Positions 1 to 64,000 of a DNA stretch of 64,000 bases are shown piece by piece. Origin of the DNA: Amycolatopsis viridis. Lineage in GTDB: Bacteria; Actinomycetota; Actinomycetes; Mycobacteriales; Pseudonocardiaceae. How positions within the stretch are numbered: the first letter of the stretch is position 1; every line of letters starts with the position of its first letter. The DNA lies in the NCBI RefSeq assembly GCF_011758765.1, contig NZ_JAANOU010000001.1:5270001-5334000 (forward strand), given 5' to 3'. The translations under genes and the position numbers were made by a program. The notes under the pieces were generated by a model. It searched no databases. It was not told the DNA's origin and saw nothing but the letters and a program-made list of their open reading frames with translations.

Positions 1-24
1 CGGCTTGTACTTACGAATACCCAT
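1..24 (-). CDS. rplB: 50S ribosomal protein L2, first 8 codons only
   Basis: The reverse strand reads ATG at 24-22 and then Gly-Ile-Arg-Lys-Tyr-Lys-Pro, the usual start of L2 (23S rRNA-binding core protein of the large subunit). The gene runs out of the window on the left. It follows rplW by 15 bases, the standard S10-operon order. The call rests on eight residues plus synteny. Confidence 0.85.
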
Positions 25-39
25 GACAGCTTCCGTCCC

Positions 40-351
40 TTACGCGGCGGGTCCGCCGAAGATCTCGATCGGCTTGCTCTCGGCGGACAGCGTCACGACG
101 GCGCGCTTGACGGCCTTGCGCTTGCCGAAGCCGTAGCGGGTCCGCTTGCGCTTGCCCTGCCGGTTCAGCGTGTTCACGCTGACCACCTTGACGCCGAAGA
201 TCTGCTCGACGGCGATCTTGATCTGCGTCTTGTTGGCGTCCGGCCGGACCTCGAACGTGTACTTGTGGTCCTCGAGGAGCCCGTAGGACTTCTCGGAGAT
301 CACCGGCGCGAGCACGATGTCACGAGGGTCCGGGATGGCAACGCTGCTCAC
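40..351 (-). CDS. rplW: 50S ribosomal protein L23
   Basis: 103 residues, normal for L23, which binds 23S rRNA at the polypeptide exit tunnel and docks trigger factor and SRP. The N-terminal block ([17 protein letters not shown]) and the basic loop with repeated Lys/Arg (around 64-80, [20 protein letters not shown]) are family hallmarks. Its ATG overlaps the stop of rplD by four bases (ATGA), so translation is probably coupled. It belongs to the S10 operon. Confidence 0.97.
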
Positions 352-1066
352 TGCGCTTCACTCCCTTCAGCTGTGTCATCGGTGGCCCGCACAGTGTTGG
401 AGCCTCCGGCGCCGGCGGGCGCAGAAGCCTTGGCCGCCTTGCCCTTGACCGGGCCGGCGATGAAGGCGTCGTACGCGGCCTTGGTGAACACCACGTCGTC
501 GTTGACCAGCACGTCGTAAGTGTTGAGCTGGTCGGGGTTGATCAGGTGCACGTTCGGCAGGTTGCGGGCGGACAGCCAGCCCTGCTCGTCCTCGCGGTGC
601 AGCACGACCAGCAGGCGCTTGGCCTGGGTCACGGCGGCGAGGGCCTTCTTCGCCTCCTTGGTGTTGGGCTTCTCACCCGACACCAGCTCGGTGATGACGT
701 GCACCTGGCCGGCGCGCGCCCGGTCGGAGAGGGCACCGCGGAGGGCGGCGGCCTTCATCTTCTTCGGGGTGCGCTGCGTGTAGTCGCGCGGCGTGGGGCC
801 GTGGACGGTGCCACCGCCGGCGAACTGCGGGGCGCGGGTCGAACCCTGGCGGGCGCGGCCGGTGCCCTTCTGGCGGTACGGCTTCTTGCCGCCACCGGAG
901 ACCTCGCCGCGGGTCTTCGTGTCGTGCGTGCCCTGGCGCGCGGCGGCCAGCTGGCCCACCACGACCTGGTGCATCAACGGCACGTTGGCCTGGACGTCGA
1001 AGATCTCCGCGGGGAGCTCGACGGTGCCCTCGGCACTACCGGCCGGGGTCTTCAACTCGACGCTGG

Positions 1067-1070
<4 letters not shown>
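348..1070 (-). CDS. rplD: 50S ribosomal protein L4
   Basis: 240 residues, slightly longer than the roughly 205-residue E. coli protein because of an Ala/Gly/Ser-rich C-terminal tail, as is common in actinobacteria. The central extended loop ([20 protein letters not shown], about residues 62-81) reaches the exit tunnel in known ribosomes. L4 autoregulates the S10 operon in E. coli; nothing here shows whether that holds. The gene overlaps both rplC and rplW by four bases, so the three genes form one tightly coupled unit. Confidence 0.97.
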
Positions 1071-1723
<653 letters not shown>

Positions 1724-1754
1724 GAGTCTCTTATCTCCGCCGCTCGCCCAACGC

Positions 1755-2060
1755 TTACTGGATGTTGACGTCGACGCTCGCCGGGAGGTCGATGCGCATG
1801 AGCGCGTCGACCGTCTTCGGCGTCGGGTCGAGGATGTCGATCAGCCGCTTGTGCGTGCGCATCTCGAAGTGCTCGCGCGAGTCCTTGTACTTGTGCGGCG
1901 AGCGGATGACGCAGTAAACGTTCTTCTCGGTGGGCAGCGGCACAGGTCCGACGACCGAGGCGCCGGTGCGCGTCACCGTCTCGACGATCTTGCGCGCGCT
2001 GGCATCGATCGCCTCGTGGTCGTAGGCCTTGAGCCTGATGCGGATCTTCTGTCCCGCCAT
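1755..2060 (-). CDS. rpsJ: 30S ribosomal protein S10
   Basis: 101 residues, first gene of the S10 operon. The sequence [20 protein letters not shown], followed by a GPVPLPTEK motif, is typical. S10 binds the 30S head and, as NusE, partners NusB in antitermination. The ATG at 2060 is preceded by an AAGGA Shine-Dalgarno sequence about eight bases upstream. The operon promoter should lie in 2061-2301, but I could not identify a convincing -35/-10 pair there. Confidence 0.97.
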
Positions 2061-2301
2061 GTTCGCAGCTCGTTCCTTCGTCTTGTGCCGCTATCTCTAC
2101 CCGCGCTTTCGCGCCGGTTTCCGCACGTCAACGCCCTCGCGTCCGATCCACGCGGTCGGGCGTGTCGCGCCCGCTGCGCAGACTGATCCCGCAGGAGGAT
2201 CGTCGTCGTGCCGGTTGGTCTTCACCGCGAGACGGCCGTGCCGGCCATCTGACGCGCCCGCGGTCTCCCCTGGGAAACCCACGGACCAAGGCCACTCGCG
2301 C

Positions 2302-2339
2302 CGGGGCGGCCGATTTCTCTGCAGATATCGGCCGCCCCG
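2302..2339 (-). terminator. 13-bp perfect hairpin upstream of the S10 operon (second terminator or attenuator)
   Basis: Arms 2302-2314 and 2327-2339 are perfectly complementary (CGGGGCGGCCGAT type) around a 12-base loop. It lies about 85 bases beyond the tuf stop and 240 bases before rpsJ. It could be a back-up terminator for tuf or an element of the S10 leader. There is no U-tract. Confidence 0.55.
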
Positions 2340-2381
2340 CAACGAGCAACTCAACTAGTGTCGCACACGTGCTTTCGCAAC

Positions 2382-2415
2382 CCGGCCCCGGGGTGCTATA
2401 GCGCCCCGGGGCCGG
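2382..2415 (-). terminator. tuf transcription terminator
   Basis: A perfect 12-bp stem (CCGGCCCCGGGG, arms 2382-2393 and 2404-2415) with a 10-base loop starts eight bases after the tuf stop codon. It has no U-run, as is usual for actinobacterial terminators. Confidence 0.75.
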
Positions 2416-2422
2416 TACGAAA

Positions 2423-3616
2423 TCACTTGATGATCTTGGTGACCTGGCCCGCGCCGACGGTCCGGCCACCCTCGCGGATGGCGAACCGCAGACCCTCGTC
2501 CATGGCGACCGGCTGGATGAGCGACACCTTGATCTCGGTGTTGTCACCCGGCATGACCATCTCGGTGCCCTCGGGGAGGGTCACGACGCCGGTCACGTCG
2601 GTCGTCCGGAAGTAGAACTGCGGGCGGTAGTTGTTGAAGAACGGCGTGTGACGGCCACCCTCGTCCTTGGACAGGATGTAGACCGAGCCCTCGAACTCCG
2701 TGTGCGGAGTCGTGGTGCCGGGCTTCACGACGACCTGGCCGCGCTCGACGTCCTCGCGCTTGATACCACGCAGGAGCAGACCGACGTTGTCACCGGCCTG
2801 GCCCGAGTCGAGCAGCTTGCGGAACATCTCGACACCGGTGACAGTCGTCTTCTGCGACTTCTCCTTGATGCCGACGATCTCGACCTCTTCGTTGACGTTG
2901 ATCTGGCCGCGCTCCACGCGACCGGTCACGACGGTGCCGCGGCCGGTGATGGTGAAGACGTCCTCGATCGGCATCAGGAACGGCTTGTCGAGGTCACGCA
3001 CCGGGTCCGGCACGTTGTCGTCGACGGCCTGCATGAGCTCCAGGACCGACTCCGACCACTTCGGGTCACCCTCGAGGGCCTTGAGGCCGGAGACCTTGAC
3101 CACGGGGGCGTCGTCGCCGGGGAACTCCTGCGAGGACAGCAGCTCGCGGACCTCCAGCTCGACGAGCTCGAGGATCTCCTCGTCGTCGACCATGTCGGCC
3201 TTGTTGAGCGCCACGACGATGTAGGGCACACCGACCTGGCGGGCGAGCAGCACGTGCTCACGCGTCTGCGGCATCGGGCCGTCGGTCGCGGCGACCACCA
3301 GGATCGCGCCGTCCATCTGGGCGGCACCGGTGATCATGTTCTTGATGTAGTCCGCGTGACCGGGGGCGTCCACGTGGGCGTAGTGGCGCTTCTCGGTCTG
3401 GTACTCGACGTGCGAGATGTTGATCGTGATACCGCGCTGCTTCTCTTCCGGCGCGTTGTCGATCTGGTCGAACGCCCGGGACTCGTTGAGCTCCGGGTAC
3501 TTGTCGTGCAGAACCTTGGTGATCGCCGCGGTCAGCGTGGTCTTGCCGTGGTCGACGTGACCGATGGTCCCGATGTTGACGTGCGGCTTGCTCCGCTCGA
3601 ACTTCGCCTTCGCCAC
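2423..3616 (-). CDS. tuf: Elongation factor Tu
   Basis: 397 residues, canonical EF-Tu, the GTPase that delivers aminoacyl-tRNA to the ribosome. G-domain motifs are intact: P-loop GHVDHGKT (about 19-26), DAPGH, and NKAD. The domain 2 and 3 barrels follow, ending [10 protein letters not shown]. It is the last gene of the str operon (rpsL-rpsG-fusA-tuf) and is separated from fusA by 127 bases, long enough for its own promoter, though I did not recognise one. A strong hairpin follows the stop. Confidence 0.98.
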
Positions 3617-3743
3617 TGGAATGTCCTCCTGGACTCTTGCTTTGCTTCACCGCCGGCGTGGCAGCCGAACGGCGATCGATCTGGTCGGTTGTGCGGACCC
3701 TAGGGGAGGCCCCTGTGCGCGCCCGCGTTGGGTGCTGTGGGGT

Positions 3744-5843
3744 TTACTCCCCCGTCGCCTTCGCGATGATCTCCTTCGCGACGTTCGAGGGAACCTCGGC
3801 GTAGGAGTCGAACGTCATCGAGTAGTTCGCCCGACCCTGGGTACGAGACCGCAGGTCGCCGACGTACCCGAACATCTCGGACAGCGGAACCAGTGCCTTC
3901 ACGACTCGGGTGCCTGCCCGCTCGTCCATGGCCTGGATCTGGCCACGGCGAGAGTTGAGGTCGCCGATGACGTCACCCATGTAGTCCTCGGGGGTGGTCA
4001 CCTCGACGGCCATGACCGGCTCCAGCAGAACCGGGCTGGCCTGGCGCGCGGCCTCCTTGAGCGCCATCGAACCGGCGATCTTGAAGGCCATTTCCGACGA
4101 GTCGACCTCGTGGTAAGCGCCGTCCAACAGGGTCACCTTCAGCCCGACCAGCGGGTAACCGGCGAGGACACCGTACTGCATGGCGTCCTGGGCACCGGCG
4201 TCCACCGACGGGATGTACTCGCGCGGCACGCGGCCACCGGTGACCTTGTTGTCGAACTCGTAGAGGGCGCCGTCACCGGTGGACAGCGGCTCCAGCTTGA
4301 TGATCACGCGCGCGAACTGGCCGGAACCACCGGTCTGCTTCTTGTGCGTGTACTCGTACTTCTCGACCGTGCGGCGGATCGTCTCGCGGTAGGCGACCTG
4401 CGGCTTACCGATGTTCGCCTCGACCTTGTAGTCGGACTTCATTCGGTTGACCAGCACCTCGAGGTGCAGCTCGCCCATGCCCGCGATGATCGTCTGGCCG
4501 GTCTCCTCGTCCAGCTGGACCTGGAAGGTGGGGTCCTCCTCGGCCAGCTTCTGGATCGCGGTCGACAGCTTCTCCTGGTCGGCCTTCGTCTTGGGCTCGA
4601 TGGCCACCTTGATGACCGGCTCGGGGAAGGTCATCGACTCGAGAACGATCGGGTTCTGCGGGTCGCACAGGGTGTCACCGGTCGTGGTGTCCTTCAGGCC
4701 GATGACCGCGTAGATGTGGCCGGCCTGGGCCTCGTCGACCGGGTTCTCCTTGTTGGAGTGCATCTGGAAGAGCTTCCCGATGCGCTCCTTGCGCTCCTTG
4801 GTCGAGTTGATGACCTGCGCGCCGGCGGCGACCTTGCCCGAGTACACCCGGACGTAGGTCAGCTTGCCGAAGAACGGGTGCGCAGCGATCTTGAACGCCA
4901 GGGCCGCGAACGGCTCGTCGACGGAGGGCTTCCGCGAGGCCGGGGTCTCACCGTCGGTGAGGGTGCCCTCGACGGCCGGGACGTCCAGCGGCGACGGCAG
5001 GTAGTCGATCACCGCGTCGAGCATGGGCTGCACGCCCTTGTTCTTGAACGCGGAACCGCACAGCACCGGGTACGCCTCGCGGGCGACCGTCAGCTTCCGG
5101 ATACCGGCCTTGATGTCGTCCTCGGACAGCTCCTCGCCGCCGAAGTACTTCTCCATCAGGGCGTCGTCGGTCTCCGCGACGGCCTCGATCAGCTTGTCGC
5201 GGTACTCGGCGGCCTTGTCGGCGAGGTCGGCCGGGATGTCCTCGACCTCGTAGTCCTCGCCCTTCTTGACCTCGCCCCGCCAGGTCAGCGCCTTCATGCG
5301 GACCAGGTCGATGACGCCCTGGAAGTCGCTCTCGGCACCGATCGGCAGCTGGATGACCAGCGGGCGCGCACCGAGGCGCTCCTCGATGGTGCGCACGGTG
5401 AAGTAGAAGTCCGCGCCCAGCTTGTCCATCTTGTTGACGAAGCAGATGCGCGGGACCTCGTACTTGTCGGCCTGGCGCCAGACCTGCTCGGACTGGGGCT
5501 CGACGCCCTCCTTGCCGTCGAAGACGGCGACCGCACCGTCGAGCACCCGCAGCGAACGCTCCACCTCGACGGTGAAGTCGACGTGGCCGGGGGTGTCGAT
5601 GATGTTGATCTGGTGGTCGGCCCAGAAGGTGGTGGTAGCAGCCGAGGTGATGGTGATACCCCGCTTCTGCTCCTCCTCCATCCAGTCCATCGTCGCGGCG
5701 CCGTCGTGCACCTCGCCGATCTTGTAGTTGATCCCGGTGTAGAACAGGATCCGCTCGGTGGTGGTGGTCTTACCGGCGTCGATGTGAGCCATGATGCCGA
5801 TGTTGCGGACCTTGTTCAGGTCGGTCAGCACGTCGCGTGCCAC
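3744..5843 (-). CDS. fusA: Elongation factor G
   Basis: 699 residues, full-length EF-G, the translocation GTPase. The P-loop [13 protein letters not shown] lies at about 19-31; DTPGH and NKMD motifs follow, then domains III-V with the conserved tip loop of domain IV. It is the third gene of the str operon, 64 bases after rpsG. No premature stop or unusual composition is seen. Confidence 0.98.
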
Positions 5844-5907
5844 TGCACTGTTCCCCTGTCTCGAAGCTTGGGGCCCGGCCTGGCTTGTCTCGGCAGCCGG
5901 GCTACGT

Positions 5908-6378
5908 TCACCACCGGTAGTGGGCGAACGCCTTGTTGGACTCGGCCATCTTGTGGGTGTCCTCGCGGCGCTTCACGCTGGCCCCGAGGCCGTTGCTCGC
6001 GTCGAGCAGCTCGTTCTGCAGACGCTCGATCATGGTCTTCTCGCGGCGGGCCCGGGAGAAGCTGACGATCCAGCGCAGCGCAAGGGTGGTCGAGCGGCCG
6101 GGCTTGACCTCGATCGGCACCTGGTAGGTGGCACCACCGACGCGGCGGCTCTTCACCTCGATGCTCGGCTTCACGTTGTCCAGCGCACGCTTGAGCGTGA
6201 CGACGGGGTCCGTGCCGGTCTTCTCCCGGGCACCTTCCAGCGCGCCGTACACGATGCGCTCGGCCAGCGATCGCTTGCCGTCGGTCAACACCTTGTTGAT
6301 CAGCTGGGTGACCAGCGGGGAACCGTAGACCGGGTCGGAGATCAGCGGCCGCTTCGGGGCCGGACCCTTGCGGGGCAT
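5908..6378 (-). CDS. rpsG: 30S ribosomal protein S7
   Basis: 156 residues, starting [20 protein letters not shown] and ending FAHYRW, exactly the family pattern. S7 nucleates assembly of the 30S head and lies near the E site. The open frame extends far upstream, but the ATG at 6378 is clear: its A is also the last base of the rpsL stop (TAATG), a one-base overlap implying coupled translation. The AGAAGGAGAAG purine run at the rpsL 3' end gives the ribosome binding site. Confidence 0.97.
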
Positions 6379-6752
6379 TAGCTCTTCTCCTTCTTCGCGC
6401 CGTACCGGCTGCGCGCCTGCTTGCGGTTCTTCACACCCTGGGTGTCGAGCGAACCGCGGATGATCTTGTAGCGAACGCCGGGCAGGTCCTTCACACGACC
6501 ACCACGCACGAGCACCATCGAGTGCTCCTGCAGGTTGTGGCCCTCGCCCGGGATGTAGGCGGTGACCTCGATGCCGCTGGTCAGCTTCACACGCGCGACC
6601 TTGCGCAGCGCCGAGTTCGGCTTCTTGGGCGTCGTGGTGTACACGCGAGTGCACACGCCACGCCGCTGCGGACTCCCCTTGAGGGCCGCGGTCTTCTGCT
6701 TGGCAGCCTTGTCCTGGCGGCCCTTGCGGACCAGCTGCTGGATCGTGGGCAA
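6378..6752 (-). CDS. rpsL: 30S ribosomal protein S12
   Basis: 124 residues, the first gene of the str operon. S12 is the decoding-centre protein and the classical streptomycin target. The two lysines at which streptomycin resistance usually arises are both wild type (in TTPKKPNS and RVKDLPGVR), so nothing in S12 predicts resistance. The start is the ATG at 6752. The upstream region (6753-7259) is shared with the divergent secretion-linked cassette. Confidence 0.97.
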
Positions 6753-7259
6753 TGGACCAGCCTTCTGTCGCGTCTTGCTTGTTCCGTCTTTGTTTCTCCC
6801 CGGCCCCCGAGGTCGGGCGTGTCGGCCCGCGTCTGGGCCTTCCGGCCGTTAACGTTCCCTCGGATTTTCCGCGGAGCTCCGCTTCGCCGCGGCCGTCGCC
6901 ACGATGCCGGAGCATCCCCGCTTGGCCGAAAAGCACGCAGAGCGGCCCGACACATGCCGGGCACAGTCGTCAAAGATACCCGCCCGTGTACAAGGGGACG
7001 ACCCGGGGGTCGCTTCCGGCACGAGGAGGGCGCAGATGGCGCTGTCCCAGCTTATCCGATCGAACCCGCCCGCGGGGCTCGCCGGAGATCATGTTCCACC
7101 GCGCACCTGCGTGGAGGTCAACGCACGACGAGCCGCCACCATTCCCCCGACCAGGGGTCCAGCAGGGATTTTCGGAGAATTCGCCCACCCGGTCGGCGCC
7201 TGCCGCCATGCTGGAGCCACGCGACCCCGGAGTCGCGCGACATCGTGGGGAGGTTCGTC
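6753..7259. other. Divergent intergenic region between rpsL and the first YbaB/EspC/WXG cassette
   Basis: About 500 bases without a supported gene. It must hold the str-operon promoter on the minus strand and a promoter for the plus-strand cassette. A TTGACG hexamer is present on the minus strand near 6977, but no good -10 sits at the right distance. Open frames crossing this region have no recognisable protein content. Confidence 0.5.
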
Positions 7260-7868
7260 GTGTCACCCGAGTTCGATCGGCTCGTGGCCCAGTTCGAGCA
7301 GTTCCGGTCCCGGTTGCGGCAAGCCGACGAGCGGTTCGCCGCCGTCGGCCGGATGAGTCAGGAACTGGCCGGGCTGGAGGTGGTCGCCACCTCACCCGAC
7401 CGCGCGGTCACGGTGGTCGCCGGCCCGTCCGGCGCGATCAAGGACATCCGGCTCACCGAGCAGGCGATGCGCCGCCCGGCGCAGGCGCTGTCCACCGCGC
7501 TGATGGCCACCCTGCGGCAGGCCGTCGCGGAGGCCGCGCGGCGACAGGCCGGGATCGTGGAGAGCGCGGTCGGCGGCGAGATGAACCTCACCGACCAGGT
7601 GCTCGAGACCCAGGCCCAGCTGTTCGGGACCACCGTCGAGGAGCTGCGCGCCACGATCGGGCAGGGCACCCCCGCACCCGCCTCCCCGGCTCCGCAGGCG
7701 GAGGCTGCGCCTGCGGATCCGGCTCCGGCGCGCCGTCCCGGCCAGGAGGAAGGCGAAGACCTCTCACAGGAGGACTTCTTCGACGACAAGCCGTCACCCG
7801 CTCCCCCGCCCCCGCCCGAGGACCACCAGGACGACGACTTCCTCGGCCTCGACGAGGAGGACCGGTGA
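7260..7868 (+). CDS. YbaB/EbfC-family protein, cassette copy 1
   Basis: 202 residues from a GTG at 7260 preceded by GGGGAGG with seven-base spacing. An open frame continues upstream, but it lacks homology and runs through the divergent promoter region. Residues 1-110 look like the YbaB/EbfC fold, known as nucleoid-associated DNA-binding dimers: a short coiled segment, then a VVATSPDRAVTVVAG strand pair and long helices. The tail is Pro/Ala-rich and then very acidic (EDFFDD, DDDFLGLDEED). In actinobacteria, YbaB-like proteins of this kind often accompany EspC/WXG genes; whether they bind DNA or act as chaperones is unknown. The stop overlaps the next gene by four bases. Copy 2 is at 9567-10142. 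Confidence 0.8.
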   Translation: MSPEFDRLVAQFEQFRSRLRQADERFAAVGRMSQELAGLEVVATSPDRAVTVVAGPSGAIKDIRLTEQAMRRPAQALSTALMATLRQAVAEAARRQAGIVESAVGGEMNLTDQVLETQAQLFGTTVEELRATIGQGTPAPASPAPQAEAAPADPAPARRPGQEEGEDLSQEDFFDDKPSPAPPPPPEDHQDDDFLGLDEEDR

Positions 7869-8212
7869 GCGCGGGCAGCTACTCGGTCGATCCCGCCGCG
7901 CTGACCAGGTACTCCGGCGAACTCGACGCCAACCGGGCCGCGGTCGCGCAGGTCACCGGCAAGGTCGGCCAGGCCGATGTGGGCGACAAGTCGTGGGGCC
8001 TGGTCGGGTTGTTCGTCAAGCACCAGTACACCGAGCTGCTGACCGATCTGAAGGACCTGCTCAAGGACATGGAGAACGGTCTCGGCTCCGCCTCGGCCAA
8101 GATCGCGGACGCCGCCCGGGCGTACCGGGAGGCGGACGACACCCACCGGCGTGCCCTGGCCGAGATCGCCGAGCAACTGGACGACGTCATCGTGCGTGAT
8201 CTGAATGGCTGA
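7865..8212 (+). CDS. EspC-like type VII secretion target (DUF2580-like), cassette copy 1
   Basis: 115 residues from a GTG at 7865 that overlaps the previous stop (GTGA). The protein is predicted to be almost wholly helical: an N-terminal segment SYSVDPAALTRYSGELD, a central W-G-L-V-G turn (KSWGLVGLFV), then two long amphipathic helices with alternating Ala/Asp/Arg. This matches the ESX-secretion-associated EspC/DUF2580 class, small helical-hairpin proteins exported by type VII systems. No ESX core genes (EccA-E, MycP) are in the window, so the secretion route is inferred. Its paralogue is at 10142-10486. Confidence 0.7.
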   Translation: MSAGSYSVDPAALTRYSGELDANRAAVAQVTGKVGQADVGDKSWGLVGLFVKHQYTELLTDLKDLLKDMENGLGSASAKIADAARAYREADDTHRRALAEIAEQLDDVIVRDLNG

Positions 8213-8222
8213 GGGGGAAGTC

Positions 8223-9257
8223 GTGGCGGACCCGCTGGGCGCCATCGAGATCGAGCCCGAAAAGACCTACGGCGAGAAGTTCGCCGAGGCGCTGCCGGTC
8301 GCCGGCGCCGCGATCAAGACGTTCGACAGCGCCGCGAAGACGTTCGAGGACGGCAACTTCCAGTTCGCCGAAATCCGCAACGTGGCCGCGGAGGGCGGCA
8401 ACTTCATCCAGTCCTGCATGGACGTCAAGGAGATCGCCACCGACCCGATCGGGTGGCTCGTCGGTGAGGGCCTGGACTTCCTGGTGTCGGTGTGCGGACC
8501 GCTGCAGGACGCGATCCACTTCGTGAGCGGCGACGGCGAAGAGCTGTCCCGGGCCGCGGACAACTTCAACTCGATCGCCGAGGGACTCGAGCAATTCGGT
8601 TCGCTGTTCGCCGACCAGGCGGAGACCGCGTTGTCCGGCTGGGAAGGCCAGGCGGCGAACACGGCCGCGGACAAGCTGGGGCAGTTCGCGGGCGGCGTCG
8701 GCGGGGTAGCCGCGCAGGCCGGGAACATCGCCCAGCTGCTGCAGATCTCGAGCATGGTGATGACCGTCGTCGAGGAGTTCGTGAAGGGCCTGCTCACCGA
8801 GCTCATCACGTGGCTGGTGATGATCTGGATTCCCGCGCTGGCCTCGGCGATCGTCACCTGCGGCGCATCCACCGCGGCCGCGGGTGCCGCGACCACCGTC
8901 CGGGTCACCCAGGCCGGCGGCCGCGCGACCCGGCAGATCGGCAAGCTCCAGCAGATCCTCGACCGGATCAGGGAGATCCTCGCCGACCTGAAGACCTTCG
9001 TCACCGACGTGCGTGGAGTAGCCGGGAGGGCGCTGGACGCGAGGCGCGTGGAGACCGCCGCGCGAGGCGTGGTCGGTGAGCGTCTGCACGACGGGTTCGG
9101 CAGGTCCGTGCTGCGCAAGGTGGGCCAGACGTCCGCGGACCAAGTGAAGCTGACCAAGATTCCCGAGCACTTCGACGGTGTGAGCAAGGCCGTCGAGTAC
9201 GGCGGCGTCGGCGAGAAGTCCACGACCGAGGAGACGAAGCGGGACCTGGACTTCTGA
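8223..9257 (+). CDS. WXG100-type large type VII secretion-associated protein, cassette copy 1
   Basis: 344 residues. I chose the GTG at 8223 because a GAGGGGGAAG ribosome binding site lies at 8211-8220; the ATG at 8205 has none but would overlap the previous gene. The first half is helical with a WxG-type turn (SGWEGQ, Trp140). A hydrophobic membrane-like stretch follows at about 185-230 (ITWLVMIWIPALASAIVT), then a charged helical C-terminal half. No catalytic toxin domain is recognisable. The protein ends RDLDF, and its paralogue (10488-11798) also ends in a short basic/acidic tail with a final Phe. It is probably an exported or membrane-inserted partner of the EspC-like protein; its function is unknown. 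Confidence 0.65.
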   Translation: MADPLGAIEIEPEKTYGEKFAEALPVAGAAIKTFDSAAKTFEDGNFQFAEIRNVAAEGGNFIQSCMDVKEIATDPIGWLVGEGLDFLVSVCGPLQDAIHFVSGDGEELSRAADNFNSIAEGLEQFGSLFADQAETALSGWEGQAANTAADKLGQFAGGVGGVAAQAGNIAQLLQISSMVMTVVEEFVKGLLTELITWLVMIWIPALASAIVTCGASTAAAGAATTVRVTQAGGRATRQIGKLQQILDRIREILADLKTFVTDVRGVAGRALDARRVETAARGVVGERLHDGFGRSVLRKVGQTSADQVKLTKIPEHFDGVSKAVEYGGVGEKSTTEETKRDLDF

Positions 9258-9300
9258 CCCCGCCGCGTCCCACCGCCACCAGCCAACTCACCGCCCCCAC

Positions 9301-9498
9301 CGGCAAACACGGTGCCCGCACCGGCAAACACGCCGCCCGGGACGGCAAACACGCCGGCGATCACCGGCACCGGCGTGTTGGCCGCTCCCGGCGGCGTGTT
9401 GGCCGCTCCCGGCCGCGTGTTGGCCGCTCCCGGCCGCGTGTTGGCCGCTCCCGGCGGCGTGTTGGCTGGTTCGGGTGGCGTGTTGGCCGTCCGGGGGC
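9301..9498. repeat. Palindromically arranged 21-base repeat array A
   Basis: Three units in one orientation (CGGCAAACACG core, starts 9301, 9322, 9343) meet six inverted units (GCGTGTTGGCCGCTCCCGG type, starts 9373, 9394, 9415, 9436, 9457, 9478), each exactly 21 bases apart. The two halves can pair into a long hairpin. The array lies between the two copies of the YbaB/EspC/WXG cassette and shares its unit with the array at 57380-57662. The period gives frame-open peptides, but I see no sign that they are translated. Confidence 0.9.
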
Positions 9499-9566
9499 CG
9501 AGTTGAACACCGGTAGTGCATGATCCGGTACCGATGGTGCGTTTTTTCCACCCGGGGAGGGACCGG

Positions 9567-10142
9567 ATGCCCTACGGCAGCCACGGCGATCTGATCGACC
9601 ACCTGCAACGCAAACTCGGCGAGGTCGAGCAGCGCAAGCGTGCCGGCGCGCAGCGGATGGCGGCGCTCAGCCAGATGAAGGACCAGCTGAGCGCCCTGTC
9701 GGTCACGGTGTCGTCGCCGGACCGGTCCGTCACGGTCGTCGCGGGAGCCGGCGGCGGTGTGCAGTCGGTCCGCGTCAGCCAGGACGCACTGGACGGTAGC
9801 GCGATCCAGCTGTCGTCCACGATCACCAGCACCATCCACGAGGCGGTCGCCGCGGCCGCCCGGCAGCAGGCGGCGATCGTTCAGGAGGCGCTCGGCGGGC
9901 AGAGCACCGTGCTGGAATCGGTGCTCCAGACGCAGGCCGAGGCGTTCGGCACGACGGTCGCCGATCTCAAGGCGAAGCTGGCCGACGAGCGTCCGGTCGC
10001 CCCGCCACGCCCGATCGACCAGGGCGCGGACTTCGCCGAGGAGGACTTCCTCGACGAACGGCCGGAGGAACGCCCCGCTCAACCGGCGCCCCGGCGGGAA
10101 GCGGGCGACGAGGACTACATCGACCCGTTCGGGGCCGCGTGA
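9567..10142 (+). CDS. YbaB/EbfC-family protein, cassette copy 2
   Basis: 191 residues from the ATG at 9567, preceded by GGGGAGGGA with about five-base spacing. It is collinear with the copy-1 protein: a coiled N-terminus (LIDHLQRKLGEVEQRK), the shared SPDRSVTVVAG strands, the shared QTQAEAFGTTV helix, and an acidic tail containing EEDFLDE and ending DPFGAA. It differs at many positions, so the duplication is old or fast-evolving. It overlaps the next gene by one base (TGATG). The likely role is as for copy 1: a YbaB-type dimer associated with type VII secretion substrates, mechanism unknown. Confidence 0.8.
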   Translation: MPYGSHGDLIDHLQRKLGEVEQRKRAGAQRMAALSQMKDQLSALSVTVSSPDRSVTVVAGAGGGVQSVRVSQDALDGSAIQLSSTITSTIHEAVAAAARQQAAIVQEALGGQSTVLESVLQTQAEAFGTTVADLKAKLADERPVAPPRPIDQGADFAEEDFLDERPEERPAQPAPRREAGDEDYIDPFGAA

Positions 10143-10486
10143 TGACCGGCGGGTTCCAGGTCGACGTCGACGCCCTCCGCACGACGGCGGCGCAGGCGAG
10201 CGGCCTCACCGGGAAGGTGTCGGAGCTGCAGCAAGCAGCGGCCGAGGCGGACGTGCCGCCGGTGTCGTGGGGCCTGCTCGGTGCACCCGTGCACGCGTTC
10301 TACGAGCAGATGCTCAGCCGGCTGAAAGACCACCTGAGGGAGATGTCCGACGGCTACACCTCGATCGGCGCGAAACTGACCGGCGCGGCTGACGCCTACC
10401 GCGGGATGGACGACGAGGTGGTGGGCGCGTTCGGCGACCTCGGCGAACAGCTCGAGGAGACCGGCACCGGACCGGAGGTGAACTGA
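10142..10486 (+). CDS. EspC-like type VII secretion target (DUF2580-like), cassette copy 2
   Basis: 114 residues from ATG 10142; a GTG three bases earlier is possible. It is a helical protein parallel to copy 1: FQVDVDALRTTAAQASGLTGKV, the central SWGLLGAPV turn, then two long helices. Spacing and overlaps (one base with the YbaB gene, one base between its stop and the next GTG) show a translationally coupled trio. It is inferred to be an exported helical-hairpin protein of the EspC class. Confidence 0.7.
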   Translation: MTGGFQVDVDALRTTAAQASGLTGKVSELQQAAAEADVPPVSWGLLGAPVHAFYEQMLSRLKDHLREMSDGYTSIGAKLTGAADAYRGMDDEVVGAFGDLGEQLEETGTGPEVN

Positions 10487-10487
10487 C

Positions 10488-11798
10488 GTGCCCACGAACG
10501 CGGAGGCGCTGGCCGAGAACTTCGGCTCCGGCTACGACGCCGAAGAGACCCAGGAGAAGATCGACGACACCGCGCCGGTCAAGCTGTACTCGGGCGCCGC
10601 CGACACGATCGAGGCCGGGTTCCGGCTCGGCGAGGACCTGGCGCAGGGCGACGTCCAGGCGCTGGTCTCGGACGCCGGGGACGCGTTCAGCACGGCCACC
10701 TCCTTCGTCGACGAGGCCACCGACACCATCGGCGGCATCGTGTCCGACCCGCTGGGCTGGCTCATCTCCAACGGCGTCGGCTTCCTGGTCAGCTGGATCA
10801 AACCGCTCGAGGACGCGCTCGAACTCGTCACCGGCGACCCCGACGCCCTGGAGGCCGGTGCGACCGCGTTCAACGAGCTCGGCGCGCAGATCGAGGCGCT
10901 GCGCCAGGAGACCGAAGAGCTGCTCACCACCGGTCTCGCCGACTGGCAGGGCGACGGCGCCGACACCGCGAGCAAGCGGCTGAGCGACTTCCGGGACGGT
11001 CTGTCCGGCACCGCCGGCGCGACGACGGAACTGGCGACGCTGCTGGCGGTGAGCTCGGCGGTGATGAGCATCGCGAAGGACGTCGTCCTGAGCATCATCA
11101 GTGACTTCGTCGAATGGCTGATCGTCACCTGGCTCGCCGCGCTGGCCGCCACGTTCATCACCTTCGGCGGCTCCGAAGCGGCGGCCGCCGCGGCCACCGC
11201 CGTCCGCGCCGGGACGGAAACCACGAAGGTGAGCCGCTGGGTGCAGAGGCTCACCACGGTTCTCGACAAGATCAAGAGCCTGATCGACAAGATCAAGGCG
11301 TTCCTCGACAGGATCCCGGGGTTCAGAAAGATCGTCGATTCGGTGGGCAAGGCCGCGGACGGGCTGGACACCAAGAAACTCACCGACAAGGTCGGCCGGC
11401 AACTGACCGACGGCGTGCTGGCGGACAACCTCGGCGAGGAGGCGGCGACCGCGATCCGGGACCGCGCGAAGGACGCGGCCGGCCACGCGATCGGCCGCGG
11501 GCACACGCCCAGTCTGACCAGGGACCTCCGCCAGGCGATCAGCGACACCATCGGCGACCAGGCCGGTGGCAAGCTCACGGACTTCGCCGTCGACGCGGTG
11601 AAGGACAAGGTCTACTCGACGAGGGAAACCGGCAGCGACGAGCTCCCGGGCGGCAAGCGAGAGATCCCGGACGTCTCCGGCACGATCGAGAAGACCCAGG
11701 ACACCGTGGACGAGTTCACCGAAGCCATCGAGCAGGTCGAGTCCCACGGCGACAGCGAGATGCCGGATCGCGACATCAGCGGCAAGCTCGGCTTCTGA
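10488..11798 (+). CDS. WXG100-type large type VII secretion-associated protein, cassette copy 2
   Basis: 436 residues from GTG 10488, with GGAGGTGA six bases upstream. The layout matches copy 1: helical N-terminal half with a DWQGDG turn (Trp153), a hydrophobic segment at about 205-235 (FVEWLIVTWLAALAATFITF), then a long Lys/Asp-rich helical region. This one has about 90 extra residues before the SGKLGF end. No known enzymatic domain is visible, and a pore or scaffold role is only a guess. A strong terminator follows 12 bases after the stop, so the six cassette genes probably end here. Confidence 0.65.
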   Translation: MPTNAEALAENFGSGYDAEETQEKIDDTAPVKLYSGAADTIEAGFRLGEDLAQGDVQALVSDAGDAFSTATSFVDEATDTIGGIVSDPLGWLISNGVGFLVSWIKPLEDALELVTGDPDALEAGATAFNELGAQIEALRQETEELLTTGLADWQGDGADTASKRLSDFRDGLSGTAGATTELATLLAVSSAVMSIAKDVVLSIISDFVEWLIVTWLAALAATFITFGGSEAAAAAATAVRAGTETTKVSRWVQRLTTVLDKIKSLIDKIKAFLDRIPGFRKIVDSVGKAADGLDTKKLTDKVGRQLTDGVLADNLGEEAATAIRDRAKDAAGHAIGRGHTPSLTRDLRQAISDTIGDQAGGKLTDFAVDAVKDKVYSTRETGSDELPGGKREIPDVSGTIEKTQDTVDEFTEAIEQVESHGDSEMPDRDISGKLGF

Positions 11799-11809
11799 CC
11801 GGAACGCGA

Positions 11810-11841
11810 ACGGGGCCCCAGGCGCATGCCTGGGGCCCCGT
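11810..11841 (+). terminator. Terminator of the secretion-linked cassette (bidirectional)
   Basis: A perfect 14-bp stem, arms 11810-11823 and 11828-11841 (ACGGGGCCCCAGGC type), with a GCAT loop. It starts 12 bases after the copy-2 WXG stop and 13 bases beyond the stop of the minus-strand small gene, so it can serve both. Confidence 0.85.
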
Positions 11842-11853
11842 CACGTGTGCGAG

Positions 11854-12000
11854 CTATTCGTCCTCGTCCGGCTTCGCGTGGTCCGGCTTGCCCGGATTGG
11901 GGTCGCGGGACAGGTCGATCGCCGGGTGGCGCGGGGCGCCCTCCGGTGCCGCGTGGCGGCCGGTGGCCGGCGCCTCCTGCGGCGTGTGCTCAGCGTTCAC
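11854..12000 (-). CDS. Small hypothetical protein, 48 residues, downstream of rpoC
   Basis: A GTG at 12000 preceded by a near-perfect GAGGAGGGC ribosome binding site opens a 48-codon frame ending TAG at 11854. The product is hydrophilic, Pro/His/Ala-rich, and ends in alternating Pro-Asp/Glu (KPDHAKPDEDE). There is no signal peptide, membrane segment or known domain. It sits between the rpoC terminator and the shared terminator at 11810, so it is transcribed either by read-through or from its own promoter. The strong binding site and codon-like composition make it a probable real gene; its function is unknown. Confidence 0.65.
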   Translation of the reverse strand: MNAEHTPQEAPATGRHAAPEGAPRHPAIDLSRDPNPGKPDHAKPDEDE

Positions 12001-12071
12001 AACGCCCTCCTCGTGTCGCTTCGGTGTGAACCCGGGCTCACGCTACCGCTGCGCCCCGGCCCGGACACGAC

Positions 12072-12107
12072 GAAGCCCCCGGCTCCGGTAGCGGAGCCGG
12101 GGGCTTC
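12072..12107 (-). terminator. rpoBC operon terminator
   Basis: A perfect 16-bp stem, arms 12072-12087 and 12092-12107 (GAAGCCCCCGGCTCCG type), with a GTAG loop. It begins eight bases after the rpoC stop codon. Confidence 0.9.
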
Positions 12108-12114
12108 CCGGTTG

Positions 12115-16026
<3,912 letters not shown>

Positions 16027-16110
16027 GTGGGTGCATCCCCTTTGGGGTTGATTCGGCTAGAGGAAGCGGGGACCCGGGCGGGGCGGTGCGGCCCCGCCCG
16101 GGTTCCTACG

Positions 16111-19611
<3,501 letters not shown>

Positions 19612-19648
19612 GATGCGTCCTTCCGGGGACAATGAGCGGTGCGCAGCC

Positions 19649-19677
19649 GCGATAGCAACAGCTATAGCGACTGTCAA
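19649..19677 (-). promoter_or_regulatory. Candidate proximal rpoB promoter
   Basis: On the minus strand a perfect TTGACA (19677-19672) is followed after 17 bases by TATCGC (19654-19649). The -10 is only half consensus. The predicted start would leave about 30 bases of leader before the TTG start codon. Confidence 0.45.
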
Positions 19678-19745
19678 GGGTGCCGTGTGCCCACTATCCT
19701 AGCTTCCGTCTTCGGGCAGCCTGAAAGAGGGCAGCGCAAAGAAGC

Positions 19746-19774
19746 AGTCTAGCCCGAACGACGCGTTCTGTCGA
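19746..19774 (-). promoter_or_regulatory. Candidate distal rpoB promoter
   Basis: On the minus strand TCGACA (19774-19769), a 17-base spacer and TAGACT (19751-19746) form a good housekeeping-sigma promoter. The leader to rpoB would be about 125 bases. Confidence 0.5.
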
Positions 19775-20165
19775 GGGGGCCGCTCGATGGGGCCCGCACC
19801 TCGATCACGACGTCCTCAGGCATCGCCTCCCGGCAGTCCCTCCCGCAGGGTGCTGCCGTTGGCGATAAGCGTGAACCCCCGACGCCGAAGAGTCAAGATG
19901 CCACGCGGCGAACCCGCCGGTTGGCGCAACGGGACAGCCCCCCGGCGACTGCCTCGACCTGCGGTTTTCCTCCGTCCGGACCGCACGGCGAGGGATCCGA
20001 TCACGACGGGTTGCGGCCGGGGTCACGGCGGTTCAAGATCGTTCCGGGCGCCGGTTGCCGGGCCCCGCGGAGCGGTGCGCGGGGCGTCGCGAGCCGGCCG
20101 TGGATCACGGCGTGGAGTGGTGCGCTTCACCGGCCGGCGAGGGGCGGGAACGACCCGGGTACGAC
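19775..20165. other. Intergenic DNA between the Mce operon terminator and the rpoB promoters
   Basis: About 390 bases. Overlapping open frames in several frames have Arg/Gly/Pro-rich content typical of GC-rich non-coding DNA. I see no RNA gene or further promoter that I can support. Confidence 0.5.
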
Positions 20166-20197
20166 GACGGCCCGCCGGGCGGGCCCGGCGGGCCGTC
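20166..20197 (-). terminator. Mce operon terminator
   Basis: A perfect 14-bp stem, arms 20166-20179 and 20184-20197 (GACGGCCCGCCGGG type), with a CGGG loop. It starts 20 bases past the stop of the last Mce-associated gene. Confidence 0.85.
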
Positions 20198-20217
20198 GGT
20201 GCGCGGTACCGGCGTCC

Positions 20218-21216
20218 TCAGCGGGACGGCGCCGGGGACGCCGGCGGCGCGGGGCTGGACGGCGCCGGGGTCGCGGCGGCGGGCGGCTGCTCGGCCTGGT
20301 AGGTGTTCAGCGCCGAGACCTTCCACTTGCCGTCCACGTACTGCATGTTCAGCCACAGCTGGGCGCTGCCGCTGGCGGTCTGGTTCTGGTCGGTCCGCGT
20401 CGAGGTCTGGTCGACGAACACCATCACCTTCGCGCGGTCGTCCTGCAGCGTCACCACCGCGTTGCGGGTGGCCTTCACCGTGACCACGATCTTCTGCTGC
20501 GGGGCCAGCCGCTCGACGTCACCGAAGATCGCGTTGTACGTGTTGCGGACGTCGTCGTTGAGCAGCAGGTCCTTGGCCGCGTTCTGCGTCTTGGCGATGT
20601 TGTTGTAGTCGTAGGAGAACAACGACTCGACGGCACCGGACGCGGCCTTGCCCACCTCGACCGTGCGGGCGGTGTCCAGCAGGGCGGTGTTCGAGGTCAG
20701 GGCCTCGACGCGGTTGTCCTCGATCTTGAACCACACCGCGAACCCGGCCAGCACGAGCGCCAGGCCGAACAACGCGCCGGCCAGGACGTACGGGCTCGGC
20801 TTCCGCCGGGGCGCGGCCTCATCCGGCTCGCCGGCCTCCGCGGGCTCCGCCGCGGCGGCTTCGGCCTCGGCGTAGCTGTCGGGCCTCGGCTCGCCCGCGT
20901 CGCGTGTTTTCGGCCGGGGGCTCGGTCGGCGCGGCGCGGCCTCCTGCAGAGCATCGGCCTCCTCCGGCGCCTCGGCGGCCGCCGGGGCATCGGCAGGCGC
21001 AGCCGCGGGTGCGGCGTTCCCGTCGGGGGCCTCCCCGGCGACGGCAGTATCAACGGTGTCGGCGCTGTCGGTGATGTCGGTGGTGTCAGCGATATCGGCG
21101 GTGTTCGGATGGTCCTCGTCGCGGGGCCGCGGGCTCGGCGAGGGCCGCCGGATCCCGGCACCGGCGATCTTGGGACGGCGGCGCACCGGCGGCGTCTGCC
21201 GGCGAGACGGTGGCAT
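20218..21216 (-). CDS. Mce-associated membrane protein with long acidic N-terminal tail
   Basis: 332 residues. Residues 1-140 are low-complexity, Pro/Ala/Glu-rich and presumably cytoplasmic, including an Asp/Thr/Ile run near 38-58 (TADIADTTDITDSADTVD). One membrane helix follows at about 145-165 (YVLAGALFGLALVLAGFAVWF), then an extracytoplasmic domain of the Mam (Mce-associated) type, which is distantly SnoaL/VirB8-like. The C-terminus is Pro/Ala/Ser-rich. In mycobacteria, Mam proteins stabilise Mce complexes. It is the last gene of the operon, 17 bases after its paralogue, and is followed by a strong terminator. Confidence 0.75.
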   Translation of the reverse strand: MPPSRRQTPPVRRRPKIAGAGIRRPSPSPRPRDEDHPNTADIADTTDITDSADTVDTAVAGEAPDGNAAPAAAPADAPAAAEAPEEADALQEAAPRRPSPRPKTRDAGEPRPDSYAEAEAAAAEPAEAGEPDEAAPRRKPSPYVLAGALFGLALVLAGFAVWFKIEDNRVEALTSNTALLDTARTVEVGKAASGAVESLFSYDYNNIAKTQNAAKDLLLNDDVRNTYNAIFGDVERLAPQQKIVVTVKATRNAVVTLQDDRAKVMVFVDQTSTRTDQNQTASGSAQLWLNMQYVDGKWKVSALNTYQAEQPPAAATPAPSSPAPPASPAPSR

Positions 21217-21233
21217 GACTGGTCCTCTCCTCG

Positions 21234-21827
21234 TTACTGCCCGCTCACGAGCGGCACCGACCCGATCCCGGACACCTTCCAGTCGTCACCGACCCGGGTC
21301 ATCTGGACCTCGAGCCGCAGCGACTTGGCGGCGGGCTGCGCGCCCTCCTTGGTGATCGTCGTGCTGATCGCGGCCAGCACGCTCGCCTTGCCCTCGTGCA
21401 GGTTCAGCTCCTCCACGCCGACGTCCTGCACTGTGGTGGTCACCTTGGTCCTGGCGTCGGCCATCGCCTGGCGGTAGTTCTGCTCGGTGGCGCTGATCTG
21501 GTCGGCCAGCTCCTGCGTGGACACCGCCTTCTGCTGGGCGAAGTAGGCGTCCGGGTTGGTGTAGTCCAGCTCGGTGTACGCCTTGACCGCCGTGGTGCCG
21601 GCCTTGGTCACGTCGTCGCGGGCCTGGGCCAGCGCCAGGTTGTCGTCGGCGGAGGCGACCCACCACTGGATGCCGAAGATCGCCGCGACGACCAGGGCCG
21701 CGGCGGCCAGCGCGGCGCTGCCCAGCACCAGGTAGCGGCTCCGAGTCGCCTCGGCTGCGGGGTCCTCGGCCGGCGGGCCCGGGACGCCGGTCTCGCCGGT
21801 TTCCTCGCGCGGCTCGTCGGAACTCAT
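21234..21827 (-). CDS. Mce-associated membrane protein
   Basis: 197 residues: a 30-residue acidic cytoplasmic N-terminus, one membrane helix at about 32-53 (YLVLGSAALAAAALVVAAIFG), then an extracytoplasmic alpha/beta domain with a tetrapeptide-rich helix (ARDDVTKAGTTAVKAYTELD) characteristic of Mam proteins. It is shorter than and clearly related to the adjacent downstream protein. It lies in the Mce operon, 36 bases after mceF, so it probably supports assembly of this transporter. Confidence 0.8.
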   Translation of the reverse strand: MSSDEPREETGETGVPGPPAEDPAAEATRSRYLVLGSAALAAAALVVAAIFGIQWWVASADDNLALAQARDDVTKAGTTAVKAYTELDYTNPDAYFAQQKAVSTQELADQISATEQNYRQAMADARTKVTTTVQDVGVEELNLHEGKASVLAAISTTITKEGAQPAAKSLRLEVQMTRVGDDWKVSGIGSVPLVSGQ

Positions 21828-21863
21828 AATTCTCCAGACTAGGTCGGCCGGGTGCGGGCGGCG

Positions 21864-23123
21864 TCAGCCGGGCAGGCCCAGCAGTGCGGTCAGGCTGGTG
21901 ATCGTGACGCCGGGCGAGCCGACGACGCCGGGGGTGCCCCGCATGTACGCCAGCTGCTGCTCGTCGCGGTCGGCATTCTGCTGCACGTCGTGCGGCGTCG
22001 GCGCGACCGGCACCCCGTTGTACGGCGCGTTCTGCGCACCGCGCACGTCGATCGGGCTGCCCTTGGGCTCGGCGCAGTAGGAGTTGAAGTTCGGGTCCCG
22101 CGGCGTGGTCTCGTTGCCGGGCCGGTACTGCTCGGGGCTCATGTAGCCCTTCGTGCACACCGGCGGGTCGAACAGGTTGAGCGCCAGCCCGAGGTGCGCC
22201 GTGCCGTCCCCGGACACCACGCTGCGCGCGCCCACCGCCAGCACCGGGTAGCTGACCAGGACCTGCTGCACGCCGTCCTGCCGGGTCAGCAGCAAGTTGG
22301 AGGTCGTCAGCAGGTTCGCGGTGAGCTCGCCGAGACCGGGCCCGAGGTCGGTGACGAACTGGTTGAGCGTCTGCGCGGCACCGGGAGCGACCTCGATCAG
22401 CCGCCGGATGTCGGCGTCGGAACCCTTCAGCGTCGCCGACAGCTGGTTGAGGTTGCGGCTGAACTCGGTCAGGTTGCCCGCCTCGGCGTTCTGCGTGGCG
22501 AGCACCTTCTTGCCCGAGTCGAGCAGCTGCACGGTCTGCGGCAGGTACTGCTGGGCCGTGGCGGTGAAGTCGCGCGCGGTGTCCAGCAGCTGCTGCAAGC
22601 CCGGGCCGGTGCCGTTGAACGCGTCGTAGGACTCGTCGACGACGGTTCGCAGCGCGTCCTTCGGCACCGACGCGGCCAGGTTGTCCAGGTCGCTGATGAT
22701 CTGGTCGGTGCCGATCGGAGTCTTCGTCTTCGCGGCGGGAATGACCTCGCCACCCCGCAGGTACGGCCCGCCGTCGGCGACCGGCCGCAGGTCCACGAAC
22801 TGCTCGCCGACCGCCGACCGGTTGGCGATCACGGCCTGCAGGTTCGCCGGCACCTGCGGCGTGCCGGGCGAGATCTGCAGCTCGGCCTCCAGGCCCTGCG
22901 CGGTGAGCCGCAGCTGGCCGACCTTGCCGATGTTGAAGCCGCGGTAGGTCACCTCGGCGCCGGTGAAGATGCCGCCGGACTGGGTCAGCTCCAGCTTCAC
23001 GCTGTAGCCGTGCTGGCCGAACACCTGGCCGAGCCCGGCGAACCGGATCAGCGCGTACACCACGGCGACCACGGAGATGACCAGGAAGGCCACCAGTTGG
23101 ATCTTCGTCCTGCGAACCAGCAT
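21864..23123 (-). CDS. mceF: Mce family protein, MceF position
   Basis: 419 residues from ATG 23123 (a GTG three bases earlier is too close to the GGGAGG site). An N-terminal membrane anchor (about 8-27) is followed by the MlaD/MCE domain (YSVKLELTQSGGIFTGAEVTYRG, about 38-115), long helical repeats that form the needle tunnel in known Mce assemblies, and a proline/asparagine-rich tail. It is the sixth of six MCE subunits. Its start shares one base with the mceE stop (TGATG). It acts in the cell envelope as a lipid-substrate conduit. Confidence 0.88.
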   Translation of the reverse strand: MLVRRTKIQLVAFLVISVVAVVYALIRFAGLGQVFGQHGYSVKLELTQSGGIFTGAEVTYRGFNIGKVGQLRLTAQGLEAELQISPGTPQVPANLQAVIANRSAVGEQFVDLRPVADGGPYLRGGEVIPAAKTKTPIGTDQIISDLDNLAASVPKDALRTVVDESYDAFNGTGPGLQQLLDTARDFTATAQQYLPQTVQLLDSGKKVLATQNAEAGNLTEFSRNLNQLSATLKGSDADIRRLIEVAPGAAQTLNQFVTDLGPGLGELTANLLTTSNLLLTRQDGVQQVLVSYPVLAVGARSVVSGDGTAHLGLALNLFDPPVCTKGYMSPEQYRPGNETTPRDPNFNSYCAEPKGSPIDVRGAQNAPYNGVPVAPTPHDVQQNADRDEQQLAYMRGTPGVVGSPGVTITSLTALLGLPG

Positions 23124-24349
23124 CACGCACCTCCCGCGAGCAGCCCGAAGATGCCCGCCACCCCGGTCTGTTGCGGTTGCGCCCCGGTCCCGCCCGCGGC
23201 ACCGCTGGTGGCCGCGCTCTTGGCCGCGGCGCCCAGCGGCAGCGGTAGCGGTAGCGGGGGCGGCTGGTTGGCCTGCTCGCCGACGACCCCGCCGGTCAGC
23301 CCGTCCAGCGCGGGCGGCAGCAGCCCGCCCAGCGGGTTCTGCCTGCTGCGGCTGAGGTTCTGCAGCACGTTCTGCAGGTTCAGGTCGACCTTGGCGTAGA
23401 GGTTGAAGTAGTCGCCCTTCACGCCGTCGACCGCCGCGTCGGTGAACGGGTAGGTCAGCAGGATCTCCAGCGACTTGGGCAGGTCGGCGCCGGCCTCGCC
23501 GAGCTTCTGCAGCGTCGGCAGCAGCGCCCGCAGGTCGGCGACCAGGTTCTCCTGGCTCCGGTGCAGCGTGTCGACGGTGACACCGGACAGGTTCCGCAGC
23601 GCCTGGAGCATGGTGACCAGCTGCGAACGCTGCTGCTCCAGCACGCCCAAGCCCGGCCCGAGGTGGTCGATCGCGTTCACGATCTGGTCCTTCTGCCCGG
23701 CCAGCGTGCTGGACAGCCGGTTGAGGCCGTCCAGGGCGCGGGTGATGTCCGCCGACTGGGCGTCCAAGGTGGACACCAGCTGGTCGGCGTTGTCCAGCAA
23801 CCGGCGGATGTCCGGTTCACGGCCCTCGGTGGCGGCGTTGAGCTCCTTCGTGATGGTGTTCAGCTGCTCCACCCCGCCGCCGTTGAGCAGCATGGACAGG
23901 GCCCCGAGCACCTCCTCCACCTCGACGCTGCGGTTGGTGCGGGCCAGCGGGATCTCCGCGCCGTCGCTCAGCGTGCCCTGCGCCAGGTCCGCACCCGGCG
24001 AGGTCAGCTCGACGTACTTCTCGCCGAGCAGGCTGGACTGGCGGATGTTGGCCAGCGCGTTGGCCGGCAGCTTCACACCGCCGTTGAGCCGGACGGTGAC
24101 CTCGGCGTGCCACCCGTCCGGGGTCAGCCCGATCTCCTCGACCCGGCCCACCGGCACCTCGTCGACCTTGACACCGGCCTGCGGCACGAGGTCCAGCACG
24201 TCGGCGAACTGGACCTTCACCGTGTACGGGTGGTCACCGAGGTCGGCGCCGCCGGGCAGCGGCACGTCGTAGATGCCGCCGAACGCGCAGCCGGACAACG
24301 TGAGCGCCCCGGCCACGCCGGCGGCGACGAACGCGAGCGCCTTCCTCAC
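23123..24349 (-). CDS. mceE: Mce family lipoprotein, MceE position
   Basis: 408 residues from GTG 24349, which overlaps the mceD stop (GTGA). The signal peptide has a clear lipobox (LSGC, Cys21), as in the LprK/MceE lipoproteins of other actinobacteria. The MCE domain spans about 33-110 and helical-bundle repeats follow. The C-terminal part is Pro/Leu-rich (QPPPLPLPLPL). An open frame extends 47 codons further upstream, but those codons lie inside mceD in another frame and lack a signal peptide. Confidence 0.88.
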   Translation of the reverse strand: MRKALAFVAAGVAGALTLSGCAFGGIYDVPLPGGADLGDHPYTVKVQFADVLDLVPQAGVKVDEVPVGRVEEIGLTPDGWHAEVTVRLNGGVKLPANALANIRQSSLLGEKYVELTSPGADLAQGTLSDGAEIPLARTNRSVEVEEVLGALSMLLNGGGVEQLNTITKELNAATEGREPDIRRLLDNADQLVSTLDAQSADITRALDGLNRLSSTLAGQKDQIVNAIDHLGPGLGVLEQQRSQLVTMLQALRNLSGVTVDTLHRSQENLVADLRALLPTLQKLGEAGADLPKSLEILLTYPFTDAAVDGVKGDYFNLYAKVDLNLQNVLQNLSRSRQNPLGGLLPPALDGLTGGVVGEQANQPPPLPLPLPLGAAAKSAATSGAAGGTGAQPQQTGVAGIFGLLAGGA

Positions 24350-25530
24350 CGGCCCGCCCCCGTTCCGTAGACGGTCTGGGCCAGCGGGAGCGGCAGCGGA
24401 GGCAGCTCGCCCTTCTGCAACGCGTGCACGGTCTGCGCGACCGACGGCAGCGGCACCGCGCCGTCCAGCAGGGGCGCGACCGAGCTGCACAGGTTGCCCA
24501 GGGCGTCCAGCGCCTTCGGGGTCTGCTTGAGCAGGTTGCAGATCATCACGATCGGCGGCTGGGTGAGCTCGTTGAGGTTGGGCCGGGCATCCAGCGTGCC
24601 CGACGAGCCGTTGTAGGCGTTGATCACGTTGTTCAGCCCGACCGGGGCGACGTCGAGGATCTCGGCGAGCGCGCTGCGCTGGTCCACCAGCACCCTGGTC
24701 ACGCTGGCCAGCCTGTCCACATTGGACTTGAGCCGGTCGCGGTGGTTGTCGATGAACTGCTGCACCGTGGCGAGCGTGGTGCCCAGCTGCCGCACGGTGG
24801 CGGCCAGGTTGTCCTTCTCGCCCGCCAGGTACCCGGACACGTCGGCCAGCCGCTGCTCGAACTGCCGGACCTGGCCGTCGCTCTGCGCCAGCGTGGTGGT
24901 GAAGTCGGCCAGGTTGCTGATCGTGGCGAACAGGTCGTCCTTGTTGCCGGCGAGCGTCCGCGACGCCTGGCTCAGCTTGGTGATCGTGTCGTGCAGCGCC
25001 TCGCCGTTGCCGTCCAGGTTCTGCGCCAGCGTGGTGAGCAGGTCCGACAGCGAGCCGTTGGAGTTGACCCCGTTCGGGCCGAGCGACTGGCTGATCTTGT
25101 CCAGGCTCGCGTAGAGCTGGTCGACCTCGATCGGCACCGCCGTCTTCTCCAACGGGATGACCGCGCCCTCGCTGATCACCCGGCCACCGGTGTAGGCCGG
25201 CGCGAGCTGCACGTACCGGTCGCTGACCAGCGACGGCGCGACGATCGCGGCCTGCGCGTCGGCCGGCACCCGGACCGCCCGGTCGTACTCCATCTCGACC
25301 TTGACCCGGTCACCCATCGGCTGCACCGCGGTCACCTTGCCCATGTCCACGCCGAGCACGCGCACGCTGTTGCCGACGTAGAGGCCGGTCGCGTTGGTGA
25401 AGTACGCGGTCACGTGCTTGCGGTCGGCGTCCTTGAGCGTCCACCACAGCACGCCGGCCACGACGAGACCGAGCACGCACGCGGCGGCGACGCCCCGCGC
25501 GAGGGACCGTCCGAAGCGGGTTTCCGTCAT
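24346..25530 (-). CDS. mceD: Mce family protein, MceD position
   Basis: 394 residues from ATG 25530, overlapping the mceC stop (ATGA). N-terminal anchor at about 14-34, MCE domain (HVTAYFTNATGLYVGNSVRV, about 39-115), then long helices with regular Asn/Leu/Gln heptads. The C-terminal segment contains Cys pairs (ICNLL, LCSSV) and a proline-rich tail. It is a subunit of the hetero-oligomeric Mce tunnel. It is the fourth MCE gene, with no intergenic gap to its neighbours. Confidence 0.88.
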   Translation of the reverse strand: MTETRFGRSLARGVAAACVLGLVVAGVLWWTLKDADRKHVTAYFTNATGLYVGNSVRVLGVDMGKVTAVQPMGDRVKVEMEYDRAVRVPADAQAAIVAPSLVSDRYVQLAPAYTGGRVISEGAVIPLEKTAVPIEVDQLYASLDKISQSLGPNGVNSNGSLSDLLTTLAQNLDGNGEALHDTITKLSQASRTLAGNKDDLFATISNLADFTTTLAQSDGQVRQFEQRLADVSGYLAGEKDNLAATVRQLGTTLATVQQFIDNHRDRLKSNVDRLASVTRVLVDQRSALAEILDVAPVGLNNVINAYNGSSGTLDARPNLNELTQPPIVMICNLLKQTPKALDALGNLCSSVAPLLDGAVPLPSVAQTVHALQKGELPPLPLPLAQTVYGTGAGR

Positions 25531-26513
25531 TTCTGATTGCACCCCTCTTCGTTCAAGGGGCCGACCGACGGCAGGATCAGGCCGCAGATGTAGTTGTCGA
25601 ACCAGTGCCCGTTGCCGACGGTGTTGGTGAACACCCGGATGTAAGGCGCGAAACGGGCGATGCCCTGGGCCAGGTTGTCCTGGTTGCGCTGGAGCATCGA
25701 GGTGAGCTGGTCCAGCGACGTCAGCACGGGGCCGAGCTGGGCGTCGTTGTCGCTGATCAGCCCCTGCAACTGCCGGGACAGCTCCTGCGAACCGGTCAGC
25801 AGCGTGGAGATCGCCTGCTCACGGGCCGCGACCTCCTGCAGCACCAGGTTGCCGTCGGACAGCAACCGGGTCAGCTGCTGGTCCCGGTCGGCCAGCGTCC
25901 GCGAGATCTGGTTGGTGTTCTGCAACAGCTCCGACAGCTGGGTGTCCCGCTTGGCGATCGTGTCCGACAGCTGCGACAGGCCGTTGAGCGCGCCGCGGAC
26001 GTTCTGCGGAGTGCCGGACAACGTCTGCGACAGCACGTCGAACGAGCGCGCCAGCTGGTTGGTGTCGATGTCGTTCACCGTGGTGGACAGGTCCCGGAAC
26101 GCGTCCAGCACGTCGTAGGGCGCGAGCGTCCGTTCCCGCGGGATCGGGCTGCCCGGGTCCAGGGTCTTGTCGCCGACCGGGTCCAGCGCCAGGTACTTCT
26201 GGCCGAGCAAGGTCTTGATCTTGATCGCGGCCGCGGTCTTGTCGCCGAGCCAGGCGTCCTTGACCTTGAACGTGACCTTCACCGAGGCGCCGTCCAGGGC
26301 CACGTCGGTGACCTTGCCGACCTTCACACCGGCGACCCGCACCTCGTCGTCGGGCTTGAGCCCGGCCGCCTCGCTGAACTCCGCCTGGTAGCTGGTCCCG
26401 GCGCCGATGATCGGCAGGTTGTCGGCGTTCAGCGCCGCGACGAGGCCCAGCACCATCAGCACGAGGCCGACGACCGCGATGGGCACCGGGTTGCGTGACT
26501 GGAAGCTCCTCAT
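25527..26513 (-). CDS. mceC: Mce family protein, MceC position
   Basis: 328 residues from ATG 26513, overlapping the mceB stop (ATGA); a GTG at 26522 is an alternative. The anchor lies at about 10-32, the MCE domain at about 40-115 (DDEVRVAGVKVGKVTDV), followed by helical repeats and a short Cys-containing end (YICGLILPS). It is the shortest of the six MCE proteins here, within the usual range. Confidence 0.88.
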   Translation of the reverse strand: MRSFQSRNPVPIAVVGLVLMVLGLVAALNADNLPIIGAGTSYQAEFSEAAGLKPDDEVRVAGVKVGKVTDVALDGASVKVTFKVKDAWLGDKTAAAIKIKTLLGQKYLALDPVGDKTLDPGSPIPRERTLAPYDVLDAFRDLSTTVNDIDTNQLARSFDVLSQTLSGTPQNVRGALNGLSQLSDTIAKRDTQLSELLQNTNQISRTLADRDQQLTRLLSDGNLVLQEVAAREQAISTLLTGSQELSRQLQGLISDNDAQLGPVLTSLDQLTSMLQRNQDNLAQGIARFAPYIRVFTNTVGNGHWFDNYICGLILPSVGPLNEEGCNQK

Positions 26514-27541
26514 GATCCGCACCGGTCCCTGGTCTGCGGCAGGATCGGGATGTTGATCTCCTGGTTGATCAGTGGCGGCAGCGACACGCTCCCGGAGGCC
26601 GAGCAGAGGTAGAAGTTGAACCAGGAACCGTAGTCGGCCGTGCGCGTGAGCGTGGTGACCTTCTGCGGCAGGAACTGGATGAAGTGCTCCACCAGCGGCT
26701 CGCTGTCGTCGAGGTTCTGGGCGAGCCCGCCCAGCGCCGAGATGTCGTTCTTCAGCGGGTCCCGCGCCTGCTGCACGAAGCCCGACGTGGTGTTCGCCAG
26801 CCCGCCCAGCGCGTCGATCGCGTCACCGATCGCACCGCGGTCCTGCGCCAGACCGGTGGTCAGCCGCTGCAGCTTGTCGATCAGGTCGGTCAGCTGCGGC
26901 GTGTGCGCGTTGACCGCGTCGAGCACCGTGTTCAGGTTGGTCACCACCTGGCCGATCACCTGGTCCTTCTGGGCGATCGTGGTGGTCAGCGACGCGGTGT
27001 GGGCGAGCAGGCTGTCGATCGTGCCGCCCTCGCCCTGCAGGACCTGGATGAGCTCGTAGGACAGCTTGTTGACGTCCTCCGGGTTCAGTGCGCGGAAGAG
27101 CGGCTTGAACCCGTTGAACAGCTCGTCGAGGTCCAGCGCCGGGCGGGTGTGCTCGAGCGGGATGGTGCTGCCCGGCTTGAGCGTGCCCTTGTCGGTACCG
27201 GTGCCCTGCGCGAGCGAGAGGTACCGCTGGCCCACCAGGTTGCGGTACTTGATCTGCACGGTGACCCCGGCGGGCAGGGTGCGGCCCGAGTCGACCTGGA
27301 AGTCGATCTGAGCCTGCCGGCGGTCGACGATCTTGACGTCGGTGACCTGGCCGACCTTCACCCCGGCGATGCGCACGTCGTCGCCGGGCAGCACGAGGGT
27401 CGCGTCGGTGAAACGCGCGCTGTAGCCGGTGGTGTTCTGGGTGTTGATGTTGGCGATGCTGATGCCGAGGATCGCCGTGAACAACACCGTGATCACGATG
27501 AAGATCGTCAGCTTGATCAGCGGCGCGAGCAGTCCCCTCAC
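26510..27541 (-). CDS. mceB: Mce family protein, MceB position
   Basis: 343 residues from GTG 27541, overlapping the mceA stop (GTGA). An upstream in-frame extension would lie within mceA and was rejected. The membrane anchor is at about 6-28 (LIKLTIFIVITVLFTAILG), then an MCE domain with the typical GDDVRIAGVKVGQVTDV segment, helical repeats, and an end similar to MceC (YGSWFNFYLC). Confidence 0.88.
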   Translation of the reverse strand: MRGLLAPLIKLTIFIVITVLFTAILGISIANINTQNTTGYSARFTDATLVLPGDDVRIAGVKVGQVTDVKIVDRRQAQIDFQVDSGRTLPAGVTVQIKYRNLVGQRYLSLAQGTGTDKGTLKPGSTIPLEHTRPALDLDELFNGFKPLFRALNPEDVNKLSYELIQVLQGEGGTIDSLLAHTASLTTTIAQKDQVIGQVVTNLNTVLDAVNAHTPQLTDLIDKLQRLTTGLAQDRGAIGDAIDALGGLANTTSGFVQQARDPLKNDISALGGLAQNLDDSEPLVEHFIQFLPQKVTTLTRTADYGSWFNFYLCSASGSVSLPPLINQEINIPILPQTRDRCGS

Positions 27542-28872
27542 TTGACCGTCACCTCCGCGCCCCGGTAGAGCGGCCCGACGAGCAGGCTGGACCACCCGGG
27601 CATGTCCGCGGGGTCGACGCCGACCTGCGGGCCGACGAGCTGGGACAGGAAGTCCAGTTCCGCGCGGCTGTTGGCCGGGTTGCCGCCCGCCGCGCCGCCA
27701 CCGTTGTAGCCACCGGCGTTCGCGATCGTGTTGGCCGGCACGAGACCGTCACTGGCGGCGCGCGAGCCGGGCGTCGGCTGGGCCCCGTCCTTGATCGGCC
27801 CCTCCGGCGGGTACTGCGGGAACGGCTGCGGGAAATCCTTGACGTCGTAGCAGCGCGGACCGCGCTTGTCCGCGAAGCGCGGCTCGTCGCGGCCCGGCTG
27901 GTACGGCCCGCGGTTGGTGACGATCTCGATGGTCGCGTGCAGGCCGGGCTGGCTGGTGCCCTTGCCGAGCGCCTGGTCCACCAGCGGCACCAGCTGGGCC
28001 ATCGACCCGAACAGGCACGGGTACTCCGGCGCGTACCGGGCCAGCAGCTCGGCGGTCGGGCGCGAGTTCTCGGCCAGGCTGATCAGGTTGCTCGCGTTGG
28101 CGCGCACGAACGATTCCAGGGTCTGCGACGCGGCCGTCACGTTGCCGTAGAGGGCCTGCAGGTTCTGCTGCTCGTCGAACACCGTCCGGGTCGTGGTGGA
28201 CAGGTTGTCCAGCGTCTGCACCAGGTCCGGGGCGGCGGTGCTGAGGTTGTCGGAGAACTTCGCCAGCTCGCGCAGGTTCTGCTGCAACTGCGGCAGGTGC
28301 GGGTTCAGGTCACCCAGGTAGGTGCCCAGCTCCGACAGGGTCTGCCCGAGCGTCTCGCCGCGGCCCTGCAGCGCGGTGGAGATCGCGGTCAGGGTGGTGG
28401 ACAGCTTCTCCGGCTGCACGGCCTGCAGGACCGGCAGCAGGTCGTCCAGCGCCTTCGCCAGCTGGACCGCGTCCTGGGTGCGGTCCTCCGGGATCACGTC
28501 GCCGGGAGCCAGCGTCCTGGCCGACGGCCGGTCCGGGATCTCCAGCGACACGTACCGCTCGCCGAACAGCGTCTTCGGCAGGAAGCGGGCGCTGACGTTC
28601 TCCGGGATCAGCTTCGCCGACTCCGGGTCCAGCGCGAGAGTCAGCGTGGCGCCCTCGGTGCCCGCCTCGATCGACTTCACCGAGCCCACGATGAGCCCGC
28701 GCACCTTGACGTCGGACTGCGGCAGCAGCTGGTTACCGACCTCGCCGGCCTGCAGCTTCACCTCGACCGTCGGCGTGAAGGCGTTGTCGTACATCGCGAT
28801 GGACAGGGTCACCCCGCCCACCAGCACGGCGATCAGGAGCAGGCCCAGCAGCCTGCGGCGCAAGGTCACCAT
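27538..28872 (-). CDS. mceA: Mce family protein, MceA position
   Basis: 444 residues, the first MCE gene after the permeases (seven-base gap to yrbEB). Anchor at about 6-26, MCE domain at about 34-110 (SDVKVRGLIVGSVKSIEAG), helices at about 125-270, then a C-terminal region with Cys, Pro and Gly/Asn-rich stretches (GGYNGGGAAGGN). In mycobacteria MceA is one of the six needle subunits for lipid uptake. The substrate here cannot be told from sequence; organisms of this family use Mce systems for sterols, fatty acids or other lipids. Confidence 0.88.
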   Translation of the reverse strand: MVTLRRRLLGLLLIAVLVGGVTLSIAMYDNAFTPTVEVKLQAGEVGNQLLPQSDVKVRGLIVGSVKSIEAGTEGATLTLALDPESAKLIPENVSARFLPKTLFGERYVSLEIPDRPSARTLAPGDVIPEDRTQDAVQLAKALDDLLPVLQAVQPEKLSTTLTAISTALQGRGETLGQTLSELGTYLGDLNPHLPQLQQNLRELAKFSDNLSTAAPDLVQTLDNLSTTTRTVFDEQQNLQALYGNVTAASQTLESFVRANASNLISLAENSRPTAELLARYAPEYPCLFGSMAQLVPLVDQALGKGTSQPGLHATIEIVTNRGPYQPGRDEPRFADKRGPRCYDVKDFPQPFPQYPPEGPIKDGAQPTPGSRAASDGLVPANTIANAGGYNGGGAAGGNPANSRAELDFLSQLVGPQVGVDPADMPGWSSLLVGPLYRGAEVTVK

Positions 28873-28879
28873 GGTGTCC

Positions 28880-29719
28880 TCACCCTGCGATCCGGACCGT
28901 CACCGAGGTCCCCCAGAGGGCGAACCCGATGAAGAAGTTGATGATGGCGACCGTGACGATGCTCAGCCGCACCGCGCGGCCCACCGCCACACCCACGCCG
29001 GCCGGGCCGCCCGAGGCGCGGTACCCGAAGTAGCAGTGGGTCAGGATGATCACGACGCTGAATATCAGCACCTTGACGAACGAGTAGAAGACGTCCTGCG
29101 GTGGCAGGAACAGGTTGAAGTAGTGGTCGTAGGTCCCGGCCGACTGCCCGTAGATGTAGACGACCACCAGCCGCGACGCCAGGTACGACGACAGCAGCCC
29201 GATCACGTACAGCGGGATGACCGCGACGAACCCGGCGATGATCCGCGTGGTCACCAGGTAGGGCAGGCTCGGCACGCCCATCACCTCGAGCGCGTCGATC
29301 TCCTCGGAGATCCGCATCGCGCCCAGCTGGGCGGTGAACCCGGCACCGACGGTCGCCGACAGCGCGAGCCCCGCGACCAGCGGCGCGATCTCCCGGGTGT
29401 TGAAGAAGGCGGTGAGGAACCCGGTGAACGCCGAGGTGCCGATCGAGTTCAGGGCCGAGTAGCCCTGCAGGCCGACCAGCACACCGGTGAACAGGGTCAG
29501 GCCGATCATCACGCCGACCGTGCCGCCGATGACCGCCAGCGAACCGGAGCCGAAGCTCACCTCCGCCAGCAGCCGCAGCACCTCCTTGGTGTAGCGGCGG
29601 ATCGTGCGTGGTGTCCACGCCAACGCCCGGATGTAGAACGACATCTGGTCGCCCAGGGTGTCCAGGAACTCCAGCGGACGGTGGACGATCCGCTTCGCCG
29701 TCTGACCGATGCTCGCCAT
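28880..29719 (-). CDS. yrbEB: YrbE/MlaE-type permease, second subunit
   Basis: 279 residues with five to six membrane helices and the conserved MlaE signature in its cytoplasmic loop (AMRISEEIDALEVMGVPS, about 155-172), the coupling contact for the ATPase. It forms the integral-membrane pair with the upstream YrbE protein at the base of the Mce tunnel. It lies two bases downstream of yrbEA and seven upstream of mceA. Confidence 0.9.
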   Translation of the reverse strand: MASIGQTAKRIVHRPLEFLDTLGDQMSFYIRALAWTPRTIRRYTKEVLRLLAEVSFGSGSLAVIGGTVGVMIGLTLFTGVLVGLQGYSALNSIGTSAFTGFLTAFFNTREIAPLVAGLALSATVGAGFTAQLGAMRISEEIDALEVMGVPSLPYLVTTRIIAGFVAVIPLYVIGLLSSYLASRLVVVYIYGQSAGTYDHYFNLFLPPQDVFYSFVKVLIFSVVIILTHCYFGYRASGGPAGVGVAVGRAVRLSIVTVAIINFFIGFALWGTSVTVRIAG

Positions 29720-29721
29720 GA

Positions 29722-30516
29722 TCAGCTCAGCTTTCCGGGGACGATCTGCAGGTAGATGAGCGTGATCACGAAGTTCACGACGAACAGCATGAGGAACGTG
29801 ATGACGACGGACTGGTTCACCGCGTCACCCACGCCCTTCGGGCCGCCGGCGGGGTTCAGCCCGCGGTAGGCGGCGACCACGGCGGCGATGAAGCCGAAGA
29901 TCAGTGCCTTGATCTCGCCGACCCACAGGTCGGGCAGCTGCGCCAGCGCTGAGAAGCTCGCCAGGTAGGCACCCGGAGTGCCGCCCTGGAGCACGACGTT
30001 GAAGAAGTAGCCGCCGAGCACGCCGATGACGCTGACCATGCCGTTGAGCAGCAGCGCGACGAGCATCGAGGCGAGCACGCGCGGCACGATCAGCCGCTGC
30101 ACCGCGGAGACGCCGAGCACCTCCATCGCGTCGATCTCCTCGCGGATCGTGCGCGCGCCGATGTCCGCGCAGATCGCGCTGCCGCCGGCGCCCGCGACGA
30201 GCAGCGCCGTCACCAGCGGCGCAGCCTGCTGCACGGTGGCGAGCACGCTGCCGGCGCCGGTGTAGGACTGCGCGCCGAGCTGGCGCGCGAGCGAACCGAA
30301 CTGCAGCGAGATGACCGCGCCGAACGGGATCGCGACCAAGGCCGTCGGCAGGATCGTGACGCTCGCGATGAACCACGACTGCTGGATGAACTCCCGCACC
30401 TGGAACGGCCGCTGGAAGAACCCGCGGATGATGTCCAGCCCGAGGGCGAACAGCTTCCCGGTTTCACGCAGCATCCCGAGCCCGGGAACCTTGGCCGAGT
30501 TGGCCGTCGAGCTCAT
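29722..30516 (-). CDS. yrbEA: YrbE/MlaE-type permease, first subunit
   Basis: 264 residues, multi-helix membrane protein with the MlaE coupling motif GARTIREEIDAMEVLGVSA (about 125-143). It pairs with the next gene product. Its ATG overlaps the stop of the ATPase gene by four bases, so the ATPase, both permeases and the six MCE proteins form one coupled operon. Confidence 0.9.
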   Translation of the reverse strand: MSSTANSAKVPGLGMLRETGKLFALGLDIIRGFFQRPFQVREFIQQSWFIASVTILPTALVAIPFGAVISLQFGSLARQLGAQSYTGAGSVLATVQQAAPLVTALLVAGAGGSAICADIGARTIREEIDAMEVLGVSAVQRLIVPRVLASMLVALLLNGMVSVIGVLGGYFFNVVLQGGTPGAYLASFSALAQLPDLWVGEIKALIFGFIAAVVAAYRGLNPAGGPKGVGDAVNQSVVITFLMLFVVNFVITLIYLQIVPGKLS

Positions 30517-31691
30517 GCCTCACCGGCCCCCGGGCCGCGCGACCCGTCGGTGCTCTCGGATCTGCCGGGCCACGCCGACTGCGGCAGGCGGGCGATGTCG
30601 TCCTCCGGCAGCTGCCCCTGGTGGTGCGCCGGCATCGGCTGGGTGACCGCCGCCGCGTGCCGGCTGCCGGTGGGCACCGCGCGGCGCGGGCTGACGCCGT
30701 AGTGGCGCTGCTCTTCGGGCGTGAGGGACTCGATGATGCCCTCCTGCGCGGCGGGCGGCAGCGTGTGCAGGATCTTCATGACCCGGTCCTTGCGGCGGAT
30801 CGCGCCCTGCCGGGTCGGCACGCCCGGGGTGGGCTGCATCTGGGCCGGGATACCGGTGACGTCCTCGACGCCGCCGGCGTGGTGACCGGCCTCGAACATG
30901 GCGCGCTCGGCGGCCATCTGGGCGGTGTCCTTCTCCTCGGACATGCCGATCGGCCCGTCCATGCGGCCGTTGAGGAACTGCTTGACGACCGGCTCCTCGC
31001 TGGTCAGCAGCACCTCGCGGGGCCCGAACATGACCAGCTCCTTGCGGAACAGCATCCCCAGGTTGTCCGGCACCGTGCGGGCCAGGTTGATGTTGTGCGT
31101 GACGATCAGGAACGTCGCGTCGATCTGGGCGTTGACGTCGATGAACAGCTGGGAGATGTAGGTGGTGCGGACCGGGTCCAGGCCGGAGTCCGGCTCGTCG
31201 ACCAGGATGATCTCCGGATCCAGGACGAGCGCGCGGGCCAGCCCGGCGCGCTTGCGCATACCGCCGGAGATCTCGCCCGGCAGCTTCTTCTCGGCACCGG
31301 CCAGACCGGTCATCTCGAGCTTTTCCAGCACGATCCGGCGGATCTCGGTCTCGGATTTCCTGGTGTGCTCGCGCAGCGGGAAGGCGACGTTGTCGTAGAG
31401 GTTCATCGAACCGAACAGCGCGCCGTCCTGGAACAGCACCCCGAAAAGTTTTCGCGTCTCGTAGAGCTTGTGCTCGCTGCACCGCACGATGTCGACGCCG
31501 TTGATGACGCACTTGCCCCGGTCGGGCTTGAGCAGCCCGATCATGGACTTGAGGAACACCGACTTGCCGGTGCCCGACGGGCCCAGCATCACCGACACCT
31601 CGCCCGGGGGCAGCGTCAGGGTCACGTCCCGCCAAATGGTCTGTCGCCCGAAGGACTTTGTCAGACCTTCGATGACCACCTCGGCACCCAT
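30513..31691 (-). CDS. mceG: Mce transporter ATPase (MceG/Mkl, MlaF-like)
   Basis: 392 residues from ATG 31691, chosen for the GGGAGG site five bases upstream; a longer frame to 31763 has no such site. Walker A GPSGTGKS (about 36-43), signature ISGGMRKRAGLARAL, Walker B ILVDEPDSGLDP and switch His in VTHN are all present. The C-terminal roughly 140 residues beyond the ABC domain are Pro/His-rich and basic, as in Mkl proteins. In mycobacteria the orphan mkl gene lies between rplL and rpoB. Here the same position holds the ATPase together with a whole mce operon. Confidence 0.92.
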   Translation of the reverse strand: MGAEVVIEGLTKSFGRQTIWRDVTLTLPPGEVSVMLGPSGTGKSVFLKSMIGLLKPDRGKCVINGVDIVRCSEHKLYETRKLFGVLFQDGALFGSMNLYDNVAFPLREHTRKSETEIRRIVLEKLEMTGLAGAEKKLPGEISGGMRKRAGLARALVLDPEIILVDEPDSGLDPVRTTYISQLFIDVNAQIDATFLIVTHNINLARTVPDNLGMLFRKELVMFGPREVLLTSEEPVVKQFLNGRMDGPIGMSEEKDTAQMAAERAMFEAGHHAGGVEDVTGIPAQMQPTPGVPTRQGAIRRKDRVMKILHTLPPAAQEGIIESLTPEEQRHYGVSPRRAVPTGSRHAAAVTQPMPAHHQGQLPEDDIARLPQSAWPGRSESTDGSRGPGAGEA

Positions 31692-31780
31692 CGAACCTCC
31701 CGCAGCTCCGACGCCGTGGATCAACACCCTGGCACACGCCTGCCCGGCGTCAACAGGGTGCAACGAGTCAAGTCCCGAGC

Positions 31781-31809
31781 AGGTTACTCACCGGTTTTTC
31801 AAGCCACAA
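31781..31809 (-). promoter_or_regulatory. Weak candidate promoter for the Mce operon
   Basis: On the minus strand TTGTGG (31809-31804), 17 bases, TAACCT (31786-31781), about 90 bases upstream of the ATPase start. Both boxes are imperfect, and two other TTGAC hexamers lie closer to the gene without usable -10 partners. Confidence 0.3.
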
Positions 31810-31821
31810 TCCAGGTGAACG

Positions 31822-31860
31822 GAAAAAGCGAACCATCCGCTCGGGATGGTCCGCTTTTTC
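31822..31860 (-). terminator. rplJL terminator
   Basis: Arms GAAAAAGCG + ACCATCC (31822-31838) and GGATGGT + CGCTTTTTC (31844-31860) pair with one A/C mismatch and a five-base loop. The T-run within the outer stem makes a classical rho-independent structure in either direction. It starts 18 bases after the rplL stop. Confidence 0.88.
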
Positions 31861-31878
31861 GAGATGCGAAATGCGTGA

Positions 31879-32271
31879 CTACTTGACGCTGACCTTGGCG
31901 CCGGCAGCCTCGAGCTTCTCCTTGGCCGCGTTGGCGGCGTCCTTGTCGACCTTCTCCAGGAGCGGCTTCGGGGCGCCCTCGACGAGCTCCTTGGCCTCCT
32001 TCAGGCCCAGACCGGAGACGACCTCGCGGACGACCTTGATGACCTGGATCTTCTTGTCGCCGGCACCCTCGAGGATGACGTCGAACTCGTCCTTCTCCTC
32101 CTCGGCCGGGGCGCCCGCGGCACCCGCACCCGGGGCGGCCGCGACGGCGGCGACGGGGGCGGCAGCGGTGACGTCGAAGGTCTCCTCGAACTTCTTCACG
32201 AAGTCCGAGAGCTCCAGCAGGGTCAGCTCCTTGAACGCGTCGAGCAGTTCGTCGGTGCTCAGCTTCGCCAT
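31879..32271 (-). CDS. rplL: 50S ribosomal protein L7/L12
   Basis: 130 residues. An N-terminal dimerisation helix ([21 protein letters not shown]) is followed by an Ala/Gly/Pro hinge and the C-terminal domain that recruits translational GTPases ([20 protein letters not shown]). It lies 45 bases after rplJ in the classical rplJL pair. A strong terminator follows. Confidence 0.97.
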
Positions 32272-32316
32272 GATGGCGTTCCTTTCCTAGCGGGTGGTAC
32301 GGGGTGGGTGGGTACT

Positions 32317-32853
32317 TCAGCTCTCGGCGGGTGCCTCGTCGCCCTGCTGCTTGTCGGCCAGGGCCTGCGCGAGGCGGGCGACCTGGGACGCCGGGGCCTG
32401 GAACAGCGCCGCGGCCTGGGACAGCTTGGCCTTGAACGCGCCGGCCGCCTTAGCGAGGAGAACCTCGCGGCTGTCGAGGTCGGCGATCTGGTTGACCTCG
32501 TCGACGGACAGCGGGCGGCCGTCCATGTAGCCACCCTTGATGACCAGGGCGGCGTTGTCCTTGGCGAAGTTCTTCAGGGCCTTGGCGGCGTCGACCGGCT
32601 CACCCTGCACGAAGGCGATCGCGGTCGGGCCGACGAAGAGGTCCTGAAGACCCTCGATGCCGGCCTCTTCCGCGGCCCGCTGCACGAGGGTGTTCTTCGC
32701 GACCCGGTACTTGGCACTGGTGCCGAGAGCGCGGCGCAGCTGGGACAGCTGGGACACGGAGAGGCCGTTGTACTGCGTGACGACGGTGGCCGAGCTGTTG
32801 CGGAAGTGGTCCGCGATCTCGGCGACGGCCGCCACCTTGTCCGGCTTCGCCAT
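32317..32853 (-). CDS. rplJ: 50S ribosomal protein L10
   Basis: 178 residues from ATG 32853 ([20 protein letters not shown]), preceded by GAGGAGG at six bases. An upstream extension in the open frame has no family similarity. L10 is the stalk base that binds L7/L12 dimers through its C-terminal helix, and the [28 protein letters not shown] region is typical. The rplJ mRNA leader is normally a binding site for the L10-L12 complex; here a leader of about 200 bases precedes it. Confidence 0.96.
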
Positions 32854-33072
32854 GGGTCGCCTCCTCTCTTTGGCTGGGTCGACCGCCTGTGAGGAGTCCC
32901 TGGGAAGAAGAAAACGCCCACGCGCAGCAAGCACGGGGCGTCATGGGCACACCAGTGGTGCGCCTGCCTCGTTCCTCCTGCGCGGGCCGCCCCTCTTCGT
33001 TCGGGGCACTTCGCTTCACGCCTGAGCGGCGCGAAGAACCAGCGGTCTTCGGTAGAACCGTCGTCCATCGTA
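32854..33072 (-). promoter_or_regulatory. rplJ leader, possible L10-type leader RNA, with candidate -10 box
   Basis: The region before rplJ on the minus strand contains a TACGAT box at 33072-33067 without a good -35, then about 200 bases able to form several hairpins before the GAGGAGG site. The position and the CAAAGAGAGGAGG end suit an L10 autoregulatory leader, but I could not fold it fully. Confidence 0.35.
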
Positions 33073-33157
33073 CCTGCCGGTTTCGGCAGCGTGCCGGTAC
33101 CCCCGCTTTTCGCGGTCCGTGCTGACCCGGGCACGCGGGGGCAGGCATCATGGGCGC

Positions 33158-34246
33158 GTGGTGGAGCAGCGACCAGCCCGACGACCCGACGAGCCCTCCC
33201 CCGACGACGGCGACCAGCCGGCTCCAGCCGATGGGGGGCCGGCGGCGACCGGCGGCGGACCGAACCCCGGCGGCCAACCGGGCGCGAGCGGCTCAGCGGT
33301 GGATCCCGCTCAGCCGCAGCTGGATCCGGAACAGCTTCGCCAGTTCCAGCAGTTCCAGCAGTTCCAGGACTTCCTCCGCTACACCGAGGCCCAGCGTCAG
33401 GTCGGCAGCCGGCCTGCCGCTGGGCAGGACGCGCCGATCCAGAGCGCCCCCGGGTACGGCCCGCAGCCGGGCGGTGACACCCCGGGCCAACTCGGCCCAG
33501 CTCAGCCCGGCCACCTGACGCCATGGCAACCCGGCACCGCTCAGCCCAGCCACCTGGCGCCGACCCAGAGCGGCCACCTGACGCCGGCTCACCACGGCGG
33601 CCCCCCAGCCCCACCACCACCGCACGGTCAGCTCCAGCCGGCCCCGCTCCCCCAGCCGGGACCGAAGATCAAAGCCCCCCGATGGGCGAAGCGCCTCGCC
33701 GGCAAACTGCTGTCCGCCCTGTTGTTCCTGCTGGTCCTGATCATCGCCGGCAAGCTGGCCTACGACCACTTCTTCCCCAGCGACGACCCCGACCTCCCCG
33801 CCTCCCAAACCGGGGGCGGCACCTACCACACGAACAAGATCTTCTCGACGTCACCCTACGAATCGGTCCGGATGGTCTACGCGCAGATCGCGCAGAACCG
33901 GCCGGACCTCGCCTGCGGTTCGTTCGACATCCCCGTACAGCAGAAGTTCGCGGAAGACCTCGGCTACCCCGACTGCCGTCACGCAGTTTTGGCGGTGAAG
34001 GCACAAGTCACTGACGTCAACGGCTATGCCGAGTCGATTCCAAGCTCGGTCTCGGAGCCGCCGGCGAGTGACACCGTAACGATCGATTCCTGCCGTTTCG
34101 TGGTGCGCGGCGGACCGGCGCTGGGAGTGTTCACGGCACAGCGCGTGGAGAAGGGCCAGTGGCTCATCACTGCGCACCAGCCAGGCCCCCGCACCTGTCC
34201 ACTTCCGAGTACCCCGGCCAGCCCGACCACGTCGAGCAGCCGGTAG
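33158..34246 (+). CDS. Membrane-anchored hypothetical protein with Pro/Gln-rich cytoplasmic part
   Basis: 362 residues from GTG 33158 (next codon also GTG). Residues 1-170 are cytoplasmic and low-complexity, with a QFQQFQQFQ repeat near 65 and several PxxLTP/Pro-His repeats. One membrane helix lies at about 183-205 (LLSALLFLLVLIIAGKLAYD), then a folded extracytoplasmic domain with three Cys (about 255-330), of the SnoaL/lumazine-binding-like size often seen in actinobacterial anchored proteins. It is opposite in direction to the surrounding ribosomal genes and ends in a strong bidirectional terminator. Its function is unknown. Confidence 0.75.
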   Translation: MVEQRPARRPDEPSPDDGDQPAPADGGPAATGGGPNPGGQPGASGSAVDPAQPQLDPEQLRQFQQFQQFQDFLRYTEAQRQVGSRPAAGQDAPIQSAPGYGPQPGGDTPGQLGPAQPGHLTPWQPGTAQPSHLAPTQSGHLTPAHHGGPPAPPPPHGQLQPAPLPQPGPKIKAPRWAKRLAGKLLSALLFLLVLIIAGKLAYDHFFPSDDPDLPASQTGGGTYHTNKIFSTSPYESVRMVYAQIAQNRPDLACGSFDIPVQQKFAEDLGYPDCRHAVLAVKAQVTDVNGYAESIPSSVSEPPASDTVTIDSCRFVVRGGPALGVFTAQRVEKGQWLITAHQPGPRTCPLPSTPASPTTSSSR

Positions 34247-34252
34247 AACGGC

Positions 34253-34289
34253 AGAAGGGCCCCGGCGCGGTCAGCGCCGGGGCCCTTCT
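34253..34289. terminator. Bidirectional terminator between the anchored protein and rplA
   Basis: A perfect 16-bp stem, arms 34253-34268 and 34274-34289 (AGAAGGGCCCCGGCGC type), with a five-base loop. It lies six bases past the plus-strand stop and 12 bases past the rplA stop. Confidence 0.9.
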
Positions 34290-34300
34290 CAACGGTCAGC

Positions 34301-35020
34301 TCAGACGGTCGCGTCCTCGGCGAGGAGGTTGCGCGTCCGGGACGGGTCGACCGGGATGCCGCGCCCCATGGTGGTCGAGACGACGACCTTCTTGAGGTAG
34401 CGGCCCTTCGCGGCGGACGGCTTCGCCCGGAGGATCTCGTCCAGGGCGGCCGCGTAGTTCTCCACCAGCTTCTCGGCGTCGAACGAGGCCTTGCCGATCA
34501 CCAGGTGCAGGTTGGCCTGCTTGTCGACCCGGAAGTCGATCTTGCCGCCCTTGATCTCGGTGACCGCCTTCGCCACGTCGGGCGTCACGGTGCCGCTCTT
34601 CGGGTTCGGCATCAGGCCACGCGGGCCCAGGATGCGGGCGATGCGCCCGACCTTCGCCATCTGGTCCGGCGTCGCGACAGCGGCGTCGAAGTCGAGCCAG
34701 CCACCCTGGATTCGCTCGATCAGGTCGTCGCTGCCGACGGCGTCCGCACCGGCGGCCTCGGCCTGCGCGGCCTTGTCGCCGACCGCGAACGCGATGACGC
34801 GGACAGTCTTACCGGTACCGTGCGGCAGGTTCACGGTGCCGCGGACCATCTGGTCGGCCTTGCGGGGGTCGACGCCGAGCCGCATCGCGACCTCGACCGT
34901 CTCGTCCATCTTGGACTTGGAGAGCTCCTTCGCCAGCTTGACGGCCTCCAGCGGCCCGTACAGCCGCGTGCGGTCGACCTGGTCAGCGGTCTGGCGGTAA
35001 GCCTTGCTGCGCTTTGCCAT
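34301..35020 (-). CDS. rplA: 50S ribosomal protein L1
   Basis: 239 residues, full length, beginning [21 protein letters not shown]. The family signature region ([18 protein letters not shown]) is intact. L1 forms the mobile L1 stalk and represses its own operon in E. coli. It is separated from rplK by 179 bases instead of the usual few to tens, because a decayed copy of the rplK 3' end is inserted between them. Confidence 0.97.
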
Positions 35021-35097
35021 GTCTGTCCTTAACTAGAGAGTGGATCAGTTGTGGTGACGAGCCAGCGCCTGGCTCTCCCACGCCCGGAGACCGGGAC

Positions 35098-35196
35098 TTA
35101 CTCGACCGTGATGCCCATCGACCGGGCGGTGCCGGCGATCATGCTTGTGATCGGCACTGTGCGGCCTGCTCGATGTCGTTGGCGTTCACGGCCTGC
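35098..35196 (-). pseudogene. Decayed duplicate of the rplK 3' end
   Basis: From 35099 the sequence matches the true rplK 3' end (from 35201) with one mismatch over about 41 bases, including the final codons and a stop (TAA here, TAG in rplK). Then a divergent 30-base block replaces 17 bases of rplK, followed by a further 16 identical bases. The fragment has no start codon of its own and is not expected to be translated. Confidence 0.85.
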
Positions 35197-35199
35197 TAC

Positions 35200-35631
35200 C
35201 TACTCGACCGTGATACCCATCGACCGGGCGGTGCCGGCGATGATCTTGGCTGCCTGGTCGATGTCGTTGGCGTTGAGGTCCGACTTCTTGGTCTCGGCGA
35301 TCTCCCGCACCTGGTCCCAGGTCACCTTCGCGACCTTGGTCTTGTGCGGCTCCGCCGAGCCCTTGTCGATGCCCGCGGCCTTCAGCAGCAGCCTCGCGGC
35401 CGGCGGCGTCTTCAGCTTGAAGTCGAACGACCGGTCTTCGTACACGGAGATCTCGACGGGCACCACGTTGCCGCGCTGCGACTCGGTCGCGGCGTTGTAG
35501 GCCTTGCAGAACTCCATGATGTTGACGCCGTGCTGACCCAGCGCGGGGCCGACCGGCGGAGCCGGGTTCGCGGCACCCGCCTGAATCTGCAGCTTGATGA
35601 TCGCTGCAAGCTTCTTCTTCTTGGGTGGCAT
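35200..35631 (-). CDS. rplK: 50S ribosomal protein L11
   Basis: 143 residues, complete. The N-terminal domain with [20 protein letters not shown] binds the GTPase-associated rRNA and thiopeptides; the proline-rich helix and the C-terminal RNA-binding domain follow, ending ARSMGITVE. It is transcribed with rplA. Its last codons are repeated, in degraded form, immediately downstream. Confidence 0.97.
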
Positions 35632-35708
35632 TCCTAGTTCCTATTCAGTACCGAGTACCCCGCGCACCTGCCTGCGCGCGAGGGCCAACGATCCAGTGTA
35701 CTGGGTCG

Positions 35709-36536
35709 TCAGATCTTGGAGACCTGGTTGAACGACAGCTCGACCGGCGTCTCGCGGCCGAAGATCGACACCAGGACCTTCAACTTCTGCGCGTCCGCGT
35801 TGACCTCGCTGATCGTCGCGGGCAACGTCTCGAACGGGCCGTCCATGACGGTGACCGACTCGCCGACCTCGAAGTCGACCTCGACCGCGGGCGCGCCCAG
35901 AGCGGCCGCGTCCGACGCGGCTTCACCCTTGGCCTTCGCCGGGGCGGGCTTCTCGACCTCGGGGGCGAGGAACTTCACCACTTCTTCGACGGTCAGCGGC
36001 GAGGGCTTCGAGGTCGCACCCACGAAACCGGTGACACCGGGCGTGTTGCGGACCGCGCTCCAGGAGGCGTCGTTGAGCTCCATCCGGACCAGGATGTAAC
36101 CCGGCAGCACCTTCTCCTGGACGATCTTGCGCTGACCGTTCTTGATCTGGGTGACCTCTTTGGTGGGCACCTCGATCTGGAAGATGTAGTCCTCGACGTC
36201 CAGCGTCTGGGTGCGGGTCTCGAGGTTGTTCTTGACCTTGTTCTCGTACCCGGCGTAGGAGTGCACGACGTACCAGTCGCCCGGCAGCGAGCGCAGCTCC
36301 TTGCGGAGCTTCTCGACCGGGTCCAGGTCGTCGTCCTCGGCCGGAGCGGCCTCGGCGGCGGACTCGTCCTCACCGGCGGCCTCGGCCGGCTCGGCGTCGA
36401 GTTCGGCGACCGCGCCGTCGGCGTCCTGGTCGGACCGCGCGACGTCAGACTGGGCGGCCTCGTCCTCGGCCACGGTGGCCGCCTCGACCGGCTCGTCGTA
36501 CTCGTCGCCGGCTGCGACGCCGTTCTCGGAGGTCAC
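35709..36536 (-). CDS. nusG: Transcription termination/antitermination protein NusG
   Basis: 275 residues from GTG 36536 with GAGGAC upstream. An acidic, Ala/Glu/Asp-rich N-terminal extension of about 75 residues, usual in actinobacteria, precedes the NGN domain ([19 protein letters not shown]) and a KOW domain ([20 protein letters not shown]). There is also a 20-residue low-complexity insertion between the two domains. It lies 55 bases downstream of secE. Confidence 0.95.
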
Positions 36537-36591
36537 GTTCCGTCCTCTCGTTTGATCGCTTGTCGTGTCGGTGCCGGCCCCGCAGACGCGC

Positions 36592-37038
36592 TCAGCCGAA
36601 CAGCCAGAACACGCCCTTGCGGAACACGAAGTCCAGCAACGAGACCAGCGCGACCATGAAGGCCACGAAGACCAGCACCACGGTGGTGTAGGTGATCATC
36701 TGCTTGCGCGTCGGCCAGATGACCTTGCGCAGCTCGGCCCACACCTCGCGGATGAACCGCACCAGCCTGGCGAACAGGGACGGCTTCTTCTCCGTGCGGG
36801 TCCGCTTCGGGGTCGCCCGGCCCTTCTTGGCCTCGCCGGCCTTGGCCGCGCCGTCGGCGGGCGCGGCGGCGCTGACCGAGGCCTTGCCCGACGGGCGCGC
36901 CTTCTCGCCGTCCTTGGCGGCCTTGCCGGCAGGGCGCGCGGAGGCACGGCGTTCGCGCCGCGCCGCGGCCGTGACCGGACGCGCAGCCCGCTTGGGCTCC
37001 TGCTCCTGGCCCTTGCCGCCGGCGTCGTTGTCGCTCAC
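36592..37038 (-). CDS. secE: Preprotein translocase subunit SecE
   Basis: 148 residues from GTG 37038, preceded by GGAGG. The first 85 residues are Lys/Arg/Ala-rich and cytoplasmic, followed by the conserved amphipathic helix ([20 protein letters not shown]) and one membrane span ([20 protein letters not shown]). It is the small essential partner of SecY. A longer frame begins inside the tRNA-Trp gene and was rejected. Confidence 0.93.
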
Positions 37039-37071
37039 GACCACTCCTCCGCTAAGGCACCTACATCGACG

Positions 37072-37144
<73 letters not shown>

Positions 37145-37323
37145 TCGAGCAATCCAGCCGCTCGCTGGACGCCCTTGACCCTCCCCGCATGCGCTGCGGG
37201 GTCAGGCGCCGGACGTTCCAAGTTCGGAAGTCTACGGCAAGCCCCGGACAGCCCCGCAACCGAGGGGCGCGGAACGGGCTCCCGCATGCTTCTCGACACA
37301 CGCGACGTGCGAACATGAAGGCC

Positions 37324-38550
37324 ATGAGCGCACCAGCAACCGTCACTGCCAGCTCCCGCATCTCCGCCCGCATCGCCGGCATCACGCCGTCGGCCACCCT
37401 CGCCGTGGACGCGAAGGCGAAGGAGCTGAAGGCGCAGGGCCGGCCGGTGATCGGCTTCGGTGCGGGGCAGCCGGACTTCCCCACCCCCGACTACGTCGTC
37501 GAGGCGGCCGCGAAGGCCGTCCACGACCGGTCCAACCACGGTTACACCGCGGCCGGCGGCCTGCCGGAGCTCAAGGAGGCCATCGCGGCGAAGACCCTGC
37601 GTGACTCCGGCTTCGCGATCGAGCCGAGCCAGGTCCTGGTCACCAACGGTGGCAAGCAGGCCGTCTATTCCGCGTTCGCGACGCTGTGCGACCCCGGCGA
37701 CGAGGTTCTGCTGCTCGCGCCGTACTGGACGACCTACCCGGAGTCGATCAAGCTCGCGGGCGGGGTGCCGGTGCAGGTCACGGCCGACGAGTCGACCGGC
37801 TACCGGGTCACCGTCGAGCAGCTCGAGGCGGCGCGCACCGACCGCACGAAGGTGCTGCTGTTCAACTCGCCGTCCAACCCGACCGGCGCGGTCTACACCC
37901 GGGAGCAGATCGAGGCCATCGGCAAGTGGGCCTACGAGCACGGCATCTGGGTGATCACCGACGAGATCTACGAGCACCTGGTCTACGACGGTGCCGAGAA
38001 CCACTCGATGCCGGTCGTGGTGCCCGAGCTGGCCGACCAGACGCTGATCCTCAACGGGGTCGCCAAGACCTACTCGATGACCGGCTGGCGGGTCGGCTGG
38101 ATCGCCGGCCCGAAGGACGTGATCAAGGCGGCGACGAGCTACCAGTCGCACCTGTGCGGCAACGTCTCGAACGTCGCGCAGCGGGCCGCGCTGGCCGCCG
38201 TCGCGGGACCGCTGGACGTGGTCGCCGAGATGCGCGCCGCGTTCGACGCGCGCCGCAAGAAGATCGTCTCGCTGCTGTCCGCCATCCCCGGCGTGACCTG
38301 CCCGACGCCGGAGGGCGCGTTCTACGCGTACCCGTCGTTCAAGGACCTCCTGGGCAAGGAGATCCGCGGTGAGAAGCCGTCCGACACGCTGGAGCTGGCC
38401 GACCTGATCTTGCGGGAGGCGGACGTGGCCGCGGTGCCCGGCGAGGCGTTCGGGACCCCGGGCTACTTCCGGTTCTCCTACGCGCTGGCCGAGTCCGACC
38501 TCGTCGAGGGCGTGCAGCGGCTCGGTGCCCTGCTGTCCGAGGTCAACTAA
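37324..38550 (+). CDS. Pyridoxal-phosphate aminotransferase, aspartate aminotransferase type (class I)
   Basis: 408 residues from ATG 37324 ([17 protein letters not shown]); an ATG nine bases earlier is an alternative. It is a fold-type I aminotransferase. The internal-aldimine lysine is K248 in [12 protein letters not shown]; the [11 protein letters not shown] and [11 protein letters not shown] motifs and the C-terminal Arg in GYFRFSYA are present. The family interconverts aspartate and oxaloacetate (or related amino and keto acids) with 2-oxoglutarate. It is the divergent neighbour of tRNA-Trp-secE and is closed by a good terminator. Confidence 0.93.
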
Positions 38551-38565
38551 CCCGATCCGGGTGTT

Positions 38566-38602
38566 CGAAGCGCCACTTCCACTCCGCGGAAGTGGCGCTT
38601 CG
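38566..38602 (+). terminator. Terminator of the aminotransferase gene
   Basis: A perfect 15-bp stem, arms 38566-38580 and 38588-38602 (CGAAGCGCCACTTCC type), with a seven-base loop, followed by GCGTTTTC. It starts 15 bases after the stop codon. Confidence 0.9.
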
Positions 38603-38626
38603 GCGTTTTCGGGGTAGCCCCGGTGC

Positions 38627-39538
38627 GTGGGGAAGACCAAGGTGCTGATCGGGGTAGTGGTGGTGGCCGCGCTGGTGGGTGCGGCCACCGCCGGTGTCAT
38701 CTACTGGCGCGGCGACCGCGGCGAGTCGGCCGCGCCGCCCAAGCCGGCCGGCTCGGAGATCGGCCCGGGCACGGGCCGGTACGTCGCGCTCGGTGACTCG
38801 TACACATCGGCGCCGCGGACCGGTGCGCCCGCGGGGGACCCACCTGGGTGCGCGCGATCGGACAACAATTACCCGCACCTGGTCGCGGCGGAGCTGCGAC
38901 CGGCGTCGTTCGCCGACGTGAGCTGCGGTGGGGCGACGACCCAGCAGCTCACCGAGCCGCAGACCACGCCGAACGGCACCAACCCGCCGCAGCTGGATGT
39001 GGTTACCCCGGACACGACACTGGTCACGCTCGGCATCGGCGGTAACGACGTGGGGCTGGTTGGCCTGGCGCGGGAATGCCTGAGCACGAACCGCGCGGTG
39101 TCGCTGTGCCGGCCGCGGCTGACGGCCGGTGGGCGGGACCTGCTGGCGGAGCGGATCGCGGAGACGGCACCGAAGATCAGGGACGCGCTCACCCAGATCC
39201 ACCAGCGTGCGCCCCGGGCGCAGGTGATCGTCGTGGGCTACCCGACCGCACTGCCGGACGGCACCGGATGCTGGCCGTTCCTCCCGATCGGACCGGACGA
39301 CGTGGCGTACCTGCGGTCGTCGCTGGCGAAGCTGAACACGATGCTCGCCACCGAGGCGAAGGCCAACCAGGCCGGGTACGCGGACACGGCGACGCCGAGC
39401 AAGGGGAAGGACATGTGCGCCAAGGCGAAGGTCAAGTGGGTCGAAGACGTGGTGCCCTCCTCACCGGCGATGGAGCTGCATCCCAATGCCGTCGGCGAGC
39501 GCGGGATGGCGGACGTGGTGCTGCGGCTGGTGGAATGA
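38627..39538 (+). CDS. Secreted or anchored SGNH/GDSL hydrolase
   Basis: 303 residues from GTG 38627, six bases after a TAGCCC box, so possibly leaderless. There is an N-terminal membrane/signal segment (6-27). The catalytic Ser58 is in LGDSYTS, oxyanion residues are in GIGGNDVG and C-terminal His285 is in ELHPNAVGERG. Six Cys suggest disulfides outside the cell. The usual Asp three residues before the His is Met here (M-E-L-H), so the enzyme may work with a Ser-His dyad plus backbone, as in some Streptomyces esterases. It is probably a lipase or esterase; the substrate is unknown. Confidence 0.88.
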   Translation: MGKTKVLIGVVVVAALVGAATAGVIYWRGDRGESAAPPKPAGSEIGPGTGRYVALGDSYTSAPRTGAPAGDPPGCARSDNNYPHLVAAELRPASFADVSCGGATTQQLTEPQTTPNGTNPPQLDVVTPDTTLVTLGIGGNDVGLVGLARECLSTNRAVSLCRPRLTAGGRDLLAERIAETAPKIRDALTQIHQRAPRAQVIVVGYPTALPDGTGCWPFLPIGPDDVAYLRSSLAKLNTMLATEAKANQAGYADTATPSKGKDMCAKAKVKWVEDVVPSSPAMELHPNAVGERGMADVVLRLVE

Positions 39539-39560
39539 CCCCTCGGCGAGCCGTCCGGCG

Positions 39561-39956
39561 TCAGCGGACGACGGCCTGCGCCTTCCCCAGCACGGTTTTC
39601 CCCTCGAACTTCGCCGTGATGTCCACGCGCGCCGTGCCGTCCTCGCGGATCTCCGCGACCTTGCCGGTGAACTCGACGTCCGCACCGTCGGGTGAGACCA
39701 CCACGGGACGGGTGAACCGCACGCTGTACTCGACCAGCTTCCCCGGGTCGCCCAGCCACTCGGTGACCAGCCGGCCGCCGAGGGCCATGGTCAGCATGCC
39801 GTGCGCGATCACGTCCGGGAGGCCGACCTCCTTGGCGAACCGCTCGTTCCAGTGAATCGGGTTGAAGTCGAGCGACGCGCCCGCGTAGCGGACCAGCTGG
39901 TCGCGCGTGACGTGCACCGTCAGCGGGGGCAGTTCGGTGCCCTTCTCGTACGCCAT
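39561..39956 (-). CDS. hadB: MaoC-family (3R)-hydroxyacyl dehydratase, HadB-like
   Basis: 131 residues from ATG 39956, overlapping the hadA stop by one base (TGATG). Hot-dog fold. The catalytic hydratase-2 motif D-F-N-P-I-H (about 31-36) followed by VIAHGMLTM is intact. In mycobacteria HadB is the catalytic partner of HadA in fatty-acid or mycolate chain elongation. In organisms without mycolic acids the pair must serve another acyl chain, which the sequence does not reveal. Confidence 0.85.
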   Translation of the reverse strand: MAYEKGTELPPLTVHVTRDQLVRYAGASLDFNPIHWNERFAKEVGLPDVIAHGMLTMALGGRLVTEWLGDPGKLVEYSVRFTRPVVVSPDGADVEFTGKVAEIREDGTARVDITAKFEGKTVLGKAQAVVR

Positions 39957-40405
39957 CAGGCTCCCTCTCCCCGCACCACGAGCTGCGCCCGCGTCGTGCA
40001 CACCAGTTGACCGTCGGCGTCGACGACCTCGCCGCGCACGGTCAGGAAGTCGTTGCCGGCGCGGGCCATGATGTCCTCGACCGTCGTCGTGATGCGCAGC
40101 TGGTCGCCCGCGTGCACCGGACGCGTGTAGCGGAAGCTCTGGTCGCCGTGCACCATCCGGCTGTAGTCCAGGCCCAGCTCCGGGTCCTCGGCGATGGCGT
40201 TGATCGCGTCGAGGTTGATCACCGTGAGGAAGGTGGGCGGCGCGATCACGTCCGGGTAGCCGGCGGCGCGGGCCGCCTCCGGGTCCGTGTAGAGCGGGCT
40301 GGCGTCACCGATCGCCGCGGCGAATTCGCGGATCTTCTCGCGGCCGACTTCGTACGTGGCGTCCGGCGGATACGTCCGCCCGACGAACGAGGGGTCCAAA
40401 GGCAC
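39956..40405 (-). CDS. hadA: Hydroxyacyl dehydratase N-terminal-type subunit, HadA-like (UPF0336)
   Basis: 149 residues from GTG 40405. A TAGGCT -10 box ends six bases upstream, so the transcript is probably leaderless. Hot-dog fold with the substrate-binding sequence (YPDVIAPPTFLTVI, HGDQSFRYTRPVHAGD); it lacks the catalytic Asp/His pair, as HadA-type subunits do. It forms a heterodimer with the next gene product. The rpmG-hadA-hadB neighbourhood matches mycobacteria, but a scar separates rpmG from hadA here. Confidence 0.85.
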   Translation of the reverse strand: MPLDPSFVGRTYPPDATYEVGREKIREFAAAIGDASPLYTDPEAARAAGYPDVIAPPTFLTVINLDAINAIAEDPELGLDYSRMVHGDQSFRYTRPVHAGDQLRITTTVEDIMARAGNDFLTVRGEVVDADGQLVCTTRAQLVVRGEGA

Positions 40406-40418
40406 CCGAGCAGCCTAC

Positions 40419-40604
40419 CTAGCGGGCGAGCGCGCACAGCGCCTGTCCGGTGGCTTGGTCAAGCGGGTGGCACAGCTCGATCGCGAGCTCGGACAGCGTG
40501 ACGTCCGCGGGGGCTCCGAACGTCGCCATCGTGCTGAACAACGCGAGCTCGCCGTGCGAGGTCCGGATCCGCAGCGGCACCTCGATCGGGCTCCGGAGGG
40601 TCAC
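40419..40604 (-). pseudogene. C-terminal fragment of an XRE-type transcriptional regulator
   Basis: A 61-codon frame. Its sequence (EVPLRIRTSHGELALFST, then FGAPADVTLSELAIE and CHPLDQATGQALCAL) resembles the C-terminal end of actinobacterial HTH regulators that finish in FSTxxTFGTxxDVTLxELxIE. The helix-turn-helix and most of the ligand domain are missing: upstream DNA in this frame is unrelated and there is no start with a binding site. It looks like a deletion remnant. Confidence 0.5.
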
Positions 40605-40684
40605 CGGTTCCTCCGCATCCCCCTCGGGTGGGGCTCGCCGTCGCCGGTGACCTGCACCTCGCGGCGGCGAGGCGGAGCCCTGCG

Positions 40685-40969
40685 TTGCCCCGCACGGTTC
40701 TCCGAACCGACGGCTGGGGCACCGCCGTCTTCGGTGTCCTCATGCTGACCGGCGGGGCGTGGCTGGCGAAACCGCTCGGTCTGCCGTCGTCGTGGTTCGC
40801 GCCGATCGGCGTCGTGATGGTCGCGGGTGGCGCGGCGCTCGGCTCCCTCGCGGAACGACCCGTGATCCGGGCGTGGGTGACCGCCTTCGCGGTGCTGGAG
40901 CACCGCGGCTCGCGCCGGGAACGCACGAAGGCCGCTCCGGCGATCCGGAACGGCCTTCGTGAAAACTGA
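40685..40969 (+). pseudogene. Truncated small membrane protein running into the rpmG terminator
   Basis: From TTG 40685 a 94-codon frame encodes two membrane helices (WGTAVFGVLMLTGGAWLA and FAPIGVVMVAGGAALG) of a kind found in about 120-residue four-helix actinobacterial proteins. The last 30 residues are basic and are encoded by the rpmG terminator stem itself, so the original second half seems to be lost. It may still be expressed, but I think it is an eroded gene. Confidence 0.45.
40924..40961 (-). terminator. rpmG terminator
   Basis: An 11-bp perfect outer stem (CACGAAGGCCG, arms 40924-40934 and 40951-40961) with an inner CCG/CGG pairing, 20 bases past the rpmG stop on the minus strand. 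Confidence 0.8.
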
Positions 40970-40981
40970 GGGATGCTGGCG

Positions 40982-41146
40982 TCAGCGGGTTTCCTTGTGG
41001 ACCCGGTGCGTACCGCAGTTCGGGCAGAACTTCTTCATCTCCAGGCGATCCGGGTCGTTGCGCCGGTTCTTCTTGGTGATGTAGTTGCGGTGCTTGCAGA
41101 CCTCGCACGCCAGCGTGATCTTCGGTCGCACGTCGGTGGCAGCCAC
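40982..41146 (-). CDS. rpmG: 50S ribosomal protein L33, zinc-binding form
   Basis: 54 residues from GTG 41146 with AAAGG upstream. The sequence [17 protein letters not shown], then [20 protein letters not shown], is the actinobacterial L33. All four zinc ligands are present as two CxxC pairs (Cys14/17 and Cys41/44), so this is the C+ paralogue, which zinc-independent copies can replace under zinc starvation. It lies downstream of tRNA-Met and tRNA-Thr, as in mycobacteria. Confidence 0.95.
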
Positions 41147-41210
41147 AGCAAAGCCTTTCTCTACACAACGAACCCCCCACAGACGACTGTAACCTCATCA
41201 GCCGCCCCGC

Positions 41211-41263
41211 GTGGGGGTCCAGGGGGCTCGCCCCCTGGCGGGGGCCCGGGGGTCCGGCCCCCG
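41211..41263. repeat. REP-like GC-rich double hairpin
   Basis: Two adjoining hairpins: CCAGGGGG/CCCCCTGG (arms 41219-41226 and 41231-41238, CTCG loop) and CGGGGG/CCCCCG (arms 41247-41252 and 41258-41263). The whole block of G and C runs looks like a dispersed intergenic repeat of GC-rich actinomycetes. It may also terminate the tRNA transcript. Confidence 0.6.
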
Positions 41264-41322
41264 AGGAAATGGCGAAGCGGATCAGGCTCACGCAGTCCGT
41301 GAGCATAGTCCGCTCATCCGCG

Positions 41323-41395
41323 TAGCGGTGGCCGGACTTGAACCGGCGACACAGCGATTATGAGCCGCTTGCTCTACCGACTGAGCTACACCGCC
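41323..41395 (-). tRNA. tRNA-Met (anticodon CAT, elongator type)
   Basis: 73 bases. Acceptor GGCGGTG pairs with CACCGCT (the terminal pair is G-U, so it is not an initiator with a mismatched first pair). D-arm TAGCTCAGTCGGTAGAGCA, anticodon loop CTCATAA, T-arm GCCGGTTCAAGTCCGGC. CCA is not encoded. Confidence 0.95.
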
Positions 41396-41449
41396 TTGAC
41401 CCGGCCGTCAGGCTCTCCCACCGGAGCGGAAGCGTCCTGCTGACCACCG

Positions 41450-41522
41450 AGCCCCAATACGGAATCGAACCGTAGACCTTCTCCTTACCATGGAGACGCT
41501 CTGCCGACTGAGCTATTGGGGC
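41450..41522 (-). tRNA. tRNA-Thr (anticodon GGT)
   Basis: 73 bases. Acceptor GCCCCAA/TTGGGGC, D-arm TAGCTCAGTCGGCAGAGCG, anticodon loop ATGGTAA, T-arm TACGGTTCGATTCCGTA. CCA is not encoded. It lies 54 bases upstream of tRNA-Met, probably in one transcript with it and rpmG. Confidence 0.95.
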
Positions 41523-41598
41523 GAGTCCAACGCCTGAACGTTGAAGCCTCGAAAAGATTACATGGCCCGGTCGGAGGCTCCCGCAGGGGGGTCCCCTT

Positions 41599-44223
41599 TC
41601 ACGTGAGCAGGGTCAGGACGGTCTCCATCTTCCGTCCCACTGACCGGGCCGTCCGGGCCTGCAGCCAGGCTTCCAGCCGGTCCTCGGCCAGTGGGCGGGA
41701 GATGAGGTAGCCCTGGGCCACGTCACACCCCATCGCCTCCAGCTGGTCCCGCGCGACGTCCTCCTCGACGCCCTCCGCGACCACCGCGAGGCCCAGCGAG
41801 TGACCCAGCTCGACGATCGAGCGCACGACCGCCAGGTCGCCCAGATCCGTGCCCATGCCGAGGACGAAGCTCTTGTCGATCTTGACCTCGTCCACCGGCA
41901 GCTGCCGCAGGTACGCCAGCGACGAATAGCCGGTGCCGAAGTCGTCGACCGCGAGCACGATGCCGAGGCCGTGCAGCTCACGCAGGATCGGCAGCGCCTT
42001 CTGCGGATCGGCCATGACACCGGACTCGGTCAGCTCGAACGTGAGCAGCTCCGGCGGCACGTCGAACCTGCGCAGCGCCTGCACGACCTTGGCCGGGAAC
42101 TCCTCGTCGGCCAGGTTGCGCACGGACAGGTTGACCGCCACCGAGATCCGCAGCCCCTCGTCCATCCATTTGCGCACCCGGATCAGCGACTGCTCCAAGA
42201 CGAAACCGGTCAGCACGCCGACCAGCCCGGCCGCCTCGACGGCGGGCACGAACTCGTCCGGGTCGAGCCGGCCGAACTCGGGGTGCTGCCAGCGCACCAG
42301 CGCCTCCACGCCGAGGACCTGCTTGCTCGGCAGCGACACCTTCGGCTGGTAGTGGACGCTGACCTGACCCTCCTCGATGGCCTGCCGGAACTGGGTGACC
42401 ATCTGGAACCGGCGCAGGAAGATCTGTCCCATGCTGGGCACGTACCCGCGGACCTCCTCGCCGCCGCGGGTGGCGCGGACGGCGACGTCGGCCCGCTGGA
42501 GCAGGGCGTCCACGTCGCCAGGATCGACGGTGTCGTCGTCCGCGATGGCCGCGTAGCCGACCATCGCGTTCGCCTCGACGGTGAGCCGGTCGACCGGGTA
42601 GGGCACGGACAGCTGGGCGCGCAGCCGGCCGGCCGCGTCGTGCACGGCCTGCCCGCGCACGCCGGTGAGCAGCGCGGCGAAGGACGCGCCCTCCAGCCGG
42701 GCCAGCGGCACGTCCGGGCCGAGGGCGCCCCGCAGGCGGCGTCCGGCGGCCATCACCATGCGGTCGGCCCAGGCGTAGCCGAGGGCGTCGCTGACCGCGG
42801 AGAACACGTCCAGGTCGATGCGCAGCACCGCGGCGTCGGCGGAGCCGGCGTGCTCGGCCAGCGGTTCGCGGGCGACCTGCCGGAAACCGGGCCGGTTGAG
42901 CAGCCCGGTGAGCGGGTCGTGGTAGGCGTCGTGGCGCAGGGTGGCGAGCAGGCGGCGGTTGTCCAGCGCGGTCGCCAGGTGGCTGGCCATGGTGCCGAGC
43001 AGCTGGATGTCGTACTTGCCGAAGCCCCGCCAGCGGGACAGGCGGTCGTGCGCCTCGACCACGCCGAGCAGCTGGTTCGCGGTGCGCAGGGGCACCACCA
43101 GCGCTTCCTGCGCACCGCGGGCGATCAGCCCGCCGGCGATGTCGCCGTTCGCCTCGGTGACGCGGAAGTGCCGCACGTGCGACCCGGGCAACCGCAGCAT
43201 CGGGTCGTCGGCGGGTGGCTCAACCGAGGGCATCGGCTCCCCCGCGACGACGGTCCGCATGTCCGCGGTCGGTTCGAGCCGCAACCGCAGCACCACGCGG
43301 CCGGCGGAGAGCTGGTCCTTGATGCGTTCGGCGATGGTCTGCCACTCGCTGACGTTGACGCCCGCCGCTAGGTCGTCGGCGCCGCTGGCCGGGCGGGCGG
43401 CGGCCTGCTGGCCGGACCGGGCGACCATCAGGCTCACGTCGGAGAGCGCTTCCATGTCCCGCTGCTCGCGAAGCAGGTCGGAGTAGGCCCAGTAGAGCGC
43501 GGACAGCCCCGCGAACACGGCGAGCACCAGCGGCCAGGCGTTGGCGGTGCCTTCGATCACCAGGTAGCCGCTCAGGCCGACCGAGGCGTTGACGAACCCG
43601 ACGACCAGGATGCGGCCGGTGAGCCGCAGCGCCGTACCGATCCGCATGCGGCGGCGCAGCACCCGGACGGCGGCCAGCGCCAGCAGGGTGCTGGTCAGCG
43701 GCGCGGTCAGGGTGCCGGCGAGCGCCGCCGGCCAGCTCATCCCGGTGGTGCCCGCGATCAGCTGGACCAGGCCGGCCACGGCGAACGCGCTGGTGATCTC
43801 CAGCAGGAACGCGCCGGCGTTGTAGAGCACGCGCCCGGAGACCCGGCGGACCACGAGCGTGCTGATGCCCGCCACCAGGTGCGCGGCGAGCACGACCTCG
43901 AACGGCGCCACGAAGAAGCCGATGACCAGCGGGATCTCGGTGAAGGAAATGGTCCAGGAGATGCCCGACCGGACGTCGACGTTGATGCCCAGTTGCTCGG
44001 CGAGCAGGAAGGACAGGGCCAGCACCGGACCGATCCACCACAGTTCTGCCGAGCCGTGGAACGGCAGCCACAGTGCGACGGCCGCCGCGGCGAGCACACC
44101 GACGGAGAAGACGGTCAACGTGTAAATCCGGAAGCGGCGCTCGTCCGCCCGCGCCTCGGCACCACCAGAATTGGCGGCTGCCGCCGGGATGGGGCCGTCC
44201 GGCCTGCCATCGGAGTCCGGCAT
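41599..44223 (-). CDS. Membrane GGDEF/EAL protein with degenerate GGDEF motif (likely c-di-GMP phosphodiesterase)
   Basis: 874 residues from ATG 44223, with AAGGAGG five bases upstream. Six to eight membrane helices (about 30-250) are followed by a GAF-like domain (about 260-430) and then a GGDEF domain whose active loop reads EGASF (E511-F515) instead of GGDEF, so cyclase activity is unlikely. The EAL domain is intact: EALVRW starting at E640, NLSVRN, ELTESG and DDFGTGYSSL are all present, which predicts c-di-GMP hydrolysis. The GGDEF-like domain may sense GTP. It is transcribed divergently from lon. Confidence 0.9.
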   Translation of the reverse strand: MPDSDGRPDGPIPAAAANSGGAEARADERRFRIYTLTVFSVGVLAAAAVALWLPFHGSAELWWIGPVLALSFLLAEQLGINVDVRSGISWTISFTEIPLVIGFFVAPFEVVLAAHLVAGISTLVVRRVSGRVLYNAGAFLLEITSAFAVAGLVQLIAGTTGMSWPAALAGTLTAPLTSTLLALAAVRVLRRRMRIGTALRLTGRILVVGFVNASVGLSGYLVIEGTANAWPLVLAVFAGLSALYWAYSDLLREQRDMEALSDVSLMVARSGQQAAARPASGADDLAAGVNVSEWQTIAERIKDQLSAGRVVLRLRLEPTADMRTVVAGEPMPSVEPPADDPMLRLPGSHVRHFRVTEANGDIAGGLIARGAQEALVVPLRTANQLLGVVEAHDRLSRWRGFGKYDIQLLGTMASHLATALDNRRLLATLRHDAYHDPLTGLLNRPGFRQVAREPLAEHAGSADAAVLRIDLDVFSAVSDALGYAWADRMVMAAGRRLRGALGPDVPLARLEGASFAALLTGVRGQAVHDAAGRLRAQLSVPYPVDRLTVEANAMVGYAAIADDDTVDPGDVDALLQRADVAVRATRGGEEVRGYVPSMGQIFLRRFQMVTQFRQAIEEGQVSVHYQPKVSLPSKQVLGVEALVRWQHPEFGRLDPDEFVPAVEAAGLVGVLTGFVLEQSLIRVRKWMDEGLRISVAVNLSVRNLADEEFPAKVVQALRRFDVPPELLTFELTESGVMADPQKALPILRELHGLGIVLAVDDFGTGYSSLAYLRQLPVDEVKIDKSFVLGMGTDLGDLAVVRSIVELGHSLGLAVVAEGVEEDVARDQLEAMGCDVAQGYLISRPLAEDRLEAWLQARTARSVGRKMETVLTLLT

Positions 44224-44633
44224 GCAACCTCCTTCCACCCACTCGCCCCAGTGCGCCCGCCGGTACCCATCGCACCCGGGACCGGGATCCCGGTGCGAAT
44301 GAGGGGATCACTGTACCCCGGAGGGCTTACTCGAGCCTCTTTCCGGCCACGATGAGATCAGCTCATGGTTAACAGCGTGCCAACGGCGGTGACCAGCGGA
44401 GACTTCCGGGTGACGGCAGCATTTCGCCGGTCGCTCCGGGTAGCCACCGGGCCGCTCTATTCGCCCTCATGATGACGGTGCGTAATTGCCCGAGCCGCAT
44501 CGAGAAAACGTTCGCGCAATGCGACGAGACTCTCACCCATCGGAACCAGGACGGCCACCACCGCCCCGGTTTATTCCCGATTGCCGTCCGCTGCAAGCGA
44601 ACTACCTGCGGAAACAAACCAGCCCCCGAAAAA
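44224..44633. other. Divergent intergenic region between the EAL protein and lon
   Basis: About 410 bases, noticeably richer in A/T than its surroundings near 44460-44640. Apart from the HspR-type repeat at its right end, I found no gene, tRNA or convincing -35/-10 pair. Confidence 0.5.
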
Positions 44634-44654
44634 GTTGAGCTAGTCAGACTCAAC
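44634..44654 (+). promoter_or_regulatory. HspR-type inverted repeat (HAIR) upstream of lon
   Basis: GTTGAGC, seven bases, ACTCAAC. This fits the HspR operator pattern CTTGAGT-N7-ACTCAAG, with 6-bp perfectly complementary arms (GTTGAG/CTCAAC), and ends 17 bases before the lon start codon. HspR is known to control lon in Streptomyces. Confidence 0.65.
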
Positions 44655-44671
44655 CAGGTAGGGAGCAAACG

Positions 44672-47083
44672 ATGACCGAAACCAGGCTCCTCCCCGTGCT
44701 GCCCCTCGACGGCGACGTGGTGCTGCCCGGCATGATCGTCCCGCTCGAGCTGGACGGCGACTCCGGCGCCGAGACCCGCGCGGCGGTCGACTCCGCACAG
44801 GCGAAGACACCGGGCACATCGTCGTTCCCGGGCATCCGCTCGCTCCCGGCCGCGCAGGCCGAGGTCCTGATCGTCCCGCGGGTCGACGGGGAGTACGCCG
44901 AGCTGGGCGCCGTCGCGACCATCGAGCGCGTCGGCCGCGTCCCCGGCGGCAAGGCCGCCGTCCTGCTGCGCGCCACGCGGCGTGCCCAGGTCGGCGAGAC
45001 CGGCGACGGCCCCGGTGCCGCGCGCTGGGTGTACGCCGAGCCGGTGACCGAGCTCGCCGGCGAGCGCGCCCACGCACTGGCGGCCGAGTACAAGACCGTC
45101 GTGATCTCGATCCTCCAGCAACGCGGCGGCTGGCAGATGATCGACGCCGTGCAGCAGCTCGAGGACCCGTCGGCGATCGCCGACCTCGCCGGGAACTCGC
45201 CGTTCCTGAGCACCGGGCAGAAGCTGGAGCTGCTGAGCACGCTGGACGTCGCGGCGCGGCTGGCGAAAGCACTGGAGTGGAGCCGGGAGTACCTGGCCGA
45301 GCTCGAGGTCACCGACACCATCCGCAAGGACGTCGCCGAAGGCATGGAGAAGCAGCAGAAGGAGTTCCTGCTGCGCCGTCAGCTGGAAGCGATCCGCAAG
45401 GAACTGGGCGAGCTGGACGGCACCGCCGACTCCGACGACTACCGCGCCCGCGTGGAGAAGGCCGACCTGCCGGAGCACGTCCGCACGGCCGCGCTCGCCG
45501 AGGTGGACAAGCTGGAGCGCACCTCCGACGCCTCGCCGGAAGGCGGCTGGATCCGCACCTGGCTCGACACGGTGCTCGAACTGCCGTGGCAGACCCGCAC
45601 CGCCGACGTGCACGACATCGCGGCGGCACGGGCCGTGCTCGACGCCGACCACGCCGGCCTGGACGATGTGAAGGAACGCATCATCGAATACCTGGCCGTG
45701 CGGGCCCGCCGCGCGGACGCGGGCAAGGGCCAGGTCGGCGGACGCCACTCCGGCGCGGTGCTGGCGCTGGTCGGCCCGCCGGGTGTGGGCAAGACCTCGC
45801 TCGGCGAATCGGTCGCGAAGGCGATGGGGCGCAGGTTCGTCCGCGTCGCGCTCGGCGGTGTCCGGGACGAGGCGGAGATCCGCGGTCACCGGCGCACCTA
45901 CGTCGGCGCCCTGCCCGGCCGCATCGTCCGGGCGATCAAGGAGGCCGGCTCGATGAACCCGGTGGTCCTGCTCGACGAGGTGGACAAGGTGGGCGCCGAC
46001 TACCGCGGCGACCCGACCGCGGCGCTGCTGGAGGTGCTCGACCCCGAGCAGAACCACACGTTCCGCGACCACTACCTCGAGGTCGAGCTGGACCTGTCCG
46101 ACGTGGTGTTCCTCGCCACCGCCAACGCCCTGGAGACCATCCCCGGCCCGCTGCTGGACCGGATGGAACTGGTCACGCTGGACGGCTACACCGAGCACGA
46201 GAAGGTCGTCATCGGCCGCGACCACCTGCTGCCGCGGGAGCTGGAGCGGGCCGGGCTGGGCCGCGACGACGTGCGGTTCACCGACGCGGCACTGGGCCGG
46301 ATCGCCGCCGAGTACACCCGCGAAGCCGGCGTGCGTGACGCGAACCGGACGATCGCGAAGGTACTGCGCAAGATCGCCACCCGCGTCGCGCTCGACGAGG
46401 CGGCGCTGCCGGTGACGGTCGACGCGACGGACCTGGAGAGCTACCTCGGCCGCCCGCGGCACCTGCCGGAGTCGGCGCTGCCCGCGTCGACCCAGCGGAC
46501 CGCGATCCCCGGCGTCGCCACCGGCCTGGCCGTGACCGGTGCAGGCGGTGACGTCCTCTACATCGAGGCGTCGCTGGCCGATCCCGAATCGGGCAGCTCC
46601 GGGCTCACCCTCACCGGTCAGCTGGGTGAGGTGATGAAGGAGTCGGTGCAGATCGCGCTGTCCTACCTGCGCTCGCACGGCGCCGAGCTGGAACTGCCGG
46701 TCGCCGATCTGAAGGACCGGGGCGTGCACGTCCACGTCCCGGCGGGCGCGGTGCCCAAGGACGGCCCGTCCGCCGGCATCACGATGACCACCGCGCTGGC
46801 GTCGCTGCTGTCCGGCCGGGTAGTGCGGGCCGACGTGGCGATGACCGGTGAGGTGTCGCTGACCGGCCGCGTGCTGCCGATCGGCGGGGTCAAGCAGAAG
46901 CTGCTCGCCGCCCACCGGGCCGGGATGAAGACGGTGATCATCCCGCAGCGCAACGAGCCGGACCTGGACGACGTCCCCGCGGACGTGCTGGCCCAGCTCG
47001 ACGTGCACCCGGTGTCCAACGTCCGCGAGGTGCTCGACCTGGCGCTGGCGCCGGCCACCACCCCGGTGGCCCAGGCCGCCTGA
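44672..47083 (+). CDS. lon: ATP-dependent protease Lon
   Basis: 803 residues from ATG 44672 with AGGGAG upstream. N-terminal substrate-binding LON domain (1-200), coiled linker, AAA+ domain (Walker A GPPGVGKT, Walker B VVLLDEVDK), and a C-terminal serine protease domain with Ser700 in PKDGPSAG and Lys743 in GGVKQK as the catalytic dyad. It degrades misfolded and regulatory proteins in the cytosol. The operator just upstream suggests heat-shock repression by HspR. Confidence 0.96.
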   Translation: MTETRLLPVLPLDGDVVLPGMIVPLELDGDSGAETRAAVDSAQAKTPGTSSFPGIRSLPAAQAEVLIVPRVDGEYAELGAVATIERVGRVPGGKAAVLLRATRRAQVGETGDGPGAARWVYAEPVTELAGERAHALAAEYKTVVISILQQRGGWQMIDAVQQLEDPSAIADLAGNSPFLSTGQKLELLSTLDVAARLAKALEWSREYLAELEVTDTIRKDVAEGMEKQQKEFLLRRQLEAIRKELGELDGTADSDDYRARVEKADLPEHVRTAALAEVDKLERTSDASPEGGWIRTWLDTVLELPWQTRTADVHDIAAARAVLDADHAGLDDVKERIIEYLAVRARRADAGKGQVGGRHSGAVLALVGPPGVGKTSLGESVAKAMGRRFVRVALGGVRDEAEIRGHRRTYVGALPGRIVRAIKEAGSMNPVVLLDEVDKVGADYRGDPTAALLEVLDPEQNHTFRDHYLEVELDLSDVVFLATANALETIPGPLLDRMELVTLDGYTEHEKVVIGRDHLLPRELERAGLGRDDVRFTDAALGRIAAEYTREAGVRDANRTIAKVLRKIATRVALDEAALPVTVDATDLESYLGRPRHLPESALPASTQRTAIPGVATGLAVTGAGGDVLYIEASLADPESGSSGLTLTGQLGEVMKESVQIALSYLRSHGAELELPVADLKDRGVHVHVPAGAVPKDGPSAGITMTTALASLLSGRVVRADVAMTGEVSLTGRVLPIGGVKQKLLAAHRAGMKTVIIPQRNEPDLDDVPADVLAQLDVHPVSNVREVLDLALAPATTPVAQAA

Positions 47084-47093
47084 CGCCCTGCGA

Positions 47094-47129
47094 AGGGGCC
47101 GCCCTCCATCCCCCGGGAGGGCGGCCTCT
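47094..47129. terminator. Bidirectional terminator between lon and dedA
   Basis: An 11-bp perfect stem (GGCCGCCCTCC, arms 47097-47107 and 47116-47126), extended to 14 pairs with one wobble, between the convergent stops of lon and the DedA gene. Confidence 0.85.
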
Positions 47130-47131
47130 GG

Positions 47132-47698
47132 TCACGCGCGGGCGCGTTCGCGCAGGCGCGTGATGACGAACACCGCGAGCGCGATCGCGACAGCGCCGAG
47201 CACCAGGTACTGGAAGATCTCCGCGTAGTCGTTGACGACCTGCCATTTCACGCCGAGCAGGTAACCGGCGGCGACGAAGACCGTGTTCCAGATCAGGCTG
47301 CTGAAGATCGGCACGATCCGGCCGAAGAACACGGCCTTGGTGCCGTGCCGGGCGAACCACGCCTCGGTCCGGTCGAAGTCGGCCGCCTTGACCAGCGGGA
47401 TGCGCACCATCAGCGCGCGCGTGCGGTCCCGGCCGAGCAGGGCACCGACCCAGTACACGATGACGGCACCGGCGACGGAGCCGAGCGTGGTCCAGGCCAG
47501 CGCCGCCGGCAGGCTGAAGGTGCCCTGGCTCGCGGAGAACCCGGCGAGCGGCAGCACGAGCTCGCTGGGAATGGGCGGGAACAGGTTGTCCAGGCCGACG
47601 ATGACGGCGGCTCCGGGGCCGCCGAGGGAGTCCATGAGACCGACGGCCCAGCCGGCGAGTCCCCCGAGCGGTTCGGTCTGTGCGAGGGTGAGATCCAT
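47132..47698 (-). CDS. DedA-family membrane protein with an internal deletion
   Basis: 188 residues from ATG 47698; the upstream frame has no binding site. The N-terminal half is normal for DedA/SNARE-associated membrane proteins (FPPIPSELVLPLAGF, then GRIVPIF). After GRIVPIF the family normally continues with about 25 residues including the conserved Arg and the PAG-x-M motif. Here it jumps directly to SLIWNTVFVAAGYLLG, in frame. DedA proteins are flippases or transporters for membrane lipid carriers; loss of this motif probably inactivates the protein. Confidence 0.85.
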   Translation of the reverse strand: MDLTLAQTEPLGGLAGWAVGLMDSLGGPGAAVIVGLDNLFPPIPSELVLPLAGFSASQGTFSLPAALAWTTLGSVAGAVIVYWVGALLGRDRTRALMVRIPLVKAADFDRTEAWFARHGTKAVFFGRIVPIFSSLIWNTVFVAAGYLLGVKWQVVNDYAEIFQYLVLGAVAIALAVFVITRLRERARA

Positions 47699-47806
47699 GC
47701 CGCCGACGCTAGGAATCCGCGGCCGTGGGGACCATGCGGTGCAGCGCCCGATCATCCTGTGGAAAACCGCAGTTCCCCCGCCGCGGACCGCCGCTAGCCT
47801 CGACTC

Positions 47807-48955
47807 ATGACCACAGTGGACCTGCGTCGCCCGCTGCGCGTCACCGCGGGACTGGCGCTCGGCGGGCTGAGCGCGTTCGCCGAGGTGGTCTTCGTCGTGG
47901 CCGCCACACTCGCGCTCGCGATACCCCCGGCACGTCCGGCGGTGTTCGCCGCCGCGCGGTGGTTCGCCGAGCGGGAGCGGTCCCGGCTGTGGCGTCACCT
48001 GGGCCAGGCGACCCCGGACGACTACCGGGCCGGCCGGGCGCTGCGGTACCTGGCGGCCCGCAGTGTCGTCGGCGGGCTCGGCGCGGGCATCTTCGTGCTG
48101 ATCGCGCTGGGGCTGGTGACCGCCGCGATCATGGGATGGCAGCAGGTCACCGGGCAGCCGCTGGGTGGCGGCGACCCGATTGGCCGGGACCGCGACTGGT
48201 ACGACGCCCCCGGCCTGCTGCTCATCGGCGTGCTACTGCTGTTCCTCGCCGTGCAGGGACTCATCGGCGTCGCCGCGCTGGAGCGCAGGCTGGCACGCCA
48301 CTTTTTCGGCCCCACCAAACAGGAACGGCTGCAGCGCCGCGTCGACGCGCTGACGCACAGCCGGGCCGAAGTCGTTGAAGCGGTCAACGACGAGCGGCGC
48401 CGGATCGAACGCGACCTGCACGACGGGGTGCAGCAACGCATCGTGTCGCTGGGCGTGCTGCTCGGTCGCGCGCGGCGGGCGAGCTCGCCGGAACAGGCGG
48501 CGGCGTTGTTGCGGCAGGCGCACGAGGAAACCCAGCTCACCCTGCAGGAACTGCGGGACGTCGCGTGGCGGGTGTACCCGGTCGCGCTCGACGACGGCGG
48601 TCTGGGTGCTGCGCTGGAAGCACTGGCGGAGCGGTCGAGCGTGCCGGTCGGACTGTCGTACGCGCTGGAGGAGCGGGTGGATCCGGCGACCGAGACGGTC
48701 GCCTACTTCGTGGCCTCGGAGGCGGTGACGAACGCTATCAAGCATTCGGCCGCGAGCCGGATCGAGATCGCGGTGGCTCGGTCGGGCAGGATGCTGACGA
48801 TGACCATCACCGACGACGGCGTGGGTGGCGCCCGCGCGGCCGGGAACGGCCTGTCCGGTTTGGCCCGGCGGGTCGGCGCGGCCGACGGCGCGTTTACAGT
48901 GGACAGTCCGCCGGGCGGGCCGACCGTGGTGCGCGCGGAGCTGCCATGCGGGTGA
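47807..48955 (+). CDS. Sensor histidine kinase (NarL-system, HisKA_3 type)
   Basis: 382 residues from ATG 47807; a TAGCCT box ends six bases upstream, so the transcript is probably leaderless. Three membrane helices (about 13-40, 85-110, 133-157) precede the HisKA_3 dimerisation helix with phospho-acceptor His205 (RIERDLHDGVQQR). The HATPase domain has the N-box ASEAVTNAIKHS and G-boxes DDGVGG and GNGLSGL. No extracellular sensor domain of note, so it may sense membrane state. It overlaps the regulator gene by ten bases. Confidence 0.9.
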   Translation: MTTVDLRRPLRVTAGLALGGLSAFAEVVFVVAATLALAIPPARPAVFAAARWFAERERSRLWRHLGQATPDDYRAGRALRYLAARSVVGGLGAGIFVLIALGLVTAAIMGWQQVTGQPLGGGDPIGRDRDWYDAPGLLLIGVLLLFLAVQGLIGVAALERRLARHFFGPTKQERLQRRVDALTHSRAEVVEAVNDERRRIERDLHDGVQQRIVSLGVLLGRARRASSPEQAAALLRQAHEETQLTLQELRDVAWRVYPVALDDGGLGAALEALAERSSVPVGLSYALEERVDPATETVAYFVASEAVTNAIKHSAASRIEIAVARSGRMLTMTITDDGVGGARAAGNGLSGLARRVGAADGAFTVDSPPGGPTVVRAELPCG

Positions 48956-49530
48956 TCCTGGCCGAGGACTCGACCCTGCTGCGCGAGGGACTGATCCGCC
49001 TGCTCGCCGAGGAGGGGCACGAGGTGCTCGCCGCGGTCGGCGACGCGGCGGCGTTGCTGGCGGAAGTTTCCCGGGTTCGGCCGGACGTGGTGGTGACCGA
49101 CGTCCGGATGCCGCCGAACCACACGGACGAGGGCCTGCGGGCGGCGCTGGAGATCCGGCGGCGGTGGCCCGGAGTGGGTGTGCTGGTGCTGTCCCAGTAC
49201 GTCGAGAAGCGGTTCGCGACCGAACTGATCACGGGCGACGGCGGCCGGGTGGGCTACCTGCTCAAGGACCGGGTCATGCAGGTCGGCGAGTTCCTCGACG
49301 CGTTGGAGCGGGTCGGATCGGGCGGGGCCGCGTTCGACCCGGAGGTCGTCCGCCGGCTGCTGGCCCGCACCACGCACGCCGACCCGCTCGCCACGCTGAC
49401 CCCGCGGGAGGGCGAGGTGCTCGCGAAGATGGCCGAGGGGCACACGAACGCCGGCATCGCGGCCAAGTTGTACGTGTCGCAGTCCGCGGTGGAGAAGCAC
49501 GTGAACGCGATCTTCGACAAGCTGGGTTGA
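48946..49530 (+). CDS. NarL/LuxR-family response regulator, C-terminus cut by a frameshift
   Basis: 194 residues from ATG 48946. Receiver domain with phospho-Asp52 (VVVTDVRMPP), then a LuxR helix-turn-helix (LTPREGEVLAKMAEGHTNAGIAAKLYVSQSAVEKHV). The frame stops with KLG-TGA at 49530. One base later the next frame continues LSHTTGYSRRVLAVLRYLGS to 49589, exactly the expected C-terminal helix. A single missing base near 49525-49527 explains this. The DNA-binding helices are complete, so partial function is possible. Confidence 0.88.
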   Translation: MRVILAEDSTLLREGLIRLLAEEGHEVLAAVGDAAALLAEVSRVRPDVVVTDVRMPPNHTDEGLRAALEIRRRWPGVGVLVLSQYVEKRFATELITGDGGRVGYLLKDRVMQVGEFLDALERVGSGGAAFDPEVVRRLLARTTHADPLATLTPREGEVLAKMAEGHTNAGIAAKLYVSQSAVEKHVNAIFDKLG

Positions 49531-49718
49531 GCCACACGACCGGCTACAGCCGGCGCGTGCTGGCGGTGCTGCGTTACCTGGGCTCCTGACCTGACCGGGT
49601 TTCCGCCACGCCGCGAGTTCCCCATCCAGGTCCGGCGCGCGGGGGCGGTGGGGGCTTCGTGAGCGGTAGTCTTGATCTTGAGTCTGATATGTCCGGATCC
49701 CCCAGGAGGACCCTGCCC

Positions 49719-50678
49719 ATGTTCAAGCGGATGCTCAGCGCGTTCGGCGTCGGTGGACCGTCCGTCGACACGGTGCTCGACGAACCGCACGCGGTGCCCG
49801 GCCAACGGCTCACCGGCCAGGTCCGCATCCAGGGCGGGAGCGCCGACGCAACCATCGACCAGGTCGTCCTGTCCCTGGTCACGCGCGTCGAGATCGAGCA
49901 CGGCGGGCGGGAGTCCGCGGCCACCGGGGAGTTCCACCGCCAGCTCGTCCAGCAGGGCGTGGGCGTCCCGGCGAACCAGCTGGTCACCGTCCCGTTCGAG
50001 CTGCGCCTGCCGTGGGAGACCCCGATCACCGCGGTCGGCGACACGCTCCTGCACGGCATGGCCGTCGGCGTGCGGACCGAGCTGGTGATCGCCGGTGCGC
50101 CGGACAAGGGCGACCTCGACCCGGTCCACGTGCACCCGCTCCCCTCGCAGGACCGGGTCCTGGACGCCTTCGGGCAGCTGGGCTTCCGGTTCCGCAACGC
50201 CGACGTCGAGGCGGGCCGCCTCTACGGCGTGCCGCAGGAGCTGGGCTTCTACCAGGAGATCGAGTTCTTCCCACCGGCTGGGTTCGCCGGCCGGATCAAC
50301 GAGGTCGAGCTGACGTTCGTCGCCGGGCCGCACGACCTCGCCGTCGTCCTCGAGGCCGACCGCCGCGGCCGCTTCATGCAGGCCGGTGGTGACTCGTTCG
50401 GCCGCTTCCAGATGCCGCACCAGGACGCGGAGACCGCCGACTGGGCCGGGCTGATCAACCAGTGGCTCGGCGAGGCCGCGCAGCGTGGCGGGCACTCCGC
50501 CTTCGGCAACCCGGCCTTCGGCGGACACCACGGGGGCTACCCCGGCCAACCCGGTCAGCACGGCCACGGCATGGGCATCGGTGGCATGGTCGCCGGTGCC
50601 GCAGCGGGCGTCGTGGGCGGCATGATCATGGGCGAGCTGATCGAGGAGGCCTTCGACTTCGACGGTGGCGAAGAGTAG
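49719..50678 (+). CDS. Sporulation-control Spo0M-like protein
   Basis: 319 residues from ATG 49719 (MFKRMLSAFGVGGPSVDTVL) with AGGAGG nine bases upstream; an earlier in-frame start at 49659 lacks a site. The arrestin-like Spo0M fold occupies about 1-250 (VPGQRLTGQVRIQGG and VPFELRLPWETPIT strands). The C-terminus is Gly/His-rich (GGHHGGYPGQPGQHGHG) and ends in a hydrophobic helix plus acidic tail. Spo0M proteins influence sporulation and cytoskeleton in Bacillus and are widespread in actinomycetes; the role here is unknown. Confidence 0.88.
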   Translation: MFKRMLSAFGVGGPSVDTVLDEPHAVPGQRLTGQVRIQGGSADATIDQVVLSLVTRVEIEHGGRESAATGEFHRQLVQQGVGVPANQLVTVPFELRLPWETPITAVGDTLLHGMAVGVRTELVIAGAPDKGDLDPVHVHPLPSQDRVLDAFGQLGFRFRNADVEAGRLYGVPQELGFYQEIEFFPPAGFAGRINEVELTFVAGPHDLAVVLEADRRGRFMQAGGDSFGRFQMPHQDAETADWAGLINQWLGEAAQRGGHSAFGNPAFGGHHGGYPGQPGQHGHGMGIGGMVAGAAAGVVGGMIMGELIEEAFDFDGGEE

Positions 50679-51039
50679 TTCCTCACACCACGAAGTTCAC
50701 CATCACCACATCCGCTGCACGCGGCGTGTTGCCACCCCGCACCTGGAACGGCGCCAGGTGAGGACGGCGACTGGTCCACCGGCGCCCACTGTCCGAACTG
50801 GACTCCAGAGTGGCCCAGCTGGTGCACCTCGCCTCCGGAACGGACAGCGGGGATGTTCACCGGAGCGGCTTTCGCGGCGTCGTCGGGAAATTGGGGGCCG
50901 CGGGCGGATGCGTTGGTACGTGCGGAGTTTCGTTCGCAGGCAGCGCGCCGGCTTCGCGAGCGTCCCGGGCCGGCTCCCCGAGCATGGTCGCTTTTCGCCG
51001 GCGCCGACCGTGCACGGGGTCCGGCCCGGCCGATCTTCG
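50679..51039. other. Unassigned 360-base interval
   Basis: No gene I can support. A plus-strand frame around 50780-51158 has some protein-like composition (CPNWTPEW, NWGPRADALVRAEF) but no start with a binding site, no recognised family, and it continues into the antisense of the TetR gene. It could be decayed coding DNA. Confidence 0.4.
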
Positions 51040-51678
51040 TCATGATCCGGATCGCGCGCCGGCCTCGGCCTCGGCGCGCGGGTGGCACCGGCGCCATTCC
51101 ACGGTCGCCACTCCACCGAGCACCACGTCCACCACCCGCTCCGCCAGCTCGTCGGTGACCGGGAGGTGTCCGAACAGGACGCGGTAGTAGATGGTGGACG
51201 CGAGCATGTCCAGCGCCAGATCGAGGTCGAGCTCCGGGTCGAGGTCACCGCGCTCGATGCCGCGCCGCAGCGCCGCCGCCGTGGACGCCCGTCGCTTGTG
51301 GAAGTACTCACGCAGGAACAGCTCGGCCAGTTCCGGGTCGTCGGCCAGGTCGGCCACCAGCGCGGGCAGCACCCGGCGCCCGATCCTGGTGGTGAACGCC
51401 TCCGTCAGCGAGTGGATGCCCGCGATCAGATCGCAGTGCGTGCAGCCGGTGTCGGGCGTGGGCGTGGCGCCGACCGTGGTCACCAGGGCGTCGACGACCA
51501 GGTGCTGACGGCCGCGCCAGCGCCGCCGCAGCGCGGGCTTGCTGGTGCCGGCCCGTGCGGCCACCGCTTCCAGGGTGAGCCCCGCGTAGCCCACCTCGTT
51601 CAGCACGTCGACGGCCGCATCGCGCACGGCGACGTCGATGCGGTGGTCGCGCGGCCTGCCGGCGCGGGTGTTCGTCAC
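51040..51678 (-). CDS. TetR-family transcriptional repressor
   Basis: 212 residues from GTG 51678, seven bases after a TAGACT box (leaderless). N-terminal helix-turn-helix (AVDVLNEVGYAGLTLEAVAARAGTS, about 22-46), unusually followed by KPALRRRW. The ligand domain carries two Cys (CTHC) near residue 80. It is divergent from an MFS transporter with an inverted-repeat operator between the two genes, so it probably represses both in the absence of a drug-like ligand. Confidence 0.88.
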   Translation of the reverse strand: MTNTRAGRPRDHRIDVAVRDAAVDVLNEVGYAGLTLEAVAARAGTSKPALRRRWRGRQHLVVDALVTTVGATPTPDTGCTHCDLIAGIHSLTEAFTTRIGRRVLPALVADLADDPELAELFLREYFHKRRASTAAALRRGIERGDLDPELDLDLALDMLASTIYYRVLFGHLPVTDELAERVVDVVLGGVATVEWRRCHPRAEAEAGARSGS

Positions 51679-51685
51679 GGCGTCC

Positions 51686-51724
51686 AGTCTACCACTTGCG
51701 TTACGTTCCGGAACGGAACATAAT
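51686..51724. promoter_or_regulatory. Overlapping divergent promoters and operator for tetR/MFS
   Basis: Plus strand: TTGCGT (51696-51701), 17 bases, CATAAT (51719-51724), seven bases, GTG of the MFS gene. Minus strand: TAGACT (51691-51686), seven bases, GTG of tetR. Between them TTACGTTCC (51701-51709) and GGAACATAA (51715-51723) form an imperfect inverted repeat (7 of 9), containing the palindrome GTTCCGGAAC. Confidence 0.7.
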
Positions 51725-51731
51725 TGTCCCC

Positions 51732-53072
51732 GTGTCCATCACCTCGACATCAGAAGGCGTGTTCTCGCCCCGCTACCGCGCCCGCACGGCCGGCATCGTG
51801 CTCACCGTGGGACTCGTCGCGCTCGAATCCCTCGGCGTGGCGACCATCCTGCCGGACATCGCGCGCGGGCTCGGTGGCCTCGGCTCCTACGGCTGGGGCC
51901 TGGCTGCGTTGATGCTGGCGAACATCGTCGGCACCGTGCTGGCCGGGCACGCCGCCGACCGCGGCGGTCCGGCCCGGCCGCTGGCACTGGGCCTGGTGTC
52001 GTTCGCCGCCGGCAGCGTGGTGGCCGGGCTCGCCCCGACGTGGCCGCTGTTCCTGGTCGGCCGGTTCGTGCAGGGGCTCGGCGTGGGCGCGGTGATGGCG
52101 ATGGCCTACACGCTGATCGGCCTGGTCTACCCCGAACGGCTGCGCGCCCGGATGTTCGCGCTGTTGTCCTCGGCGTGGACCATTCCGTCCCTGGTCGGCC
52201 CGGTGGTCGCCGCGACGGTCGCGAGCACGATCGGCTGGCGGTGGGTTTTCCTGTTCATGATCCCGCTGGCCGCGCTGGCCGCCTGGGGCATGCTGCCCGG
52301 TCTCGAGCGGCGGGAGCCCGGCCCCGCGGTCACGTCCCGGTGGCGACCGCTGATCGGCAGCATCGCGCTCACCGCCGGCACCGGCCTGCTCCTGGCCGCG
52401 CTGGAGCTGCGCACTATCGCCCTGCTGGCGCCGCTCGCCGTGGCCGGGCTGGCGGTCGCCGTGGTCGCGCTGCGGCAGGTCACCCCGGCCGGGACCCTCG
52501 CCGTGCGACGGGGCGTACCCGCCGGGGTGGTCGTCCGGTTCCTGCTGTGCGCGGTGTACTTCGGCACCGAGGCGTTCCTCCCACTGGGGCTGACCCAGCT
52601 CCGGCACCTCGACGCGTTCGAGGCGGGACTGGGCCTCTCGGCGGGTGCGCTCACCTGGGTGGCCGGGTCCGCGCTGCAGGCCAAGTGGGATCGCCACCGG
52701 CGGGTCACCGTGGCGCTGGGGTTCGCGGTTCTGGTCGCCGGCGTCGCGGTGCTGGCGTTCGGTGTGCTCGTGGGCCCGGGACTGCTCGCTGTGCTCGGGT
52801 GGGCGATCGGCGGGGTGGGCATGGGGGCTGCGTTCAACGCCGCCACCACCGAGACGCTCGGCCGCACGCCGGAGGAGCAGCAGGGGTCGGTCAGCGCGTC
52901 GCTCCAGCTGGCCCAGACACTCGCGACGGCCGTCGCGAGTGGACTCGGCGGTGCGCTGATCGCCCACCAGGGCCCGGTGCCCGGCGCGTTCCTGGTGGTC
53001 TTCCTCGGCACCGCGATCCTCGGGCTCGCCGGGGTCGTCGTGGCCCGGCGACTCAGCGGAGCGGACGTGTGA
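51732..53072 (+). CDS. MFS drug-type efflux transporter
   Basis: 446 residues from GTG 51732; the in-frame TTG at 51696 is part of the promoter. About 12-14 membrane helices. Motif A is in the loop after helix 2 (GHAADRGGPARPL) and a motif C-like GxxxGPVVAA is in helix 5, typical of proton-driven drug efflux. It is predicted to be controlled by the divergent TetR protein. The substrate cannot be inferred. Confidence 0.88.
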   Translation: MSITSTSEGVFSPRYRARTAGIVLTVGLVALESLGVATILPDIARGLGGLGSYGWGLAALMLANIVGTVLAGHAADRGGPARPLALGLVSFAAGSVVAGLAPTWPLFLVGRFVQGLGVGAVMAMAYTLIGLVYPERLRARMFALLSSAWTIPSLVGPVVAATVASTIGWRWVFLFMIPLAALAAWGMLPGLERREPGPAVTSRWRPLIGSIALTAGTGLLLAALELRTIALLAPLAVAGLAVAVVALRQVTPAGTLAVRRGVPAGVVVRFLLCAVYFGTEAFLPLGLTQLRHLDAFEAGLGLSAGALTWVAGSALQAKWDRHRRVTVALGFAVLVAGVAVLAFGVLVGPGLLAVLGWAIGGVGMGAAFNAATTETLGRTPEEQQGSVSASLQLAQTLATAVASGLGGALIAHQGPVPGAFLVVFLGTAILGLAGVVVARRLSGADV

Positions 53073-53095
53073 TGTAAATCTCCCTCGTTCGCCGC

Positions 53096-53124
53096 TTGCC
53101 GCGAAGATCCCTCCTGGGTTAGCA
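53096..53124 (+). promoter_or_regulatory. Candidate promoter of the glycosyltransferase operon
   Basis: TTGCCG (53096-53101), 17 bases, TTAGCA (53119-53124). The -10 lies inside the left arm of the CIRCE element, the usual arrangement for HrcA-repressed promoters. Confidence 0.5.
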
Positions 53125-53145
53125 CTCTTAGCAGGAGAGTGCTAA
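53119..53145 (+). promoter_or_regulatory. CIRCE operator (HrcA binding site)
   Basis: A perfect TTAGCACTC-N9-GAGTGCTAA, arms 53119-53127 and 53137-53145, exactly the consensus. It lies 34 bases before the start codon of a glycosyltransferase gene; no chaperone gene is nearby. Confidence 0.95.
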
Positions 53146-53179
53146 CTGAAGAGAGGCCTTGACGGTCCGAGGAGGCAGC

Positions 53180-54397
53180 TTGAGCAGCGCGCATCGTCCT
53201 GCGTGGAAAGCCCGATCTGTTTCGCACCCCGCCGTGCACCGGGACAGCCATGACCGCCCGCTCCGGGTGGCGATGATCGTCCCGCCCTACTTCGACGTTC
53301 CGCCGAAGGCGTACGGCGGAGTCGAAGCCGTGGTCGCCGATCTCGCCGACGCCCTCGTCGACCGCGGGCACCGGGTCACCCTCATCGGCGCGGGCCGTCC
53401 CGGCACGAAGGCCGGGTTCGTCCCGGTGTGGGAGCGCACCGTTCCCGAACTGCTCGGCCAGCCGTACCCGGAAGTCATGCACGCGATCGCCGCGCGCCGG
53501 GCCGTGCAACGCCTCGCCACGAGCGAGGGGGTCGACGTGGTGCACGACCACTCCCTGGCCGGACCGCTCAACGCACCCGCCTACGGGGTGCCGACGGTGG
53601 TCACCGTGCACGGGCCGGTGGGCGAGGACATGGCGCGCTACTACTCGGAACTGGGCGACGACGTGCACCTGGTGGCGATCAGCGACCGGCAGCGGGAGCT
53701 CGCGCCGGAGCTCAACTGGATCGGCACCGTCCACAACGCACTGCGACTGGCGGACTGGCCCTACGAGTCCGAAAAGGACGACTACGCCCTGTTCCTCGGC
53801 CGCTTCCACCCGGACAAGGCGCCGCACCTCGCGCTCGAGGCCGCGCACCGCGCCGGGCTGCGGCTGGTGCTGGCCGGCAAGTGCGCCGAGCCGATCGAAA
53901 AGGAGTACTTCGAGCGGGAGGTCCGGCCGCGCCTGACGGACAACGACCACGTGTTCGGCGTCGCCGACGCGACCGCGAAACGGGACCTGCTCGCCAAGGC
54001 CCGCTGCCTGCTCTTCCCGATCCAGTGGGAGGAACCGTTCGGCATGGTCATGATCGAGGCGATGGCGTGCGGCACCCCGGTTGTCGCGCTGCGGTCCGGT
54101 GCGGTGCCGGAGGTCGTCGTGGACGGCGTCACCGGCCTGGTACGCGACGATCCGGCCGACCTGGTGCAGGCTCTGCACGACGTCCGCCACCTCGACCCGG
54201 CCAAGTGCCGCGCGCACGTCGCGGAGCACTTCGACGTCGCCGGGCTCGGAGCCGGCTACGAGACGGCGTACCGGCGGGCCGTCGAGGTCAGCAGCCTCCG
54301 CCGCGACTACGCCGCGCTGGACTCGGCGCTCGACCGCGCCTACGACCAGATGGACAACGGCGGCCCGGCGTTGCAGCCGTCCGGAGGGCGATCATGA
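53180..54397 (+). CDS. Family 4 glycosyltransferase downstream of a CIRCE element
   Basis: 405 residues from TTG 53180, chosen for the AGGAGG five bases upstream; TTG 53159 is possible. GT-B fold. The N-terminal acceptor domain has PPYFDVPPKAYGGVE and the C-terminal nucleotide-sugar domain has LFLGRFHPDKAPHLA and the E-x7-E motif (EPFGMVMIE). It probably transfers a hexose from a nucleotide sugar, perhaps to make a glucan, lipid or compatible-solute glycoside. It overlaps the debranching-enzyme-like gene by four bases, so they form an operon under heat-shock-type control. Confidence 0.9.
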   Translation: MSSAHRPAWKARSVSHPAVHRDSHDRPLRVAMIVPPYFDVPPKAYGGVEAVVADLADALVDRGHRVTLIGAGRPGTKAGFVPVWERTVPELLGQPYPEVMHAIAARRAVQRLATSEGVDVVHDHSLAGPLNAPAYGVPTVVTVHGPVGEDMARYYSELGDDVHLVAISDRQRELAPELNWIGTVHNALRLADWPYESEKDDYALFLGRFHPDKAPHLALEAAHRAGLRLVLAGKCAEPIEKEYFEREVRPRLTDNDHVFGVADATAKRDLLAKARCLLFPIQWEEPFGMVMIEAMACGTPVVALRSGAVPEVVVDGVTGLVRDDPADLVQALHDVRHLDPAKCRAHVAEHFDVAGLGAGYETAYRRAVEVSSLRRDYAALDSALDRAYDQMDNGGPALQPSGGRS

Positions 54398-56514
54398 CCC
54401 CGGAAGCGTTCAACGCGGGCGAGCCGGTGCCGGTGACCAGCGCGGGCGGCACGGTCACCCTCGTCGAGGGCAGCACGTTCTGCCTGTCCGGGCCGGGCGG
54501 CGACATCCAGCCGGGCACCTCGCACGGCCTGTTCTTCCGGGACGCGCGGCTGATCTCGCGGTGGGAGCTGCGGCTGGACGGGCAGCCGCCGCATCCGCTG
54601 TCGGTCATCTCGGCGGAGGCGTTCGCGGCGCAGTTCGTGCTGCGCCGCAACCCGAAACCGGGGCAAGCGGACAGCACGCTGCTGCTGGTGCGCGAACGCC
54701 TCGTCGGCGACGGTCTCCGGGAAACGATCACCCTGCGGAACCTGGGCCGGGAGAACACCGTCGCGAACCTGACGCTGCACGTCGACGCGGACTTCTCGGA
54801 CCTGTTCGCGGTCAAGGAGGGCCGGCCCGCGCACGGCGGGGCGGACGCCACGGTCGCTGGTTCGGAACTGCTGCTGCGGGACCGGTCCGACGGCTCCCGC
54901 GGCCTGTCGGTCAGTGCCACCGCCGATCCGCTGGCCGCGCCCGGCGTGCTGAACTGGCGCGTCGTCGTGCCCGCGCGCGGCGAGTGGTCGACCGAGATCG
55001 TGGTCCAGCCCACCGTCGGGAACCGGCGGGTGCGTCCGCAGTTCGACCGCGGCGAGGAGGTCGAGGCGAGCGGCCCGGCACGCAAGATCCGGGCGTGGCG
55101 GGACGTGAGCACGATGATCGCGGCCGACGACCCGGTGCTCACCCAGGTGCTGCAGCGCACCGAGAGCGACCTCGGCGCGCTGCAGATCCACGACACCAGC
55201 CAGGACGGCCGTCCGTTCGTCGCCGCCGGCGCCCCCTGGTTCATGACCCTGTTCGGCCGGGACAGCCTGCTCACCGCGTGGATGGCGCTGCCGCTGGACG
55301 TCGGCCTCGCGCTCGGCACCCTGGAGACCCTCGCCGAGTTGCAGGGCAAGCGGGTCGACCCGCTGACCGAGGAGGAGCCCGGCCGGATCCTGCACGAGCT
55401 GCGGCTCGGCCCGGACAGCGACCAGGTGCTCGGCGGCAGCCACTACTACGGCACGGTCGACGCCTCGCCGCTGTTCGTCATGCTGCTGGCCGAATGCTGG
55501 CGCTGGGGCGCGGGCGAGACCGCGGTGCGCGCTCTGCTCCCGGCCGCGGACGCGGCGCTGGACTGGCTGGAGCGCTACGGCGACCGCGACGGCGACGGGT
55601 TCGTCGAGTACCGGCGCGCAACCGACCGCGGCCTGCTCAACCAGGGGTGGAAGGACAGCTTCGACGGGATCAACGACGCGGCCGGGCGGCTGGCCACCAC
55701 GCCGATCGCGCTGTGCGAGGTCCAGGGGTACGCCTACGCGGCCTGGCTGGCGCGCGCCGAACTGGCCGACGCGTTCAACGACCCGGCCACCGCCGCCCGC
55801 TGCCGGGAACGGGCCGAGCGGTTGCGCGAGCGGTTCGCGGAGAAGTTCTGGCTGCCCGAGCAGGGCTGGTACGCCGTGGCACTGGACGGGCGCAAGCAGC
55901 CGCTGGACGCGTTGACCAGCAACACCACGCACTGCCTGTGGTCGGGCATCGCCACCGACGAGCACGCCGCCGTGCTGATCGAGCGGCTCAGCCGGCCGGA
56001 GATGGACAGCGGGTTCGGGTTGCGCACGCTGTCCACGGCGATGGGCGCCTACAACCCGATGAGCTACCACAACGGCTCGGTGTGGCCGCACGACACGGCC
56101 ATCGCCGTGGCCGGCTTGCTGCGCTATGCGCACCTACCGGGCGCGGTGGAGCTGGCGCAACGCCTCGCGACGGGACTGCTGGACGCGGCGGCCGCGTTCG
56201 GCGGGCGGCTGCCCGAGCTGTTCTGCGGTTTCGCCCGGTCGGAGTTCAGTCCCCCGATCCCCTATCCGACGTCGTGTTCGCCGCAGGCGTGGGCGAGTGC
56301 GGCGCCGCTGCTGCTCGTACGGTCGTTCCTGGGGCTCGAACCGCACGTCCCGCAGCGGCGGTTGACGGTTCGCCCGCACCTGCCCGAGCGGTGGGGCCGG
56401 CTGCGCCTGTCGGATCTGCGGCTGGGCGAGCTGACCGTGCACGTCGAGGCGGACCACGACGTGGCGAAGGTGCGGGGGCTGCCGGAAGGGTGGGACCTGC
56501 GGATGACCGGGTGA
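54394..56514 (+). CDS. Glycogen debranching-type glucosidase (amylo-alpha-1,6-glucosidase family)
   Basis: 706 residues from ATG 54394 (GGAGGG upstream), overlapping the GT stop. A beta-sandwich N-terminal domain of the GDE_N_bis type (about 1-240: FCLSGPGGDIQPGTSHGLFF) is followed by an (alpha/alpha)6 barrel (about 255-640: WFMTLFGRDSLLTAW, QGWKDSFDGIND, NPMSYHNGSVWPHDTA). This is the glucosidase half of debranching enzymes; the transferase half is absent, so in this gene class it may act on short branched or capped glucans. No signal peptide is seen, so it is cytosolic. It partners the GT4 enzyme. Confidence 0.88.
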   Translation: MTPEAFNAGEPVPVTSAGGTVTLVEGSTFCLSGPGGDIQPGTSHGLFFRDARLISRWELRLDGQPPHPLSVISAEAFAAQFVLRRNPKPGQADSTLLLVRERLVGDGLRETITLRNLGRENTVANLTLHVDADFSDLFAVKEGRPAHGGADATVAGSELLLRDRSDGSRGLSVSATADPLAAPGVLNWRVVVPARGEWSTEIVVQPTVGNRRVRPQFDRGEEVEASGPARKIRAWRDVSTMIAADDPVLTQVLQRTESDLGALQIHDTSQDGRPFVAAGAPWFMTLFGRDSLLTAWMALPLDVGLALGTLETLAELQGKRVDPLTEEEPGRILHELRLGPDSDQVLGGSHYYGTVDASPLFVMLLAECWRWGAGETAVRALLPAADAALDWLERYGDRDGDGFVEYRRATDRGLLNQGWKDSFDGINDAAGRLATTPIALCEVQGYAYAAWLARAELADAFNDPATAARCRERAERLRERFAEKFWLPEQGWYAVALDGRKQPLDALTSNTTHCLWSGIATDEHAAVLIERLSRPEMDSGFGLRTLSTAMGAYNPMSYHNGSVWPHDTAIAVAGLLRYAHLPGAVELAQRLATGLLDAAAAFGGRLPELFCGFARSEFSPPIPYPTSCSPQAWASAAPLLLVRSFLGLEPHVPQRRLTVRPHLPERWGRLRLSDLRLGELTVHVEADHDVAKVRGLPEGWDLRMTG

Positions 56515-56676
56515 TCCGCATCCCCATGGGCTCGCCGCCGCCATCACGAGCGGGAACTGCCTGGTCGTCGACATGGAGACGATCTCGGCGCTGCGGGCTC
56601 CGAGAGCACCGGACATCCCGTAGGTGCTGGCGACGCTGGAGCGGGGCCTGGCCAAGCTCGGACCGCGATCGGGAAA
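56515..56676 (+). other. Short possible gene remnant after the GT/debranching operon
   Basis: In one plus frame the DNA reads GNCLVVDMETISALRAPRAP and, after an in-frame TAG, VLATLERGLAKLGPRSG. It looks like eroded coding sequence, but I cannot name a family. Confidence 0.3.
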
Positions 56677-56704
56677 AGCCTTCCCCGTTCCGGCGGGGAG
56701 GGCT
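56677..56704 (+). terminator. Terminator of the GT/debranching operon
   Basis: An 11-bp stem with one G-U pair (AGCCTTCCCCG/CGGGGAGGGCT, arms 56677-56687 and 56694-56704) followed by CTTTA. It lies 163 bases after the stop of the debranching gene. Confidence 0.75.
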
Positions 56705-56717
56705 CTTTACTGTGTGC

Positions 56718-57290
56718 ATGCTGTCGATGCCGGATCCCCTGCCCGAGTTCGGTGACGTGCGGTTGCGCCCGTTCGACGAGGGGGACGTCGACATGCTGAT
56801 CGACATGTCGGCGGATCCGTACGTGCCGTTGACCGGGACCCTGCCCGCCAACGCGACGCGGGACGAGGCGCTGGCCTACATCCGGCGGCAGCACGGCCGG
56901 TTGCGGACGGGGTACGGCTACTCGTTCTGCATCGCCGACCGGCGCAGTGGCGAGCCGTGGGGCCAGATCGGGCTGTGGCTGGCCGGGCTGGACCAGGGGC
57001 GGGCATCGGCCGGATACTGCGTCGCACCACGCAGCCGGGGGCGCGGGCTCGCCGGCCAAGCCCTGCGCGCGCTGACGCGGTTCGCCTGGACGATCGACGA
57101 GGTGCACCGGGTGGAGCTGTTCATCGAGCCGTGGAACGCGGCATCCGTGCGCACGGCGGAGGCCGCCGGGTACGAGCGGGAGGGGTATCTGCGCAGTTAC
57201 CGCGAGATCGGCGGACAACGCGTGGACATGCTGTTGTACGCGGCGGTGCGCGGGCGGCACGCGGGCACCCGGCGGCAGGCGCCCGCGTAG
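56718..57290 (+). CDS. GNAT-family N-acetyltransferase (RimJ/RimL type)
   Basis: 190 residues from ATG 56718; a TTTACT box ends six bases upstream, so the gene may be leaderless. The acetyltransf_3 pattern is clear: RLRPFDEGDVDMLIDM at the start, SFCIADRRSGEPWGQIGL in the middle, acetyl-CoA-binding RSRGRGLAGQAL (Q/RxxGxG/A), then VELFIEPWNAASVRTAEAAGYEREG. It probably acetylates an amino group on a small molecule or a protein N-terminus. The C-terminus is basic. It stands alone between two terminator or repeat blocks. Confidence 0.9.
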   Translation: MLSMPDPLPEFGDVRLRPFDEGDVDMLIDMSADPYVPLTGTLPANATRDEALAYIRRQHGRLRTGYGYSFCIADRRSGEPWGQIGLWLAGLDQGRASAGYCVAPRSRGRGLAGQALRALTRFAWTIDEVHRVELFIEPWNAASVRTAEAAGYEREGYLRSYREIGGQRVDMLLYAAVRGRHAGTRRQAPA

Positions 57291-57297
57291 CCGGGCG

Positions 57298-57372
57298 TCA
57301 CAGCCGCGCGCTGATGTCCTCCTCGGACAGCGCGTCCACCTCCGGGTCGATCTCCGCCACCTGCTCCAGTCG
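57298..57372 (-). pseudogene. Protein C-terminal remnant abutting the 21-base array
   Basis: On the minus strand the frame ends RLEQVAEIDPEVDALSEEDI then SARL-stop, a hydrophilic, helix-like, coding-looking C-terminus. Directly upstream its frame runs into the repeat array, where only 21-base-period peptides (PGVVFAV) are found. No proper start or 5' gene body exists, so an unknown gene may have been replaced or broken by the array. Confidence 0.4.
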
Positions 57373-57379
57373 CCCGGCA

Positions 57380-57662
57380 CGGCAACACGACGCCCGGCAC
57401 GGCAACACGACGCCCGGAGCGGCAAACACGGCGGCCGGGACGGCAAACACGACGCCCGGGACGGCAAACACGACGCCCGGCACGGCAACACGACGCCCGG
57501 AGCGGCAAACACGGCGGCCGGGACGGCAAACACGACGCCCGGGACGGCAAACACGACGCCCGGGACGGCAAACACGGCGGCCGGAGCGGCAGACACGGTG
57601 CCCGAAACGGCAAACACGGCGGCCGGAACGGCAGACACGGCGGCCGGAGCGGCGAACACGGC
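57380..57662 (-). repeat. Direct 21-base repeat array B, 14 units
   Basis: Fourteen head-to-tail units of CGGCAAACACG(A/G)CGCCCGGGA type: unit starts are 57380, 57400, 57420, 57441, 57462, 57483, 57503, 57524, 57545, 57566, 57587, 57608, 57629 and 57650 (the last partial). Lengths are 21 bases except three 20-base units that lack one A. The array fills the gap between the convergent ends of the GNAT and ligD-polymerase genes. It is the same unit as array A, here all in one orientation. Confidence 0.92.
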
Positions 57663-57672
57663 GCGCTGTGGG

Positions 57673-58668
57673 CTAGTCCTTCTTCGCGCGGCTGGGGGCG
57701 ACGCGGGGCGGCTCGTTCGGCTGTTTCGGGTAGACGGGTGGCCAGGGCGCGTCCATCAGGCCCGCCGCCATGTCCCGTTCGGACATCTCCAGCAGCGGCT
57801 CGATGGACTGCGGCCGCGTGTACATCGCGGCCCACGGGTCGCCGCGCCGGGACACCAGCTCCGGTACCGTCGTCAGGGTCAGTTCCGCCGGCTCCACAGT
57901 GGACAGCTCGTCCCAGCCGATGGGTGTCGACACCTGCCCACCCGGCCGCGGCCGCACGCACCACGCGCCGAACACCGTCTTGTGCGGTGCGTTCTGGTTG
58001 AAGTCCACGAAGACCCGCGCCCCGCGTTCCTCCTTCCACCACTGCGCGGTGATCAGCTCCGGGTGCCGCCGCTCCAGCTCCCGCGCGAGCGCGACGGCGG
58101 CGGCACGTACCTGGTACGAGTCCCACCGGGGCTCCAGCGCCACGTACACGTGCAGCCCACGCGAGCCGGTCGTTTTGAGGAACGACGCGATGCCCAGCGA
58201 GTCGAGCAGGTCCCTGGCCAGCACCGCCGCCTCCCGGACCTGCGCGAAGCTCACCCCCGGCGACGGGTCGAGGTCGATCCGCAACTCGTCGGTGTACGAG
58301 GGCTCCGACGCGCGGTAGGGCCACACGTGGAACCCGATGCACCCGAGGTTCACCGCCCACAGAATGTGTGCCAGGTCGGCCGCCACCAGCGCGTCGGAGG
58401 TCGTGCCGTTCGGCGTCGACACGACCGTCGTCCGCACCCAGGACGGCGTGGACTTCGGCACCCGCTTCTGGAACCACGACTTGCCGCTCGCACCGTCCGG
58501 GTACCGCTCCAGCAGCAGCGGCCGGTCCCGCAGTGTGTTCATCAGCGGGCCCTCGACCGCCTGGTAGTACCGCACCAGGTCGAGTTTGGTTTCGCCGCGT
58601 TCGGCGAAGTACACCTTGTCCGGCGACGAGATGCTGACCTCGGTGCCCTCGATGGGAACGGCGCTCAC
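57673..58668 (-). CDS. ligD: LigD-type DNA polymerase/primase (PrimPol) domain protein
   Basis: 331 residues from GTG 58668, which overlaps the ligase stop (GTGA). It matches the polymerase domain of bacterial NHEJ LigD as a separate protein: catalytic Asp pair in LRIDLDPSPG, TGSRGLHVYVAL and FVDFNQNAPHKT motifs. It adds nucleotides and fills gaps at double-strand breaks. Its 3' end is 11 bases from repeat array B. No phosphoesterase domain and no ku gene are present in the window. Confidence 0.92.
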   Translation of the reverse strand: MSAVPIEGTEVSISSPDKVYFAERGETKLDLVRYYQAVEGPLMNTLRDRPLLLERYPDGASGKSWFQKRVPKSTPSWVRTTVVSTPNGTTSDALVAADLAHILWAVNLGCIGFHVWPYRASEPSYTDELRIDLDPSPGVSFAQVREAAVLARDLLDSLGIASFLKTTGSRGLHVYVALEPRWDSYQVRAAAVALARELERRHPELITAQWWKEERGARVFVDFNQNAPHKTVFGAWCVRPRPGGQVSTPIGWDELSTVEPAELTLTTVPELVSRRGDPWAAMYTRPQSIEPLLEMSERDMAAGLMDAPWPPVYPKQPNEPPRVAPSRAKKD

Positions 58669-59738
58669 GCTTTCACCTCGCTGAACAGGGCGGTCAACTC
58701 CGCCGGTGGCACCTCTTCCAGCTGGTCGTACCGGCACGACCCGGGTGTCCGGTCGGGCCGGAACCGCACCAGCCGGGTGGCGTGCCGGAACCGGGCGGCC
58801 TGCAGGTGGTCGTAGCGGACCTCGGCGACCAGCTCGATCCGCACCGGCTCCCAGGACAGGTCCTTACCGGCGTTCCACCGGCTCTGCGCGCCCGGCATCC
58901 GGCGCCCGTCGGGGACGAACGACGCCCATTCGCGCCACGGGTGCTGCTCCATCGCACCCTCGCGCAGCGGTGCCAGCTCGCCGGCCAGTTCACGGCGCCG
59001 GGCGGCGGTGAAGCTGCTGGCGACGCCCACGTGGTGCAGCCGGCCGCCGTCGTCGTAGAGGCCGAGCAGCAGCGACCCGACTCCGTTGCCGTCCTTGTGC
59101 CACCGGAACCCGGCGACCACGCAGTCGGCGGTGCGCTCGTGCTTGACCTTCCACATCACCCGCTTGTCCTGCTCGTACGGCAGGTCGCCGGGTTTGGCCA
59201 TCACCCCGTCGAAACCGGCTCCCTCGAAGCGGGTGAACCAGTCCTGCGCCACGTCCGGGTCCAGCGTCATCGGGGTCAGGTGCACCCGGGCGAGGGTGTC
59301 GTCGAGAACTCCGTCGAGGACGTGCCGGCGGTCGCGGAACGGCTCGCCGGTGAGGTCGTCGTGGTCGAGGGCGAGGATGTCGAAGGCGACGAAGCTGGCG
59401 GGTGTCTCCCCCGCGAGCTTGCGCACCCGGGACGCGGCCGGGTGCAGGCGCAGCTGGAGGCTGTCGAAGTCGAGGCCGTCGCGGGTGACGATGACGATCT
59501 CGCCGTCGACCACGCAGCGCGGCGGCAAGGCCGCCTTGAGCAGATCGACCAGCTCGGGGAAGTACCTGGTCAGGGGCCGATCGTTGCGCGAGCCCAGCTC
59601 GACCTCATCCCCGTCGCGGAACACCACGCAGCGGAACCCGTCCCACTTCGGCTCGTAGTGCAGGCCGGGTTCGCGGGGCATCTCGTGCACGGCCTTCGCC
59701 AGCATCGGCTTGACGGGCGGCATCACGGGCAGGTCCAC
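58665..59738 (-). CDS. ATP-dependent DNA ligase (LigD ligase part)
   Basis: 357 residues from GTG 59738, seven bases after a TAGAGT box (probably leaderless); ATG 59723 is an alternative. The adenylation-site lysine is in motif I YEPKWDGFR (KxDG). Motif III (FVAFDILALD), IV (FDGVMAKP) and V (WKVKHE) are present, followed by an OB-fold domain with RPDRTPGSCRYDQLEE. It seals double-strand breaks in NHEJ together with the overlapping polymerase gene. Stand-alone forms like this are common in actinomycetes. Confidence 0.92.
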   Translation of the reverse strand: MDLPVMPPVKPMLAKAVHEMPREPGLHYEPKWDGFRCVVFRDGDEVELGSRNDRPLTRYFPELVDLLKAALPPRCVVDGEIVIVTRDGLDFDSLQLRLHPAASRVRKLAGETPASFVAFDILALDHDDLTGEPFRDRRHVLDGVLDDTLARVHLTPMTLDPDVAQDWFTRFEGAGFDGVMAKPGDLPYEQDKRVMWKVKHERTADCVVAGFRWHKDGNGVGSLLLGLYDDGGRLHHVGVASSFTAARRRELAGELAPLREGAMEQHPWREWASFVPDGRRMPGAQSRWNAGKDLSWEPVRIELVAEVRYDHLQAARFRHATRLVRFRPDRTPGSCRYDQLEEVPPAELTALFSEVKA

Positions 59739-59843
59739 ACGCAAGACTCTAGGCCGGAAAAATTCCGCGCGCGCCATGTCGAAAACGGCGGGCCCGCTCC
59801 GGACCTCCTTCCGAGACCGGCCCGACCAGGAAGGATGGCCCCC

Positions 59844-60194
59844 ATGAAGTACATGGCGATTCTCTACGGCAACCAGGAGTTGTGGGACTCGATCACGCCC
59901 GCGCAGTGGCAGGAGGCCATCGCCGCGCAGGACGAGTTCAACCGGAAGTACTTCGCGACCGGCGAGTTGCTCGGCGCCTACGGGCTCGGGGACGCGCCGA
60001 AGGTGGTCCGGGTGCGTGATGGGCAGCCGGCCGTGACCGATGGGCCGTACCTGGAGACCAAGGAGTACCTGGGCAGCGTGGCGATGCTGGAGGTGGACAG
60101 CGAGGAGCGGGCGCTGGAGATCGCGGCGGACAACCCGTTCGCCGCGTTCCGGCAGGTGGAGGTGTGGCCGGTGCTGCACGGTGGCGAAAAGTGA
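59844..60194 (+). CDS. YCII-related (DGPF) domain protein
   Basis: 116 residues from ATG 59844, with AGGAAGG ten bases upstream. The sequence MKYMAILYGNQELWDSITPA and the signature TDGPYLETKEYLGSVAMLE define the YciI/DGPF family, small dimeric ferredoxin-like proteins. Its stop overlaps the start of the sigma factor gene by four bases. DGPF genes adjoining ECF sigma factors of the ECF42 type are a recognised pairing; the protein's role in control of the sigma factor is unproven. Confidence 0.9.
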   Translation: MKYMAILYGNQELWDSITPAQWQEAIAAQDEFNRKYFATGELLGAYGLGDAPKVVRVRDGQPAVTDGPYLETKEYLGSVAMLEVDSEERALEIAADNPFAAFRQVEVWPVLHGGEK

Positions 60195-61411
60195 TCGAGG
60201 ACCTGCTGCGCGAGCTGGCGCCGCAGGTCCTCGCCATCCTCATGCGCCGCTACGGCGGGCTCGACACGTGTGAGGACGCGGTGCAGGAGGCGCTGCTCGC
60301 GGCCGCGACGCAGTGGGCCGGGAGCGGGGTGCCGGACAACCCGCGCGGCTGGCTGCTGACGGTCGCGACGCGGCGCCTCACCGACTGGATGCGCAGCGAC
60401 AGCGCCCGGCGCCGCCGGGAGGACGAGGACCTGATGGCCACGCCGGCGGCGCTGCTCGTTGCACCGGGCGCGGACGAGCGCGGCCCCGGTGATGTGGACG
60501 ACACGCTGACGCTGCTGTTCCTGTGCTGTCATCCGGCGCTGTCGGCGCCGTCGCAGATCGCGTTGACGCTGCGGGCTGTCGGCGGCCTGACGACGGCGGA
60601 GATCGCGAAGGCGTTCTTCGTGCCGGAGGCGACGATGGCGCAGCGGATCAGCCGGGCCAAGCAGAAGGTGAAGGGCGCCCGGTTCGCACCGCCACCTCCG
60701 GAGGAGCGGGACGAGCGGCTGGCCGCGGTCCTGCACGTGCTGTACCTGATGTTCAACGAGGGGTACACGGCCACGGCCGGGCCGGAGTTGCAGCGCGAGG
60801 ACCTGGCGGCCGAGGCGATCCGGCTGACGCGCCTGGTGCGGCGGCTGTTGCCGTCGGACTGGGAGGTCGCGGGCCTGCTGGCGCTGATGCTGCTGACCCA
60901 CGCGCGGCGCGCGGCCCGCACCGCCGCCGGCGAGCTCGTCCCGTTGTCCGAACAGGACCGCCGGTTGTGGGACCGGGCACTGATCGAGGAGGGGGTCGCG
61001 CTGGTGAGCGAGGCGCTGGCGCGGACCCGCCGGCTCGGCGCCTACCAGCTGCAGGCAGCGATCGCCGCGGTGCACGACGAGGCGGCGAGCGACGAGGAGA
61101 CGGACTGGCCGCAGGTGCTGGCGCTGTACACGGTGCTGGAGCGGGTGGCACCGAACCCGATGGTGACGCTGAACAAGGCGGTGGCGGTGGCGATGACGTC
61201 CGGACCGCTGGCCGGGCTGGAGCTGGTGGACGCGCTCGCGGCGGACGACCGGCTGGCCAGGCACCACCGGTTGCACGCGGTGCGCGCGCACCTGCTCGAC
61301 CGCGCCGGGCAGCTCGCGGCGGCACGGGAGGAGTACCTGCTGGCCGCGAAGTACACGACGAGCCTCCCGGAGCAGCGGTACCTCCACCGACGGGCGAGAC
61401 GAACCGTCTAA
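60191..61411 (+). CDS. ECF42-type RNA polymerase sigma factor with long C-terminal extension
   Basis: 406 residues from GTG 60191, overlapping the DGPF gene. Sigma-2 region (about 5-75: LRELAPQVLAILMRRYGGLDTCEDAVQEALL) and sigma-4 helix-turn-helix (about 105-160: ALTLRAVGGLTTAEIAKAFFVPEATMAQR) are followed by a 200-residue all-helical extension with TPR-like repeats (LHVLYLMFNEGYTAT, NPMVTLNKAVAVAM). This extension takes the place of an anti-sigma factor in ECF42 proteins. Its target promoters cannot be told from this window. Confidence 0.92.
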   Translation: MIEDLLRELAPQVLAILMRRYGGLDTCEDAVQEALLAAATQWAGSGVPDNPRGWLLTVATRRLTDWMRSDSARRRREDEDLMATPAALLVAPGADERGPGDVDDTLTLLFLCCHPALSAPSQIALTLRAVGGLTTAEIAKAFFVPEATMAQRISRAKQKVKGARFAPPPPEERDERLAAVLHVLYLMFNEGYTATAGPELQREDLAAEAIRLTRLVRRLLPSDWEVAGLLALMLLTHARRAARTAAGELVPLSEQDRRLWDRALIEEGVALVSEALARTRRLGAYQLQAAIAAVHDEAASDEETDWPQVLALYTVLERVAPNPMVTLNKAVAVAMTSGPLAGLELVDALAADDRLARHHRLHAVRAHLLDRAGQLAAAREEYLLAAKYTTSLPEQRYLHRRARRTV

Positions 61412-61426
61412 GTAATGGACATCCCG

Positions 61427-61432
61427 TATAAA
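61427..61432 (+). promoter_or_regulatory. -10 box of a leaderless threonine-dehydratase transcript
   Basis: TATAAA at 61427-61432, eight bases before the ATG at 61441. No -35 box is evident, so assignment rests on the -10 and its spacing. Confidence 0.4.
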
Positions 61433-61440
61433 CTGGCGCC

Positions 61441-62382
61441 ATGCTCGATCTCGAAGCCATCAGGAGCGCCGCCAAGCGGATCGACGGCGTGGCCCATCGG
61501 ACGCCGGTGCTGACCTCCACCACCCTCGACCACCGCAGCGGCACGACCGCGTTCCTCAAGGCCGAGAACTTCCAGCGCATCGGCGCCTTCAAGTTCCGCG
61601 GCGCCTACAACGCGATCTCCCAGCTGACCCCAGAACAGCTCGGCAAGGGCGTTGCGGCGTACTCGTCCGGCAACCACGCCCAGGCGGTCGCATTGGCGGC
61701 CCGGCTGACGGGGACGACCGCGGTCATCCTGATGCCGGAGGACGCCCCGGCGTCGAAACTCCAGGCCACCCGCGAGTACGGCGCCGAGGTGGTCACCTAC
61801 GACCGCTACAGCGGTGACCGCGAGGCGATCGGAGCCGAGCTCGCGCGGGAGCGTGGCCTGACCCTCATCCCGCCCTACGAGCACCCGCACATCATGGCCG
61901 GTCAGGGCACCGTCGCGCTCGAACTGCTCGAGGAGACCGGTCCGCTGGACACCCTGGTCGTGCCGATCGGCGGCGGCGGGCTGATGGCCGGGTGTGCGAC
62001 CGCGGCCAAGGGTCTGCAGCCGGGTATCCGGGTGATCGGCGTGGAACCCGAACAGGCCGACGACACCCGGCGGTCCCTCGCGGCCGGTGACCGGGTGCGC
62101 ATCCCGGTTGCCCGCACCATCGCCGACGGGCTGGCCGCCGACATCCCGGGCGAACTGACGTTCTCCGTCAACCGGCGGCTCGTCGACGACGTCCTCGTGG
62201 TCGGCGACGACGAGATCCGCCAGGCGATGCGGTTCGCGTTCGAGCGGCTGAAGATCGTGCTCGAACCGAGCGGGGCAACCTCGCTCGCCGCGCTGCTCCA
62301 GGGCACCCTGTCCGGCCGTGTCGGGGTGGTGCTCTCCGGCGGCAACATCGGGGTCGAGCGGTTCCGCGAGCTGCTGGCCTGA
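61441..62382 (+). CDS. Serine/threonine dehydratase-type PLP enzyme
   Basis: 313 residues from ATG 61441. Fold-type II PLP enzyme: the PLP lysine K51 is in GAFKFRGAYNA, the phosphate-binding glycine loop is IGGGGLMAG, and Ser in SSGNHAQAV is the substrate-facing motif. No ACT domain is present, so feedback regulation by isoleucine is unlikely. It is comparable to catabolic threonine/serine dehydratases and 3-hydroxyaspartate dehydratases, which are hard to distinguish by eye. It releases ammonia and a 2-oxo acid. Confidence 0.9.
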   Translation: MLDLEAIRSAAKRIDGVAHRTPVLTSTTLDHRSGTTAFLKAENFQRIGAFKFRGAYNAISQLTPEQLGKGVAAYSSGNHAQAVALAARLTGTTAVILMPEDAPASKLQATREYGAEVVTYDRYSGDREAIGAELARERGLTLIPPYEHPHIMAGQGTVALELLEETGPLDTLVVPIGGGGLMAGCATAAKGLQPGIRVIGVEPEQADDTRRSLAAGDRVRIPVARTIADGLAADIPGELTFSVNRRLVDDVLVVGDDEIRQAMRFAFERLKIVLEPSGATSLAALLQGTLSGRVGVVLSGGNIGVERFRELLA

Positions 62383-62391
62383 TCCGCGGCG

Positions 62392-63531
62392 CTACCGCCG
62401 GTCCCGCAGCGCCGCCGCCGGCCCCGCCACCGCGGCGGTCACCAGCACGGCCGACAGCAGCGCCCAGCGCAGCCCTACCCACCCGGCCAGCGCCCCGATG
62501 ATCGCCGGCTCGATCAGGAACCCGGCGTACCCGCAGGCCGCCACGGCCGCGACGGCCCGGCCGGGTGCGTCGGACTGCGCGCGTCCGGCCGCGCTCCAGG
62601 CGACCGGCACGATCCCCGCCACCCCGATGCCGACCACGGCGAACCCGAGCAGCCCGGCGACCGGCACCGGCACCCCGATCACGATCACGAACCCGCACAC
62701 CGCGACCGCGGACGCCAGCCGCAGGAAACGCACCGGCCCGACCCGGGCGACGACCCGGTCGGTCGCCAGCCGCACCACGATCATCGTCAGCGAGAACGTG
62801 AAGTAGCCGAGTGACGCGACGGCGGGGCCGGCCGCCGCGACGTCGGTCAGGTACACCGCGCCCCAGCTGTTGACCGCGCCCTCGGCCACGAAGCCGCAGA
62901 ACGCCACCACCCCGAGCGGCACCAGCGCCCGGCCGGGCCACGCGAACGCGGGCCCGCCCTGACCGCGGTCGGGTCCGCGGAGGAACCCGGTGCGCACCGC
63001 CCACAACGCGACCGCCAGCAGAACCGCCCCCGCCACCGGGAAGTGCGTGGTCACCGGCACGTGCCAGGTCTCCATGAGGGCGTCGGCCCCGGATCCGGCG
63101 AGACCGCCGATGTTCCAGAACGCGTGGAACCCGGCGAAGATCGGCCGCCCGTAGCCGTCCTCGACACGCGCGGCGTGGGCGTTCATCGCGACGTCGAGGG
63201 TGCTGTTGCCGATCCCGAGCACCACCAGCGCGGCGACGAACACCGGCACGCTCGGCGCGAACGCCACCAGAGGCAGCCCGCCGCACAGCACGACCGCGCC
63301 GAGCAGGGTCGCCGCCCGGCTGCCCGTGCGGGTGATGAGCGCGCCCGCCACGAGCAACGCCACCACCGACCCGGCGGCGAGGCCGAACAGCCCGGCGGCG
63401 AGCTGCCCGGTGCTGAGCCCGAGCCGCTCCTGGACGGCCGGCACCCGCGCGAGCCAGGTCCCGAACGCCGCGCCGCAGACCGCGAACACCACCGACACCG
63501 CCCGGCGGGCGCGCCCGAGTTCCCCGTTCAT
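62392..63531 (-). CDS. MFS transporter (sugar/YbjJ-like group)
   Basis: 379 residues with 12 predicted membrane helices and a very GC-rich codon bias. It begins MNGELGRARRAVSVVFAVCG. There is a cytoplasmic loop after helix 2 (LITRTGSRAATLL), and conserved helix 4-5 residues (GIGNSTLDVAMNAHAARVEDGYGRP, FHAFWNIGGLAGSG) are characteristic of the YbjJ/FsrB-like efflux group. The substrate is unknown. It is convergent with the dehydratase gene (9-base gap). Confidence 0.85.
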   Translation of the reverse strand: MNGELGRARRAVSVVFAVCGAAFGTWLARVPAVQERLGLSTGQLAAGLFGLAAGSVVALLVAGALITRTGSRAATLLGAVVLCGGLPLVAFAPSVPVFVAALVVLGIGNSTLDVAMNAHAARVEDGYGRPIFAGFHAFWNIGGLAGSGADALMETWHVPVTTHFPVAGAVLLAVALWAVRTGFLRGPDRGQGGPAFAWPGRALVPLGVVAFCGFVAEGAVNSWGAVYLTDVAAAGPAVASLGYFTFSLTMIVVRLATDRVVARVGPVRFLRLASAVAVCGFVIVIGVPVPVAGLLGFAVVGIGVAGIVPVAWSAAGRAQSDAPGRAVAAVAACGYAGFLIEPAIIGALAGWVGLRWALLSAVLVTAAVAGPAAALRDRR

Positions 63532-63615
63532 GATCAGAACGGTAGTGCGCCAGCCGGAATTCGTTGTCTTGCCTGATGACGGCGCCGGAAAACGAGTGGG
63601 TCCTGACCGAAGAGA

Positions 63616-64000
63616 TCATAATGCAGATGGAGTTCTGGCCTCCAGGATCGAGGCGCTCCGCTTCGCCAGCTTTCTGATACTCCTGCTGGGATCCCTCTTG
63701 GCCATGGCCCTGAGCAGTTCAGCGAAGCGTGGCCAACCCGCGTGCATGATCGCCTCGATCCCGGCAGCTCGTACCTCCTCCGAGTGATGCTCGACGGCAG
63801 CGAAGAAGGCAGCTACCCACGGCTCCGCGATCTCCCCCGGGGCGCCGAGGCCGGCCCGGATCAGAGCGGTTGCGTGCTCGCCCGGGTCTGACGCGGCGGA
63901 CACGGCGCCGATCAGCTCCTCATCGGTCCACACGTCAAGCCCAGAGAACTCCAGGCTCACACGTGGCAATTCCAAGAAGTGAACAGCGGCTTCCCGGCCG
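63616..64000 (-). CDS. HEAT-repeat-like hypothetical protein, 5' end outside the window
   Basis: The frame is open to the right edge, so this is at least 128 residues of a longer protein. An internal TTG at 63975 would give 119 residues. Tandem helical pairs (EEVRAAGIEAIMHAGWPRFAELL, then SRSIRKLAKRSASILEA) resemble HEAT repeats. A role as an immunity protein or scaffold is only a guess. The C-terminal residues are basic. Base composition is slightly less GC-rich than its neighbours. Confidence 0.6.
   Translation of the reverse strand, partial: GREAAVHFLELPRVSLEFSGLDVWTDEELIGAVSAASDPGEHATALIRAGLGAPGEIAEPWVAAFFAAVEHHSEEVRAAGIEAIMHAGWPRFAELLRAMAKRDPSRSIRKLAKRSASILEARTPSAL

Follow-up and report, generated by a model that had tools for sequence, protein, structure and literature searches.

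A CIRCE operator upstream of a glycosyltransferase and glucosidase gene pair in Amycolatopsis viridis and related actinobacteria

Within the window, the 64-kb stretch of Amycolatopsis viridis DNA that was analysed, a perfect CIRCE element precedes a glycosyltransferase gene and an overlapping glucosidase gene. In this actinobacterium from soil, as in many related ones, the CIRCE of the heat-shock chaperone genes also stands before the genes of two sugar-modifying enzymes, suggesting that a sugar may be made or remodelled when proteins unfold. We propose, with a probability of about 70%, that the pair forms a bicistronic operon, repressed by HrcA and derepressed by heat, whose UDP-glucose-dependent transferase and partner glucosidase make and recycle a possibly protective glucoside. 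Such an operon would tie protein-folding stress directly to small-molecule metabolism. No report of a CIRCE-controlled glycosyltransferase was found in titles and abstract openings of open-access PMC papers.

Operator, promoter and gene starts

The features of the locus are as follows.

51696-53072, same direction as the operon: MFS gene, upstream of the CIRCE
53096-53101, + strand: putative -35 TTGCCG, 17 nt 5' of the CIRCE (fixed TTG spacing at Pseudonocardiaceae sites)
53119-53145, no strand assigned: CIRCE operator, its left arm overlapping the inferred -10 (18/18 arm positions and conservation)
53170-53175, + strand: Shine-Dalgarno sequence AGGAGG, upstream of TTG 53180
53180-54397, + strand: GT4 glycosyltransferase, 405 aa, TTG start (Pfam PF00534/PF13439; 7fg9 match; start placed by conservation)
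54394-56514, + strand: 'glycogen debranching'-type glucosidase, 706 aa (Pfam PF14742, PF22422 and PF06202; 7vma; fold search)
56677-56704, + strand: terminator-like hairpin followed by CTTTACT (one found against 0.9 expected from the shuffled region; weak alone)

The element reads TTAGCACTC-N9-GAGTGCTAA without a mismatch at any of its 18 arm positions, as the first-pass annotation had stated. It is the only CIRCE match with three or fewer mismatches within the window, and 100 shuffles gave none. A genome-wide scan at the same threshold found five sites, against none for the reversed control pattern, and the operon CIRCE is closer to the consensus than the groE CIRCEs of the same genome. Assignment of the element to a divergent gene was ruled out, as the upstream MFS gene runs in the same direction and ends before the CIRCE.

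The first-pass annotation had also placed the element over a promoter with 17-nt spacing, of which the TTGCCG hexamer and the 17-nt spacer hold. The inferred -10 in the left arm of the CIRCE, TTAGCA, is a poor match to TATAAT, and a sigma-70 scan of the window returned no consensus promoter. A TTG begins 22 or 23 nt 5' of the CIRCE in all 23 Pseudonocardiaceae sites of the family set (two or fewer mismatches), and this fixed spacing across orthologues supports a promoter upstream of the glycosyltransferase gene. If the -10 does lie inside the left arm, part of the CIRCE is untranscribed, which argues against the inverted repeat being mainly an mRNA-stabilising stem-loop of the 5' leader and not a repressor site. 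Work cited in PMC3207917 discusses such roles for the CIRCE elements of B. subtilis and Rhodobacter capsulatus. An RNA stem could however accommodate compensatory changes, yet none of the 18 arm letters varies among the ten orthologues from the genus, and we consider this explanation improbable.

The longest open frame of the glycosyltransferase begins at TTG 53159; its true start is most likely TTG 53180, after the AGGAGG, since conservation sets in there. For the debranching-type gene the start is ATG 54394, with a 4-nt overlap of the glycosyltransferase stop as the earlier annotation had the two genes overlap, and therefore not 53428 of the long open frame.

Conservation of the operator and the HrcA regulon

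The first-pass annotation had named lack of conservation upstream of orthologous operons as one of several outcomes that would speak against its proposal, and the element is conserved. An orthologue of at least 84% identity is present in 10 of 19 genomes of the genus, each time behind a perfect CIRCE; among 25 orthologues of at least 70% identity in the family, 23 have a CIRCE with two or fewer mismatches and 16 a perfect one. Pairwise identity among 24 of these 25 loci (L081, whose best CIRCE match has six mismatches, was left out) is 94% in the arms, 52% in the spacer, 44% in the 30 nt upstream and 38% in the 12 nt downstream. The family search gave 76 matches; the scan for CIRCE covered 31 of them, the other 45 being weaker (37-56% identity) and returned without a locus. 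No CIRCE was found at the six homologues of 50-59% identity; in four of them the glucosidase comes first, so the operon start lies outside the DNA scanned.

The lineage had been given as Pseudonocardiaceae; the CIRCE is conserved there, but its distribution is wider, with operon CIRCEs also at homologues from Mycobacterium, Nocardia, Micromonospora, Allorhizocola and Kineococcus. On the contigs of relatives, 30 of the best 80 of 204 have a CIRCE with two or fewer mismatches, and one more of these 80 (L134) has one with four. Eleven of the 80 duplicate family loci and were merged, and the resulting set of 100 homologues (family loci plus the best 80 of 204 relatives) includes 42 with CIRCE. The tree of these 100 requires nine CIRCE changes, where shuffling gives 32.5 on average and none of 500 shuffles is as low; near-copies favour such clustering. 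Of the 42 with CIRCE, 40 have a debranching-type gene downstream in the same orientation, versus 31 of the 58 without. In a phylum sample the glycosyltransferase has a match (E up to 1e-90) in 107 of 396 genomes, and two of the 30 loci scanned, those of A. viridis itself and L171, have a CIRCE with two or fewer mismatches.

The 58 homologues that lack the element include close ones, 17 of them 66-79% identical and mostly from Nocardia and Micromonosporaceae, as might be expected were it a functionless product of chance or hitchhiking. Against this, none is expected by chance, and the CIRCE at the pair is kept over about ten genera despite diverged flanks. A chance origin was rejected on the shuffles, the reversed-pattern control and the conservation of the arms relative to the flanks, and a functionless element is exceedingly improbable.

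The genome encodes HrcA (PF01628, E 1.2e-60), and its four other CIRCEs with three or fewer mismatches precede groES-groEL, groEL2 (two sites) and a Zn-ribbon Ruc-like gene. As a specificity control, one site was inspected in each of 30 relatives, out of 94 genomes having a CIRCE and mostly from other families of the order: 25 sites lie at groES, groEL or ruc, and the remaining five at Hsp20 (four by Pfam, and L021 from its sequence). In all 34 of these other neighbourhoods, the four in this genome included, the target is thus a chaperone, Hsp20 or a Ruc-like protein. The operon shares with the HrcA/CIRCE regulon of Actinomycetota, which includes groES-groEL, groEL2 and genes of the Rv0991c/Ruc type, the identical operator letters and the presence of an hrcA gene, and its operator may likewise lie at the promoter; it differs in its target, a carbohydrate-enzyme pair where the usual one is a chaperone or a Zn-ribbon stress protein.

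HrcA control of the operon through the CIRCE is very likely on this sequence evidence, and the idea of a CIRCE-controlled sugar operon, already put forward in the first-pass annotation, is well supported by the conservation of the operator. At normal temperature HrcA bound to the CIRCE would cover the inferred -10 and the transcription start and block RNA polymerase. HrcA of other systems becomes inactive when unfolded protein occupies GroEL. Titration of GroEL by unfolded protein would then derepress the operon, and at the same time groES-groEL, groEL2 and the gene of the Ruc-like protein.

The glycosyltransferase and its partner glucosidase

The domains of the first gene product (PF00534/PF13439) confirm the GT4 assignment made earlier. 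Its closest solved protein is 7fg9 (E 1.1e-60; 38% identity over 333 aligned residues), a structure of TeGSS, which is also the best fold match. TeGSS (tll1591; 7fg9, 7fga, 8x3q) is a UDP-glucose:sucrose alpha-1,2-glucosyltransferase from Thermosynechococcus. Its catalytic and UDP residues Y18, R179, K184 and E256 correspond to Y52, R215, K220 and E292 (in the 412-aa numbering), and these, like W254, are kept and invariant among 31 homologues. Of the 11 acceptor-rim residues named for TeGSS, in an alignment stretch with gaps nearby, six are changed (Y70, E74, Y97, R117, T119 and N122 to M, A, A, P, G and M), W10 is replaced by Y, three are kept and E265 is unmappable. As six rim residues have changed, the acceptor may differ considerably from that of TeGSS and is probably not sucrose. 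Further differences from TeGSS are the CIRCE control and the neighbour, a glucosidase instead of a sucrose-phosphate synthase.

The product might be glucosylsucrose itself, formed from imported sucrose as in cyanobacteria, given that TeGSS is the nearest solved relative and that its products, the glucosylsucrose family, increase under heat and salt stress in cyanobacteria according to PMC9909042. We hold this to be unlikely in view of the altered rim and the sucrose genes: sucrose-phosphate synthase reaches the TIGR02472 cut-off of 576 bits in none of 12 genomes (best 110.6, own genome 94.1), and the sucrose-phosphatase family matches that 15 of 16 genomes have above a low cut-off are short (in A. 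viridis positions 147-222 of 247, at 25.6 bits). A sucrose pathway was rejected on both counts. For the polysaccharide or compatible-solute pathway of the first-pass annotation there is partial support: the nearest solved relative makes glucosylsucrose, a product reported to rise under heat and salt, but sucrose is probably not the acceptor.

The partner contains GDE_N_bis (PF14742, 156.8 bits), MGH1-like (PF22422) and GDE_C (PF06202, 36.5 bits) domains. Over nearly its full length it matches 7vma (E 1.2e-83, 30% identity), an amylo-alpha-1,6-glucosidase from Thermococcus gammatolerans and the top fold match; the fold search next gives GH63 YgjK and GH94 phosphorylases, so the linkage that the partner cuts may be a different one. 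The nearest solved relative of the partner is a genuine alpha-1,6 debrancher, not a known alpha-1,2-glucosidase.

HrcA might instead control ordinary glycogen or maltodextrin remodelling, with the GT4 enzyme acting on alpha-glucan and a true amylo-alpha-1,6-glucosidase beside it, so that glucose is mobilised in heat stress. Alpha-1,6 hydrolysis is reported in PMC9142091, the TeGSS entry 8x3q carries a four-sugar alpha-glucan in its title, and the best NCBIfam model of the glycosyltransferase is glgA_Coryne (E 1.3e-20), at 73.9 bits far under the 302.4-bit cut-off. Against it, the glycosyltransferase is far nearer to TeGSS than to the maltose-1-phosphate synthase GlgM (6tvp, E 1.4e-11), and no glycogen-metabolism or other gene was a repeated neighbour of the pair in six or more of the 37 loci compared (35% identity, E 1e-15). 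Three ORFs flagged as recurring neighbours were discarded, all coming from L119, whose glycosyltransferase lies outside the masked range. We regard such remodelling as a lesser possibility. The coupling to glucan metabolism suggested earlier is based on how the partner resembles a characterised amylo-alpha-1,6-glucosidase; 'glycogen debranching' is no more than an annotation. A role in anti-phage defence was rejected, PADLOC giving no match.

Under the favoured reading of a heat-derepressed glucoside operon, the GT4 enzyme would use UDP-glucose to glucosylate a small acceptor, perhaps through an alpha-1,2 bond, to give a stress-protective oligosaccharide or glucoside, which the co-translated alpha-glucosidase would trim or recycle. 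More tentatively, several actinobacterial families may make an undescribed alpha-1,2-glucosylated protective sugar on demand under HrcA, with the second gene encoding the matching alpha-glucosidase and not a glycogen debrancher. If so, this sugar would be a chemical-chaperone arm that answers to GroEL titration through the sensor which also governs the protein chaperones. The two-gene unit, with no other recurring neighbour found and present in named cultivated actinomycetes, offers a handle for the discovery of a new stress metabolite.

Promoter signals at other CIRCE sites

The TTG spacing was not found at the groE and ruc CIRCE sites of the A. viridis genome, nor at the operon CIRCEs of Mycobacterium, Nocardia, Allorhizocola and Kineococcus. 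In 14 of 15 Mycobacterium and Nocardia sites, ATAA stands immediately 5' of the CIRCE, and the promoter signal near the element thus varies by lineage.

CIRCE at the operon and elsewhere in the genome

The element at 53119-53145 had been described in the first-pass annotation as a perfect CIRCE, the operator of HrcA, and a pattern scan of the window with a shuffle control bore this out: it has 0 mismatches, it is the sole match with at most three mismatches in the 64 kb, and shuffled window sequences gave no match. The features of the operon are as follows.

Starting at 53096: TTGCCG, followed by a 17-nt spacer and then CIRCE
53119-53145: CIRCE
53180-54397 (+): GT4 glycosyltransferase (GT) gene, most likely start TTG 53180, preceded by AGGAGG
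54394-56514 (+): glycogen-debranching-type glucosidase gene, start ATG 54394, 4-nt overlap with the GT gene
56677-56704: terminator-like hairpin 3' of the operon (chance alone would give 0.9 such hairpins in the scanned region)
Next gene after the operon: GNAT acetyltransferase

The GT start is placed at 53180 rather than 53159 because genus-wide conservation sets in there, and the 4-nt overlap suggests coupled translation of the two genes.

The genome, one contig of 5,684,261 bases, carries a single-copy HrcA gene and five CIRCE sites with at most three mismatches in total, while the reversed control pattern has 0 sites. Besides the perfect one at the GT operon, these sites lie upstream of groES-groEL (one mismatch), a second groEL (two sites, two mismatches each) and a Zn-ribbon protein gene (one mismatch), whose product matches Pfam Zn_ribbon_8 on a 37-residue piece and which we take to be of the Rv0991c/Ruc kind. 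As a control, one CIRCE site per genome was read in 30 relatives (loci L001-L030), a set determined by the search output in which other families of the order predominate; 94 of 100 genomes had a site. Twenty-five of the 30 sites are at a groES, groEL or ruc-like gene, and the other five are at an Hsp20 gene, four assigned by Pfam and L021 by its sequence read beside L023. CIRCE is here a mark of proteostasis genes, to which the GT operon is the exception. The five Hsp20 loci (L012, L021, L023, L024 and L025, CIRCE at 1501-1527 with at most two mismatches, upstream of the gene) suggest that in other families of the order small heat-shock proteins are under HrcA control.

Conservation of the operator

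Ten of 19 genus genomes have an orthologue at ≥84% identity, and all ten keep 18/18 CIRCE arm letters. Identity among these loci is 100% in the arms, 81.5% in the spacer, 68% in the 30 nt upstream and 67% in the 12 nt downstream. A GT homologue at E ≤1e-60 occurs in 67 of 390 genomes of the Pseudonocardiaceae search, and CIRCE was read at 31 loci out of 76 matches. Conservation upstream of orthologous operons, which had been put forward as a check, extends to the family: CIRCE with at most two mismatches is present in 23 of the 25 loci of at least 70% identity (16 perfect), the exceptions being L081, without CIRCE, and L069, where it is one base shorter. This shortened element (1396-1422 of L069) is a natural near-loss of the operator. 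CIRCE was found in none of six family homologues of 50-59% identity; in four of them (L046, L082, L084 and L085) the glucosidase gene precedes GT and the operon start lies beyond the DNA fetched.

Among the best 80 of 204 loci from named organisms, 30 carry CIRCE, in the genera Amycolatopsis, Saccharothrix, Prauserella, Lentzea, Kibdelosporangium, Micromonospora, Allorhizocola, Mycobacterium/Mycolicibacterium, Nocardia and Kineococcus. A tree was made from 100 deduplicated homologues, 42 of which carry CIRCE; on it the label needs 9 changes versus a shuffled mean of 32.5 (0/500 shuffles had as few), a clustering inflated by near-copies, so that conservation of arms versus flanks is the better argument: across 24 family loci the arms are 94% identical, compared with 52% for the spacer and 38-44% for the flanking DNA. 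In L038 and L042-L045, loci of the window's own genus, Amycolatopsis, CIRCE and the upstream DNA are the same as in named records of A. tucumanensis, A. deserti, A. thermalba, A. sacchari and A. bartoniae. CIRCE is absent from 58 of the 100 homologues, 17 of them at 66-79% identity, and the tree cannot separate gain from loss. A glucosidase gene downstream of GT and co-oriented with it is present in 40 of the 42 rows with CIRCE versus 31 of the 58 without. Four Streptomyces loci (L158, L159, L163 and L165) have a homologous glucosidase gene upstream of GT and no CIRCE with at most four mismatches within the 11 kb read.

Putative promoter and proposed regulation

Of the 17-spaced promoter proposed earlier, TTGCCG, the 17-nt spacing and CIRCE are in place, but a sigma-70 consensus scan of the window found no promoter, so the promoter is an inferred one. 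In all 23 family sites TTG starts 22 or 23 nt upstream of CIRCE, a spacing shared neither by the sites in Mycobacterium, Nocardia, Allorhizocola and Kineococcus nor by this genome's own groE and ruc sites. Of 15 sites in Mycobacterium and Nocardia, 14 have ATAA immediately 5' of CIRCE; together with the first T of CIRCE this makes NATAAT, which is a good -10. Either arrangement would place the -10 region and start site under the operator.

In other bacteria, titration of GroEL releases repression by HrcA. The sequences directly show the operator, how well it is conserved and a gene for HrcA. This evidence argues strongly for HrcA/CIRCE regulation of the GT-glucosidase operon, in which HrcA would repress at CIRCE and heat would induce. 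We infer such repression and induction, as well as a product and a protective role; the metabolic proposal is testable.

The two enzymes and the adjoining DNA

The best PDB match of GT (AlphaFold model, mean pLDDT 86.8), by sequence (E 1.1e-60; 38% identity over 333 residues) and by fold, is TeGSS, the UDP-glucose:sucrose alpha-1,2-glucosyltransferase of Thermosynechococcus. According to PMC9909042, TeGSS uses UDP-glucose and sucrose to form glucosylsucroses with alpha-1,2 linkages, these compounds rise under salt and heat stress (as cited there), and Y18, R179, K184 and E256 serve catalysis and UDP binding. All four, together with W254, are kept in GT and invariant in 31 homologues, which makes UDP-glucose the likely donor. 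The paper also names 11 rim residues. Three of these (Y18, K184 and W254) are kept, six (Y70, E74, Y97, R117, T119 and N122) differ in GT, W10 is replaced by Y, and E265 could not be placed on a Glu of the printed chain. Sucrose-phosphate synthase was above the family cut-off in 0 of 12 genomes; sucrose-phosphatase family matches above their low cut-off occur in 15 of 16, all of them short and low-scoring (35.8 bits or less). Because of the changed rim and the lack of a synthase over the cut-off, the acceptor is probably something other than sucrose made in the cell.

The glucosidase (predicted model, mean pLDDT 82.0) matches, by sequence (E 1.2e-83) and by fold, the amylo-alpha-1,6-glucosidase of Thermococcus gammatolerans, an enzyme reported in PMC9142091 to hydrolyse alpha-1,6 linkages. 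Its next fold matches are GH63 YgjK, including an entry with a bound alpha-1,2-linked glucoside, and GH94 phosphorylases, with kojibiose phosphorylase lower down; these make an alpha-1,2-glucosidase role possible, as a lead rather than a result.

Just after the operon, 56520-56665 looks like a small ORF containing an in-frame stop. A tandem array at 57371-57664 (21-base unit, 14.1 copies; alternatively 83 bases, 3.5 copies) sits between the GNAT gene and a LigD-type primase-polymerase gene (57676-58737, -), and a sigma-70 type gene encoding a DUF6596 domain lies at 60164-61411.
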